Assembly (NCBI RefSeq): GCF_004210375.1
Contig: NC_134833.1
Location: 147,242,127-147,306,126, forward strand
Source: Tachypleus tridentatus
Taxonomy: Eukaryota; Arthropoda; Merostomata; Xiphosura; Limulidae
DNA: 64,000 nt
Direction: 5' to 3'
The position numbers and the translations under genes were made by a program. Below the pieces are notes generated by a model. That model saw only the letters and a list, made by a program, of their open reading frames with translations, did no database searches and was not told where the DNA came from. Shown in pieces: positions 1-64,000 of this stretch. Each line of letters opens with the position of its first letter. The first letter of the stretch is position 1.

Positions 1-155
1 AAATACAAGTGTTCAGAATAAAGCATCATGCTTATCAAAGTAGTTATAAATGGCACCACAATAGTGAATATGAAGAGAAAAGTTTTCATAATGTTTTCAG
101 TCCTTTTAATTTTTAATTTGAACATGGCCTGCCTTTTTGTTTGTTTGTTTAACAG

Positions 156-277
156 AGTCCACCAACACTCGAGTCCTGTATTTCAGTATCTTCTCCATGT
201 GCTGTCTTCTTGCTCTCACAACTTGGCAAGTTTTATATCTCAGACGTTTCTTCAAAGCTAAAAAACTCATCGAATAA
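156..277 (+). CDS. TMED10: TMED10 (p24 family) last coding exon, partial gene
   Basis: This is the 3' coding exon of transmembrane emp24 domain-containing protein 10, a p24-family type I membrane protein that cycles between ER and Golgi in COPI/COPII vesicles and acts in cargo selection, notably of GPI-anchored proteins. The acceptor is a pyrimidine tract ending in aacag at 155; the first two bases complete a codon from the missing upstream exon. The 39 codons give the membrane-proximal [14 protein letters not shown], the rest of the transmembrane helix, then the cytosolic tail [17 protein letters not shown] with the paired Phe (COPII) and KKxx-type dilysine (COPI/ER retrieval) signals diagnostic of this subfamily. 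The stop is TAA at 275-277. The tail matches my memory of the vertebrate protein almost residue for residue. The luminal GOLD domain lies outside the window to the left. Confidence 0.93.
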
Positions 278-278
278 A
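273..278 (+). terminator. poly(A) signal overlapping the TMED10 stop codon
   Basis: AATAAA is formed by the last two bases of the Glu codon, the TAA stop and the next base. A second AATAAA lies at 289-294. Use of either would give an almost absent 3' UTR. Further AATAAA-like hexamers occur near 2646, so a long 3' UTR is equally possible. Confidence 0.4.
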
Positions 279-2660
279 GTTAGGGGCAAATAAAACTGTC
301 CAATTTAAGCAAAAGGATTATTTAAACAGTAAGTTCAAAAGTTTTGGCACGCTTGTCATATGATCTTTTTGTTTTTCTTAAACATGTATTATGTTTACTT
401 CCTTTGTCAATTTTGTATATGTAATGTTTGGTAATAAATTATTTAAAAACTAGTTAGCTAGTAATATATTTTTATTTTTAATCAGAGATCAAACCTTTAA
501 GTTTAGTTTAATGATGAATACTGGACATTTATAATCTCAGAAAAGACTCACTATCACGTGTGAAGTGAGTTTTTTGACAGAATAAGTTGGTAAAACTTTC
601 AGCCATGGTTTAAGGTGTCTACAAAGGAAGATATACTTTGTGGAAGTGCTTTGGTTATCAGGTTTCTGATTTTGTGATTTTTAGACAATTGTGGTTGGCT
701 TGTAGAGATGTATTTTATGAAGTCCTAATCTAGAAATATTGACCTGAATTCCTTTTAAACCCAATGTGGCAAGAAATTTACAATGTTTTAAAATCTTGCA
801 AGTTAAGAGTAATATGTAATTAAAGTTTTCAAGCTCCCTGAAGGTATAACTTTCATAAAGATTCAAGTACAAAATGAAGTAAATATTATCTCCTCAATTC
901 TTTTAATTATAGAAAAGTTTCAGGCTTTTAGGGGCAGAGATATTATTCATTAACTACCATGTGGAGTGGGTATAATGTGAAAATATGTTGTTGATTTTTC
1001 AGTTGTTTGGAGATTACTGTACAAGTAGTGGTGTAAAATAAGATATATATAAACTAGATCTAGATTCTCCCATCCAGCCCTCTGTGCACTCTCAGCAACT
1101 GAGTGGCTTCTGGAATTCCAAATGGAACTATATTTGGTTTCTGGTTTGCAAATTTGTACACAATATTTCATTTATATACATTTCAGAAGGTTTAAAAATT
1201 TTCATTCTTTCATCTGTATGCTGTTCCGCACATGATTAGACTCTAACATCCAGTATATTAAACTGCAATACAAGCTGGTTTTTGTCCACTTAACTCGAGA
1301 TGACAGAGGAACCGTAAATGCTATTATTTTGAGGATAAACTATTGATGACTATATTGAGGATTAAAAGATAAAATATTTCCAACACGTACATACCTGTTC
1401 TGACACTGTAGCTGTTCTTTGACATCAGCTTTGTCTGTTTAAGCATTGGTTTCACATGCTTCAGTCTTTTATAACTCACTTATCTGCAGTACTGGGATAG
1501 AGAGCACATTGACAAGGGTAGAGTAATTTGCAAATCAGATACTGCCAAGGGCATTTATGCGAGATATGAAAGATTGGAGCATGCAAAACCAATGCTTAGA
1601 TAGGCAAAGCCAATGACAAAGAATAGGTACAGTGTCAGCAGAGATAAGTATTATTAAAAATACATTTTCAGTTCAGGAAATATTTCAGATTATCAGAAAA
1701 AATTCATTATTTTATATGGTTTAAAGGCCTTTAAATTTAACTGTCAATAATAAAGAAATTGTATTAATAAGGTTTTCTGAGTTAACGTATTGTTAACTAA
1801 CAACATTTATAAAATTTTCTCTTGTTTGATATGTACAAATCCATGCATACAACATATGGAAAGTTCTTTGTTAAGAAAATACTGTTCGATGTGAACATTT
1901 TTTTAATGTGTGGTAGATTTAGGAGAACAGTAGGATATAACAGATAACATGATAGACAAGTCTAGAAAGTCTGTTTTGTTTTTTTTGTTTTTTATCAAGA
2001 GGTGTTGAAAACGTCATTCCAAGTTTCATCCTTTTACTCTGACATCCTCAGTGTTTATTGGTGACAAGACATATTGTTTATTTCAGTTTAATGAAATGGG
2101 CCTTAGGAAAAAACCAGTCAATGATAAGATTTAAACTGTGTACAACCATCTGTAAGTGAATAGGTGTTACAATTACGGTTGTTAGAGTGATAGAATAAGC
2201 TGAGTACCAGTCTGAGAAGATTTATAAAGGTATTAATAGAATAATGAACCTGAATATTTCAGGATTTTTTAAATTTCCCATTCAGAATAAATACTTAAGG
2301 AGCCATTTTTAATGTATGTTTTTTTTATTAATTATTGCCTAAATTTTACTAATAGAAAAGAAATGGAAATCTAAATAACCAATATAATTTAGTTGAGTAA
2401 ACATAACTGCCTTGCATGAAATGGTCAAATATTTGTCATTAAAGACTACCCATAAGCACCTGGTATTTTTATCCATTATTTGCACAGAAGTCTGTCCAGG
2501 CTGGTATATACTGAGTGGCATTTTTGGCCCCATTAATGAGAATTTGGAGAACAGTCTTCTGATTTAAGGCATGTAAACATAATAGTGTGGTATATTTTGT
2601 TACTGTTGTTTTGTCATGTTGTGGTTTTTACTTTTTTTATATCTAAAATAAATTTCTTTG
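279..2660 (+). other. probable TMED10 3' UTR / downstream intergenic DNA
   Basis: AT-rich, with no coding exon recognised on either strand; the short ORFs here have no coding character. It probably holds the long 3' UTR of TMED10, ending near an AATAAA at about 2646, but the transcript end is not visible from sequence. Confidence 0.4.
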
Positions 2661-3840
2661 TATATTGGTTCACGATTTTACTTTAATTTAGCAGTTTCTA
2701 TGATGACCAATACACACAACACCCTTGACAACAAATGAAGTAATTTGGGAACATTATTTATACTAAATATTCTTTTAAATGGGATGAACACTTTGTTGAA
2801 ATATATGGGTTTTATTGGCCTGCACTGTTTCTAGGTCAATGTCAGGTTGAATTGCACTAATAAACTAGGAACTATGTAAAAATAATGAAATGTGATTGTG
2901 TGTGAAAAATACAATGCGTACAATAGTGTGAGAGGGTCTGAGTAAATGTGAGTGTGAACCATTCATTGTTGGCATGGTGATGCATCACGATGTATTTTTT
3001 ATTACGAATTAATGAAGTCAATCATAAAGGATAAATAATCATAAAAGAAAAATTACTTGTTTGTCAAACCACAAAACTAAAATTATTTAAATTTAAACAA
3101 TATTAGAGGTTGTCTAATCATCAAACTTTAAAATAACCACAATCAACTGATAAAAATACATCTCAAAACCAAATTATTCTTGTACAGTAACAGATATTTA
3201 TGTGATAAAAGCTCTATAAATATTCTCTAGAAAGGATTTCAAACTGATATCATGATTAAAGATGGTAATATCTTTAGCAACACAAATGAAGTGGGAAACA
3301 CAGACCAGATAAATAGTGAATACTAAGTTTTCCATAAATCTGTTAAACAGATGTTATATGAGGAAGCCATTTGTCAGGTCTTATGTAAGGGCCAGATTCT
3401 TTACAGTAGGTGTCTATGAATATTTAGCAATGAATTTCAATAACAAATAAAACAGCACACAGTCCACTTGTTTTAAAATAATTTATTAAAACAAGTATAC
3501 ACAAGTGTTCTTTCACTGATGATTATCACAATTGTGTTCAAAACTTCAAATAATTCTCTTTTTCATCAAATTCATATAGGATGGTTCAATTACTTTAGAA
3601 CACACTTTAACAAGATTAATTATTCTTCTCTACTATGTTATTACAATACAATCTGTTATAATTGTTTTAAAAATGCAACTATATGCTCTAAATATACGCT
3701 GTAGGCTAAATTCACAATTATGTATTTACAGCCTAACAAAGGTGTAGAACATTCTGCACACAAGATATTATGATGCAATTAAAGCTCGATGAAAGCAAGA
3801 AAAACTTAGATTATAGTGTCAAGATGCAATAGTACAACAA
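2661..3840. other. AT-rich intergenic, no feature seen
   Basis: I see no exon, repeat family or structured element here beyond simple A/T-rich stretches. Confidence 0.5.
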
Positions 3841-3841
3841 A

Positions 3842-3956
3842 TGTGTTTTCTTATAGCAAAGCCACATCAGGCTATCTGCTGAGTCCACCGAGGGGAATCG
3901 AACCCCTGATTTTAGTGTTGTAAATCCATAGACTTAATGTTGTACTAGCGGGGGAC
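3842..3956 (-). mobile_element. tRNA-derived SINE, group B (minus)
   Basis: The reverse complement has a tRNA-like head with a B-box-like GGTTCGATTCC and the sequence ACAACACTAAAATCAGGGG, then a short tail ending in TTGCTATAAGAAAACAC. The same unit recurs at 22719, 30936 and 32794. It is a SINE head, not a functional tRNA: the cloverleaf 3' side and CCA-side pairing are not intact. Confidence 0.7.
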
Positions 3957-4745
3957 GAATACAACAGTCACCACTTCACAACAATTCATAAATATATATT
4001 GCACTTATAGTCCATGAATAAAACCATAAATCAGTCGTACACATTTCATAATATAACATAAAAGAAATCTTGTGTGTTTGTATAGAAGAAAAAATATACA
4101 GGAGCTTCAAGTTTATTTAGTTTAACTAATAATTATCCACTTATACATTAATAAACTATTGCTTCTAAAAATAATTAAACTTAACACTTGCACTATACTT
4201 AAATTGAAACAGTTTTGTATTTTTAACACTTATCATATGCCTTAAGGCCTTCTTTTGCTATATCCACGTTGGTCTCCCACCAAAGTGGGAGCCTCAAACA
4301 CAAAAAGTCATTTGACTTTGGAAGATGGCATTACAGATTTGATACAAGACCCACAGCAGAAAAACCCTCTTACACCAGATCACTATATAAACTACATTGG
4401 CAATCATTTTGTTTCTTTATCCTGTGTGAGATTATTCTGAATAGTAAGTCCAAGAACCTTTACTGAATCAACCCTCAACAGAGTAATGCTACTTAAACTC
4501 AAACCATTATTAACCTGTAATAATATATTGTAGTTTACATATAGTTTAAGTCAAGCAGTTGTGAAGGAACTAAGTAGAAAGAGAACACAACTCATTATTC
4601 ACCATATAAAACAGTCGACAAGAGTAACAGCCTATACACCAAGAGACTGATACACAAGGTCAAACAGTTACATACCACAAGTAAATTATTTACATAAACA
4701 AGAGATAAGAGTGGGTGCCAAGAACTTCACAAAGAAGACTCCTGT
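3957..4745. other. intergenic, unresolved
   Basis: AT-rich. Around 4255-4440 a less AT-rich stretch carries short overlapping ORFs and a small palindrome (GGTCTCCCACCAAAGTGGGAGCC-like, near 4270). I cannot assign it to a family. Confidence 0.35.
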
Positions 4746-4750
4746 TCATT

Positions 4751-4890
4751 ATAATGACCATTATATTTATCAATTATGTTTTAAGAATGCTATAAATATT
4801 ACCATTAGAATATAATGAACTCATGATTAAAATGACCATTATATTTATCAATTATGTTTTAAGAATGCGTGTTTGGTTAATGCTATAAAA
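4751..4890 (+). repeat. short direct duplication (2 copies)
   Basis: ATGACCATTATATTTATCAA and the following bases to AAGAATGC occur at about 4754 and again at about 4831, each followed by GCTATAAA. It is a local tandem duplication of roughly 80 bp, the second copy carrying a small insertion. Confidence 0.6.
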
Positions 4891-4989
4891 TGCCTTGGAA
4901 ATATTTAGGTGACAAAGATTTATTGGCTTCATAAATCTTAATAATCTCTGTAATAGTAATAATTCATAATAGACACCTTCCAGTAGATT

Positions 4990-5372
4990 TATGGTTACTG
5001 AAATAGATTGATCTTATTGTTGTGTACAAACATGATAATTCTGTTGTATACTATACACTCAACAGCACAAACAAATGGACACAGGTTGATAATTTTCCAT
5101 ACAATCAGGATCACCATCCTTCTAGATGGATACAATCTGGGCAATTTGAAGAAGCTTAGGAAATTCACCAACAGTACATACTGTAATAACAAACAAGGTT
5201 CAGGAACCAATAACTGAACCACTGTTGATAAAACAACATCCCATACAGCAGAAGAAGGATGAGAGAGTGCCTTAATGACAGTTGCAGTTACAAGATAAAG
5301 AGTTACAGGTGTATCCTGACGTGCAATGTTAGTGGGAGTAACGCCAAACATTACAAACAGGATCTGTAACAC
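4990..5372 (-). pseudogene. degenerate LINE reverse-transcriptase fragment
   Basis: On the minus strand, pieces of a non-LTR retrotransposon reverse transcriptase can be read in alternating frames. FPKLLQIAQIVSI is followed after an in-frame stop by KDGDPDCMENYQPVS, resembling the family's finger motif (ALVTPI-KDGDP..NYRPVS). In another frame VYNRIIMFVHNNKINLFQ matches the segment that follows. The 125-codon ORF here is mostly a frame shadow with a hydrophobic look produced by the wrong frame. Frameshifts and stops show it is dead. The family (Jockey/CR1-like) is an inference from motif order. Confidence 0.55.
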
Positions 5373-5819
5373 AAGAACCCATGTTGTTACAAATGTGTAA
5401 TATTTGTATTTTTTTCTTTAGTCCTGCCCACTTGTTTGTTAATGGATAAAAATCTTAAAGTAAGCCCTTATTATTCATATATTTAAAGCTTACTAAAGTA
5501 AACTTTCTCTTATATTTACTGCTTCTGCAACATCCAAAGGTCAACCATCCTGTTATAAAAACAAAACTATCTTCATTGGAGTTGAACCCTACCCCTCAAA
5601 AATTGATATTTGTGATTTCTCTTTTACTTTCCTCACCCTTAAGTATGAAAAAAAGATGATGCATCAATTAGATCCTCCTTTAACTTTCAAGAGAAAATTA
5701 TTTCAGAAATCTTAATTTCTCCTGTCATGATAAACCCTCCTACCCAGGTACCATTCTATTAATAGTAACTCTTCTTTGAACTATCCCAACAATTCATTTT
5801 CATAATGTAAGGAGCCAAA

Positions 5820-6490
5820 GACTGAAATAAATGCTCTAAATATGGCCTAACCAGTGGCCTGTACAATGAAATTATAACTTGTACTCAATATGTCTGTAGA
5901 TACAACCTAAAATACCATTTGCCCTCCTAACAGCACACTGATTGGATAGCTTAAGAGACTGGTCAACTATCCCACCAAGACTCCTTTCTTTCATGGCACT
6001 GTTAAGGTTATTCCCATTCAAATCATGATAACCCACATGTATTATCTTGCATTTATTATGATTAAAACCAATCTGCCATTTATTTACAGAACTCACTTAA
6101 TGATCTAAATCTTTTTGTAAATCAACAGCATCCTCTCCAGTAATGTAGTGACCATTCCTTCATCTGTTTCATTGATGTAAATAAAAAAAAAAAAAAGTGA
6201 TGGTTCTAAGACTGAACCCTCAGGTCCTCCACACATGCATCATAAATTCAGTTTGACTGACCTCTGTTTGCCATGACTCTATTTTCTTCCATCTATCCAC
6301 TCTTCTGTCCAATTAGTTAACTTATCCCCACACCTATAGAGATAAGTTTATTTACAAGCCTTTTTATGTGGCACTTTGTCAAATGCTTTCTGAAAATCCA
6401 GGTACACCAATCTCTACACCCCTAGCCTCATCTACATAAGCATGAACCTTTTCAAAGATTACTTGTATGTTTAAAGCAACAGTAATCCTT
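5820..6490 (-). pseudogene. CR1/Rex-like LINE reverse-transcriptase fragment
   Basis: Read on the minus strand from about 6490 downwards: VYLDFQKAFDKVPHK (RT palm motif with the first catalytic Asp), then NWTEEWIDGRK, a GGPEGSVL stretch corresponding to the PQGSVLGP motif, and finally WQIGFNHNKCKIIHVGYH with a downstream KERSLGGIVDQSLK. These are the ordered RT motifs of CR1/Rex-type non-LTR elements. Several frame changes, stops and an A-run at about 6184-6197 interrupt it, so it is a 5'-truncated dead copy. A related copy lies on the plus strand at 19775-20300. Confidence 0.75.
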
Positions 6491-6628
6491 GTTTACATCT
6501 AATCATACATAATAAAGCTACCTTCATTCAAAGTGGGTATATGGCATTATTCAATTTAACAACTTTAGAGTTACAGTTAACTCACTTGTAGCAAATTTAA
6601 GAGTGTTCAATGAGCCAGCATTATTTTA

Positions 6629-6895
6629 GGCCCAGCATGGCAAGGTGGTTAGGGTGCTAGACTCTTAATCTGAGAGTCGTGGGCTTGAATCCCGATCACA
6701 CCAAACATGCTCACCCTTTCAGCAGTGGGGTGTTATAATGTTATGGTCAATCCCAATATATTCATTGGAAAAAGAGTATCTTGAGAGTTGGCAGTGAGTG
6801 GTGATGACTCTCTGTCTTTCCTCTAATCTTGCACTGCTAAATTAGGGACGGCTATTGCAGATAGCCCTCATGTAGCTTAGTGTTTTTTTGTTTTA
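6629..6895 (+). mobile_element. tRNA-derived SINE, group A (plus)
   Basis: Full-length but diverged copy of the commonest SINE in the window. The tRNA-like head GGCCCAGCATGGCAAGGTGG is followed by a B-box-like GGCTTGAATCC, the conserved body (ACATGCTC...TTATAATGTTATGGTCAATC...GGTGATGACT) and the tail TAAATTAGGGACGGCTA to a T-rich end. Confidence 0.8.
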
Positions 6896-8150
6896 TTTTA
6901 TATTTATAAGATTTGGTGGAATTACTAACACAGCAAAGGACAAATATAACATATTATAAGCTGAAATATTATAAATTATCTCAGAAACTATATCAATAAT
7001 TTCTAAAAATCTTATCAAATGTTGATACAGCAGCACCTAAAACCACAAGAATTACCATTAATTACAGACATCAAATTATTCAACTCAGGTAAACAACTTT
7101 GACCAGTAAAAATCATCCCAAAAAAGATATCAAATTATGTGAATTAATAAGTGAGTGAACTATTAAACCACCTCAATGACCAAAAGGTGGACAATAAATA
7201 CATCATAAAATATGAACCTCTTCAATATCAAAACTATATAATTCAGTATGATTGGTCACAGTGACTTAATAGAAATTCAATTTATACTTTAGGAAAGGAT
7301 ATGTATTTATAAACCTGCCATACCAGATAGACTTCTACACAGTACAATAACATATTTTGATAAAAATGGATGAAAAATGAATTATTATGTGAACTAGACG
7401 GGTACCTCTTACACGATGAAGATAGTCTTAAACACTTCTCCCCGATCAACATTTATTTAAACACAAAAATAAAATGGAAAATAAAAATATGTAAATAAAT
7501 AAATAATAAATATATATAAAAGTGAGGGGAAAAAAAGGCCACCATCAAACTAGACTTCCTACTGATAGAGCAGATAATATCTATAAATGTATGAAACCAG
7601 TATATGGACATTCCCCTGAAAAGGGTTGGAGAAATTCAGCCCACTGACCCTAAAGCAGTAGCCATACCAACCAGCACTGCATGATCATGTAAGTGAAGGA
7701 AGGAGGAAGAAGTCACAGAGCACCTGACCCTCCAGAGTACACGATTAACCAAATCCTGAGAGAGAGAGTGAACGATGTATTTATAACAATTGCGCCAATA
7801 TGCCCAGAGTGTCTGCCAAAAATAATAATTTAGTAAAGGGAAAGAAGGCTTTTTTTAAGAATAGCATGATTCCAGAAATATCAGTATTTCAGATTTAAAT
7901 TTGCAATGAAAAATGCCTAATATTTCTAACATTTAAACATATCAAGTTTGTTGTACATTATTAACCCTATTTAGATCATGTTTGGGATGAAAAATATCCA
8001 ACAATTAAACCCTTAGGCCAAACTCTGTTTATATTATTGGGAAAGAAGTCATGTTTAATCCAAAGTGAACTCAGTCTTGTCATTCCTTCTGAAATGAGTT
8101 CCTTACATGTTTTAACATTGTTTCTTTTAAAAAATGACTCAATGTCTCTG
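6896..8150. other. intergenic, no gene seen
   Basis: AT-rich to 7380, then a slightly more GC-rich stretch 7390-7790 with no open frame of note, then AT-rich again up to the minisatellite. Confidence 0.4.
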
Positions 8151-8154
8151 TAGT

Positions 8155-10260
8155 ATTTACAATAATAACTGATACAAACAGTGTGACGTACTTGTTGTTT
8201 ACAATTGTTGTTTACATTTATAATAACTGATACAGTGTGATGTACTTGTTATTTACAATAATAACTGATACAAACAGTGTGATGTACTTGTTATTTACAA
8301 TAATAACTGATACAAACAGTGTGAAATACTTGTTATTTACAATAATAACTGATGCAGTGTGACGTACTTGTTATTTACAATAATAACTGATACAAACAGT
8401 GTGATGTACTTGTTATTTACAATAATAACTGATACAAACAGTGTGATGTACTTGTTATTTACAATAATAACTGATGCAGTGTGACGTACTTGTTATTTAC
8501 AATAATAACTGACACGGTGTGACGTACTTGTTATTTACAATAATAACTGATACAAACAGTGTGAAATACTTGTTGTTTACAATAATAACTGATACAGTGT
8601 GATGTACTTGTTATTTACAATAATAACTGATACAAACAGTGTGTGTGATGATACTGTGTTATTTACAATAATAACTGATACAGTGTGATGTACTTGTTAT
8701 TTACAATAATAACTGATACAAACAGTGTGATGTACTGTGATTTACTTGTTATTTACAATAATAACTGATACAAACAGTGTGACATACTTGTTGTTTACAA
8801 TAATAACTGATACAGTGTGATTACGGTGTGATTTTGTTATTTACAATAATAACTGATACAAACAGTGTGAAATACTTGTTGTTTACAATAATAACTGATA
8901 CAGTGTGATGTACTTGTTATTTACAATAATAACTGATACAAACAGTGTGACATACTTGTTATTTACAATAATAACTGATACAAACAGTGTGACATACTTG
9001 TTATTTACAATAATAACTGATACAAACAGTGTGACATACTTGTTGTTTACAATAATAACTGATACAAACAGTGTGATGTACCTGTTGTTTACAATAATAA
9101 CTGATACAGTGTGATGTACTTGTTATTTACAATAATAACTGATACAGTGTGATGTACTTGTTATTTACAATAATAACTGATACAAACAGTGTGATGTACT
9201 TGTTATTTACAATAATAACTGATACAGTGTGATGTACATTTACAATTGATACAGTGTGATTTATTTACAATAATAACTGATACACAGTGTGTACTTGTTA
9301 TTTACAATAATAACTGATACAAACAGTGTGAAATACTTGTTATTTACAATAATAACTGATACAGTGTGATGTACTTGTGTTTACAATAATAACTGATGTG
9401 TGACTACTGTTATTTACAATAATAACTGATACAAACAGTGTGACATACTTGTTATTTACAATAATAACTGATACAAACAGTGTGACATACTTGTTATTTA
9501 CAATAATAACTGATACAAACAGTGTGATGTACCTGTTGTTGTTGTACAATAATAACTGATACAGTGTGATGTACTTGTTATTTACAATAATAACTGATAC
9601 AGTGTGATGTACTTGTTATTTACAATAATAACTGATACAAACAGTGTGATGTACTTGTTATTTACAATAATAACTGATACAAACAGTGTGATGTACTTGT
9701 TATTTACAATAATAACTGATACAAACAGTGTGAAATACTTGTTATTTACGATACAGTTGTTATTTACAATAATAATAACAAACAGTGTGATGTACTTGTT
9801 ATTTACAATAATAACTGATACAGTGTGATGTGTGATACAAACAGTGTGAAATACTTGTTATTTACAATTATAACTGATACTTGTTGTTTACAATAATAAC
9901 TGATACAGTGTGATGTACTTGTGTGATGTATTTTATTTACAATAATAACTGTGACAGTGTGATGTACTTGTTATTTACAATAATAACTGATACAAACAGT
10001 GTGACATACTTGTTATTTACAATAATAACTGACACGGTGTGATGTACTTGTTATTTACAATAATAACTGTGACAGTGTGATGTACTTGTTATTTACAATA
10101 ATAACTGATACAAACAGTGTGACATACTTGTTATTTACAATAATAACTGTGACAGTGTGATGTACTTGTTATTTACAATAATTGATACAGTGTGACGTAC
10201 TTGTTATTTACAATGATAATTGGTACAAACAGGGGGACATACATGGAATTTACAATAATC
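8155..10260 (+). repeat. 2.1-kb minisatellite, 42/38-bp units
   Basis: About 50 tandem units of TTATTTACAATAATAACTGA followed by TACAAACAGTGTGATGTACTTG (42 bp). A frequent short variant lacks four bases (GATACAGTGTG instead of GATACAAACAGTGTG; 38 bp). Diverged and truncated units interrupt the array (for example near 8640, 9235-9290, 9745 and 9930). Long and short units are interspersed, suggesting expansion by repeated local duplication of mixed blocks. Runs of 42-bp units keep a 14-codon period, so spurious ORFs appear on both strands. Confidence 0.95.
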
Positions 10261-10545
10261 AACATGAACAATTGAATGTATTTTATTTACTTTTGAACTT
10301 TAAACATTCACATCTTTCACTAACTTGAATTTTTTGTTTGAAACAGAATATTACATTTGTGTTTTATTTCTCTAGTTACCAGCATAATGTAAGTTTTGGC
10401 CTAAGGTGGACATATAAAAACACTGAAGCTGAATATATTAATAGTGATGATCCTACATATTAACTGTTGGAATTAAGTTCTATAGTGTTTTATTTTACAA
10501 AATCTGGACTATAATTCAAAGTTTACACTACAGATTGCTCATTAA

Positions 10546-10756
10546 TATATCTGAGAAGAACAGCTGGTATGGGTATTAACACTTTTACTAATAAAGCAGA
10601 GACAACATTTCAACCTTCATAGGTCATCGTCAGGTTTACAAAGAGTTGCAAACTCTCTCTTTTTTAACCTGAAGATGACCTAGGAAGGTCAAAATGTTGT
10701 TCTCTGCTTTATCAGTAAAAGTGTGAATAGCCACACCAGCTGTTCTGATATATTTT
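10546..10756. mobile_element. foldback (inverted-repeat) element
   Basis: Left arm GAACAGCTGGTATGGGTATT through AACACTTTTACTAATAAAGCAGAG and CATAGGTCATC. The right arm, in reverse, runs GATGACCTAGG, TTCTCTGCTTTATCAGTAAAAGTGT and CCACACCAGCTGTTC. The arms are about 90 bp with a short asymmetric loop around 10640-10660. A shorter element with the same ends lies at 31310-31450. This is typical of a non-autonomous foldback/MITE element. Confidence 0.75.
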
Positions 10757-12600
10757 GACTTCAAGTGGGTTTCTCATCATCAAGGAACTTGTTTATTAAC
10801 ATGTTTGGCTTACAGTTGTTATTATTACACAGTATTAGACAAGAGTCACTAACTTTAGAGCACAATTCCTATGTCTGGGAAGAAGCTACCTATGGTTTGA
10901 AACAAGTACACATAGCAACAGAAGGTTAAAGTTAATAATATAAATATACCAAACATAATTTTATTTAAAAGTTACTAAACATATCAACTGAAAATATGTT
11001 GGGAGAATGTTTTTTAATACCTTCATTATGAACTCACTCAGTTGATAGACAGTAGTTATAAAAGTAAGGTCACAAAATTATTAATCAAACGTGTTTGTAA
11101 CATTTTATTCTTACTTGTGGAGATGTCACACTAGTGCATGGCTAATTCACAAACATAGTTATGAAAACTAAGCAATCACACGTGTATACAAATTTATTTC
11201 ATTATAAGGACATCATTTTGATGCCTGACTGAATGGAGATGTTTGTTTCAAGTTGTAAATCCTGTTCAACAGAACACAGAAAGAACTATCAAACTGTCAG
11301 AATAATTAATGACTGACTATTAATTACCTCGTATACACTAACAAGTCTGATATCAAGTTTAAAGTAAATTATGAGATGAGGTCTGAGTAGCTGTCTAGAA
11401 AATTAACAGACTGTTAAGCTGTGAATAGTAATGAGTTCATAAAAATCTTAAAGTGTGAGACAAGTGATGACCTAAGGTCAGAATAAAGGGAACTTTCACA
11501 CTCAAGAGAATCTGAGAATTGTACATATCAGTGATGTTGAACTATTGTTGTCATGATAACAAGAGCTTTTGTGCATCATCTTTTACCTGAGTTTTGATTG
11601 TTAAGTGACTGACAGTCATGTTCTGCATACCTACAAGAAAGACAAATTCTGCATAAGAGCTGGATAGATCTTAGTGGCAGAGATATGAATTAAATACATA
11701 TTGGACAGTTCTATAAGCTGTCCAACCTGCACCAGAAAGAGTTATCATCCAGCCACACCCTCAAATCTTAGCTACCAGGCAAGTACAGTTTTACTTGTCA
11801 CAGTTTTACGTCTAGGTAAAAGTTCTTTTAACTATTTAAAGGTAGAAAGGTTAGAAAAGTTTAATGGTGACAAAGTTTTTGTAGTAAGTAAAGTTCTTTT
11901 CTATATTAATAAATGCTGCATGGTATTAATTTAAAAAGCCTCTAACTCATTTCTTATTCTCATATAAATGTCCTTCAGTTGGCTACTAATAAACCTTGAT
12001 ATTTTTAAAAATAAATAAATGTCTGTTCATTAGTGCCCATTACAGGTTAAATTTTTTGGTATTTGGTATTCCATCAGAGCAGAATCTCATGTGTTCCTGT
12101 GTGAAACAGTTTGGTCCGAGATGCCTGGGAATCACGTCTACAACTTTCAAAAGTGACAAAACTGAAGGCAGCTAGATAGTAGCTTCATGTAACTCTTTAA
12201 ATTGATTTTATAACATAGCTGAAACATGTTTAAAAGCATCACAGCTCAAACCACAAATCTCTGACCTATAACTAAACACTAAGTCACAACTGATCCTTAG
12301 TTATATTAAATGAAGAATGACTTAATTAAAATGAGAAGTATTATAAAAATATTATAGTAACATTACAGAGCTAACACTAGTCTTAGTTTAATTACTTAAA
12401 GAACTCAGTCAACTCTGAGAAACTAACATGTAAATGTAGAAATATATGCATAAGCAAAACTAGAAGAAATTCAAAATACCTAATAAAGAAATGTTAGAAA
12501 ATTTAACACAAAGATCTCACCTTTACCTGAACACATATTGAAATGAAAGATTTGATTCAGTAGGGGAAGAAAACTGTTGTTTTAGTACAAACATCAATAA
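10757..12600. other. intergenic, no gene seen
   Basis: AT-rich. A 77-codon ORF near 11701-11934 lacks coding character and splice signals. Nothing else can be supported. Confidence 0.4.
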
Positions 12601-13088
12601 CACATGTAACAACATTTTTACTTTTATTGTTCCTAGACAGAAAGTGTTATTTCCCAATTGCTTATGCTTAAGGTAAATGGAAAAGACCTGTTTTTAACTT
12701 CAAACTTTGCTTTTGTGACCTGGAAGCATATAATGAAAACATGATGGGAGACTATAATTATGGGCTGATACGTGAAGGTGATTTACATTACAGTCGTGAA
12801 TCTCGAAAAACTACTCACTTCTAAACAGTTTTGCTCATTTCTGTATAACGTTAGTATACATACATGTAAATCTTGAATAATATGTTGTGTTATTCAGGCC
12901 TTATGTAAATGAAAATGTGCAAATTTGCCCGTTTTTACAAAGAAAATAGGTTAATTTCTAAATTTCATTATCCAGGTCACAGAAGCAAAGTTTGAAAGGA
13001 ATAATGGCTATTTTCTGTACTTTTACAACATAAGCAACTAAGAAATAACGCATACTATCCAGAAACAAAATCTGTGTTACATAGTGTA
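12601..13088. mobile_element. MITE with long terminal inverted repeats, copy 1
   Basis: Outer arms start ATGTAACAACATTTTTAC with GACAGAAAGTGTTATTTCCC; the opposite end reads in reverse complement TGTAACACAGATTTTGTTTC and GCGTTATTTC. Inner arms pair TCAAACTTTGCTTTTGTGAC at the left with GTCACAGAAGCAAAGTTTGA at the right. There is no transposase ORF. A second copy of about 450 bp is at 20389-20842. Confidence 0.8.
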
Positions 13089-13840
13089 ATGATAATATTT
13101 GTGAATCTAGTCATATAATCAAGTGTAATGAAAGTAATTTTAAAGTATTAAATAAGGATATAGGACCAGAGGAAAATATTGTTAATAAATAGCATGAAAT
13201 TCTTTAAACTAATTGTAAGTAAATTTTATCATACAATTTCTGAAATTGTATACAGGTCTTAACTTGTACAAAGTTAACTCGATGACGAGGCAGTAAAACT
13301 TCAAAACATAGTGTATAAGACTGGTTCCAGTCTCACAGTATTTTGTCTTTGTACAGTAAAATGTTCTTGTATTTTGAGATGGGGACTGTCTCATTTCACA
13401 TATTTATTGCATACTGTTAAACACAGTCTTCATTTGCTTCATACATCTCAATAAAACAGTATGGTAAATTGAGTAAAAATTGTGTTCAAACATGTGTACT
13501 TTAACAGTTTGTGCTGAATATCTTAAAAGTTATGTGAAAAATAAATTCAAATACAATTTGTTCAAAATTTGCATTTGCATATGTTTTGAAAAATTATGTA
13601 ATGAGCTAAATAAATACAATGCAAATATCAAAGAAACGAAAAGGAAAAAGCTAGAAATATTTTATTTGGTAATTCATCATGTAAGCCAACTAGTTTTCTA
13701 TTTTCTAGAGGAACTCATGTTCCAACTTAGCTGAAGTATCAGATTATGTTTTAAAATGCCATACATTCATAAATTGATTTGAAATATTTCTTTCAGTTAA
13801 AATGGAAACCATGTTCTTTGATGGATAGTTTAGGCAAATA
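13089..13840. other. intergenic, no gene seen
   Basis: Very AT-rich; a Lys/Asn-rich 84-codon ORF near 13480 looks like chance. Confidence 0.4.
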
Positions 13841-14000
13841 TTCATGATGAAACTTTGTAAAATGGACAGCAACTGAATGTTGTGGAGACACAAGTGTAGA
13901 AGATGAAAGAGAAAAGGCAGAAGAATTTCGGAACATCATCCTTCACACTTGTGTCTCCACATCATGCAGTTGCTGTTCATTCTACAAAGTTTCATCATGA
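13841..14000. repeat. long perfect-like palindrome (about 65-bp arms)
   Basis: TTCATGATGAAACTTTGTA, GGACAGCAACTGAATG and TGTGGAGACACAAGTGTAGA at the left are mirrored by TTCACACTTGTGTCTCCACA, CATGCAGTTGCTGTTC and TACAAAGTTTCATCATGA at the right, with a loop of about 30 bases. A transcript would form a long hairpin. It lies just downstream of the five-exon gene's stop codon and may fall in its 3' UTR. Confidence 0.8.
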
Positions 14001-14099
14001 TATCATGTTTTACCAGCGTTATAGACTTCTTAACTGACTCATGCTGTCTCTAAAGTATTTAGTACATAAGAACTTATCATCTTGCATATTTCAGTCTGT

Positions 14100-14106
14100 A
14101 TTTTAA
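14100..14106 (-). terminator. possible poly(A) signal (ATTAAA) of the minus-strand gene
   Basis: ATTAAA on the minus strand about 180 bases after the stop at 14283. It is the nearest candidate; no AATAAA occurs closer. Confidence 0.25.
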
Positions 14107-14282
14107 TATTTTCTTAATGGAATTATATTAATGAAAAACTGATTTTTTCCCACATTTTCTTGTGTTTTATCAGCATTATTTTTTTACGTACTTCTGATGT
14201 TCTTTACTAAATATTTCAATTGAAACGTTTTCACAAATATTTTTGAATTATTGCAAAAAAATGTCTACATATTCTCCTATTT

Positions 14283-17200
14283 TTACACAGTTGGTTCTGG
14301 TTTCCTTTCTTCAGTGTTACCATCAGATGGTTCACTCTCTGTAGGACAACTGAGATCCAAAAACCTATGGAAAAACAAACTATTTTACAGAGCCTTAAGA
14401 TGTTTGTTTTGCTAACCAAATGTTCTTCATATAATATCCTGACCTCAATAAGGTTTAAAGCACCCTTCTCCAAACATCTCATTTAATTAAAGTAACTGGT
14501 GGTTCACAGAATTATAGAACTTATAGAAATATTCATTAATGAGTCATTCCACAAAACATAAACAATAAGCTATGAAAATATCACATTGTGTTAACAAGAC
14601 GATTAAATTGTTTTACTACTCGTGTTAATGGAGCATTTTGTGGCAAATTCATATAAAATGTGAAACATTCGTAACATTCTGTCACAACTGATTACACAAA
14701 TGTGGCATATGGCACTGAACTCTTTCTCAGAACTGATTACACAAATGTGGCATATGTCACTGAACTCTTTCTCAGAACTGATTAATAAAGCACTAACATA
14801 ACACTACATTCATTCAAATCTGACTAAAGTATATAACTCAAGACCTAAAACAATAATTGTGTTTTAAACATTTACTGCATATTTGATTAGACTTTCAGAT
14901 TAACTTTTATTTAATATTGGAACAGAATTTAAAATATCTTTATAAAAGTTAGCCATTAATAAAAGATTCACATTTTATAAAATCAAAAAATAATAATAAT
15001 TGGTGTAGCTTTCTTAAGATCAGAAGAAGGTTTAACTTATTAAAATGACTTCTTCCAGCCTAAACAAAACTTTATGTTAAATAACCCCGATTACGATAAT
15101 TGTGTTAAGTGTACAAAAACATACAACTTGTGCCACAAGAAAACCAAATACATTCCAACACTAATGAAGTGTTGTAATTAGTTTTTTTTTAATGCTGTAT
15201 TCTACAGGTTAACACATTCTCACATTGGTTGTAGTATGTCTTCTAATGGGACAACAGGCCATGCTACCATGGGTTTGGTTGAGAACAGTGAAGTACCTTC
15301 TTCTGGTTCTAATCCACATATTTTATCACTGTAGATGAAGTTAAGCATTGTATCTTCCACCTTGACACCAACTGTAGGGCTCTTTTCTTCACCTGTACTA
15401 TCTGAAAAGTATGTAATTAATCAGATAATAATTAGAGAAACATCATGTTTACACCTTATCTTACAAGTCATGTGAAACAAATAACTTATCAAATGTTTCA
15501 TTTAACCCACAACAATACTGATTAACAAAAAGATACATTTACTTTAGAAAATAAATTATTTTTTGAAACAGACATACACACAAACACATTTCTTTTTTAT
15601 AAAATTCAAACTGGTTTGCAAAAATGTCAGTGGATCTTAAACAAGTTCATTAATATTCTGTTAATTCTCTTCAGTAACAAGATATCTAAGACAACTTAAT
15701 ATCTATTTAATGTTACCTTCAAATTAGAGTAGGCTATGTACTTTTAATGAAACTAAACATCAAGCCAGCAATCAGTGTAGCTAATTAAACATACTCTTCT
15801 CATATTCAACTGTTTCATCAGCTGCTTACTTGCCCTATTAACAACATTTTCGGCCATAATCCCAATAATATGTTACAAGGTTCAACCAGCTAAGTAAATT
15901 TATATTAGTCCCAGAACAATACAAATCAATCTTTGTAACAAAACTATTATGATAAATAATAAATTGAAATAAAACTAATGACACTTGTTATATCTACTTT
16001 TCTATATACAATAATGGGAATGAAAGTAACAATTATAATTTATATATTTGTAACTTACACAAACCTCGAGTGTCACCATGAATTTCAATGAAAGTAACAA
16101 TTATAATTTATATATTTGTAACTTACACAAACCTCGAGTGTCGCCATGACTTTCAATGAAAGTAACAATTATAATTTATATATTTGTAACTTACACAAAC
16201 CTCGAGTGTCACCATGACTTTCAATGAAAGTAACAATTATAATTTATATATTTGTAACTTACACAAATCTCGAGTGTCACCATGACTTTCAATGAAAGTA
16301 ACAATTATAATTTATATATTTGTAACTTACACAAACCTCGAGTGTCACCATGACTTTCAATGAAAGTAACAATTATAATTTATATATTTGTAACTTACAC
16401 AAACCTCGAAAGTGTCGCCATGACTTTCAATGAAAGTAACAATTATAATTTATATATTTGTAACTTACACAAACCTCTAGTGTCACCATGACTTTCAATG
16501 AAAGTAACAATTATAATTTATATATTTGTAACTTACACAAATCTCGAGTGTCACCATGACTTTCAATGAAAGTAACAATTATAATTTATATATTTGTAAC
16601 TTACACAAACCTTGAGTGTCACCATGACTTTCAATGAAAGTAACAATTATAATTTATATATTTGTAACTTACACAAACCTTGAGTGTCACCATGACTTTC
16701 AATGAAAGTAACAATTATAATTTATATATTTGTAACTTACAAAAACCTCGAGTGTCGCCATGACTTTCAATGAAAGTAACAATTATAATTTATATACTTG
16801 TAACTTACACAAACCTTGAGTGTCGCCATGACTTTCAATGAAAGTAACAATTATAATTTATATATTTGTAACTTACACAAACCTTGAGTGTCGCCATGAC
16901 TTTCAATGAAAGTAACAATTATAATTTATATATTTGTAACTTACACAAACCTTGAGTGTCACCATGACTTTCAATGAAAGTAACAATTATAATTTATATA
17001 TTTGTAACTTACACAAACCTTGAGTGTCACCATGACTTTCAATGAAAGTAACAATTATAATTTATATATTTGTAACTTACACAAACCTTGAGTGTCACCA
17101 TGACTTTCAATGAAAGTAACAATTATAATTTATATATTTGTAACTTACACAAACCTTGAGTGTCGCCATGACTTTCAATGAAAGTAACAATTATAATTTA

Positions 17201-20200
17201 TATATTTGTAACTTACACAAACCTTGAGTGTCACCATGACTTTCAATGAAAGTAACAATTATAATTTATATATTTGTAACTTACACAAACCTTGAGTGTC
17301 ACCATGACTTTCAATGAAAGTAACAATTATAATTTATATATTTGTAACTTACACAAACCTTGAGTGTCACCATGACTTTCAATGAAAGTAACAATTATAA
17401 TTTATATATTTGTAACTTACACAAACCTTGAGTGTCGCCATGACTTTCAATGCCTAGTACTTCTTCTACACTATGGGACTGGAGACTTTTGGTAAATTCA
17501 TCCCACTCAGAAAAACCTGGAGTCTAATTTAAAGACAGAACAAAACTGAAACTTGTAACAGGATTCTACAATTAAGACATTTCACAGAAAGTTTAAAAAA
17601 TTATGTTTATTAGAAGAAAAAAAAAGTTAAAAGGACATTTTGATGTAATATATGAAATACTAAACAATGGTTAATAAAACAGATTAGTCACCACCTATTT
17701 CATTCAAAAACAATTATATTTTAATATCATAATGAATTTGGTTTTAAAAACCTCTGAATAATAACTAAAGTTAAAAACACACACATTAGTTTTACACTCA
17801 TTCCAGTCTTTTAAACTCCACTTAATTGTCTTTGGCAGTTTGTTAACGACACTCTTCGCTTACGTCGATGCACTCTCTGTCAGTTACTGCATATAAGCAT
17901 CTCATTCAGATAATGTTATCACTTTTTCAAGATTAATACCATCCCAGTCTCTAACACCAGCTCTTAGTGGGGAGGATTTGGTTTTGTTTTGAACTTTGTT
18001 GCCAAAGCTACATGAGGGCTATCTGCACTAGCCATTCCTAATTTAGTAGTGTAAGACTAGAGGGAAGGCAGCTAGTCATCACCATCCACTGACAACTCTT
18101 GGGCTATTCATTTACCAATGAATAGTGTGATTGACTGCACATTATAATGCCCCCACAGCCGAAAAGGTGAGCACGTTTGGGATAACGGGGATTTGAACCC
18201 ATTATCTTCAGTCCATGAGTCGAGTGCCGTAACCACATGATCATGCCGGGCCCAGGGGGTAAGGAAGGGTGGGAGATTGTGAAAGGAAGTTCTTATTTAA
18301 GCATCAAGAGTCTCACAAACAGTGAAACTTTTCAGTGTTACTGGAGTGGAGAACTGGGAACCAACAAAAGAACCAAAATGTTCTTTCTCTTTCCTTCCTC
18401 CAAATTAGCACAAAAATGAGTGAAGTTTTTGCAATGGCTTTAGTACAACAGAAAAGTAGTTTAAGAGCATGTAGAAACGGGCTATCATTATTCACAGTAC
18501 GTATGGATGGGCCTACATAAAAAATAGTCACCTCATTCATGCTATTACTCTGTGATGCTAAAGTTGATTTATAGCCTTATTTGAGAACCTAACTACATTA
18601 TCAAGCATTTCACAGTTTCAAAAAAACAGTAATGTTATTCTGTTCTTCTACCACATGTATCCTTACAGGGAAATAATTAAAAGAAAAACTATTACTTGGC
18701 AGTGTGTTTAGTTTATGAATGTGTTATTTCCATGTTTCATAAAAAACAGTTTCATTTCTAGACACTGGATAACAACACAAACCGTTCTTACATAACAACC
18801 ATTTGTAACTTTTCATTGCACAAACATGATATCTGCCAAAACAATTTCTGTAAAAATAGAGAAAGAAAAAAAGAATAATCCAAATTAATATTAAAGGTAT
18901 CGAAGAGTCCAAATATTTACACAACATACAAATCTGTATACATATTATTGAAATTTGAGTTTTAAAATATAAGTTTCTTAATAATCAAACATTATATAGC
19001 AATCTATATGACAGCTGTGTGGATATGCATGGCATTATACTTCATGGTTTGGGATGCGTCTGACATGTTCCCTATTATTTGGCATGACCCTAATATGTGG
19101 TGGAGTCAATTATATGTGCATGGAGTAAAGTTATTAGGCATGGATTCTGTAACTATCCCCTTAATATCAATCCAGCTCTCCAAGGTATTTGTACCATGCT
19201 GGAGAAATCATTCCAGCTTCACTGGCTTCTAATGTAATTCAAAATTAGAGGAATGATTATCATATTAACAATATATATTACAATTGAATTATAGAAATAA
19301 AACAAATGCTCACTTATCTTCCTATTTAAAATAAATTGTTAAAAAAAAAAGAAGAGAAATGAGTTATAAAATATGTTTTGCAATAATTAAGTATGATGTA
19401 AGGATACCAATGTCAAACAAGTACAAAACAAGGTTAGGATAAACACATAAAAGTAAGTACAGAGTCAATCTTACAAGATCATGGTTATTAGCTACTGTAA
19501 GATTGTATAGAATTGTCCAGTTTAAATGCTTTTATTCAAACCTGAATTCAAGCAACTGACAGGAATTCAACATTCAACTGTAAATATATATTATTCTTGG
19601 AATGATTTGGCTGGTAACATAGGAAATGTTTTATATGGTTCTGTGTTTCCATGTTTCTATATTTTATCACTGCTATTACTAACTCAGATATTTTTTTTAA
19701 ATATTTTTTATTACTTGTTAATTTTACATCAGTGGTGGAAATGTTTTTGAAACTCTGATAAAAACATGGTTTGCAAAGTTTTCTATGAAATGTAAAATTT
19801 TACTGGATTCAATGGAAGAAAGTCTTGCCTTACTAGTCTGTTGACATTATTATTATTTGCAAGGTATGGATTTGGTGTATCCAGAATTTCAGAAAGCATT
19901 TAACAGTTTGTACATGAAAAGCTTGTTAAAAATAAAACAATAAACTCTTTTGGTGTGGGAGGCAAACTGACTCATTGGATGGAAAAAAAGCAGAGGATTG
20001 TTGTAAATGGAGTTCAATCAAACTGGATTAACGTAGCAAGTGGAATACTTCTGTATGCAGTGTGAAACAATTTTGCTCATCATCAGTGGCACAGATGAAG
20101 AAATGGTCAATGAATTACTTAAATTTGCTTATGATATTAGGGCTTTGGGTGGTCAGGTCAAGTCAGAATAATAATAGTAAGGGGTGGTTATTGCTGGGAA

Positions 20201-22033
20201 TTGCAAGGGACTCCCTTGATGGGCCAAAAAATGATACAAAGTTACAATATCATCAAATTACATTATTTCAAAAACATACAATATATTTTATCAAGAAGGT
20301 TTCAACAGATATAAATGTGTTTCTATGAAACTACTTTTTAATATAAAATTAAGAAAATATGAAAAGCTGAAAGTAATACCTTTATAACACTATGTAACAA
20401 AATTTTTACTTTTTCTTGTTCCTGGACAGAAAGTGTTATTTCCCAATTGCTTATGCTTAAAGTAAATGGAAAAGACCTATTTTTCTCTTCAAACTTTGCT
20501 TTTGTGGCCTGAGAGCATGTAACGAAAACACGATGTGAGACTATATTTTGGGGCTGATACAGGAAAGTGATTTACATTACAGTCACAAATCTCGAAAAAC
20601 TACTCACTTCTAAACAGTTTTGCTCATTTCTGTATAACTTTAGTATAAATACATGTAAATCTTGATTCATATGTTGTTTTATTCAGACCTTATGTAAATG
20701 AAAATGTGCAAATTTGCCTGTTGTTATACAGAAAATAGGTTAATTTCTAAATTTCATTATCCAGGTCACAAAAGCAAAGTTTGAAATAAGCAATTAAGAA
20801 ATAACACAAACTATCCAGGAACAAAATTTGTGTTACATAGTATATTTGAACCAAAGGCACTTGCAATAAAAGAGTTGCTAAGATACTGAAAATTCCTTAA
20901 GCCAATAAATAAGACATGTTTACAGAGGTTTTGTTAAGGGTTTGAGAAATTAGAAGCCAATCAAAGGTAATTATCCACACATATAAACAACAGAATCTTG
21001 ACTTTCTGTCTTAAAACTGTAAGCCAGTTCTTTTTAACCAGTGTTCCAGTTTGTCACTCAAAACCTTTGAAAGAATTCACTAATAGGTAAGAAATACAAA
21101 TTTTAAATATTTAAGAAAATATTTTACATACAACCATTTTGTTCATCTGTTTTCTAATAGAATCCACAGAATGTTTAGAAAAACAGAACTCCAGTAAAAT
21201 ACATATATACTAAAAGCTGAGTCTTTTCCCAATTTGTATATAACATATAAGCATTCTCAAAATCCTTGTTTGTTCAGTACAAAGAACAAAAGTTACCTAC
21301 ACTGTGTGAACCAATGGGAATTAACCCTCGAATGATCTTACAAATACTAGACTTGAAGCTGAACATTAGCAGGGGATGTTTTCAGGCTTTTGGGAATTTG
21401 TTTGAGTGAGACTTATACAAAAGTTAAATTTTAGCATGCAGTACAATTCTGTGACCACTGAAGACAGTTAGTTGTATTCTCTATCAGTATAGAAAACGAG
21501 TGAAATTTGGTACACTCCCAACATACTTACCTGGAATCAGCCAGTTATTCAACCACAATGTATTATAGAAAGATGCTAATTTGACCAAAACGTGAGATTT
21601 GTTATTAATGTGTATATCAATAGGCTCAAGCTAAAAGTGAAATGCAAGTCTCTAACATGATTCTCGGTAGCTCTGAATTCTAAAGATAAGCGATGCATTA
21701 TAAACTAATTAGGTTTTGACTTAACATTATTTTAAACCTATAAGCACAATGAGGCTACATGTCAAAAGCTATACTTATTTCTATTGTAATCAGTAATAGT
21801 CACTACTGGTACAAAGAACCTGTTGAATTATTTCTTATACATATTTCTCATTATCTTCTTTTTCAGTTTTCGCGTTTAATGATTTCACATATTATTTGAT
21901 ATAACTAAGTTTCTTATACGTCAGTATTTTTTTAAATACTGAAACAGTACTTTATTAGAATTTATATTTGAACCAAGGCATGTGAACCTGCTAGACACCA
22001 GTTACTCACACTTACAGCCGATAAATCACTCAT
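14283..22033 (-). CDS. five-exon gene, unrecognised 157-residue protein
   Basis: A complete spliced reading frame on the minus strand. Exon 1 is 22033-22016 (ATG, MSDLSA, donor GTAAGT). Exon 2 is 21630-21531 (acceptor cacttttag, donor GTAAGT; LEPIDIHINNKSHVLVKLA then SFYNTLWLNNWLIP). Exon 3 is 17516-17421 (FSEWDEFTKSLQSHSVEEVL, donor GTAAGT, or six bases earlier CAAG|GTTTGT, both in phase). Exon 4 is 15401-15224 (acceptor cttttcag; GVKVEDTMLNFIYSDKICGL, then KPMVAWPVVPLEDILQP, donor GTGAGA). Exon 5 is 14364-14283 (acceptor ttccatag; MFLDLSCPTESEPSDG, ending KPEPTV and TAA). Exon lengths 18, 100, 96, 178 and 82 sum to 474, or 158 codons with stop, and every junction is in phase. There is no signal peptide or clear membrane segment; the C-terminal 25 residues are acidic and disordered. 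I do not recognise the family. The gene is convergent with TMED10. Confidence 0.8.
14691..14784 (+). repeat. 47-bp tandem duplication (2 copies)
   Basis: AACTGATTACACAAATGTGG through CACTGAACTCTTTCTCAG occurs twice in direct succession with one base change. It lies in intron 4 of the minus-strand gene. Confidence 0.85.
16019..17452 (-). repeat. 68-bp satellite built from an exon end plus its splice donor (about 21 copies)
   Basis: Read on the minus strand, each unit is ATTGAAAGTCATGGYGACAC, TCAAGGTTTGT, then the donor GTAAGTTACAAATATATAAA, then TTATAATTGTTACTTTC. The first 31 bases are the last 31 bases of coding exon 3 and the rest is the start of intron 3. The unit nearest exon 3 is the genuine one and about 20 copies follow inside the intron, nearly all keeping GTAAGT. 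Copies differ by a few substitutions (CTCGAGG or CTCAAGG, GGT or GGC) and one two-base insertion near 16406. The array length, 1434 bp, equals 21 units. Confidence 0.95.
17985..18252 (-). mobile_element. tRNA-derived SINE, group A (minus), in intron
   Basis: Full-length copy in reverse orientation: tail AAAGCTACATGAGGGCTATC, body AGGGAAGGCAGCTAGTCATC, B-box complement GGGGATTTGAACCC, head complement ending CATGCCGGGCC. It lies in intron 2 of the minus-strand gene. Confidence 0.9.
19775..20300 (+). pseudogene. CR1/Rex-like LINE reverse-transcriptase fragment
   Basis: In shifting plus-strand frames one reads DLVYPEFQKAFN (palm motif), then LIGW..K..RGL and VNGVQSNWINVASG (the motif before the missing PQGSVLGP), then MVNELLKFAYDIRALG, which corresponds to the FADD catalytic box (here altered to FAYD). 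Frameshifts and stops make it non-functional. It is the same family as the copy at 5820-6490. It lies in intron 2 of the minus-strand gene. Confidence 0.7.
20389..20842. mobile_element. MITE with long terminal inverted repeats, copy 2
   Basis: About 85-90 percent identical by eye to 12601-13088. It starts CTATGTAACAAAATTTTTAC and ends AAATTTGTGTTACATAG, so the outermost CTATGTAACA is an exact inverted repeat. It lacks a short inner block present in copy 1 (about 12998-13025). It is non-autonomous and lies in intron 2 of the minus-strand gene. Confidence 0.8.
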
Positions 22034-22398
22034 ATTTGTTTGTTTACACTGTTACTTTCAGCCTTATTTCATTTGCTTGCTCTTGTAACATTTTCCAAGA
22101 TAACATAAACAGTTCCAATGAAACAATTCACATAAAATGACACCGATAGGCACTACTTGTGGCTCCCCCTTACGCTTTGCAATTCATTACTAATAGTTGT
22201 GTAGTAAATCTAATTTAATATTATTAATTAACTGGCGAGCCTGTAGGCCTATAGTCCAATTTACAGAACAGATTTAATGCTTGAAATATTATCTGCAATC
22301 TCTAATTATCCGTGTCATATTTAATAATGTTATAAAATTAACAATAAAACGACTTCAAACATACTAACATGCTATTTATGAACGCTTCTTTCACCCAA

Positions 22399-22648
22399 AA
22401 GGCGTGCGACTGGTAATTCGAGGGTCGCGGGTTCGCGCCCGCGTCGCGCTAAACATGCTCGCCCTCCCAGCCGTGGGGTGTATAATGTGACGGTCAACCC
22501 CACTATTCGTTGGTAAAGAGTAGCCCAAGAGTTGGCGGTGAGTGGTGATGACTAGCTGCCTTCCCTCTAGTCTTACACTGCTAAATTAGGGACGGCTAGC
22601 ACAGATAGCCCTCGAGTAGCTTTGTGCGAAATTCCCAAACAAACAAAA
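22399..22648 (+). mobile_element. tRNA-derived SINE, group A (plus), 5'-truncated
   Basis: Begins at AAGGCGTGCGACTGGTAATT (the first ~20 head bases are missing), has an intact B-box-like GGGTTCGCGCCC, the full body and the tail GTAGCTTTGTGCGAAATTCC ending in CAAACAAACAAAA. It is close to consensus, so relatively young. Confidence 0.9.
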
Positions 22649-22718
22649 ATCTTTCACACAATTACCGATAACACAACTCCACTCACACACGTACCAATTC
22701 TATCAATAAATCAGAAAG

Positions 22719-22820
22719 TGTGTTTTCTTATAGCATATCTATCTGCTGAGTCCACCGAGGGAACGAGCCCTGATTTTAGTGTTGTAAATCCATCGACTTA
22801 CTCTTGTACCAGCGGGAGAC
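22719..22820 (-). mobile_element. tRNA-derived SINE, group B (minus)
   Basis: GTGTGTTTTCTTATAGCA tail followed by CTGCTGAGTCCACCGAGG and the head complement CTGATTTTAGTGTTGTAAAT to AGCGGGAGAC. Same group as 3842-3956, with small deletions. Confidence 0.75.
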
Positions 22821-24200
22821 AAATCAAAAGGAAGAGTTAGTTTGGTGTGTTATGGCGCAAAGCAACTAGAGTTTCTGCACCCAAACGAAATAGACTAGAG
22901 TTTATATTAATTATATAAAAATAAACAATTGCCGTCTTACCCTGATGAGTTGATCTGGCACCAGTACCACAGCTAAATGACGCACGAGACATTTGATGCA
23001 CGAGTAGAATAAGTTTCATATTGGTATGTTGTACCACATTAATAATTATTACTATTAATAATAATAAATATTTTTCAAGATGAAAGTTAGTTATCTGTTT
23101 TCTACCACTAAAGAACGAGAAAAAGAAATTTTTAATCGTGTACTCTAACAATAAGGTTGGGATACTCGATAAATTTAGGGACCTGGATATCCGAGGATTG
23201 CCATATTATTTTCCACTTTTTAAGTTTAATTATCATTGATGCCATAATGAAAAATAAATTTCTTTAATCAAATTGCCAACAGTAATTAGTAGGCCTACTT
23301 ATTTACGTGGTCTGATGTAAATCAATATCAAATCTGTAGTCCGCTTTCGTGAGATCCTGATAAAATTGTTGTCGCGAAATACCTGGGTTCACTTATGGGT
23401 TTTGTGAGAAACCTCGGGACCGAGACGAGTTGTTTGGTATTATTTAGAAGCCAGTGTGACTAGCAGATGAGGAAGAGTTATGTAACACACATAGATACAC
23501 TGAATTTTATTATACAAACAGGTAGAAAAAATTAATATTAAAAAATAAGGAAGTGGAAATGGGATCAGTAAAATATAAGTAAACAGGATAGGAAAGGGGG
23601 ATAATATTACAGCTCTTGTTGATGTGTCAGCTATTAGTGCTTTACTTAGAGTGTCTGTTTTGTTTAAAAACAACTTTGAACGTAAAAGATATTTTACTAC
23701 TGGATTATTAAACATGTAGCCTGGCTTTAATGTTTTTATTCTAAAAAGAAGATAAAAAACGAACAAGTGCATTTTTTAGCTGGATAACATTAACAAAGTA
23801 CAAAATTTTAAAATCTATCAACATATTAATTGCTTTATAAAATACTATTTAAAATAAATATTATTTTCCTCACCATCTCATACATTTTCTACAAAATGAG
23901 TAGTAATTTCTTTTGGTCAGTATGTAATTGTGTCTTGTTTTTGGTGTTTTCTCAAATTTCAGTTCGGTGCAAGAATAGCTTGTTTGATTTCATAACAATT
24001 TTCAAACAATCGAATTTTATTGTTGTATTTTTAATAGTTTTCAGTGCACACTGGAAGATTTTAAACATTTTGACAATGAAGCTAAGCAAGCTGTTCTAAG
24101 CATTTCATAACCAGTGTTTCAGCTAAGCGTTATGTTACGTTTAGGTAGTAGTCTTAACGCTTAAAGTAAACTATAAATAGGATTGCTATTACTGAAGTTG
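22821..24200. other. possible 5' region of the minus-strand gene, otherwise intergenic
   Basis: Upstream of the five-exon gene. A minus-strand donor CATCAGG|GTAAGA at about 22942 follows a short open stretch and could close a 5' UTR exon. A small CpG-richer patch occurs at 23300-23430. An AT-rich hydrophobic ORF at 23440-23772 has no supporting signals. None of this is firm. Confidence 0.25.
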
Positions 24201-24562
24201 CTCGGCATAGCTAGGTGGTTAAGGCGCTCGATTCCCTGTCACACCAAGCAGGCTCGCCCATTCAGCTGTGAGGACGTTACAACGTGACGATCAATCCCAC
24301 TAATCGTTGGTAAAAGAATAAAGCTACACGAGGACTATCTGCGCTAGTCATACCTAATTTAGCAGTGTAAGACTAGAAGGAAGGTAACTAGTTATCACCA
24401 CCCACAGCCAGCTCTTAGGCTATTCTTTTACCAACGAATAGTTGGACTAACCATAACATTATAACGTCCCCACGGCTGGGAGGGCGAGCATGTTTGGCGC
24501 GACTCGAGCGCGAACCCGCGACCCTCAGATTACGAGTCGAGTACTTTAACCACCTGGCCATT
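24201..24562. mobile_element. two group A SINEs joined head-out as an inverted pair
   Basis: A plus-strand SINE head and half body (24201 to about 24317, CTCGGCATAGCTAGGTGGTT ... TCGTTGGTAAAAGAATA) is joined to a nearly complete minus-strand copy (about 24318-24562, ending AACCACCTGGCCATTCA). The first part has lost its B-box region. The pair can fold on itself. Confidence 0.85.
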
Positions 24563-25208
24563 CAACAAACTGAACAATTCTTTCCCGTATCTATTGTGTA
24601 AAAGCAAAAATTAAAAAGAACGTGCAACTTTTATATTCGCACATAATAGCTCACACACAATACGTTTGGGCATATTGAACAAAATACTTGTTATTTTAAT
24701 AGTGTGTTTAAGAACTAGGTTATCTTTTAAAGTGATTATACTTATGGGGATTGTGTATAATTTCAAAATTACTTAAGTGATCTCAAAGTTCATACGTTTT
24801 TATTACTGTTTTGTTTTGTGACAATGCCTGTTAACTTCAAGACAGTCCCGCAACAACGTTGTGTCGTGGTCTTTATCAGTTTTATTTTATATTAATTCCA
24901 TTTCCACCTCTAGGTGTGAATGATGTTAGTCATGCGAAATTTAGAAGCCAAATGCGAAAAACTTTTTATATCGATGTCTTGAGTCACATGACAGCATCAT
25001 AGTTAAAATATATAGAATTAAAACTGACATGTTAACCCTTCTAGAGTGTTATACAGGGGGCGTCTTATAATGGTTAGGTAAACACCACTTTGGCTTAACC
25101 TAGTCTTATTTCATGCTATGCTCTGACACACAGTGAAGACGGAAATGATTTACCTACCATAAATTATAAATACATTGGTAACAAGTGAAGTCATTCATAG
25201 TAGCGTTG

Positions 25209-25320
25209 AGCCCCTCGGTGGCATAGCGGTATTTCAGCATACTTATACTGTTAGAAACCGGGTTTTCATACCCATGGTATGCAGAGCACAAGTAAACTTT
25301 ATGTAGTGTAATGGATTTAC
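25209..25320 (+). mobile_element. tRNA-derived SINE, group C (plus)
   Basis: Head AGCCCCTCGGTGGCATAGCG with a B-box-like GGTTTTCATACCC and GTATGCAGAGCACA. A better-preserved copy is at 28008. Confidence 0.65.
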
Positions 25321-25799
25321 TATTATTTATTTGTTTAAATATCAGCGTTTCTGTAAGTTAAATTTTTATTTAAAATGCAAATAACTGTTGTTGTTAAATG
25401 TGTATAGCGAAATTCTTGTCTGTTCACTGAAATTCTAGAATGTAAGCACAGTATACGTGCGTACGAAAGCATTAATTTATTATCAGTATTGTTGTGCAGG
25501 CTGAAATTTCTAGAAATTCGTCTCACACTTATAAAACGTAATCAACGCAACGCGACAAGAGACAGTTTATTATATCGTTGGTTTGCTACATTTAGTATAT
25601 TATAAACCTCAGAAGCTATAAATGTGATAAACGCTTATTAATCGGTAGACCAAAGATACTTGGCCAGGAACGTTTATAGAATTCGAACATTACAAACCAT
25701 TTAACTTCAACAGATCAACATCGGACATATAACTATTTTTACGAATACATTATATAACTTCAGATGTGAGAAACTGACGTGTGATCAGCGAAGAGCTGG

Positions 25800-26185
25800 C
25801 TAACTCCCCTTGAAGTGAATTGTATCTATATCAACTCGAAATTAATTCACTTATCATGAAATTTCGATAAGATATCATAGGAAGTTCTTAATCAGATAGT
25901 AGAATCAGTATTATTTGCAAACTTATAAAACTTTTCTATATAAATTATTATTTGTAATAACTTTTTGTAGTAACGGCTATTATAAATCGTATATTGTTTG
26001 TATATTAAAGAATATTTGTGTTAAAAAGGAAAACTATTTGTATCAATTTTATTAACAAATATCATAAAATTGACACATATCAACATTTAATTAACTTCTA
26101 AACCTAAATTATCATTTAACTCAATTTTATGCTATTTCAAATTGTAAAAACGCAGCATAATAAATTGGGAGTTCGTCTGGAACCT
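25800..26185 (+). mobile_element. LTR remnant with primer-binding-site-like sequence (copy 1)
   Basis: An AT-rich segment containing ATTAAAGAATATTTGTGTTA and TATCAATTTTATTAACAAAT is followed by TTGGGAGTTCGTCTGGAACC, which resembles the tRNA-Pro-type primer-binding site TGGGGGCTCGTCCGGGAT placed directly after LTRs in many retroelements. A diverged partner in the same orientation is at 26690-27035. No internal coding region is seen. LTR identity is an inference. Confidence 0.4.
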
Positions 26186-26689
26186 CAATCAGAGAAAAAA
26201 ATTGTTCTAAATTCAAATCATAACTCAATTTATATGTATCAGTGCCAACAACATTTGTTAAGTCTAAAAGATATTATTTATATTTAAGCATTATCACGTG
26301 CTATGTAATTTTATTATCATAAGGTTATTTTTATTGATTGTGTTATATACTGTTATGATTATTGAAGTTATATAATTGTTTGGCAATGCGTTATACTTAA
26401 TGTATTGTTCGCAATGTATATGTATAATATCTTAATTAAAAAACTGTCTAACGCCATTTCTAGTTCTCTAAGAAGAAAAGTGTAACGAACTTACCATTAT
26501 ATATTTATTTTTAAAATCGATGTTTGTTTTAGTTTAATATATATTTAGAAATGCATACACATGATATTGTTAAACGTATGCTGCGAAAGCCCTACCTATC
26601 CCTTGGACGTTAGTATTTCTACGAGGACATTAGTTATTTTCGTCGGTAAAAAAAATTCACTTGTGAAAATGCTACATTCTTTCCCGCTA

Positions 26690-27035
26690 AGAGAAGTGTA
26701 CCTGTGTGTCAACGTAGAATTAATTCGCTCCTTGTGAGCCGTCGATAAAATATTCATTTCCAGACCAAATAGAAGTCCGAGTATTGTTTGTGATGTTGGA
26801 AAACTTATGTATATAAATCATTATTTGCAATAACCGTCAGAGTATATTTTATTGTTGTTTATATATTAAAATATATTCGTGTTAAGAAAGAAAATCGTGT
26901 GTATCAATTTTGTTGGTAAATATAATAAATTTAATACATATTAACAGTTAGTTAACTTCTAAATTCAAAATATAATATCCATCTATCTGAAATCGTAATA
27001 CGTTAACATACGTTAAAACAAATCAAAGACTCGTC
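26690..27035 (+). mobile_element. LTR remnant with primer-binding-site-like sequence (copy 2)
   Basis: TTATATATTAAAATATATTC, GTGTTAAGAAAGAAAATCGT and GTATCAATTTTGTTGGTAAA parallel copy 1, and the segment ends in AAAGACTCGTCCGAGAT, again primer-binding-site-like. It shares about two thirds of positions with copy 1 by eye. Confidence 0.4.
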
Positions 27036-27449
27036 CGAGATAAATTATAATAAGTAACACAGTGACAAAATTACTTTCGTAGTAGGCTGTATGTGTAGAA
27101 CACTATTCACCTTAAACATGTTTAAATGAACTGTTTTGTCAAGTTATATTATAAAGTAAAAATAATGAAAGTGTAAGTTTTAATTAATGCATAATGTCGT
27201 CCTTTATAGGACATAAATTAGTGTTAAGTGTCCTTTTTAGGACTGTTTAAATGGTCAGGAAATATAGTTAACTAATGATTTAGTTTTTAAAACCGATTGC
27301 ATGAAATATAGTAACGTCGAGACTTTTCAGGACGATTTAAACAGGTAGAAAGATTAATTACCTAATGAATTAGTGTTTTATTTCTATTAAATTATATTGA
27401 TGTTTAAATATATTATTTTGTCCTCCTATAAAGTTTTAAGTTGGTTTAA

Positions 27450-27592
27450 ATGTATTTTATATTATTATATCCACTTTATGTATTTTATATTATTAAATCC
27501 CTCTTTATTTACTTGCTATATTATATTCCCTTTTATTTATTTGATATTACTGTGTCCCATTTTATTTATTTGATATTATTATGTATGTTTGT
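27450..27592 (+). repeat. degenerate AT-rich tandem repeat (about 30 bp)
   Basis: Four to five imperfect units of CCCTTTTATTTATTTGATAT followed by TATTATGT-like sequence. They create a hydrophobic 70-codon ORF that is not a gene. Confidence 0.6.
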
Positions 27593-27596
27593 CTGT

Positions 27597-27860
27597 TTTT
27601 TAATTTCGCACAAAGCTACTCGAGGGCGATCTGTCCTAGCCGTCCCTAATTTAGCAGTGTAAGACTAGAGGGAAGGCAGCTAGTCATCACCACCCACCGC
27701 CAACTCTTGGGCTACTCTTTTACCAACGAATAGTGGGATTAACCGTAAATTATATCTCCCCCACGGTTGGGAGAGCGAGTATGTTTAGCGCGACGCGGGC
27801 GTGAACCCGCGCCTCTCGGATTACGAGTCGCACGCCTTACGCGCTTGGCCATGCCAGGCC
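27597..27860 (-). mobile_element. tRNA-derived SINE, group A (minus)
   Basis: Near-consensus full-length copy: AATTTCGCACAAAGCTACTC to TTGGCCATGCCAGGCC with the B-box complement GGGCGTGAACCCGCG. Confidence 0.92.
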
Positions 27861-28007
27861 CACTTTATATTTAAAACCACTTTATGATATATAGAGACAT
27901 TAAAACAATGTTATTAAACATTAACAAATTTCCTTGTCCAGTTGTCATTGGTTACCAACCTTCCTCAAAAAGTGTTCAGTACCAATACATCTCTTTAAAA
28001 CTTGTTT

Positions 28008-28136
28008 AGCCCCCCAGTGGCTCAGCGGTATGTCTGCGGACTTACACGCTAAAATCCGGTTTCGATACCCGTGGTGGGCAGAGCACAGATAGCCCATTGT
28101 GTAGCTTTGTGCTTAATTCAAAACAACAACAACAAA
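28008..28136 (+). mobile_element. tRNA-derived SINE, group C (plus)
   Basis: AGCCCCCCAGTGGCTCAGCG, CGGTTTCGATACCCGTGG (B-box-like), GTGGGCAGAGCACAGATAGC, a tail GTAGCTTTGTGCTTAATTC shared with group A, then an AAC-repeat end. Confidence 0.85.
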
Positions 28137-29070
28137 ACTTATTTATTCAAATTCTCTCATATTTTTTACCCATTTTTTTCCATCAGTAAGTTCTTGTCTC
28201 AAGTACGTATTACATTTCTCTGTTTTATTCAACCAGTTTGAAATATTTCACACACTATACTCTCGTTACCTTTAAACAAACCCCAGTATTTATCTTATTG
28301 TCTTTAAATATCTTTTCATCTACTTGATATGTAATTAGTAATCCCAGTATCATGATTTTCTATCTTTATCTGGAATACTTTGTTAATTATCATTTCAATA
28401 ATTACTTTCTTAGTTATGTTTCCTTCTACCCTCATCTGACACATTTTACGATCCATAATGGCTTCAAAGGTTCTCATCTCCAAGTCTCACAGTGATCTAT
28501 TCCTTTTACAATAACTTTAAAACAATATCGAACTTCCCACATCTTTGATATATCCAGTATATATGTGGGTATCTTCTATATAATGTTTACTGTTACATCC
28601 GTTCTTCCATCAACCAAACATAATATGGTGTATGTCGGTCTAAGCCCAATAAACCCATTATATTTTTATATTAATCACTTTATTTTTATTATTCTATTCC
28701 ATAACCCATGGCATAACTTATGAAGCTGTTAAACCAGCTTAACCATTTTGACATAGCTTATATATGTTAGCCACAATTCAAAAGACTGTAACTGTTTGTT
28801 ACATATCTCGGTATGTGTTTGCTTTGTTCTTAATATTAAAATAATATTCCAAACACTTCTATTATCTCCCATTTATATTTGTTGAGCTTTCCAAAACATG
28901 AGCTCTCATTTATTTTCAATACATTTTTCAAGTACTTTTATTTGGTCGATTAGTTTTACTTTAGCACAAGTCTCAACACTGGGCTAGGTGTGTTGTGCTC
29001 ACCACGAGTATCACAAACCAACTTATTTGTTGAAAACTTTCAGTCACCGTGATGACGTCAGCTACATTTG
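28137..29070. other. AT-rich intergenic, no feature seen
   Basis: Pyrimidine- and AT-rich sequence with no exon or repeat that I can support. Confidence 0.45.
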
Positions 29071-29532
29071 GAACTGAAGATATCAGTAAACCAGCAACGT
29101 GTGTTTAGATGTGTTATATATACATGATATTCATGGTTATCTTAGAACTGAAGTTAATAGTAAACCAACAACGTGTGTTTAAATGTGTTTACATATACAT
29201 GGTATTCATAGTTACCTTAGAACTGAAGTTAATAGCATAGCAACAACGTGTGTTTATATGTGTTTATATACACATGATAATCGTGGTTACCTTTGAACTG
29301 AAGTTAATAGTAAAGCAACAATGTATATTTAGATGTGTTTACATATACGTCGTATTCATGGTTACCTTAGAACGGAAATTAATAGTAAACTAACACCGTG
29401 TGTTTAGATGTGTTTTATGCATATACATGATATTCATGGTTACGTTGGAACTGAGGCTTACAATAAACTAATAACGTGTGTTTAGATGTGTTATATATAC
29501 ATGATATTCATGGTTATCTTACAACTGAGGTT
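29071..29532 (+). repeat. 75-bp satellite (about 6 copies)
   Basis: Units start AACTGAAGTTAATAGTAAAC at 29071, 29146, 29221, 29296, 29371 and about 29449, each continuing CAACAACGTGTGTTTAGATG, TGTTTACATATACATGATAT and TCATGGTTACCTTAG. Units differ at 10-20 percent of positions. Confidence 0.9.
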
Positions 29533-30935
29533 TATGCATGTTTCCACATGTACAATTAACAAATGTTTTTCTCGAAACATGGGTGTTTAAATAACAATGA
29601 TCGAGGAACGTTTAATATATTCAATAATGAAAGTGTTGCTAATAATAATTTTTTTTATTTTAAATTACTGTGTTTATTGATGTCCACATCATAAATGTGA
29701 TTAACAGGTTTTATTGTTTTAACAAAACTTGAGTAATACAAGTGTGCCTGACATATCTGAAAGTTGTGACAAGAGATATAATTATCTTAGGAGACGGGAC
29801 GAACTCACATTGAAATGTAGGAAATGATGGAGGACGAAATTAAAAAACAAATTCCTCCAAGTGTATTTTCAGGAAACCAAACAAAACTTCTTGAAAATAA
29901 TGGATAAGGTAACATGACAATCAATGTAAAAATTGGGCAACAAATCTTATGTTTCTCATGAGGCCTGACCCATATCATTCATGCAGTACGACTTAACCCA
30001 CTTTACTTATGGAGTGCAATCTGGCTCACTTCTTTATTATGTAAACATGTCCTTGAGTTTCATTTTATCAAGTGTTAAAGTAAAATGAAAGTTAGTCCCT
30101 AGAACAAATCGTATCGTTTGTCCAAGTTTGAAGAGAACAAAGTTTCTATCTGTGAACAGAAATTCTATGTAAAGTTAATTACCGTTATTACTAAAAATTC
30201 ACATATCTTCAAAATTTGTCTGACCAATTTTCTATTACCAATGTTATTAAAATGTCATTTATCTTCCATTTTTTCACTCACCAGTTCTCTACTACTAATG
30301 TTATTAAAATGTCATATATCTTCCATTTCTTTTCTCACCAGTTAAGTTCTCTGTATCCACGTATCATCGTATTTTGTTTGTTTTAGTCCTGAAGAAACGT
30401 TAGCTCATAATTTTGCTGATGTTTATTAATAACTTTTGACACACCAGTGATGCATGTCTTATTCAACGCCTGTCAAATGTGTTTTGATATGATTTAAAAT
30501 AATAAATAGTGAAAAGTAAATTCAAATGAGCATGACAGCATGCAGTGAACACCTGCAGGTGTAATGTAATAATATTCAACGTTCACACGAAATCACTGAT
30601 AAATGAACTAGTGTATCAAATGAGTCACAGAAACTATGATTTAGTTATCAAGCGTAACTCTTTCATTACCTCGATTACAGATAAACTTCCCCTAGTGCTA
30701 GGCCTATTTGTAGATTCACACACACACACACAGAACTATAATAAAGTATTTTAATACTGAATGACTTATGTAATGCTGGTAAACTTTGTGAAGTTTTAAA
30801 GAATGCCTTTCCTAAATGCATTGTAAAGTGCTTTGGATAGTTTAAATAATACGTTCAAGTTATTACACCACATACTTTATGACTCTCGTATCCATCACAA
30901 GTTACGTCATGTGGTTCTATCTAATAATAACCCAT
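29533..30935. other. intergenic, with a small 65-bp duplication
   Basis: There is no gene. Around 30220-30345 the string AATGTTATTAAAATGTCAT with CTTCCATTTTTTCACTCACC occurs twice in tandem. A short CA repeat is at 30717. Confidence 0.5.
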
Positions 30936-31058
30936 CCGGTGTTCCCAGCTGGTTCATCGTTAAGCTTACGGATTTACAACACTAAAATCAGGGGTTCGAT
31001 TCCTTCTCGGTAGACTCAGTAAACAGCGTGATGTTGGTTTGTTAGAAGAAAACACACA
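30936..31058 (+). mobile_element. tRNA-derived SINE, group B (plus)
   Basis: ACGGATTTACAACACTAAAA with TCAGGGGTTCGATTCC and a tail GTTAGAAGAAAACACACA. It is the plus-orientation member of the group seen at 3842. Confidence 0.7.
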
Positions 31059-31309
31059 CCCCCATCCAGTAAATGTTAAAATTAGAATATGCCATGGCAT
31101 TCTTGTGCCTGATTGGTTCTAATATCTCACATATTTAATTATGTGTAATATAAGTTAAATTCTCAATGATGTAGATGTGTGCGACATTCAGCACAAACTA
31201 ATCAAATACTAAATGATATCGTTTACCCAGATTTTGCCCTCTGGTGAGTAAGCGGTAAATTACAATGTTAAATCTGTGAAGACGAGAAATCCAGTTGAAG
31301 TAAAAATGT

Positions 31310-31450
31310 ATTATCAAGACGGCTGGTACGGATGTTATCACTTTAATTAAAAACTTCAAGTGAAATAAAGTACAGAACAATGAAGATCAAAACGTTGTTC
31401 TGTACTTGATTTTAATTAAAGTTTTAATACCCATACCAGCCGTATTGAGA
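31310..31450. mobile_element. foldback element, shorter relative of 10546-10756
   Basis: Left arm GACGGCTGGTACGGATGTTA, TCACTTTAATTAAAAACTT and AGTACAGAACAA. The right arm mirrors it with TTGTTCTGTACTTGATTTTA and ATACCCATACCAGCCGTATT. The loop is about 15 bases. The GCTGGTAYGG ends and ACTTTWATTA motif match the larger element. Confidence 0.75.
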
Positions 31451-31525
31451 ATACAATGTTAAATCCCATATTCTCTATGGTAGGTTTCTCCACAAACTAA
31501 GTAACAATAAGAGCGTCTGAATCTT

Positions 31526-31736
31526 TTGTTTGTTTGTTTGGGAATTTCGCACAAAGCTACTCGAGGGCTATCTGTGCTAGCCGTCCCTAATTTAGCAGTG
31601 TAAGACTAGAGGGAAGGCAGCTAGTCATCACCACCCACCGCCAACTCTTGGGCTACTCTTTTACCAACGAATAATGGGATTGACCGTCACATTATAACGC
31701 CTTCACGGCTGAAAGGGCGAGCATATTTAGTGAGAT
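31526..31736 (-). mobile_element. tRNA-derived SINE, group A (minus), head missing
   Basis: TTTGTTTGTTTGGGAATTTC tail end and full body to GGGCGAGCATATTTAG; the tRNA-like head is absent, so the element is truncated at its 5' end as expected for reverse transcription from the 3' end. Confidence 0.9.
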
Positions 31737-31739
31737 GTG

Positions 31740-32790
31740 GAACGAGTTATGTCATACTAAGTGTAGGTTGTAACAAACCTTACTGAATAAACTAATTTAA
31801 TTAATGTCGTTGCATAGACTGGACTTAGCATTATTTCTACCAAGTAATCCAAAAAACCAAACAACGATAGAACACGCTAAAACAATATCTTTGGTTATAT
31901 ATAAATAGTAAGGTTATAAATTATTATTTTTTTTCATATATTTGTAAACTTGAAACAAAACCAAACATTATTTTAGTTCAGATTAAATATTTTCACAAGA
32001 AATATTCCAACTCTTTTGGTTAAAGTATTTGTAAACGGTTTTGTATTTCAAAGTAGTTATTTTCTTCAGTTTTAATTTGTTAACATTTTGAACTTTCCAG
32101 CTTGTCTTTCGCATTCGATAACTATTCGATGATAAACAGTTATCCCATGTTAATCAAATGGTGAACGTAATTAGATCTTTAAAAGTTTATTTTAGTTTAT
32201 CTATGTGATATCGTGTGCTGCCTTCATAGGTTCTACTATATCAAGTTAAAGAACGAACAGAAAAGTTCATTATACCTTTTTTGTTAGCAGGCAGATGATA
32301 TAAAGCTATTGGTTGGTAGATGATGAAACCTATTAGATAAAACTGGCTTCATACATCATAAAGTGGCTCCACCTGACTATATCATTCACCAAAACGAAAA
32401 ACATCATTGTTGATGTTAACAACAATAAACTGGTAATTTATAAACCTTGTTGCATTGCACAACAATGATTTAATAACTTTATAAAATATGATACACGATA
32501 CAACAAGAACTTCATTATTTGTAAGAAGTGTTACAACATCCAACCTTCTTCTGGTAACATAAAACATGTTATATCATCCAACAACAATCACGTAATTTAT
32601 TTTTAAAAAGTTTATTCAAATATTTCTATCAGTTTAGAAAATTAATTTACATTTTCGTCGGGTACAACGGAAAAGATAATATAATAATTTTTTTATATTG
32701 GTCTAAATGCTGAAAGTGATTTTATAATAAACAGATGTGATCAAAATTTTTTGAGGATAACGAGATATAATAACGTCAGAGTAACATTGT
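31740..32790. other. AT-rich intergenic, no feature seen
   Basis: No exon, SINE or satellite recognised. Confidence 0.45.
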
Positions 32791-32793
32791 GAC

Positions 32794-32909
32794 TGTGTTT
32801 GTTTATAGCAGAGTCACATCGGGTTATCTGTTGAGCCCGCCTAGGGGAATCGAACCCCTAATTTTAGCGTTTTAAATCAATAGACTTACCGCAGTACTAG
32901 CGGGGACGT
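32794..32909 (-). mobile_element. tRNA-derived SINE, group B (minus)
   Basis: TGTTTGTTTATAGCAGAGTC tail, then GGGGAATCGAACCCC (B-box complement) and TTTTAGCGTTTTAAATCAAT to GCGGGGACG. Confidence 0.75.
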
Positions 32910-33045
32910 TATGACTGAAACATTCGAAGATAAAATACAGTGTGGTATGGTTGAAAACTGTATTTCTTTTATTATACAACATTATCACGTAAAGACCGTT
33001 GTTGTTATAATAGAAATATAATTTTTAAAATCTATTTCTCTTTAG

Positions 33046-33090
33046 GAAAAGGAATGCCAGGCTTATGTAGACAGATCTACAGAAAACATG
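33046..33090 (+). CDS. candidate 45-nt microexon, unrecognised
   Basis: A strong acceptor (tctatttctctttag) is followed by 45 bases open in phase 0 (EKECQAYVDRSTENM) and a donor GTATGA. The length is a multiple of three, so it could be included or skipped without a frame change. The residues have coding-like composition, but one neighbouring frame is also open, no partner exon is recognised, and chance is a real possibility. Confidence 0.25.
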
Positions 33091-33159
33091 GTATGAAATA
33101 GGACGTCGCTTAGTCCATGGGTAAATCGTTTCAGATGTTGTTAATCTACTCACATCGTG

Positions 33160-33480
33160 TGACCCTGAGTGTGAGAATATAGTTTTTTATACATTGATAT
33201 TCATCGTAGTCCTGAGTTGGAGAATAAATTTAACATTTTGTTACATATTTTAACAATGAGTTTGAAAATAGAAGTTTTTAAATCTCAACATTCATGTAGC
33301 CCTAAATTTCAGTATGTAGGTTTCGATATGAAAACAACCAGGTAGCCCTGAGTTTTAGAATTCATGTTTTAATATATTGATTTGCAGAGTTGTCTTAGGC
33401 TTAAGAATACAGCAATTAATATCTTGAAGCGCAGCGTGGCCCTGGCTTTGAGAATTCAAATTTTAATATTTCCACACTTT
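33160..33480 (+). repeat. degenerate tandem repeat (about 75-80 bp)
   Basis: GTAGCCCTGAGTTTTAGAAT-like sequence with TTTTAATATATTGATTT-like sequence recurs four to five times with heavy divergence. It is an old satellite. Confidence 0.4.
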
Positions 33481-34064
33481 AGTATACTTGGCTCCCAGAA
33501 AGCTGAGGCAGAAACTAATAACCCGGATGTGAGTGATTAAGACTCCTACTGGTGGCTTTTAGCCTCATTTCTGGAAAATAGTAGTTTACATTAATTACAT
33601 AACAATAAGTTCTGTTATACTTTAAAAGAAAACAATTTAATATGTTATATACTTTATCAAAATTTTGTAGATGTAGTTAACAATCGTATTTTCTAAGCGC
33701 CATTAAAGTTTATGAATTTCATTCATGGTCACGTGAGAAATGAACATTAAAAGTTAACTTAAATAAACTGTTATAATTATTTAGTTTATTTAAAGTTTGC
33801 ATATTTGAGAATTTGACGTAAATTTAGGACAAAGACTAGCTGTATATAACTGTTCCTAGTAGATAGAAAAAAGGAAAGATGGAAATCCACAAATACAGCA
33901 GCACGTAGACTATTTTTATATAGTCGAAAAGTGAGACTTGACTATTACTCTTATAGCAAGCTCTTTGGCTCTAAAGTTTAGACATGTTTCTGTGACAACA
34001 AGTCATGAAATATGGATCTAGAGATTCACAGCTGAAGCACACTAAAGAACAGACCACATCTATT

Positions 34065-34564
34065 NNNNNNNNNNNNNNNNNNNNNNNNNNNNNNNNNNNN
34101 NNNNNNNNNNNNNNNNNNNNNNNNNNNNNNNNNNNNNNNNNNNNNNNNNNNNNNNNNNNNNNNNNNNNNNNNNNNNNNNNNNNNNNNNNNNNNNNNNNNN
34201 NNNNNNNNNNNNNNNNNNNNNNNNNNNNNNNNNNNNNNNNNNNNNNNNNNNNNNNNNNNNNNNNNNNNNNNNNNNNNNNNNNNNNNNNNNNNNNNNNNNN
34301 NNNNNNNNNNNNNNNNNNNNNNNNNNNNNNNNNNNNNNNNNNNNNNNNNNNNNNNNNNNNNNNNNNNNNNNNNNNNNNNNNNNNNNNNNNNNNNNNNNNN
34401 NNNNNNNNNNNNNNNNNNNNNNNNNNNNNNNNNNNNNNNNNNNNNNNNNNNNNNNNNNNNNNNNNNNNNNNNNNNNNNNNNNNNNNNNNNNNNNNNNNNN
34501 NNNNNNNNNNNNNNNNNNNNNNNNNNNNNNNNNNNNNNNNNNNNNNNNNNNNNNNNNNNNNNNN
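34065..34564. other. assembly gap (500 N)
   Basis: Exactly 500 N, the conventional filler for a scaffold gap of unknown size. Open frames drawn across it are artefacts. Confidence 0.99.
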
Positions 34565-34738
34565 TAAATAGCCCATTATGCATGTTTTCATTGAAAGAAT
34601 CATGTTTTCAAAAGGTTTGTCAATTTGAAAGACACTAACGCATGAATGATATCAATATTTAAACCTTACCTTTCGTGATTAACACAATCCGTGGGTCAAA
34701 TTTTAAACATACTTGTTTTATTTATTACGTACTTCATA

Positions 34739-34976
34739 CAGGGTGTTCGGAAAGTCACTGTGCACTTATATATTTATAATGACATGTTTCAATATAGAAT
34801 ACAGGAGATAAATATGAATGACAATTATAAACAATGTTGAAAGTGACCCCCGTTGCATCAATACAGGCCTGGATCCTTCTTATTTTGTTTCTAAACACTG
34901 CTATCAGTTGTTATTTGAATAGACTGAATAGACATATGATTACAAAACTGCACAGTGACTTTCCGAACACCCCCTG
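34739..34976. mobile_element. internally deleted DNA transposon / MITE (238 bp)
   Basis: The 5' end CAGGGTGTTCGGAAAGTCAC and the 3' end, in reverse complement CAGGGGGTGTTCGGAAAGTC, are terminal inverted repeats of about 26 bp differing by a two-base insertion. TA precedes the left end; the right flank is TG, so a TA target duplication is only half preserved. There is no ORF. The ends resemble IS630/Tc1/mariner-type families (inference). Confidence 0.8.
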
Positions 34977-35200
34977 TGCATTGTTAATTAACCGAAAATC
35001 ATGATTTACAAAGCTTATTTATATACATACAAATACAACAGACAGATTATATATTAGTATTTGAATTAGGGAAATCATAGTCCCTCCCTGGGGCAGCAGT
35101 AAGAGGAAAATTCAGAGTTTGATTACCCGCAATCACACAGCAGATAAACCAATACGGGTTAAAGTCGCAGTGGAATAGCATGTATAAGAACTCTATTTTA

Positions 35201-35485
35201 TCAATGTTTGATCCATATAGTAAGTACGTGGACAATGAAAATTGTAAATAAGACATATAGATATGTCCTGATCGGTGATATCCTTGCACTTAATGGTAAT
35301 GGAAAACAAAATAATATGGATCTATGTGGAGCACCAGGGCTATCCAGAAAAAAGTTCAAAATAAATATTCCAACACAGCCATAAATATGAGAATCCATGA
35401 ACATAATGGTGGTACCAGTATTCAACAGCAACCTAGCAGGATCTCTCAGTCTGAAAAATGAGTTAATGGGGTATGGTTTAACCAA
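35201..35485 (-). pseudogene. possible retroelement aspartic-protease remnant
   Basis: The minus-strand frame reads RDPARLLLNTGTTIMFMDSH, resembling the LL-D-T-G-A/T active site of LTR-retroelement proteases with the catalytic Asp changed to Asn. Only this one motif supports the call, and it lies on the strand opposite to the nearby RT remnant. Confidence 0.3.
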
Positions 35486-36469
35486 TATAATTAATTCTTC
35501 TTGGTCAAACCTCCCAATAAATTGTCAAATATCTTAAATCAGCTTCAAAATTAAATTGATTTTTTTTCATGTCACCTTACATACAAAGACGCTAGTAAGG
35601 CACACTGGATACACACAACATACAGATTTTTCATGCTTCTGGATTGTTGAAATGGGTACTGGGAAGCTACTTCCCCATATATGCTGCGTAGATTATGGAA
35701 AGATAACAGTGATGCCAAGTGCTTTTAGCATGGTAGTCTTACAATGAAGTCTTTTGAAAAGGAAGCCACTCTAGAACTAACGTGAAGATTTACAGTCAAC
35801 GGATAGATATAACCAGACATGATGACGTTGGTTGGTATGATATAATGAGGCCTCCAAATATTTTGGCGTAACATTTCAACCTTATATACATACACTGTAA
35901 AATCGGTTCATTTCAGGACTATGTATGTATGTATGTATCCAAGAACAACTGTTCAACCAGTTGCTAACATTATCGATCAACAATATTTATCATTGATAAA
36001 AACAGATTATGAACTGTGTGCATGATCCTTTATTCTTTTGAGGATTTGGTCCTTCAAGTATAATGGGTAGTATATTTCTCAGGAAATGTCTAAACCCACA
36101 AATAATTTTGACATTTTAACTAAATAACAACAAGTTAAATGGCAAAAGGGATCTCTTCTTTAATGGATTACTTGCCATTCATATGCCTAGTTTTGGAAGC
36201 CAAAAGCGTTAGAAATTTCTAGGTAAAAAGGTATAAAAATTTTCCAAATACATACTGAACCCTGTCCCTATTCAAGGATTATTAGTTGTGCATGGTTTAA
36301 AATTTGTTGGACCAAATGACCCATGAGTCAAAGAAACCTAGCTTGCTGATACAGAAGTGAAGGCAATGTTTACTTGGAACACTAGGGATGTAACAAGCCA
36401 AAATAATAAGGAGTGTTAAACAAGGGAATAATACAACTTTCACAGAATATATGCTTATCTCAGTAGTAA

Positions 36470-36960
36470 CTGTCACGAAGAAAGAAGGTATGCGAAGGTT
36501 CTGTGGAGACTTTATATTGGTGACTCACAATGGTGACTTTCCTCCCATAAAACAGTGACTGTATGGATGTATTGACGGTGACAAGCAATTTAAACTTTAG
36601 ACACAACTAGACACAGGAAACTACAACTCTAATAGACAAGAACAGCAATAAAATTCTCTGTGCGGAGTCTTTTGACCTGTGTAATGTGTGTAACCATTAC
36701 TTTCAAGAGGTTAATGACGCTTACATTAAAGGGGCTGCAAACGGAAAGATGCCTGGTCTAGATCCAACATTGTCTTTGTAATTGACTGCACATTCATGTC
36801 ACACCACCTCTGAATCTGGTACATCAGTGCATAAGAAAAGTAGGGTTGAAAAAGGAGGAATTACACATTCATGTGTACACACAGTCATACTGTGAGGTGC
36901 ATATGGAGCCTAAATAGGTTAACTACACTAGAAAAATGTTGATTACAGAAAATAGTCTGA
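36470..36960 (+). pseudogene. Ty3/gypsy-like reverse-transcriptase remnant
   Basis: In broken plus-strand frames: VTKKEGMRRFCGDF (compare V.KKDGSWRFCVDYR), a QLDTGNYN corresponding to the first catalytic block (LDLRSGY), TAIKFSVRSL then ITFKRLM (compare TAF.TP.GLYEF...ATFQRLM), and a segment IVFVIDCTFMSHH with VGLKKEELH resembling the region after YLDDI. Motif order and spacing fit a gypsy RT. Many stops show it is dead. Confidence 0.55.
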
Positions 36961-37896
36961 ATACTTCTGGTCCTCACAGACACTGAACATGGTAAGTATT
37001 ATGTGCACTACTTCACTTAATACTTCAAAGTATGTCATTGATGGTGGAACACTGGATAGCTTGCGTCATAACTTGTACCAGATTCACACAGTCCGGAGCC
37101 AAATTCTTAACCACCTATTCCCAGAGTTGTTTGTAAGGACAAAGATACGAAGCAATCACAATCTGTTTGTTTAGTAGGAAATGTAATATAAACTATCAAA
37201 CCAAATCAAGAAGCATCAAAAACCAACTAGAACAAATATTTGTCATGATAATGTATCAGGCATAATAAGAGAGGCATTATTTAAAGTACAATGATCCTGA
37301 CATTTGATCCAACGCTGACAAGAGAATATTCCAACTTTGGCTCTGAAATATCACCCGGTAGATTCACTCAACGTTTGAAGGAAAAACAAACAACAAACAT
37401 TCGACCTTTTTTAAAAGAAATATAATTATAATGAATATTTGAATTAGACAAAACTTCAATATTTTTACTGTAGTATTACAATAAAACCTAAATTTCATGT
37501 TTTATGTCACATGAAGTCTTTCCGCTGTCCCACTGGTGGATATAGCACGTTGCCAACCAAGAAAAAACTAAAGTAAATTATTCTCCCAACACATAATCAC
37601 ACTGTCTGTTTGGCAATACTGCTGCTAGCATGTTCAAGACCATTCTGACACGCTTGCCTATTACACCATACTACAGGAAATACTATATTATTGTAAGCTG
37701 TGTTTAAAGTTCTATACTGTTTTCACAGACACCGTAGTTCTTTCAATTTATGATGACTCTCCTACGTCACGTGTTTTTGTAACTACGATGATAGATCTAT
37801 GGGATAATTTTCGGTTAATAAAAAACTGTTAGTTGATCGCCATTTAACTGTACAAAATTTTTAGTTTTTTTTTTAACTTAATTATACATTACTCAG

Positions 37897-38150
37897 CATT
37901 GTTTGAATTGCGCAAAAGCTACACGAGGGCTATCTGCGCTAGCTGTCCTAATTTAGCAGTGTAAGACTAGGAAAAAAAGGTCAGTCCACCGCTAACTCTT
38001 TGCTACTCTTTTAGCAGAGAATAGTAGGATTGACCGTTACATTATAATGCACTCACGGTTGAAAGGGCGAGCATGTTTGGTGATGGGGATTCGGAACCTG
38101 CGGCCCTCAAATTACAAATCTCGTATCAACCACCTGGGCCATGCCGAGCC
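37897..38150 (-). mobile_element. tRNA-derived SINE, group A (minus)
   Basis: AATTGCGCAAAAGCTACACG, body with an internal deletion after AGTGTAAGACTAGG, head complement CACCTGGGCCATGCCGAGCC. A diverged copy just left of the 2.4-kb duplicated segment. Confidence 0.88.
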
Positions 38151-38290
38151 GCCAACGTTTGCGGTTCACAGTTTATACAAATAGCGTGCAGCATATAAAA
38201 TGATACTTTTATAAAAAAAGAACGTTAGAAAAAGACATAAAATTATCTATACTTATTAAAAGGTTTATTTGTTTTTTTAGATTCATTCTA

Positions 38291-40679
38291 AGAAGGTAGC
38301 TTGCTTTGATCTTAAGTTAATATGAATGTAATTTGTATATTGTATGTATCATTAATCACAGTTAGCTTCGGCTGTTATAATCGCAATATTTAATATATTC
38401 ACTTTTTTGGGCGACTTTTTCTGAAAAAGCACATTTATGTAAGCCTTCAAAGTGTTATTTTAAAATACTTTAAGATACACAAAGAACAACACAGTTTTGA
38501 AAGATGCGTTTTGATTTCCAATGTCTTACTAAAATATTTTCATCTTTATTGAAAGTGTATCTAATTCGTTAGCATTTTGAGTCTCGAGTTATTTTATTTA
38601 CAGGCATGGTTATGTAAAACTATATTATTCCTCAAAATGTACGAGTATAAATTGTATGTTCATAAAATGTCTCCTACTACATTCCAGGATCACAGTTTCT
38701 GTTTTCAGTAAGGATGCCCTGTTCAAACGTTACTACTTGATAGGTTGTGGTAAGTATTTGAGAATAATACGAATCTTATTTTATTTATTTGTTGTACCTT
38801 GCTATGATGGGTTTAGTTTTAAGCCTTAGCTACTTGACATATTTAATTAACTGGTACTATATTAACTACTTCATTTAACTCTTGTTACCAGGAGCTGAAA
38901 CATTTTACAACTATTGTTTAAGCAGTTTCAACATCATTATTATTACCGTTTTCTTATCATCCATGTGTGTGTGTGTTTATCACCAATATTTCTCGAAAAC
39001 AGTTGGGTAGATTTGAACGAAAGTTAGTATACACTTGGACTATGACCCAACTGAGAAGCGATTAATATTTGGAGGGCCGATGTCAGAGGTAACAGCGAGT
39101 TCACGAAAAAAATCATATTTGTTACCATGGAGACCGATTTTGTACACTACTTTTGTTTTATATCTTATACAAAAAACGAACGGATTTGTTAAAACTTTGT
39201 AATCATACGTGGAATATTATTACCTATTGTTCGTTGATGTTCATAACGACAAACATTCAGACACATTTTCATATGTTTTAAGGACCAAATATGGTCAACG
39301 TAATTCAGGTACTGGTATTATTGTTTAAAAAAATCAATATTGTATTATTATTTACTGAGTTAAAGGTATTGCGTTGAGCAGGTTACAAAATCATAATTTA
39401 GAATGCACTTAGTTACTGATAAATTTAACGCCATCCTTTTGTTTCGCTTTAAAACATCGTGTAATTATGAATCTGATTTAGAAACATTGTTGTAGATCAG
39501 CACTTGGTTGAGTGAGGCCTGTTTTTTGGAAAAATAACTCTATTTAAACAAACCTGTTTCTTTTATAAACAATACAAAACATGGAAACGTACCAACTTGT
39601 CGGGATTAATATAAAACATTACACTGAATATTTGGTTTGCGAGTTATTTTTATACGTTTGGTTAACATTATGTTTAGTTTATAATAACAAGCCTTGACTA
39701 TACCATTTCTTTCCAAATTGAGTATAAAAGATTGTTTAGTCTCAGATGTTAAGAATAACGATATGGATGTTAGATAGGTATAAAATTATGAAAAAATAGA
39801 TATATGAAGTTCAGATAGCAAGACGATGAAGAATATAGACCTGGGTGAGAAGTGGTCGGTAATACAATGAAGAATAGGAATTTGGGTGTGAAATAGTTAG
39901 GAAGACGATTAAAAATAGATGTGGATGTCAAGCAGTCGGCAAGATAATGCAAAATGGAGATGTGAGGGATAAGTAGTTAGAAAATAGGTAAAGAACAAAT
40001 GTTAGGATGTCAAATAATTAGCAAGAATTTCAAATAGTAACACGATGAAGAATGGAGATTCGGCTGGAAAGTAGTGCGTAATAGAACAAAAAATGTATAT
40101 TTGGGAGTTTAATATATAAAAGGACAAGAATAGAGATTTGAGTGTCAAATAGCTAGCAAGACGATGAAGAACAGAGACGTGGATGTTAAAAGGTCTGTTA
40201 GATAATGCAAAATGGAGAACCGAGAAAAATACTCAGAAAAAAACGTATGAATAGAGATTCGGATGTCATATACTTATCAAAGCAATGAAGAATAAAGATA
40301 TGGATGTCAAACAGTTAAAAAGTAGATGAACAATAAAGATGTGGAAGCCAGATGGTTATAAAAATATGAAAAATAAATAGATGAATTTCAAATAGCAAGA
40401 CGAAAAAGAATAGAGATGTTTGTGGAAAGTGGTGGGTAACACAACGAAGATTAGAGATTTGGGTGATAGATATATAGAATAGGAAGAATAGATATTTGAG
40501 TATCGAATAATTAGGAAAAGGATGAAAAATAAAGCCTGCATGTGAAGTGGTGGGTAGATAATGGAAAGTGGAGATCAGATGAATAAATACTTAGCAAAAA
40601 GGTTTCAATAGAAATTTGGAACCCAAGTACTTATCAAGGTGTTAAAGGATAGACATATGGATGTCGAACAGTTAATAGA
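38291..40679 (+). repeat. 2.4-kb direct duplication, copy 1
   Basis: Starts at AGAAGGTAGCTTGCTTTGAT and is over 90 percent identical by eye to 61991-64000. It ends with a degenerate satellite. The whole block could be a dispersed element or a segmental duplication; the left junctions are abrupt, with unrelated flanks. Copy 1 keeps about 345 bp of satellite (about 40156-40500) that copy 2 lacks. Confidence 0.92.
38685..38746 (+). other. exon-like segment in the duplicated block
   Basis: Acceptor ctacattccag, then an open phase reading ITVSVFSKDALFKRYYLIGC, then donor GTAAGT. The same segment in copy 2 (about 62385-62446) keeps both splice sites and the frame but has three substitutions, all amino-acid changing, which argues against selection on a protein. 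Confidence 0.25.
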
Positions 40680-40870
40680 TAGGTGAAAATAAAGATCTGG
40701 ATGCCAGATTTTTATAAAAATCTCAAGGAGAGGTCTATTAATTTCAAATAGTAAAACGAAGAATAGATCTATGAATGGAAAGTGGCGAGTAATAAAACGA
40801 AGAATACAGATTTGGGTGTTACATAGTTAGAAAGACGTTCAAGAATGTAGACTTTGAGGTCTACTTTCCA
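39740..40870 (+). repeat. degenerate satellite, about 40-bp units
   Basis: Roughly 27 units of GATGAAGAATAGAGATTTGG then GTGTCAAATAGTTAGCAAGAC with heavy variation. Its minus-strand reading gives the hydrophobic pseudo-ORFs here. The same satellite reappears at 63440-64000. Confidence 0.8.
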
Positions 40871-41084
40871 TTATATAATACAAAATTGAAATATGAGAAA
40901 CAAATGCTTAGAAAAATCCGAATAAATTGTATTAAAGTGTGTGAAAGAAAGTTTTTTTGGTTTTAAAGCGAAGTTTAATAGTTTGTTTGAGAAGGAATAG
41001 AAATACAGACCGATACACGTTTGGTTATGCATGTACATTAGGGGTATCAACACTGAATTACAGTAGCTGTAGATGAATCTTTCC

Positions 41085-41090
41085 TTTATT
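41085..41090 (-). terminator. poly(A) signal of the peptide-precursor gene
   Basis: AATAAA on the minus strand, 185 bases after the stop at 41276. It is the first such hexamer downstream. Confidence 0.5.
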
Positions 41091-41275
41091 ACAATGGAGG
41101 AAGCTTTTACGTGGTTCCGTTCAATGAAGTTTCATAAACCAAAGAAAACTTCCGAAATACCAGTTCGAAGACAGCGATAAAGAACTGTACAATTTAATTT
41201 ATACCCATGATACAAAAGTTACATATGTGCTAATGACACCACAATATTTCACTAAAAAAGAGTTCATAGTTCTAG

Positions 41276-41827
41276 TTAATATCCTTCCGTTGGAGAGACC
41301 GTGGTTGCGCCCTCGCCAGCCTCACGACGCCGACGTTCTACACCTTCCGTTGGAGAGACCGTGGTTGCGCCTTCGCCAGCCTCCCGACGCCGACGTTCTA
41401 CACCTTCCGTTGGAGAGACCGTGGTTGCGCCTTCGCCAGCCTCCCGACGCCGACGTTCTACACCTTCCGTTGGAGAGACCGTGGTTGCGCCTTCGCCAGC
41501 CTCCCGACGCCGACGTTCTACACCTTCCGTTGGAGAGACCGTGGTTGCGCCTTCGCCAGCCTCCCGACGCCGACGTTCTACACCTTCCGTTGGAGAGACG
41601 GTGGTTGCGCATTTGCCAGCCTCCCGACGCCGACGTTCTACACCTTCCGTTGGAGAGACCGTAATTGCGCCTTCGCCAGCCTCCCGACGTCGACGTTCTA
41701 TATCCTTCGTCATTTGATTATGGTCCGTAACGAATACATTGGATATAGATGAGACTGTAGGATAAAAATGCAATAACGTGAGGTTTAAATGCAAAATTAA
41801 AATTACAAAAACAATCTTACACTCCAT
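41276..41827 (-). CDS. secreted multi-copy peptide precursor (signal peptide + 7 RRRR-bounded repeats)
   Basis: An intronless 183-residue frame. Residues 1-4 are MECK, 5-21 a hydrophobic core (IVFVILILHLNLTLLHF), with a plausible signal-peptidase site near PTVSS|ISN (residues 25-28). A linker to residue 44 ends in KDIE. Residues 45-183 are seven 20-residue units, RRRREAGEGATTVSPTEGVE; unit 1 has AITV, unit 2 has GKCATTV and the last ends GY before TAA. RRRR fits a furin/prohormone-convertase site, so cleavage and basic-residue trimming would yield up to seven 16-residue acidic peptides, EAGEGATTVSPTEGVE or variants. There is no Gly-Lys-Arg amidation signal. The start context is GCGATGG. A TATA box lies about 70 bp upstream and AATAAA 185 bp downstream. 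The 60-bp units are GC-rich in AT-rich DNA. I know no homologue. The organisation is that of neuropeptide, venom or antimicrobial precursors; function is inferred only. Confidence 0.7.
   Translation of the reverse strand: MECKIVFVILILHLNLTLLHFYPTVSSISNVFVTDHNQMTKDIERRRREAGEGAITVSPTEGVERRRREAGKCATTVSPTEGVERRRREAGEGATTVSPTEGVERRRREAGEGATTVSPTEGVERRRREAGEGATTVSPTEGVERRRREAGEGATTVSPTEGVERRRREAGEGATTVSPTEGY
41279..41705. repeat. GC-rich 60-bp minisatellite, 7 units
   Basis: Units of CTTCCGTTGGAGAGACCGTG, GTTGCGCCTTCGCCAGCCTC and CCGACGCCGACGTTCTACAC. Five units are almost identical; the unit at 41581-41640 (CATTTG) and the unit at 41641-41700 are the most diverged. A period of 60 keeps every frame open, and CGACGCCGACG encodes Arg-Arg-Arg-Arg on both strands. 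It forms the repeat region of the gene at 41276-41827. Confidence 0.95.
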
Positions 41828-41896
41828 CGCCTCCCAATTCTAAAATACGTATAGAATAACTAAAACCATAAACCACTCCTTCTTCTCATCTGCTGG

Positions 41897-41904
41897 TATT
41901 TATA
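41897..41904 (-). promoter_or_regulatory. TATA box of the peptide-precursor gene
   Basis: TATAAATA on the minus strand, 70 bp upstream of the ATG at 41827. A start of transcription about 30 bp downstream (near 41873, in GGAGTGGTTT) would leave a 5' UTR of about 45 bases. Confidence 0.6.
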
Positions 41905-42690
41905 CAACTCGTCTTTGATAAATTCAGAGAGCTCTGAAATTGCGCATGCTCACATGCCGTAAAGAGAACAGTCCGTATGCATTGTTTGATAGAGGGATGT
42001 AAAGTTGATTGCCGGTCTCTTTCCCTATACATAGGTTCCTTACTATGTGCATTTTGGGAATATTCTCTAAACAGTATTATAATTATCGTTGATTGCGCTA
42101 CGTACGGATGGCACGGACACTAGTTTTAAATTAATACAAAACTCATCTAGATTTTCTGATCCACATGTCATGAAAAGGTACATATAGTGTCTTACCTACA
42201 GTAATCGCTCTTTTATTAGAAAGATACACTTTCTATTAACTTATAGAGCGAAATCGTATACCTGAGCTTTGACCATTATGTTTATTATAATACTATCTTA
42301 AAGTCTGGAATCTATTAAATACATTTTACAACCAACTAATCCTCGTATACCATCTTACAAAAATAGTAAACAAACATATATAAGAAAAAACCAAATCATA
42401 GCTCAGTCGACAAGTAGAACTGGCTACTGAACTTAAAAAAAAAAAACAAAAGGATTGAAACTGACAAAACATAGGAACCCAGATTTTGTATTTATAAAAT
42501 ATTTTAAATTATTCATAAAAGAAATATTTTAAGGTTGCCTGATTTAAAACTATAATGATTCTAATGAAATTCCGAGATAGCTATACACAAAGTAGGTGAG
42601 TTCCTAATATCAGTCATCACTTAAATAATGTCTGATTTTAGATTCAGTAAAGGAGAAAGGATTTCAAACACTTTTAATGTTATTTAATTA
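41905..42690. other. intergenic, upstream of the peptide-precursor gene
   Basis: AT-rich, with a slightly GC-richer patch at 41930-42130 that could hold upstream regulatory sequence. No exon seen. Confidence 0.35.
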
Positions 42691-43700
42691 ATAATGTATG
42701 TTCCATTATTATTAATTACTCCCTGCCAACGATTCACAAGCTTCTGAATGCAACTTCCATAAAATTGTTGGGGTTTGGAGGAAAAGAATGTAGAGAGGGT
42801 AGTTTTGAGAGCTTCATGTGTTCCAAGCTTTTTTCCATCAAGATAGTTCTGCAAACTTCAGAAGAGATCATAATCAGATGGGGCAAATTCTGGAGAATAA
42901 GGGGAATGATGGAAGTTTTAACCAGTCTAGCTCTTCAATCTTTGCAGATGTAATCCTTGTTGTATGGGGCCGTGCATTATCCTGGTGTAACACAACACCT
43001 TTAAGATTGACAAAAGCAGGCTTCTTATCTTTCAGTGCAACATTCAAGCGCACGAACTGTTTTGACAATAGAAGTCTTAAGTAATACTTAGATTGAGTGG
43101 CACCAACTCAAAGTAGAGCACACCAACGATATACCACCAAATGCTTAACAAGACTTTTCTAGAGTCTAAGTCCATCTTGGGCTGTGCTTTACCCAATTTA
43201 CCTGCACTGATCCATTATCTGCGGCACTTAAAAACTGTTATAAAATATCAATTTTTTTACCTCCAGTCACTAACATGTCCAAAAACGTTGAATTACGTTC
43301 ACGAGAAGACAGATAGGTACAAATGCCCACTCTTGTTCTAAGGTTGCCTTCTGTCAAATCATGGGGAACCTATGTTTCAAGAGTTGACACCTTTCCAAGC
43401 TGTTGTAGATGACGGTGAACTGTTGAATGGGTTGAATTAAGCTTTTGTGCTAGTTCTCCAACTGTAACAGCAAAATCTTCATCAAGTGCACCAGCAGAAA
43501 ATCAGGAAATAAACTCAACAGGACAACCTGAACGTGGTGCATCACTTAAGCTGTAGACACATCCATCTTCATGATAGTTTATTTTATTGATGATCTTAAA
43601 AAGTGGACCTGGTTTAGTTTCTTTCATTTGTCTGGACAGGTGTATACACGTCTTAGTATATATTATAGTCATTACAACCTTCTAAAAAGACAGAAATGGT
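42690..43700 (-). pseudogene. mariner (Tc1/mariner superfamily) transposase pseudogene
   Basis: Minus-strand fragments in correct order over about 1 kb: the helix-turn-helix part TVGELAQKLNSTHSTVHRHL with QQLGKV, VPHDLTE, a degraded VTGGKK corresponding to the VTGDEKW box (first catalytic Asp lost), then GVVLHQDNARPHTTRIT with the second catalytic Asp, then PSFPLFSRICPI (compare PPYSPDLAPSDY). Stops and frame changes occur throughout. The terminal inverted repeats are not resolved. Confidence 0.88.
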
Positions 43701-44206
43701 GATTCCCTTCTGTATTAAATTTTGGGACATTACTAATGGGATAACCTAATATAAATGAATTACTTTCTTTCTGAAGTGTTCAGTATTCGGTGAAGTGGCA
43801 TATCCTTTTATATCTTTGTCTGGTTTGATTCCATTTTTCAAGTTTATTAGCTAGTTCTACCTAGCTTTTGTGTTTAGTGATTTTTCGTATTTGTTTAGGT
43901 TAAATACTAAGTACATTATTTTGTATGATAGGGATTTTAAACATAATTTACAGGACATAAAGTGCAAGCTCACATTATTTACAGCTGTATTTTTTGTTGT
44001 AGAAAATATAATACCGGACTTAAGTGTTGTAAGTCCAAAAATTTACTCACTTAACCGAGGGACAATTACCCATTGGACAAATTCGTGTGATATATAAAAC
44101 TGAATGGCACAAATTGTGTTATTCTAGTTTAGAACAAGCGTAAGACTCTACCAACATGCATGTATTTGGAACTATTAATATAGTCATAATGAAAATATCT
44201 TTAATT

Positions 44207-44214
44207 CACTAAAG
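44207..44214. other. left target-site duplication of hAT element
   Basis: CACTAAAG immediately before the element end CAGTGG; repeated exactly at 45889-45896. Confidence 0.9.
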
Positions 44215-45888
44215 CAGTGGAGTTCGTTGAGTCAGTCTCAGGTGTTCGGCGAAGGTCAAAACACGCACACTGTGTGTGTGTCCATTCCGTTCATTCCACT
44301 CGTATGATTTGTGACGCCATGCCCACTTGGTTTGTTTGTTTGTTTGTTTTGGAATTTCGCACAAAGCTACTCGAGGGCTATCAGTGCTAGTCGTCACTAA
44401 TTTAGCAGTGTATGACTAGAGGGAAGGCAACAAGTCATCACCACCCACCGCCAACTCTTGGGCTACTCTTTTACCAACGAATAGTGGGATTGACCGTCAC
44501 ATAATAACGCCCCCATGGCTGGGAGGGCGAGCATGTTTGGCGCGACCGGGATGCGAACCCTCGACCCTCAGATTACGTGTCGCACGCCTTAACAAGCTTG
44601 GCCATGCTGGGCCTGCCCACTTGGCCATCATTGGCTGCGGCTGATCACGTCACATCACTTGGCCTTAATATCTGTGCTGCAGAAAACTTCGTGCGTTTAG
44701 TAGTCGATTGTGACTGTAGTAATCCTGCGTCAGTTTTTATTTTTTCCTAAATTTTCAATCTTGAGCGAAATAGTACCCTGAAGCACCGCATCTCCAAAGA
44801 GCTATGTAATGAAATGGGCTCTGAATTTGAGGTACTTCTGTGCCATTCTAAAAATCGGTGGTTATCCCAGGGAAAGGTACTGAATCGTGGTTTTGCCATG
44901 CGTGTGGAATTAGCCCTGTTTTTGCGAGAGCACCAACATTGTCATGTTGATTGCTTCGAAAATCTGAGTACACTCTAATTTTGGCGTACGTGACCGATAT
45001 CTTCAATGCTTTCAGTCATTTCAATCAACAGATGCGGGGCGGTGGGGTCAACATCATCGAAGCGGTAGAAGACCTGAAGGCTTTTAAAAAAAGCTACCTT
45101 TATGGAAACGACGAACAGAGAATGATATCTTTGCAAACTCTCCCCTGCTGGACGACTGTGTAAGTGAGATCGAAGATATGTCTCAAATCGGAGACATTTC
45201 TGTACTCGGGGAACTGAAGCAAGCAATTGCCATGCACTTAGATGAGCTCGCAAAGTCTCTCGACGGATACTTCCTCACCAGAGAGTCATATCCAGCATGT
45301 GTGAGAAAGCCGTTTACGTTTAGTGTTGCGACAGCAGATGTCAATACCTCGACGAAATCGTTGAACTTCAGCAGAGCCAGGTTCAACAACAACTTTTCAG
45401 AACAACAACGCTCTCAACGTTTTAGTGTCACCAAATCGTAGGGTACCCTCTCATTGCTTAAAAAGCCCTTGAGATACTCATACCGTTTGTTACAACGTAT
45501 CTTTGCGAGCAATCCTTTTCGAGGATGGTAGACATAAATACCAAGAAAAGGAACATACTTTGTTGCGAAAATGATATGAGAGTGGCACTTGCCAAGGTGA
45601 AGCCGCGCATTTCTGAACTTGTCTCTGAGAGGCAACAGCAAAAGTCACATTGATTTGCAGTAAATATTCATTGAGTTATGTTTTGTTTTTGTGTGAAATT
45701 CATGTTTTGTTGGTTTTGTTCTTTGAACAAAGTCATATTGTGTGCAACTGAAGCATGGCTCATTTTGTGCACTAGTAAAATATTTACTTATGTTTTGAAT
45801 TTGAAAAATCATATTTTATTTTTCCAATTACGAAGGGTTTAGTGAAACTTCTGAGGTTCAATACCTCTAACAAGGTTAGGAACCACTG
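44215..45888 (+). mobile_element. hAT transposon (ZBED5/FAM200-like transposase), degraded, with 8-bp TSD
   Basis: The ends are CAGTGGAGTTCG at the left and, reverse-complemented, CAGTGGTTCCTAACC at the right, flanked by identical CACTAAAG. The transposase is read in the plus strand in broken frames: NRWLSQGKVLNRGFAMRVEL at about 44850-44910, ILAYVTDIFNAFSHFNQQM at about 44975-45035, a middle segment with ISVLGELKQAIAMHLDELAK at about 45198-45255, and the C-terminal dimerisation region FVTTYLCEQSFSRMVD, CCENDMRVALAKVKPRISEL, ending at TGA near 45652. The N-terminal BED finger and first catalytic part are missing, so the copy is internally deleted and dead. Confidence 0.88.
44320..44624 (-). 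mobile_element. group A SINE nested in hAT, with 11-bp TSD
   Basis: The SINE body is 44331-44613 (minus), from TTTGTTTGTTTGTTTTGGAA to GGCCATGCTGGGCC, flanked on both sides by TGCCCACTTGG (44320-44330 and 44614-44624). The variable-length duplication next to the T-rich end is typical of LINE-mediated target-primed reverse transcription. It is younger than the hAT copy it interrupts. Confidence 0.95.
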
Positions 45889-45896
45889 CACTAAAG
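45889..45896. other. right target-site duplication of hAT element
   Basis: CACTAAAG directly after the right terminal repeat; identical to 44207-44214. Confidence 0.9.
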
Positions 45897-46058
45897 TAAG
45901 TAGACATTTATCTCTAAGGTTTAGGAAACGTTCGAATCACCAAATATTATAGACCCTCAATTGTAGCCTCCTAGTACTTAACCATTGACTGTCAACAATG
46001 CTGAATTTACGTGTCTCAGAAGTACTTTAGTAGATGCTATTAAATTAGGAAGAAAAAA

Positions 46059-46220
46059 ATGGTATATTGTTTTAGCAGTTTGTGTGTGGATATGGAAAAT
46101 GTTAAATGCATAGTTTGTGAAGAAAATCTCATGTCAAATAATGAGCATATTTCATGTAAGGGTTTGTGTAAAGGCTGTTATATCAATGTCATCTTAAAAC
46201 GTGCAGGAAGAAACAACTGA
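46059..46220 (+). CDS. small cysteine-rich ORF (53 residues), unrecognised
   Basis: Starts in a favourable context (AAAATGG) and reads MVYCFSSLCVDMENVKCIVC, then EENLMSNNEHISCKGLCKGC, then YINVILKRAGRNN and TGA. The spacing C-x2-C-x13-C-x4-C-x2-C resembles a small zinc-binding fold. It lies between two hAT remnants, so it could be a transposase zinc-finger relic or the start of an unseen spliced gene. There is no other support. Confidence 0.3.
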   Translation: MVYCFSSLCVDMENVKCIVCEENLMSNNEHISCKGLCKGCYINVILKRAGRNN

Positions 46221-47018
46221 ATAGAGATACAAACCAAATCAACTTGAAAAGTTGTGGAAGAAATCATGAGAGTATGGATACTGAGAGCATTTAATAATCA
46301 TTTTATGGAATTCGTTATGAAAAATTTATAAAAATATAAATAAACTCACATCTTACATGTCGTAAATGTAAGTTTATCATACCAATACTTTATTATTACA
46401 GCTACTTTAGAAGCTATCAATACCCAAGTTCACTGATTCAGTTGAATCTGATCTGGAACACTCTTATTCGTAAATAGAACCTTGATAGACGTGTTTGTCA
46501 AAGCTCAACGTCATAAAAATATGTAGATATGCCATTAACGTTTCTAAAAAAAGAGAATAACTTCTGTATTTTTTTATTTTAAATTAAATGTTTTTGGATC
46601 CAAAACTAATATCCCAGTTTTAAACATCAATTAGTTTGTAAACATTCTTCAACATACAGTGTAGCTTCAATTGTTTTCTGGTACTTTAGTTTTGTTGAAC
46701 CGCAGAATAAAAAATGAAAACTTTCACATTTACAGCGTGTAACTATGTTATCAAATTTTACGATCCTTAAAAGGATATGCAGTCTAGATTTCAAAAAACT
46801 TTATTTTATGAATCTGTCAATTTCTTTCTTTCCAGGATGTTAAAATTGATAATTACGTTTATCTGCAATTATAAAGGAAGCTTCATGTACATCTCAAACT
46901 TTTACTCCCTTTAATGTCAGTTCATCAGTGTCTGTTTGGTTAAATTTTTTTTTTAATTTTTATCATTATTTCGTATTGGTTAGAGACGCAGTTTGGTTAA
47001 ATTCAGTAAAGTTTAGAA
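46221..47018. other. AT-rich intergenic, no feature seen
   Basis: No exon or recognised repeat. Confidence 0.4.
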
Positions 47019-47880
47019 CAGTGATGGAATTCAAATATTCTAACAACCGGTTATACTTCGCTTTACACACCACAGTTTTGTGTGATTAAAATAACAACAA
47101 CAATATCTTACTCAAATAATTTATTCAACATGCTTTAAATACTTCCAAATTGCCATTTGATTATCATGAAAATTTTTATTCCCTCCACGCTTGAACCCGT
47201 TGTGATCAGCTGTGTTTATTTTCATAGCCAGATTTGAACTGGAAAAGTGGGATTCTGTGAAACCACTGGGAGGCCAATCAAATCAATTGTCATCAGGTTT
47301 GCCATATTTTCAACTGTAAGGCGGCTTCTTTTATCTGAATATATAATATTCATTATTAAAAACCCTTTTTCTGCTTCTGCGGAACTAAAAATATAACTAT
47401 TGATAATATTTTTAGCCTTTTGTACAGTTCTTGAAATCTCATGATTATGGTGATTTCGAAGGATATTTTTCACATAGTCACAGAAATCATTAATGCTGAT
47501 TTCGTGATGAAAGAACTTACTGAATTCATACAATTTGTCATATGCGTCTTCCCAACGCAACAATTTTATCAGTACTCCAAAAATTTGGTTCAAGTATGTT
47601 TACCAGTTCATGAATTTTATTGTCATTTTCTTGTGCATTATTTGTTAATTTTAAGCGATCATAATTCATAATATTTCTCATCGCCTTTAGAGTTTGCTGA
47701 TACACAGATGGTATCAACAGAGATACCGGGTGTATTTTCAAAGTGTGTGTGTGTTGTTGCATGGACCGCCACACTAGGTTTTTCGTGTGTACAAACCCAT
47801 GATTATAGGTTTCTAGTGCCTTATACTTACTTCTGTTCCAATGTGAATCATGTAGATTCAGGTAATAAATATTCATGTTG
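47019..47880 (-). pseudogene. hAT transposase C-terminal remnant (KIAA1586-like)
   Basis: The minus strand carries the hAT dimerisation motif SSAEAEKGFLIMNIIYSDKR with SRLTVENMANLMTIDLIGLP (compare SSAECERGFS.MN.I..DKRNRL), preceded by WEDAYDKLYEFSKFF and, in another frame, QTLKAMRNIMNYDRLKLTNN with ELVNILEPNFWS. The frame changes near 47560. Just left, CAGTGATGGAATTCAAATAT and CTAACAACCGGTT resemble the terminal repeat of such elements (47019). The opposite end is not found, so the element is 5'-truncated. Confidence 0.75.
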
Positions 47881-48745
47881 CTGGGGTTCCAATTCCAATG
47901 GTGATCTGCAAGCTACCCAACTCTTTAATGAAATGTAATAGTGACAGATGTACATGTTGATATATAGGAGACAGTAAACTACATTTCCAATGATTAACAG
48001 TATGATGACAGATTCCACACCAACCAGAATTCATGACAGTCAGATGAATTTAAAAGCTATAAACTTAAGCTACATGCTAATAACTTAAGTATTTGTTCTA
48101 TTAAAAACAGATGACAAAAATAGAGTTATTTGTGTGTGGAGACAAAAAGAAGAAATTCCTCCAGGTTTCATAAAACTTCCATTGGTTCATTAAAGGCATA
48201 AATGTAATATAGACTCGATAGAGCTATTTTAGAAAAAAATTTTGCACCAAATATTTATAATTTTATGAAACAGGTTTCGTGTAGTTTTTATAAAAAATTC
48301 ATTGGAATTACAACCATCTGTATAAAATGTAATAGTGTCATATTCTACTATATTTTCCTACTTCATTTATAAAATTATTTCTAGAATTGTCGAGATTTGT
48401 TTCAAAACTCTATAATACATATTGGTAATGAAAGTATCAAAGAGTTTTGAACAATATTAATCTTGACTATATCACTTTCGCGCGAAATTATTTTTTCAAT
48501 CTTTTCTAATTAAAATTTGTAAATTCTTTAGATCTTGAGTGTTGACGAGTGAAACTCATTGTTTGGTATTATTTGTGTTGAATTTCTCAACCCTGATTTT
48601 TACTTTTAAATTGTATTTTAAAACGTGGGTAATCACTGGAATTTATAAGTTCAACCTGGTAAAACTGATGCCGCAGAACCTTTATGTAGCAATTTATTTT
48701 ATTGGACATTTGGTGAAATTATTATTATCCTGTTTTCCATTTTGG
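47881..48745. other. AT-rich intergenic, no feature seen
   Basis: A hydrophobic 73-codon ORF at 48539-48760 runs into the next SINE and is not credible as a gene. Confidence 0.4.
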
Positions 48746-48747
48746 GA

Positions 48748-48962
48748 GGGGCCGGCATAGCCAGGAAGATAAGGCATAGCCGTGGGGGCGTTATAATGTG
48801 AAGGTCAAAACCACTGGTCGTTGGTAAAAGAGTAGACCAAGAGTTGGTGATGGGTTGTGATGACTACTTGCCTTCCCTCTACTCTTACACTGCCAAATTA
48901 GTGACGGCTAACGCAGATAACCCTCAAGTAGCTTTGCGCGAAATTCCAAACAAACCAAAATC
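48748..48962 (+). mobile_element. tRNA-derived SINE, group A (plus), internally deleted
   Basis: Head GGGGCCGGCATAGCCAGGAA joins directly to AGCCGTGGGGGCGTTATAAT, removing the B-box part; body and tail AAATTCCAAACAAACC are intact. Confidence 0.88.
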
Positions 48963-49622
48963 TTCTGGGGTGATTGGGGAGAGGGCATTTGTGAAAGTAA
49001 CATTTTTAGTTATAGTATGATTGCATCTTATTAAATAATCAAATGTTGACTTTTTGTTACACGTTTGCATCCTTCATTGATCACATTTGGACTGTATTAA
49101 GTGTTTTGTTACCTTCATATATCTTTTTATCAATCAAAGTTACTGTTTTGTTACGTTTTACTTTATATTTGCTATCAAAATTCTGCATTTCGTTACACAC
49201 TTGTAGTCTATACCTAAAACGTTAACCTTCTGTTTCGTAATTTAGAGTTTTTTTCAATGTAAAGTTTCTTGATTAAACTTTCTTATATACTTTGAGAATC
49301 AGTAATTGACTATTTTCCTTATTTGAATAGTTTGAAATAGAAGTTTCTATAATTGTATGTATCGTTCTGGAACAAACAGTCACACCTTTCGAAAGAAAAA
49401 ACAAAAACAAAAAACACGATGTCTTTTTCTGTTGAGATTTTTAAAATTCACAGTTGAAGTCTACTCAGCTGCTGGGTGTTTTTGGACCCCAACACTTAAT
49501 CTTCAGTTATCTGTTTGCAAATTTTGTTGCACAAAGGAATGGCTAATATTCCATTATCAACAAACTCAAGCGTTATCTAATGCAAAATGAATAATGTAAA
49601 TTCATGTTTCCACTTTCTCCAG

Positions 49623-49738
49623 GTTTATTAAAAGCTGTGTGAAAGTCCATCGTTTTAAAGAAATGTTTAGATCTGCCTTTGACCTCAGATTTGAGAAATA
49701 TAACTATCTTTTACTGCCAAGTAATGCACGAGCGACTG
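49623..49738 (+). CDS. orphan coding exon, unrecognised protein
   Basis: An excellent acceptor (gtttccactttctccag) and donor (ACTG|GTAAGT) bound 116 bases with a single open phase reading FIKSCVKVHRFKEMFRSAFD then LRFEKYNYLLLPSNARAT plus one base. It begins needing two bases from an upstream exon and ends in phase 1. The basic/aromatic F-K-E-M-F-R-S-A-F segment is reminiscent of a post-TM7 helix 8 of a GPCR, but that is weak and I do not assign a family. No upstream partner is identified in the window; a possible downstream terminal exon is at 50920-50966. Confidence 0.6.
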
Positions 49739-50419
49739 GTAAGTCTGTATCAAGCGACTGTAACAGTGATCACATCTGGTAAGATAAATGACATCAGTAT
49801 AATAGCCACATTTGAAACAAAAGGAGCTTCTCAACAGAACTTAATTATAATTCATTAACTTTCATGACACAAACAGACGAAGATCTATTAACTCCAAACA
49901 ACTGACTTATCAGAAACAGTACCGTCCAAAACTTCAAACTTAAGTATAGTCTCAAGCAATGTTCTATATAATAAAACTATTTTTATATGTAATGATATTT
50001 GATATTAAAGAATAGAAGTATGAAACTCAGTGAAAGTTAAAACATAAAGTATAAAATATTATCAGATCTGGAAACAACTAAAAAGTAATAAGAAACATAG
50101 TGGATGATAAAATCAAATTTAGCTCTAAAAACGTTACCAGTTCATGTGATAAATCTTGTATTTATCATTCCAAGAGTATTAAAGAATTTCACATGAAAGT
50201 TGCTATGGACTGGTTTGAGGAACATTGTAACATCTACTGAACTGGTGATGATTACCCTTTAAAGTATTATAAGCCGGTGGAATATTTAATATATTCCATG
50301 TGAAAGTTACTCTGGACATGATATCAGTACTATCACATAGAAACTGTCGGATTTGGTTTAGAAAATTCTTTACGGATTTGAGTATTGATATAATTAAACA
50401 ACTTGACAAATAAATGTTT

Positions 50420-50603
50420 GTTTGTTTTTTGTTTTTTTGAATTTCGCACAATGCTACTCGAGGGCTATCTATTCTAGTCGTCCCTAATTTAGCAGTGTAA
50501 GACTAGAGAGAAGGCAGCTAGTCATCACCACCCACCGCCAACTCTTGAACTACTCTTTTACCAACGAAAACTGGGATTGACCGTCACATTAAAACACCCC
50601 CAT
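50420..50603 (-). mobile_element. tRNA-derived SINE, group A (minus), head missing
   Basis: TTTGAATTTCGCACAATGCT to GACCGTCACATTAAAACACC; truncated before the tRNA-like head. It would lie in the intron after the exon at 49623. Confidence 0.9.
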
Positions 50604-50919
50604 TATTCTTTAAGGATTTGATTATGATACAACTTCTGAAAATCATATTTGAGACATAATTAAACAACTTGACAAATAAATAAATAGATTTGAGTATTTT
50701 GTCAGAGGTATTTTAGAATATTACCAACCATTCATGACACGCTTACAACTGAGCGAAAAATAAAGCATGCATAACCCTATCTAACATGCTAATTTAGTAA
50801 ATTCCTTATGTCAGTTGACATAGAAATTTTTAACCCAGTTTTGATCATTAGTTTGACTAGTTTTATCATCCACTGTATTTATAAGAAAACTGGTTTTTAA
50901 TCTCCATCTTCTGTAACAG

Positions 50920-50966
50920 TTATTCTTATGCATATTAATTCCTTCAAGTTGGCAACTGACTTTTAA
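50920..50966 (+). CDS. possible terminal exon following 49623-49738
   Basis: Acceptor tctccatcttctgtaacag, then two bases that complete the phase-1 codon of the exon at 49738, then ILMHINSFKLATDF and TAA. The phase agreement has a one-in-three chance of being accidental and the segment is short, so the support is modest. Confidence 0.3.
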
Positions 50967-51417
50967 TCAGCCATCAAACAATGTTCAACATTTAATGTTA
51001 TTCATATGTTTCATGCTGGATCATGTTTCAAACTCTCATCTACTGACGAGATAAATTAATTTGGTAGTCAAATTGGACCCTGTTTAAATTGAATATCATC
51101 TAAACAATCGGACGTCTCTTTCTTTGAGTGATTTAACTTGTTTTGTAAAGATGAATTTTACTATAGTTACTTGTTACAGATTCTACACCCAGTAAAACAT
51201 AAAAAATTCTTAAAACATAAAATATTTTTGATTTTCTTTGTTAGGAGAAATCAATTTAATTGTATGGTTTGATTATAATATTTATTGTATTAAAACAAGT
51301 CTCTGTTTATGTCCTTTTTTATCAAACAAATCTAAGACACTAAATGCTAAGCTAAACGTTTTTCATGCAATCAAAAATCCACGTTTTCTACTGGAAATGT
51401 TTATTTATTACTGACGC

Positions 51418-51668
51418 CTGACATGACCTGGTGATTAAGGTGCTTGTCTCGAAGTTTGCACTTCACTGGATCGACACCCATCGTCATACATGTTTACCAC
51501 TTCTACTGTGAAGGCGCTATATAATGTGACGGTCAATCCCTTTTGCTGTGGAATAAGAGCAATCCAAGAACTGACGATTAGTGATTGTTGAGTGGTTGCC
51601 TTCCCTTTAGTCTATCTCTTCATAAACAGACTACAGGAGACAGCTTTGTAAGAAATTCAGAAAACAAA
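51418..51668 (+). mobile_element. tRNA-derived SINE, group A (plus), old copy
   Basis: CCTGACATGACCTGGTGATT head, GGCGCTATATAATGTGACGG, TGCCTTCCCTTTAGTCTA and a decayed tail AGAAATTCAGAAAACAAAC. Strongly diverged. Confidence 0.75.
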
Positions 51669-51889
51669 CAGCCTGTTAATAACACATGATGTACTCATGG
51701 TAGAAAATTTAAAAGTTTCTGGTTGTACTTTGCTTGGTATGGTAAATTTACAGCAAAGAAATAACAAATGTTAAAAATGATTCAGAGGTGAAAAATGATT
51801 TCGGAATCAATAAGGATGTGTTTAATATTATTTATAACGTAACCACTTCAAAATTAATAAAACTATAACAGTAACCCTAGATGCTGTTT

Positions 51890-52170
51890 AAAGTTGAAAT
51901 CAGAATCAAGGTGACTGTTGTGAGACTATTATGAGCATCAGTGTAACTAAGGTTGATTATATTATGTTAATATAACCGGCGTGAGACAATTTGGGTGTTA
52001 AAATGACTGTTGAGAAACTATTACAGGTGTCATTGTGACTGGTGTAACTATTTGTACGGGTATCAATGGCTGATGCGAGACCGTTATGAGACTGTTACAG
52101 ATGTCACTGTGACTGGCTTAAATCTAGAAATAGGTGTCAGAGTAACGTGTACGAGACCGTTATAAAAGTT
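51890..52170 (+). repeat. irregular repeat of GTGACTG / GAGAC-TTATGAG motifs
   Basis: GTGACTG(T/G), TGAGAC(T/C)(A/G)TTATGAG and CA(G/T)(T/G)GT(A/C)ACT strings recur five to six times at uneven spacing. Probably an old satellite; low clarity. Confidence 0.3.
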
Positions 52171-52370
52171 ATGCACGTGACGTCATGCACCAGACAAGCT
52201 TTGTTTATTTCACCATAGTGGACGTAATAACAAGTTAGTGAAATAACGATTACCATATTTTCAATTAAATACTTACAACTAAATCGTGTCAATAATACCA
52301 ATTGGTTGTCATGATGTTGGTTTACAAAAAACAGAGCTGACGTAGAAATTAACGTAGTTACAAACAAATT

Positions 52371-52543
52371 CGTTATAAAGTGACGGTCAATCTCAATATT
52401 CGTTGGTAAAAGAGTAGCCTAAGTTGGCGATGGGTGGTGATGACTAGCTCCTTTCCCTCTAGTTCTACACTGCTAAATTAGGGACGGCTAGCACAGATAG
52501 CCCTCGAGTAGTTTTGAGTGAAATTCAAAAAACAAACAAACCA
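52371..52543 (+). mobile_element. tRNA-derived SINE, group A (plus), 5'-truncated
   Basis: Begins at CGTTATAAAGTGACGGTCAA, body GGTGGTGATGACTAGCTCC, tail GTAGTTTTGAGTGAAATTCA ending AACAAACAAA. The head is absent. Confidence 0.9.
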
Positions 52544-52976
52544 TCCCACCACACAGTTGAGATTATATGTATAGACTAGTATATGAAATATAGCTTTGAT
52601 ACACAAACTTTTGTTAATGTGAGAACTACTGGCAATTTTATTACTGTATTGGACCTAATAATTTTATACCATTTTATTGTCAAACAGGATGAGTAGTTTA
52701 CTAATATTAAAATATAACTTTTGTTATAAAGTTTTGAGTTATTTTAACAAATTAATTCTACATACATCATCAACACATTATCTCAGAAACTGTAAGTATA
52801 TTTAGTAGCCTCTGTGTGGTACTTGTTTCGTGATAAATATGAATATTTGTTTGGAATCATACATTAAAAACTTTACTAGTATATGGTCAATAAAATATAA
52901 ATGTACATGTAGCGTAACGTTAAAATATAAGCGTTGTGTTAGGTAAGCAATTACATCTAAATTGCAGATCTAACGT

Positions 52977-53228
52977 CCTGACACAGCGTGGTGGGTAGAG
53001 TATTCGAATTGTAATCTAAGTATTATGGGTTCGAATTCTCGTCACACCAAACATGCTCGCCCCTTTCTGCTGTGGAGATGTTATAATGTGTGGTTAATCC
53101 TAGTACACGTTGGTAAATTAATATCCAAAAATTTGTCGCTGGGTGGTGATGACTATCTGATGTTAAACTATTAAATTAGGGACGGCTAGCATGTAAAACC
53201 CTGGTGTAGATTTTGGCGAAATTAAAAA
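52977..53228 (+). mobile_element. tRNA-derived SINE, group A (plus), old copy
   Basis: CCTGACACAGCGTGGTGGGT, B-box GGGTTCGAATTC, ACACCAAACATGCTCGCCC and a tail TAAATTAGGGACGGCTAGCA, with a deletion in the middle of the body. Confidence 0.85.
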
Positions 53229-53369
53229 AAAAAAATCAGCAATCAATCTACACCTAATAATAATACATTTGGTAAAAGTTATAGGAAAACGAAATAAACA
53301 GGTCGATTCTTTCCAAGTTATAAAATAACATAAATTGTTTACGCACATGAAATACTGCTAAGTGAGATG

Positions 53370-53525
53370 TTTTGTTTGTGAATTTCGGCCAATCTACACA
53401 AGGTATATGGACGATAATCGTCTCTAATATAGCAATGTAAGACTAGAAGAAAGGCAGCTATTCATAACCACCCACTTCCAACTCTCAGATTGGTAGTCGA
53501 GTGTTCTGCTCTGGCCATGCCGTTC
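53370..53525 (-). mobile_element. tRNA-derived SINE, group A (minus), internally deleted
   Basis: TTTTGTTTGTGAATTTCGGC tail, GCAATGTAAGACTAGAAGAA body, then directly the head complement TCAGATTGGTAGTCGAGTGT to GGCCATGCC; the middle is missing. Confidence 0.8.
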
Positions 53526-54470
53526 TAATATAGTGTTAATGAATGTATACCAGTGATATAGTGTTGTTGAAATTGTAAAGTAACAAATAGCAACGATACA
53601 TCTGAATGTAATATCTGTTATGTTAAACAACAAGTGATAATTATTAACCGGAAGTCAGTGTAACAGTTGATACAGAAACAAGTTTAATTTATGTATGTTA
53701 CATTGTATCTATAGTGTGTATTAGTGTATACAAAAGGCTGTTGTAGGTTGATTGTTTATATATGAAAACTTAACACTTTCATACACCTTAAATATTTGTT
53801 CCGATAGATACCTCTTCTCATATGATGGCTTTATCGTTCAGTAATGCTTTACATAAGCAAAAATGTTTTTTCTCGCCACTAGTCTTGAAAATCCCACCTA
53901 CCTCATGTTTCAAGAAGGCTTTGTCAACAGAAGCGTGACTAATTCTTATGTCGCAACTGATTTTCATGTGGGAAAACGCTCATGAACAAGGAAAAGACTT
54001 CGCCCATCTTGAAAGTATGAGTCACTAAACTGGATGTTAAAAAGTGGATAACATCCTTATTTGTAAATGTGATGGTTGGTCCACCTCTCCATTTTAGTGT
54101 GTGATATCCTAACCAAAACAGGACATCCAGAGTTGTCTCTCTCCTTGCCGTACCAGATCTCCCAGGATAAACCTGATAGAGAAGACATGACGGAGGTTTC
54201 TTAACTAATATTATTTGGTTTGTTCAATACCTTTCTAAAGCCAATTCTTTAACTAAGTGACCAACAGCTTTTTGCAGGTTGGACAGTACTCACCAGTTAT
54301 TACGTTCTCTAGTATATCACAAATGAACAAGTATGTATGTAGGAAAGAACCTACATGTGCAGTTAATCCAAAATCCACGAATAAAACCAGAGGGTGAAAT
54401 AGTGGGATGATACATTTGAACCTGAGACTGATGAATGAGTGATATTTAAAGAGGAAGTAGTAAGAAAGGT
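53526..54470. other. intergenic; possibly decayed 5' part of the following LINE
   Basis: No motif can be read with confidence; composition becomes less AT-rich after 53930. Confidence 0.3.
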
Positions 54471-54479
54471 ATTCTTATC

Positions 54480-55430
54480 TCTCATTCTTATCCAGATACT
54501 ACTCGAGATCCTGGAAGGTAGCAGTTATTAACATAGTACCTAAAAAAGATAACGATCTCACTAACTCCGTTATTTATACAGGGATCAGTCAACTCAACAC
54601 CCCAAATAAACTCTTGGGAAAAGCAATAATCAACTGAATTAACGGCAATCTGGAATCCATTAACAAAATAACTAACAACCAAAATGCTGGAGAGAAAACA
54701 GGCAAACAAAAGACTATCTTGTTAAACTTACTGAATCTGTTTACGGCGGCTTCAAACGCAAACAATCCACGGTAGCCACACTCTCTACGACAGGTTTCAT
54801 TCTGGTACAACGGTTACAGGTTTGAAACACACACCATAGGTTTACAGACGGATGTCTAGTTTTATCACGAACAGTAGAGCTAAGGTCAAAATTCACGAAT
54901 CAAGTTACACCCTATTTATTCAACTGACCCAAGGTTCAGTACTCAGTCCAGTCCTGTACAACATTTATCTCAACGATATACCATTCTCCCACCCAACTAC
55001 ACGTTAAAATCACAGTATGCTGACGATAGAGCCAGATGGAGCACATACAGTGACCCACACACTGCTGCGGCCATATTCCAAACGACACTCAACACTATAT
55101 CACTATAGTGTGACAAGTGGCGTGTCGCCTCTAGTTAACATGTCCAGCTACTCATTCTCAAGGGTACAGAACCTTCAGAACAAAGTTACTAAAACTGTAT
55201 AGAGACTACCTAATTACACACCATCAATATATCTGGAATTATTAAATGAACTACGTCCTCTGAAAGACCGGTTCATTAAACTTGTCTCCAGATATTATAA
55301 AAGTACTTACACTTGCAATACACAAACTCGCCAAATAACATCTATAACTAGAACCTCAGCCACCTGGGCCAAAGATATCTCCCCTTCCAAAATGACAAAC
55401 AGCCTCACCTAATAGAACGTAACCTTACTT
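54480..55430 (+). pseudogene. Jockey-like LINE reverse transcriptase, degraded
   Basis: In shifting plus frames: SWKVAVINIVPKKDNDLTNS (compare WK.A.V.PIPKPGKD), TGISQLNTPNKLLGKAI (compare RPISLLNTLGK), then QGSVLSPVLYNIYLNDIP near 54930-54985, SQYADD near 55008-55025 (catalytic YADD retained), and a thumb/C-terminal part YTPSIYLELLNELRPLKDRF with IKLVSRYYKS near 55215-55310. Stops and frameshifts are frequent. Motif order is diagnostic of a Jockey-clade non-LTR retrotransposon. Confidence 0.85.
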
Positions 55431-56280
55431 CCATTATTATGTATTAATTAAACATTATCATGTTTTCATCTCTGGCCACTGAGCAGGTAGAATATTCGGC
55501 GCCTACACAGAGAAAATTGTTTTTACCGGGCACTCTTGTTTCCCCCACAACAAATTAATTGGATTGACAGATCCCAGATACTGTGACCCTGAAAGGACCT
55601 CTTCATATATTTCTTTTCACTGTATTTTTCATTATTTTTAATCACACATATATATTTCATTTTATTGTTATTATCTTACTTCTTAAATTTAATTTATATT
55701 TTCCCCTCATTCTCACACTTTATTATTATTATTATTATATTTCTTTCTTTCTTGTTAACTCTTAACTTAACTTTACTATTATTACCTCTTCTCTCCCTAT
55801 TTCTAAATTACGTACATCATAGGACTCACTTCAGCCTACATATCCCTGCTCAAACTACGATTTCATCCGTCGAGTCAGCTCACCACGTTTTCGTTTTTCA
55901 GACACCTCGAGCACAGCGTTTCACGACGTGCATTGATAATATTTTACATGGCAAGCGATGAACGGTCGAAAGTTGAACTAATTTCACATCGACAACGCCA
56001 CTCCTCATACTACGCGCGGGGCTAAAAAGCGCCCCTAATTGTATCGCAAGCCCCTTCAAACAGTCTTATGAGATTGTCAACCGACACGACCCATAAGAAT
56101 GATTGTATTGAACAGAAGGTGTTTACCGAAGAAGGTTAAGGACTGGAAATAAAGTTTAAGAGGACGATAAAGGTGTTATAAGAAAAACAAATGCTGCTGA
56201 GAAATGAGTTTCGAATAAAATAGGCAAACAAAGAAATAACTTCCTATCTAGGCTGAAGGATGTGGTACTGGAGACAAAAA
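55431..56280. other. possible LINE 3' tail and intergenic DNA
   Basis: T/ATT-rich 55600-55800 gives low-complexity hydrophobic ORFs. 55860-56120 is CpG-richer. No gene recognised. Confidence 0.35.
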
Positions 56281-56978
56281 TGATAACAAATTAAGTTTTA
56301 CTTTGTTTGTAAATCCATTAAGTAACAAACTAAATTAGCAATTACAAAATAAACACACAAATATTAAAATAGTTTTGTAAGCGTGTGTCTAGGACACCTG
56401 TTAACATCGATCAAGCACCTTTGAGCTACGTATGACCTGAGAAGCAAAGTCTCGAAAGCACAAGAAATGCATTCTTGATGCTTAGTCATACAGTTAAGTG
56501 CTACAAGTCAAAATTACGGTCTATCTCGAGAGCAATTCAGGGTGTAAGTTCGGCCTTTATCCTTGGTATAGGTTATCTAAAGTGGGTGGAACACCTTGTT
56601 GTTTAAGACTCCTCCATACACGGCACTGCAGACAGCAGTTTTCCCTTATTTGTGTACAAAAATAACTATGTTTTTTTTTAGCATTTCTTCAGTAACTTTC
56701 CGTATTAGTTTCTGTATTAAATTAACTTATTCACTAAATATTAGAGGAGTGTCGATAAAAGATTAACAAAAGTGTACTGACTCTGATGATCCAGAGATGA
56801 CTGTATTCATAGGCTGTGAAGATCCAGAGATGACTGTATTCATAGGCATTGAAGATCCAGAGATGACTGTATCCATAGGCAGTGAAGATCCAGAGATGAC
56901 TGTATCCATAGGCAGTGAAGATCCAGAGATGACTGTGTCCATAGGCAGTGAAGATCCAGAGATGACTGTATCCATAGG
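56281..56978 (+). repeat. tandem duplication copy A (left part), interrupted by hAT
   Basis: From AAGTTTTACTTTGTTTGTAA through TTCAGGGTGTAAGTTCGGCC and GTGTCGATAAAAGATTAACA it parallels 60870-61380. It continues after the hAT at 60742-60795 (AATTTCGCAA ... TTTCTGCTGACAGTT), matching 61415-61460 of copy B. Confidence 0.8.
56788..56978 (+). repeat. 33-bp minisatellite (5.8 units)
   Basis: GATCCAGAGATGACTGTATC followed by CATAGGCAGTGAA, starting at 56788, 56821, 56854, 56887, 56920 and 56953; the sixth unit is cut by the hAT end. Eleven codons per unit give an apparent DPEMTVSIGSE repeat ORF on the plus strand that runs into the transposon. Copy B of the duplication has a single diverged unit near 61368. 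Confidence 0.95.
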
Positions 56979-59900
56979 CAGGGGCGTAGATATGTTACAC
57001 CCGATGGGAGGGATGATTTTCGCAACCACTTACGTGTACTGTTCAATTTGCAAATTGGTAATCTCTGATTACGTGAACCTGAAATCTGTAAACATGCAGT
57101 CACAGAGTAATCTTGTTGCCACAATACTTCAAGGTTTCCATGTAGGTTTATATAAGTGAGGTGTTGTGAACAGTTTTCAAAATGTTAATAGAATAAAGAC
57201 AAATGTGTCACAAATTAACTGCCACATGAATTTATTCCTGCACACTGCACAGTATAATATATGGCCATTATACTTGACAAGGATACTAATAACTTTCATT
57301 GCATGAATTACCTTTTCAAATATTAATAAAATTAGTAATTACCCTTGATAAGTTTACATCTACTGAAAAACTGTTCATGTTGTTTGATAAAAATAATTAA
57401 AATGTCTTTGCGAACTTTTGAAACTTACCCATCAATGCAATGTAGCACATGATTTTTCATACTTTTCATTGTAGTAAGATTCATTTAGTCCTCATGTTCC
57501 CAAACGTTGACCTTCTTTGTGATGATCTGTTTATGAATTTTTCATAAGCTCTTCTATATTTATCTTGTCGACCTCATTTTTGAGTGTGACAAACTACCAC
57601 ATGGTAGAGGCGGCACTGAGACATAGTTGACCTTAACCACGTTTTCAACCGTCTTAATGAAGAAAAGCTGCGTTCACATTTTATAACATTTTATAAGTTT
57701 ATAACCGAGTTCTCAATCTTGCCACATGTGATCATGTTCTCAAGTGCCATAATATTGCCTCAAGTCATTGTTTTCCGCATTGAATCTAGTGGTCAGATGT
57801 TCTATGGCTGTTTTCACAAATTCAAAATATTGGCTTCTGTAGTAATCTCTAGCTGTTGTAGAATGGTGTGCTGAGCCATCACCTGTGATTCTTCTAGGGT
57901 GTCTGCGAATGCGTGGTAGTTCAATAGACACCAGATCTAGAAAAGTTACCTTTTTCTCAGCTTCATCAAATATATTGTTGAAATTTTCCTCAACTGAGCC
58001 ATCAACAATCCTAAAACTGTCTTTCCTTTCTCAAATCTGTCCAGCAGACCTCGTAATTTCACTGCTACATCTGATTTTTCATTTGCTAATTCAGACAAAG
58101 AATCAACAATGTCACTGTAGTGATCATTAGCACATGTAATTGCAGATAGACGGCACAACCAGCGTGTTGGACAGAGTGGGCAGATGCATTTACCTGGACC
58201 ATTGCGGCTGTCTGACGATACAATATTTTCAAAGATTGTCTTGTATTTCCCTGACCTCTGAAGCAAGACACCAAGTTCATGTACCCACTGAATAGAATCT
58301 CGAACACATTAACAAGCTTCAACTGCATGTTGCATTGTTAAACTAGCCTTGTGTGCTCCGCAGTGAAAAACAAAGCTAAAGGTTGCTTCTCTTTTATTTT
58401 TGCCTGGCATCCACTCTACGCACCAATCATGTTAGTGGTTCCATCATAAGTTTGTGCCCTTAATCCTGATAGTGGTAAATTGAGTCTACTTTGTACATCA
58501 AGTATAGTCGAGGATATTGTTTCACCAGTTGTATTGGAAACACTGTACAAACCTAGAAATATCTCATGGACGTCAAAGTTCTCATCTACGTATCGTACAC
58601 ATTGCTTCCTGTTCGGCACCCGTAACACCTTGAGTGCCATCAACCATTAATGCAAAGATTTTATTTTGCCGCACTTTGTGTGCTATGTTCCTCAGTATTT
58701 GATGACTGAACATCTCCATTATTTTATTCTGAGCCTGGGGTGATGTGAATGTGGTTTACTTTAACAAGTAGACCGTCAGCTCAGAATCTTCCTCTTCCGG
58801 GAGCTTCATTACCTGCAGGAAGATACCCTCCGTATCAGTATGTCCACGTAATGCTAAACTTTGATGTAGTAAGAAACGTAAACTTCTGAATATTTTGGCT
58901 AGACGTTTTTGCATTCTTCTTGCTGATTCTATTTTCCATCATGTAGCTGGACAGTCACTGGAGTTACATCAAGTTAACCTTCTGGAGATGTAGCAATTCT
59001 GTGCTGAGAGGAGGATTGATGTTCGTTGAATTTCTGTTTTGCCTTTATCCAGTTGCAAAAGCCGGTGGATATGAAGGTATACTCGACTGGCCTCTCAATT
59101 ATCTTGTAAAAGGCCTCTATTTTCCGCCTTGGCACAATGAAAGCATATGACTTTTGAGTCTGATTGTCGAAGTGCAACCATGGGAACTCAAATCACTTGC
59201 CCTGGAAGTTGATATATTGAGATTTTGCTTTCTGTCGTTGTGTTAGTTGTGCGTCTAGATAATATAGCTTTCCACACTGTATCTGTGGAGTGTTAGATTT
59301 TTCATTTCTGCACAAACTTGTTTCACAACTATCTGGTGGTTCATGATGTGCAATAGTTGCACAAAAATTTTCAGACTCGTCCTCTGATAAACATGGTATT
59401 TCCTCTGTATGAAAAGTTTCTATTCCTTTGCCTGAGGTTGTTGGATTATCTGCATCTGCATTGTCACTTATAGTACCAGTAACTGACTTGTAGAACTGTC
59501 TAATATCGGAAAGTTTCAGACGCTTGCTTGTCATAATTGGAATCTGTTTCACAGATGACTCAACAGGCTAAAATACAGTCTTTATTGAAAACTCTAACGT
59601 ACAACGAACGAAGATAGAATAGAATGGAATTAGGACTGAACTGTACAATGTATTTAAGTCGAACGCGCTTACCTCACAGTGACTACCGAGCCGACAGACC
59701 ACCTGGACATCGCTGGGACAATAATGTGTGCTAGTTACAACACAAGTAATTGCAAGTTTCTAGAAAAATTCTTAAACAATCACAAATATATTATATTCCT
59801 GTTAAAGCTCATCAAAAGACAAACACGTTGTGATATAATGTCTATAAGCATGTCTATTAAATAAAAACACCTAAACAAAAACTAGCAATACAATTCGAGT

Positions 59901-60741
59901 AGAGGCTTCAGGCTGTTAAAATCACTCCTTTTGTGTTCTAATTATGCAAAAAAAATACAATATTTTTACTATTTATGATAAGAGAATATATTGTCCTTTT
60001 ACCATAAATCACCAGCAGTTTATTAGAGGGCGGTGATAATCTGAAATTTCATGGATTAATGAGGGCTACAAACACAGGTCTTATGAGCCCTGTTGTAAAA
60101 TTGAGGATCAGACTAAAGGCAGCGAAACTGTCGTTAACTGTACACTAAACATACCCTATGGTCAGCGCCTTCGGCAGCTAAGGAGAGTAAGGCGTTCGAC
60201 AATAAAATCGGCTAAACATGCATAAGAACAAATGGCGTAGGAAAACCGCACAATGTACACATAAGATTGATGCAGCTACAACCTACAATGGTCTGCCGGA
60301 TCGAGCTCACAGGAGTATACGCTTTGGAGTAATATTTTCGAATTTCATGCTCTGTTCAATCTGTTGTGATGAAAATTTTATTTAATCTTACACTACGTAC
60401 AAGACGTACGTAGATTCTGTGATAGTGATTGCACGCCTTGCATGTATACTTAGGCCTACTGACGGATACTTACGAATTATCACTTAGATCGAAAAGCTTA
60501 GAAGCACGCCTATGTTAAAGATATATATTTCGGCTACTGAAAAAGCCTACATCTAGGCATAATTATGTAATTCGATTGGTAAGAACACGAGAATCACAAG
60601 AACAAACACACAATATGTAGGCCTATGATGCAATAAAACAATTCAACAGACAAAACTGTAGGGGATCATTATATGCACCACACCCCTACCTAAAATAAAA
60701 AGGGGATGTATACCCCCATCCCCCCAGAATCTACGCCCCTG
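56979..60741 (-). mobile_element. ZMYM1-like hAT transposon, degraded, with terminal inverted repeats
   Basis: The left end CAGGGGCGTAGATATG and the right end, in reverse complement CAGGGGCGTAGATTCTG, define 3763 bp. The minus-strand transposase runs in broken frames from MTSKRLKLSDIRQFYKSVTG (near 59530), through the TTF-type part (VEYTFISTGFCNWIKAKQKF), VRYVDENFDVHEIFLGLYSV with RLNLPLSGLRAQTYDGTTNM, CPLCPTRWLCRLSAI and KLRGLLDRFEKGKT, to the dimerisation motif CERSFSSLRRLKTWLRSTMS (near 57600-57660). This is the DUF4371/hAT layout of zinc-finger MYM-type 1-like proteins. Expected 8-bp target duplications are not exact (TCCATAGG and TCCAATTT). Confidence 0.88.
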
Positions 60742-60869
60742 TCCAATTTCGCAAACTCTACATGATATACATGATAAGTATTTCTGCTGACAGTTAATGA
60801 TTTAATAAAGGAACATGACCATTGGACAGTACATGTTGTCATCATTTCTGTGATCAAAATGCTACATAC

Positions 60870-61465
60870 AAAGCTAGTTTTACTTTGCATGTAATACTAT
60901 TCAGTAACAAAACAATTAACAATCACAAAATAAACAAACAAGTATTACGACTATAGTTTTGGAAGCGTGTGTTTAGGACACCAGTGAACATCGGTCAAGT
61001 TCCTTTCAGCTATCACCTGTCCAGCAGAGTCTAGAAAGAACAAGCAATGCATTCCAAATGCCTAGTAGCACATTAAAGTGCCCCAAATCAAAATTACGGT
61101 TTGCTTCAAGAGCAGTTCAGGGTGTAAGTTTGGCCTTTCTCCTTGGTATAGCTTGTCTAAAAGTAGGGGAACACTTTCTTAGGGTTTATGACGCTTAAAT
61201 ATACGGCACTGCTAATAGCAGTTTTCCTTATTTGTATAGTAAAATAAGCATGTTTTATTTCACCAATCATCAATAACTGTCCATATTTCTTCGTGTTGCT
61301 AATTATCTCATCCAGTCAATATTAAAAGTGTGTCGATAAAAGATAAACAAAAGCATACTTACATTGAAGATCCCGAGAGCACTATATCCATAGTACTTGT
61401 GTATCTGGGAGAAATTTCGCAATTTCTCAGGATACATTTTAAATATATCTGCTGACAGTTCTTAA
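60870..61465 (+). repeat. tandem duplication copy B (uninterrupted)
   Basis: AGTTTTACTTTGCATGTAAT, GGAAGCGTGTGTTTAGGACA, AATTACGGTTTGCTTCAAGA, TTCAGGGTGTAAGTTTGGCC and TGTCGATAAAAGATAAACAA parallel copy A at about 80 percent. It shows the state of the locus without the hAT and with one 33-bp unit. Confidence 0.8.
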
Positions 61466-61990
61466 AGTTATATTTATAAATTACATCAACAAAGATATAA
61501 TCAAACCTTCAGAATTAGCAATCGTGAAAGTTGGGTGCTTGTTGCAAGGAGAGAACTTAAAATTCTACTGTATGATAAACAAAGGTTTGTTGTATGTATT
61601 ATAGTTATTTTGATAATTGTCTGGATTTAGGATACCAAAGTGAGAATTTTTTATTGGTTTTTGTTTAAAATTAGAACAAGTTGATGAAAAAGACCATTAT
61701 AATGTAATCTATATTGACTCTTTTAAAGTTAGAACAAATTGATGACAAAGAGCGTTATAAAGACCATCTCTTATATGACCAGAATTACCGTTACGTATTC
61801 CACAGATGACGTGTCCACTTTTGTCTCTGTACTGGTAGTCTCGTTAATAATATTAGCTAATGTATCTAATTATATTACTTGTAAATATTTATTTATTAGT
61901 AAATTTTAGTTATAGATTGTGTTTCGCATTATCAACTTAATATAGGTATTTGTGACTAACGTAAATCACGTAAGCTGGGGTAACCTTGTG
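61466..61990. other. intergenic with a 70-bp imperfect duplication
   Basis: AAATTAGAACAAGTTGATGA with AAAGACCATTATAA (about 61669) recurs as AAGTTAGAACAAATTGATGA with AAAGAGCGTTATAA (about 61726). No gene. Confidence 0.45.
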
Positions 61991-64000
61991 AGAAGGTAGC
62001 TTGCTTTGATCTTAAGCTAATATGAATGTAAGTTGTATATTGTATGTATCATTATTAACAGTTAATTTCGGCTGTTATAATCGCAATAATTAATATTTTC
62101 ACTTTTGGGCGACATTTTCCGAAAAGCACATTTATGTAAGCCTTCAAAGTGTTATTTTAGAATACCTTAAGATACACAAAGAACAACACAGTTTTGAAGG
62201 ATGCGTTTTGATTTCCAGTGTCTTACTAAAATATTTTCATCTTTATTGAAAGTGTATCTAATTCGTTAGCAATTTGAGTCTCGAGTTATTTTATTTACAG
62301 GCATGGTTATGTAAAACTATATTATTCCTCAAAATGTACGAGTATAAATTGAATGTTCATAAAATGTCTCCAACTACATTCCAGGATCACAGTTTCTGTT
62401 TTCAGTAAGGATGCCCTGTTCAGACTTTACTACTTGATACGTTGTGGTAAGTATTTGAGAATAATACGAATCTTATTTTATTTATTTGTTGTACCTTGCT
62501 ATGATGGGTTTAGTTTTAAGCCTTAGCTACTTGACATCTTTAATTAACTGGTACTATATTAACTACTTAATTTAACTCTTGTTACATGGAGCTTAAACAT
62601 CATACAACTATTGTTTAAGCAGTTTCAACATCATTATTATTACCGTTTTGTTTTCTTCTACGTGTGTGTGTGTGTGTTTATCACCAATATCTCTCGAAAA
62701 CAATTGGGTAGATTTGAACGAAAGTTAGAATACACTTGGACTATGACCAAACTTAGAAGTGATTAATATTTGGAGGGCCGATGTCAAAGGTAACAGCGAG
62801 TTCACGATAAAAAATCATATTTGTTACTATGGAGACCGATTTTGTACACTACTTTTGTTTTATATCTTATACAAAAACGAACGGATTTGTTAAAACTTTG
62901 TAATCATATATGGAATTTTATTACCTATTGTTCGTTGATGTTCATAACGACAAACATTCAGACACATTTTCATATGTTTTAAGGACCAAATATGGTCAAC
63001 GCCATTCAGGTACTGGTATTATTGTTTAAAAAATCAATATTGTTTTATTAATCACTGAATTAAAGGTATTGCGTTGAGCAGGTTACAAAATCGTAATTTA
63101 GAATGCACTTGATTACTGATAAATTTAACGCCATCGTTGTGTATCGCTTTAAAACCTCCTGTAATTATCAATCTGATTCAGAAACATTGTTGTAGAGCAG
63201 CACTTGGTTGAGTGAGGCCTGTTTCATAGAAAAATAACGTTATTTAAACAAACCTGTTTCTTTTATAAACAATACCAAACATGGAAACGTACCAAATTGT
63301 CGAAATTAATATAAAACAGTACACTGAATATTTGGTTTGCGAGTTATTTTTATACGTTTGGTAAGCATTATAATGTTTTGTTTTAATTAGAAGCCTTGAC
63401 TATACCATTTCTTTCCAAATTGAGAATAAAAGATTGTTTAGTTTCAGTTGTTAAGAATAACGATATGGATGTTAGATAAATATAAAATTATGAAAAAATA
63501 GATATATGAAGTTCCAATAGCAAGACGATAAAGAATATAGATCTGGGTGAGAAGTGGTCGGTAATACAATGTAGAATAGGAATTTGGGTGTGAAATAGTT
63601 AGCGAAACGATTATAAATAGAGATCTGGATGTCAAGCAGTTGGTAAGATAATGCAAAATGGAGATGTGAAGGACAAATGTTTGGATGGAAAATACTTAGC
63701 CAGAATTTCAAATAGTAACACGATGAAGAATGGAGATCCGGGTGGAAAGTGGTGGGTAATAGAACAAAGAATATATATTTGGGAGTTTAATATATAGAAG
63801 GACAAGAATAGAGATTTGAGTGTCAAATAATAAGGAAAAGGATGAATAATAGAGGCCTCCATGTGAAGTAGTGGGAAGATAATGGAAAGTGGAGATCAGA
63901 TGAATAAATACTTAGCAAAAAGGTTTCAATAGAAATTTGGAACCCAAATATTTAGGAAGGTGTTGAAGGATAGAGATATGGATGTCGAACAGTTAATAGA
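61991..64000 (+). repeat. 2.4-kb direct duplication, copy 2 (runs off the window)
   Basis: Starts at the same AGAAGGTAGCTTGCTTTGAT as copy 1 (38291) and is still matching it at the last base, which corresponds to 40679. It lacks about 345 bp of the satellite and has scattered substitutions and small indels. Confidence 0.92.

Follow-up and report, generated by a model that had tools for sequence, protein, structure and literature searches.

The open reading frame and its array

The window, by which we mean the whole 64-kb stretch of DNA analysed, carries on its minus strand an open reading frame of 183 aa (41827–41276, ATG to TAA), its longest ATG-to-stop frame free of N. The frame encodes a hydrophobic start, a linker and then seven units of the type RRRREAGEGATTVSPTEGVE, and the preliminary description of a 183-residue minus-strand frame with seven tetra-arginine-bounded repeats was thereby confirmed. 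Residues 1–26 (41750–41827, minus strand) consist of MECK followed by IVFVILILHLNLTLL, with a hydrophobic core at residues 5–19 and a peak hydropathy of 3.29. Hydropathy combined with a small-residue rule, a simple rule and not a dedicated predictor, was positive for this N-terminus, and the rule predicted signal cleavage after S26, with S27 also possible. Residues 27–44 (41696–41749, minus strand) form a linker between the likely signal and the first RRRR.

Beyond residue 44 lie six units of 20 residues and one of 19, the last ending in EGY-stop; each begins with RRRR and continues with EAGEGATTVSPTEGVE or a near copy of it. Tandem Repeats Finder placed the array at 41283–41708, with a period of 60 bp, 7.1 copies and 96% matches. 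Four of the seven units, numbers 3–6, are identical in DNA and carry the consensus RRRREAGEGATTVSPTEGVE (unit 3, 41516–41575; unit 4, 41456–41515; unit 5, 41396–41455; unit 6, 41336–41395; all on the minus strand). The variant units are unit 1 (RRRREAGEGAITVSPTEGVE, 41636–41695, minus strand), in which T is changed to I; unit 2 (RRRREAGKCATTVSPTEGVE, 41576–41635, minus strand), with E to K and G to C; and unit 7 (RRRREAGEGATTVSPTEGY plus the stop, 41276–41335, minus strand), which is the end of the array. Units 2 and 7 had already been described as drifting, and the T to I change of unit 1 had been overlooked. All seven boundaries fit R-x-K/R-R, with EA next, and an E precedes every RRRR; a glycine for C-terminal amidation is absent. 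Cys is present in unit 2 and absent from five of the six 16-residue peptides and from the 15-residue one.

The base composition of the array is unusual beside that of its surroundings: G+C amounts to 63%, with 55 CpG in 426 bases, as against 30% in the coding DNA directly before the array and 26–42% in 2-kb steps over the rest of the window. The high G+C may have arisen as the array turned over under biased gene conversion.

Other repeats and frames were observed elsewhere in the window. A second in-frame, coding-like array (56767–57159, plus strand) comprises six units of 33 bp, each encoding EDPEMTVSIGS or a close variant, within a frame that runs from ATG to stop over 120 aa from 56797 and gave no Pfam match at E 0.01. 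A 68-bp minisatellite at 16019–17452 is unusually homogeneous (21 copies, 98% matches), and a 42-bp array of about 2 kb at 8232–10259 has about 49 copies with 77% matches. Three frames of about 117–125 aa (45088–45441, plus; 47222–47912, minus; 57946–59567, minus), which we take to be reminiscent of hAT/ZMYM-type transposase fragments, had no Pfam match at E 0.01. Just downstream of the precursor gene, at 40000–40900, lies a member of a dispersed repeat family that also occurs near 39 kb and 63 kb. The 500 N of the window form an assembly gap at about 34060–34570.

Chance control and flanking signals

A 20-base piece of the unit, searched with at most 3 mismatches, gave 7 matches, all inside the array, as against 0.00 on average over 100 shuffles; the seven-unit array is certainly more than chance. 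Because the 60-bp period is a multiple of 3, several frames are open across the array, as evidenced by stop-to-stop frames of at least 131 aa that span the array wholly or for the most part in each of the three plus frames and in a further minus frame. Since the period leaves these other frames open, the repeat alone is little proof of a gene, and the chance test was therefore aimed at the signal-like start. On the plus strand, a 143-aa ATG frame (41233–41664) passes through most of the array; it is probably not coding, with none of eight unit differences silent in it and no signal-like start seen by eye.

In the chance test the array was placed beside random repeat-free pieces of the window in 20,000 draws, with an independent piece for each strand, and frames without a stop in the first 100 array codons were admitted. 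A signal-like start was defined as an ATG, an N-terminus of 20–70 residues, a 10-residue mean hydropathy of at least 2.0 near the start and a small-residue cut site. Such a start arose on either strand in 2.5% of the 20,000 placements, and one as hydrophobic as that observed (3.29) in 0.25%; for the minus strand alone, the values were 0.8% and 0.065%. The percentages serve as guides, because the thresholds were chosen after the sequence had been seen and the locus was picked from 64 kb. Within that reading, they are in line with the earlier claim that the signal-like start is no by-product of the open frames of the repeat.

These results bear on the alternative that the locus yields no gene product, a G+C-rich minisatellite lying by chance beside an AT-rich hydrophobic frame and the Tachypleus gene model described below having been called automatically across the same non-coding array. 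A 60-bp period that leaves most frames open, among them the ATG frame of the opposite strand, is in keeping with that alternative, as are the other minisatellites in the window, and AT-rich DNA often encodes hydrophobic runs. The rarity of a start like the observed one in the chance test argues against it.

Signals on both sides of the frame were found where the preliminary description had put them. The candidate core promoter TATAAATA is located at 41904–41897 (minus strand), its first base lying 77 bases ahead of the A of the start codon; the same motif lies 40–120 bases upstream of 33 of the 2361 ATGs in the window, which makes its position mildly informative. The ATG stands in the good context GCGATGG. 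A candidate polyadenylation signal, AATAAA, is present at 41090–41085 (minus strand), 185 bases beyond the stop, and is uninformative by itself, an AATAAA being found at the matching place downstream of 1003 of the 2361 ATGs. If transcription begins before 41869, a short upstream ATG at that position would open a 9-codon frame.

No inverted repeats of at least 14 bases were detected in 40900–42400, and, with the array set aside, the sequence of 40951–43000 had no other match in the window at E 1e-3. The locus was accordingly rejected as a piece of a transposon, since its flanks are unmatched in the window and nearby inverted repeats are absent. Across the whole window, neither Rfam at its gathering thresholds nor a tRNA scan gave a hit. 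An exact DNA pattern scan of viral contigs was negative in a collection that may omit records near the window's own genome, and a viral-contig scan with the two-protein alignment confirmed 0 of 67 stretches. Six prokaryote loci sharing a 19-base piece were attributed to chance in 257 billion bases, again in a collection that may omit records near the genome of the window. The output of a bacterial promoter and terminator scan was disregarded as being without meaning for animal DNA.

A relative in Tachypleus tridentatus

A word-based search with five candidates identified a sole match among 5.77 billion proteins, namely isoform X2 of LOC143226628 from Tachypleus tridentatus (P0001; E 1.1e-51), and a second search, in which two N-terminal parts were aligned, again returned P0001 as the sole match among six candidates. 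P0001 is a protein of 122 residues from an annotated, uncharacterised gene model. Among proteins of about 321–1020 aa, no match reached E 10 in the 7993 candidates sharing most words, which were those scored, and isoform X1 of LOC143226628 was not found among proteins of about 46–145, 101–320 and 321–1020 aa. As far as a word-based search reaches, the family would appear confined to horseshoe crabs, and the window most likely comes from one of these animals, which agrees with the chelicerates named in the preliminary description. The open-access literature, which omits most subscription journals, held no paper with the locus name or with any of three peptide strings, which does not prove that none has been published. 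The peptide had been called apparently undescribed; this stands for that literature and is qualified by the relative having already been annotated.

The window precursor and P0001 are identical at 97 of 118 positions aligned without a gap, and share the start methionine, the hydrophobic start, the linker and the register of the 20-residue unit. Within the first 44 residues, 30 are identical: 4/4 in the n-region, 8/15 in the hydrophobic core, 7/11 after the core and 11/14 in the rest (residues 31–44). The seven differences in the core are mostly hydrophobic to hydrophobic, and hydropathy is about kept (peak of 3.07 in P0001 vs 3.29), as is the positive outcome of the small-residue rule. P0001 has four units, the last incomplete, compared with seven in the window; its three full units match the window consensus at 18, 19 and 19 of 20 residues, and in two units T is changed to L. 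It was predicted that a related sequence would retain the signal-like start while the number of units varied, and P0001 bears this out. The shared N-terminus, hydrophobic core and units likewise strengthen the earlier claim that a gene here codes for a precursor with a signal and several units. It should be noted that the conservation of the frame is partly ascertained, because P0001 was found as an annotated frame.

The same comparison returns us to the possibility of a non-coding array. The last unit of P0001 looks displaced by the loss of a single base, which speaks for this possibility. Against it, the methionine, the hydrophobic core and the linker are kept over 118 aligned residues free of gaps, and the label X2 of the isoform implies that LOC143226628 has two or more transcript models. 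In NCBI annotation, isoform transcript models usually rest on RNA reads. Taken together, we consider the absence of any gene product improbable, at a little under one chance in five.

Two analyses were directed at selection. In a neutral simulation, the 132 N-terminal bases were mutated to 14 replacements in 5000 runs without insertions or deletions, which would lower survival; 2160 of the runs stayed free of a stop, and in 327 the ATG and a hydropathy of at least 3.07 were kept as well. This favours selection on the frame and is suggestive, not decisive. Among the units (array end excluded) there are eight single-base differences, five of them silent in the precursor frame (expected fraction 0.31, P 0.065); the plus frame STPSVGETVVAPSPASRRRR also has five of eight silent (P 0.088), and the other four frames have 0 to 2 of 8. 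With eight changes only, the test points in the right direction and is not decisive. The selection signals at the precursor are, overall, weak.

P0001 departs from the window precursor in two further respects. Its first boundary reads RQRC, which does not fit R-x-K/R-R, so the convertase site is kept at three of its four boundaries. Its tail, TTVSQRKV, is what a window unit would encode if any one of three adjacent bases were missing, and after such a loss a TAG within that unit closes the frame. Both RQRC and the final QRKV speak against the idea that all the peptides are alike. Because of the altered boundary and the shifted tail, the P0001 copy may be decaying or the number of units may be of little weight; misassembly is another way in which the copy may have arisen.

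An explanation that overlaps with the one we prefer is that the copy in the window arose by duplication of a Tachypleus-type gene, as an ohnolog or a tandem paralogue, and is now degenerating, or the reverse, with only one of the two functional. Studies differ on how many rounds of genome duplication horseshoe crabs have passed through, with figures from one to three (PMC7210998 and PMC7815833, as far as the excerpts of both go), the N-terminal identity to P0001 is only 30/44, and a single relative does not separate orthology from paralogy. Nevertheless, the frame and all seven sites are intact in the window, and the frameshift-like tail belongs to P0001. We regard a degenerating duplicate as quite unlikely, with odds of about one in ten.

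The gene might also encode a real protein that is secreted and left uncut, such as a short, repetitive, charge-balanced protein of the surface, mucus or cuticle, with arginine blocks that bind polyanions and a glycosylated Thr/Ser/Pro stretch. Each consensus unit does contain four R and four E, TTVSPT would suit O-glycosylation, and P0001 has lost one boundary while retaining the others. A sequence search of the PDB gave six matches at E ≤1, all to Pizza proteins, which are folded repeat proteins (five at 2.1e-07 to 3.6e-06, one at 0.15); by judgement alone we took these for repeat-on-repeat similarity, and a folded repeat protein could also account for them. On the other side, R-x-K/R-R followed by EA at 7/7 boundaries in the window and 3/4 in P0001 resembles known processed boundaries, and no Pfam family exceeded its cut-off. 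The three Pfam matches of the precursor at E ≤1 were all under the curated cut-offs and were dismissed as chance hydrophobic similarity, the best being TraL_transposon (E 0.019, 15.1 bits vs a cut-off of 27); nine other frames of the window and P0001 itself had none at E 0.01. AlphaFold2, run on the two-sequence alignment, produced an N-terminal helix (block pLDDT 79 and 77) and no confident fold beyond it, with a mean pLDDT of 54.8 and a pTM of 0.16. A low-confidence model is what would be expected of an unfolded precursor, and a two-sequence alignment gives low confidence anyway. An uncut protein is, in our estimate, unlikely, at one chance in five.

Predicted processing and comparison with known precursors

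The preferred interpretation is a cleaved product: the locus likely encodes a secreted horseshoe crab precursor that is predicted to be cut after its seven RRRR and to yield an acidic peptide of about 16 residues in as many as seven copies (probability roughly 0.6). The signal peptide would direct the chain to the secretory pathway and be removed near residues 26–27. A furin- or Kex2-like convertase would then cut after R-R-R-R, ahead of E-A, and a carboxypeptidase would trim the four C-terminal arginines to leave EAGEGATTVSPTEGVE. The expected products would be four identical copies, variants with I and with KC, and a 15-residue form ending in Y. A dipeptidyl peptidase might in addition strip the leading E-A, giving GEGATTVSPTEGVE; such an enzyme is discussed, by analogy with α-factor, as the one that removes the EAEP spacers in ant hymenoptaecin (PMC3415428, available portion). 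Release of the peptide and its function are what we infer from this layout. The computed [M+H]+ values are 1533.69 for EAGEGATTVSPTEGVE and 1333.61 without EA, with 1545.73, 1578.73 and 1468.64 for further peptides. As 60 bp make up entire codons, units that recombine unequally would gain or lose complete peptides, and the peptide dose could shift with the frame undisturbed.

The consensus peptide has a net charge of about −4. Since it is without an amidation glycine and without cysteine bridges, it would be neither a typical amidated neuropeptide nor tachyplesin-like. A peptide of the haemolymph or of a secretion, with a role in defence or at mucosal surfaces, is in our view more likely than a classical neuropeptide, because the amidation glycine is absent and the main unit contains no aromatic residue. 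The layout is already known; the peptide family appears to be new. More tentatively, and at somewhat less than even odds, horseshoe crabs, whose defence peptides have been a subject of study for a long time, may carry an overlooked lineage-specific family of secreted peptides that are acidic, cysteine-free, non-amidated, 14 to 16 residues long and made from one chain in as many as seven copies; their dose would be adjusted as 60-bp units are gained or lost, and their sequence would stay near constant between species. If this is true, an orphan secreted peptide would be added to a well-studied 'living fossil' lineage, and the multi-copy precursors with basic cutting sites seen in bees, ants and flies would be joined by a further arthropod case. 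Seven versus four units would then constitute a small natural system for unit number and peptide dose, and the exact computed masses are available for matching against haemolymph data.

Tachyplesin, polyphemusin and other antimicrobial peptides of horseshoe crabs have in common with the predicted product that they are small, secreted and from the same animals. Tachyplesins and polyphemusins, however, are cationic, cysteine-bridged hairpins (PMC9409781, in the part available), whereas the window peptide is at about −4 and has Cys in unit 2 only.

A similar layout is seen in the precursors of apidaecin and ant hymenoptaecin, which have a signal, where the window precursor has a signal-like start, and share with it near-identical units led by a basic site plus an acidic E-A spacer, and a varying number of units (PMC3415428 and PMC11549390, within the sections accessible). 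According to those sections, ant hymenoptaecin has six repeats with RR and EAEP (PMC3415428), and RREAEPEAEP is close to the spacer common in apidaecin (PMC11549390); the window units have RRRR-EA in every case, with a single E-A and no EAEP. The peptides differ as well, those of apidaecin and hymenoptaecin being antibacterial (apidaecin proline-rich), whereas the window peptide is acidic, with a single proline and with RRRR instead of RR. Homology to either was not supported by a match in word-based searches of 5.8 billion proteins or by a Pfam family above cut-off.

The yeast α-factor precursor MFα1 belongs to a different kingdom and has no sequence match to the window precursor, and its pro-region is longer. 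It shares a Kex2-type site followed by E/D-A dipeptides (PMC3415428, same excerpt), and its unit number varies within the species and affects peptide output as measured in yeast (PMC5850478, in the text accessible). In Drosophila, Baramicin A (BaraA) likewise carries, within a single precursor, related peptides in tandem that are set off by RXRR furin sites (PMC8423362, as excerpted); it also releases IM22 and IM24 from the same chain and has no sequence match to the window precursor. On the best reading, by analogy, the window precursor would work like those of apidaecin, hymenoptaecin, Baramicin and yeast α-factor, with an unrelated peptide that is acidic and non-amidated.
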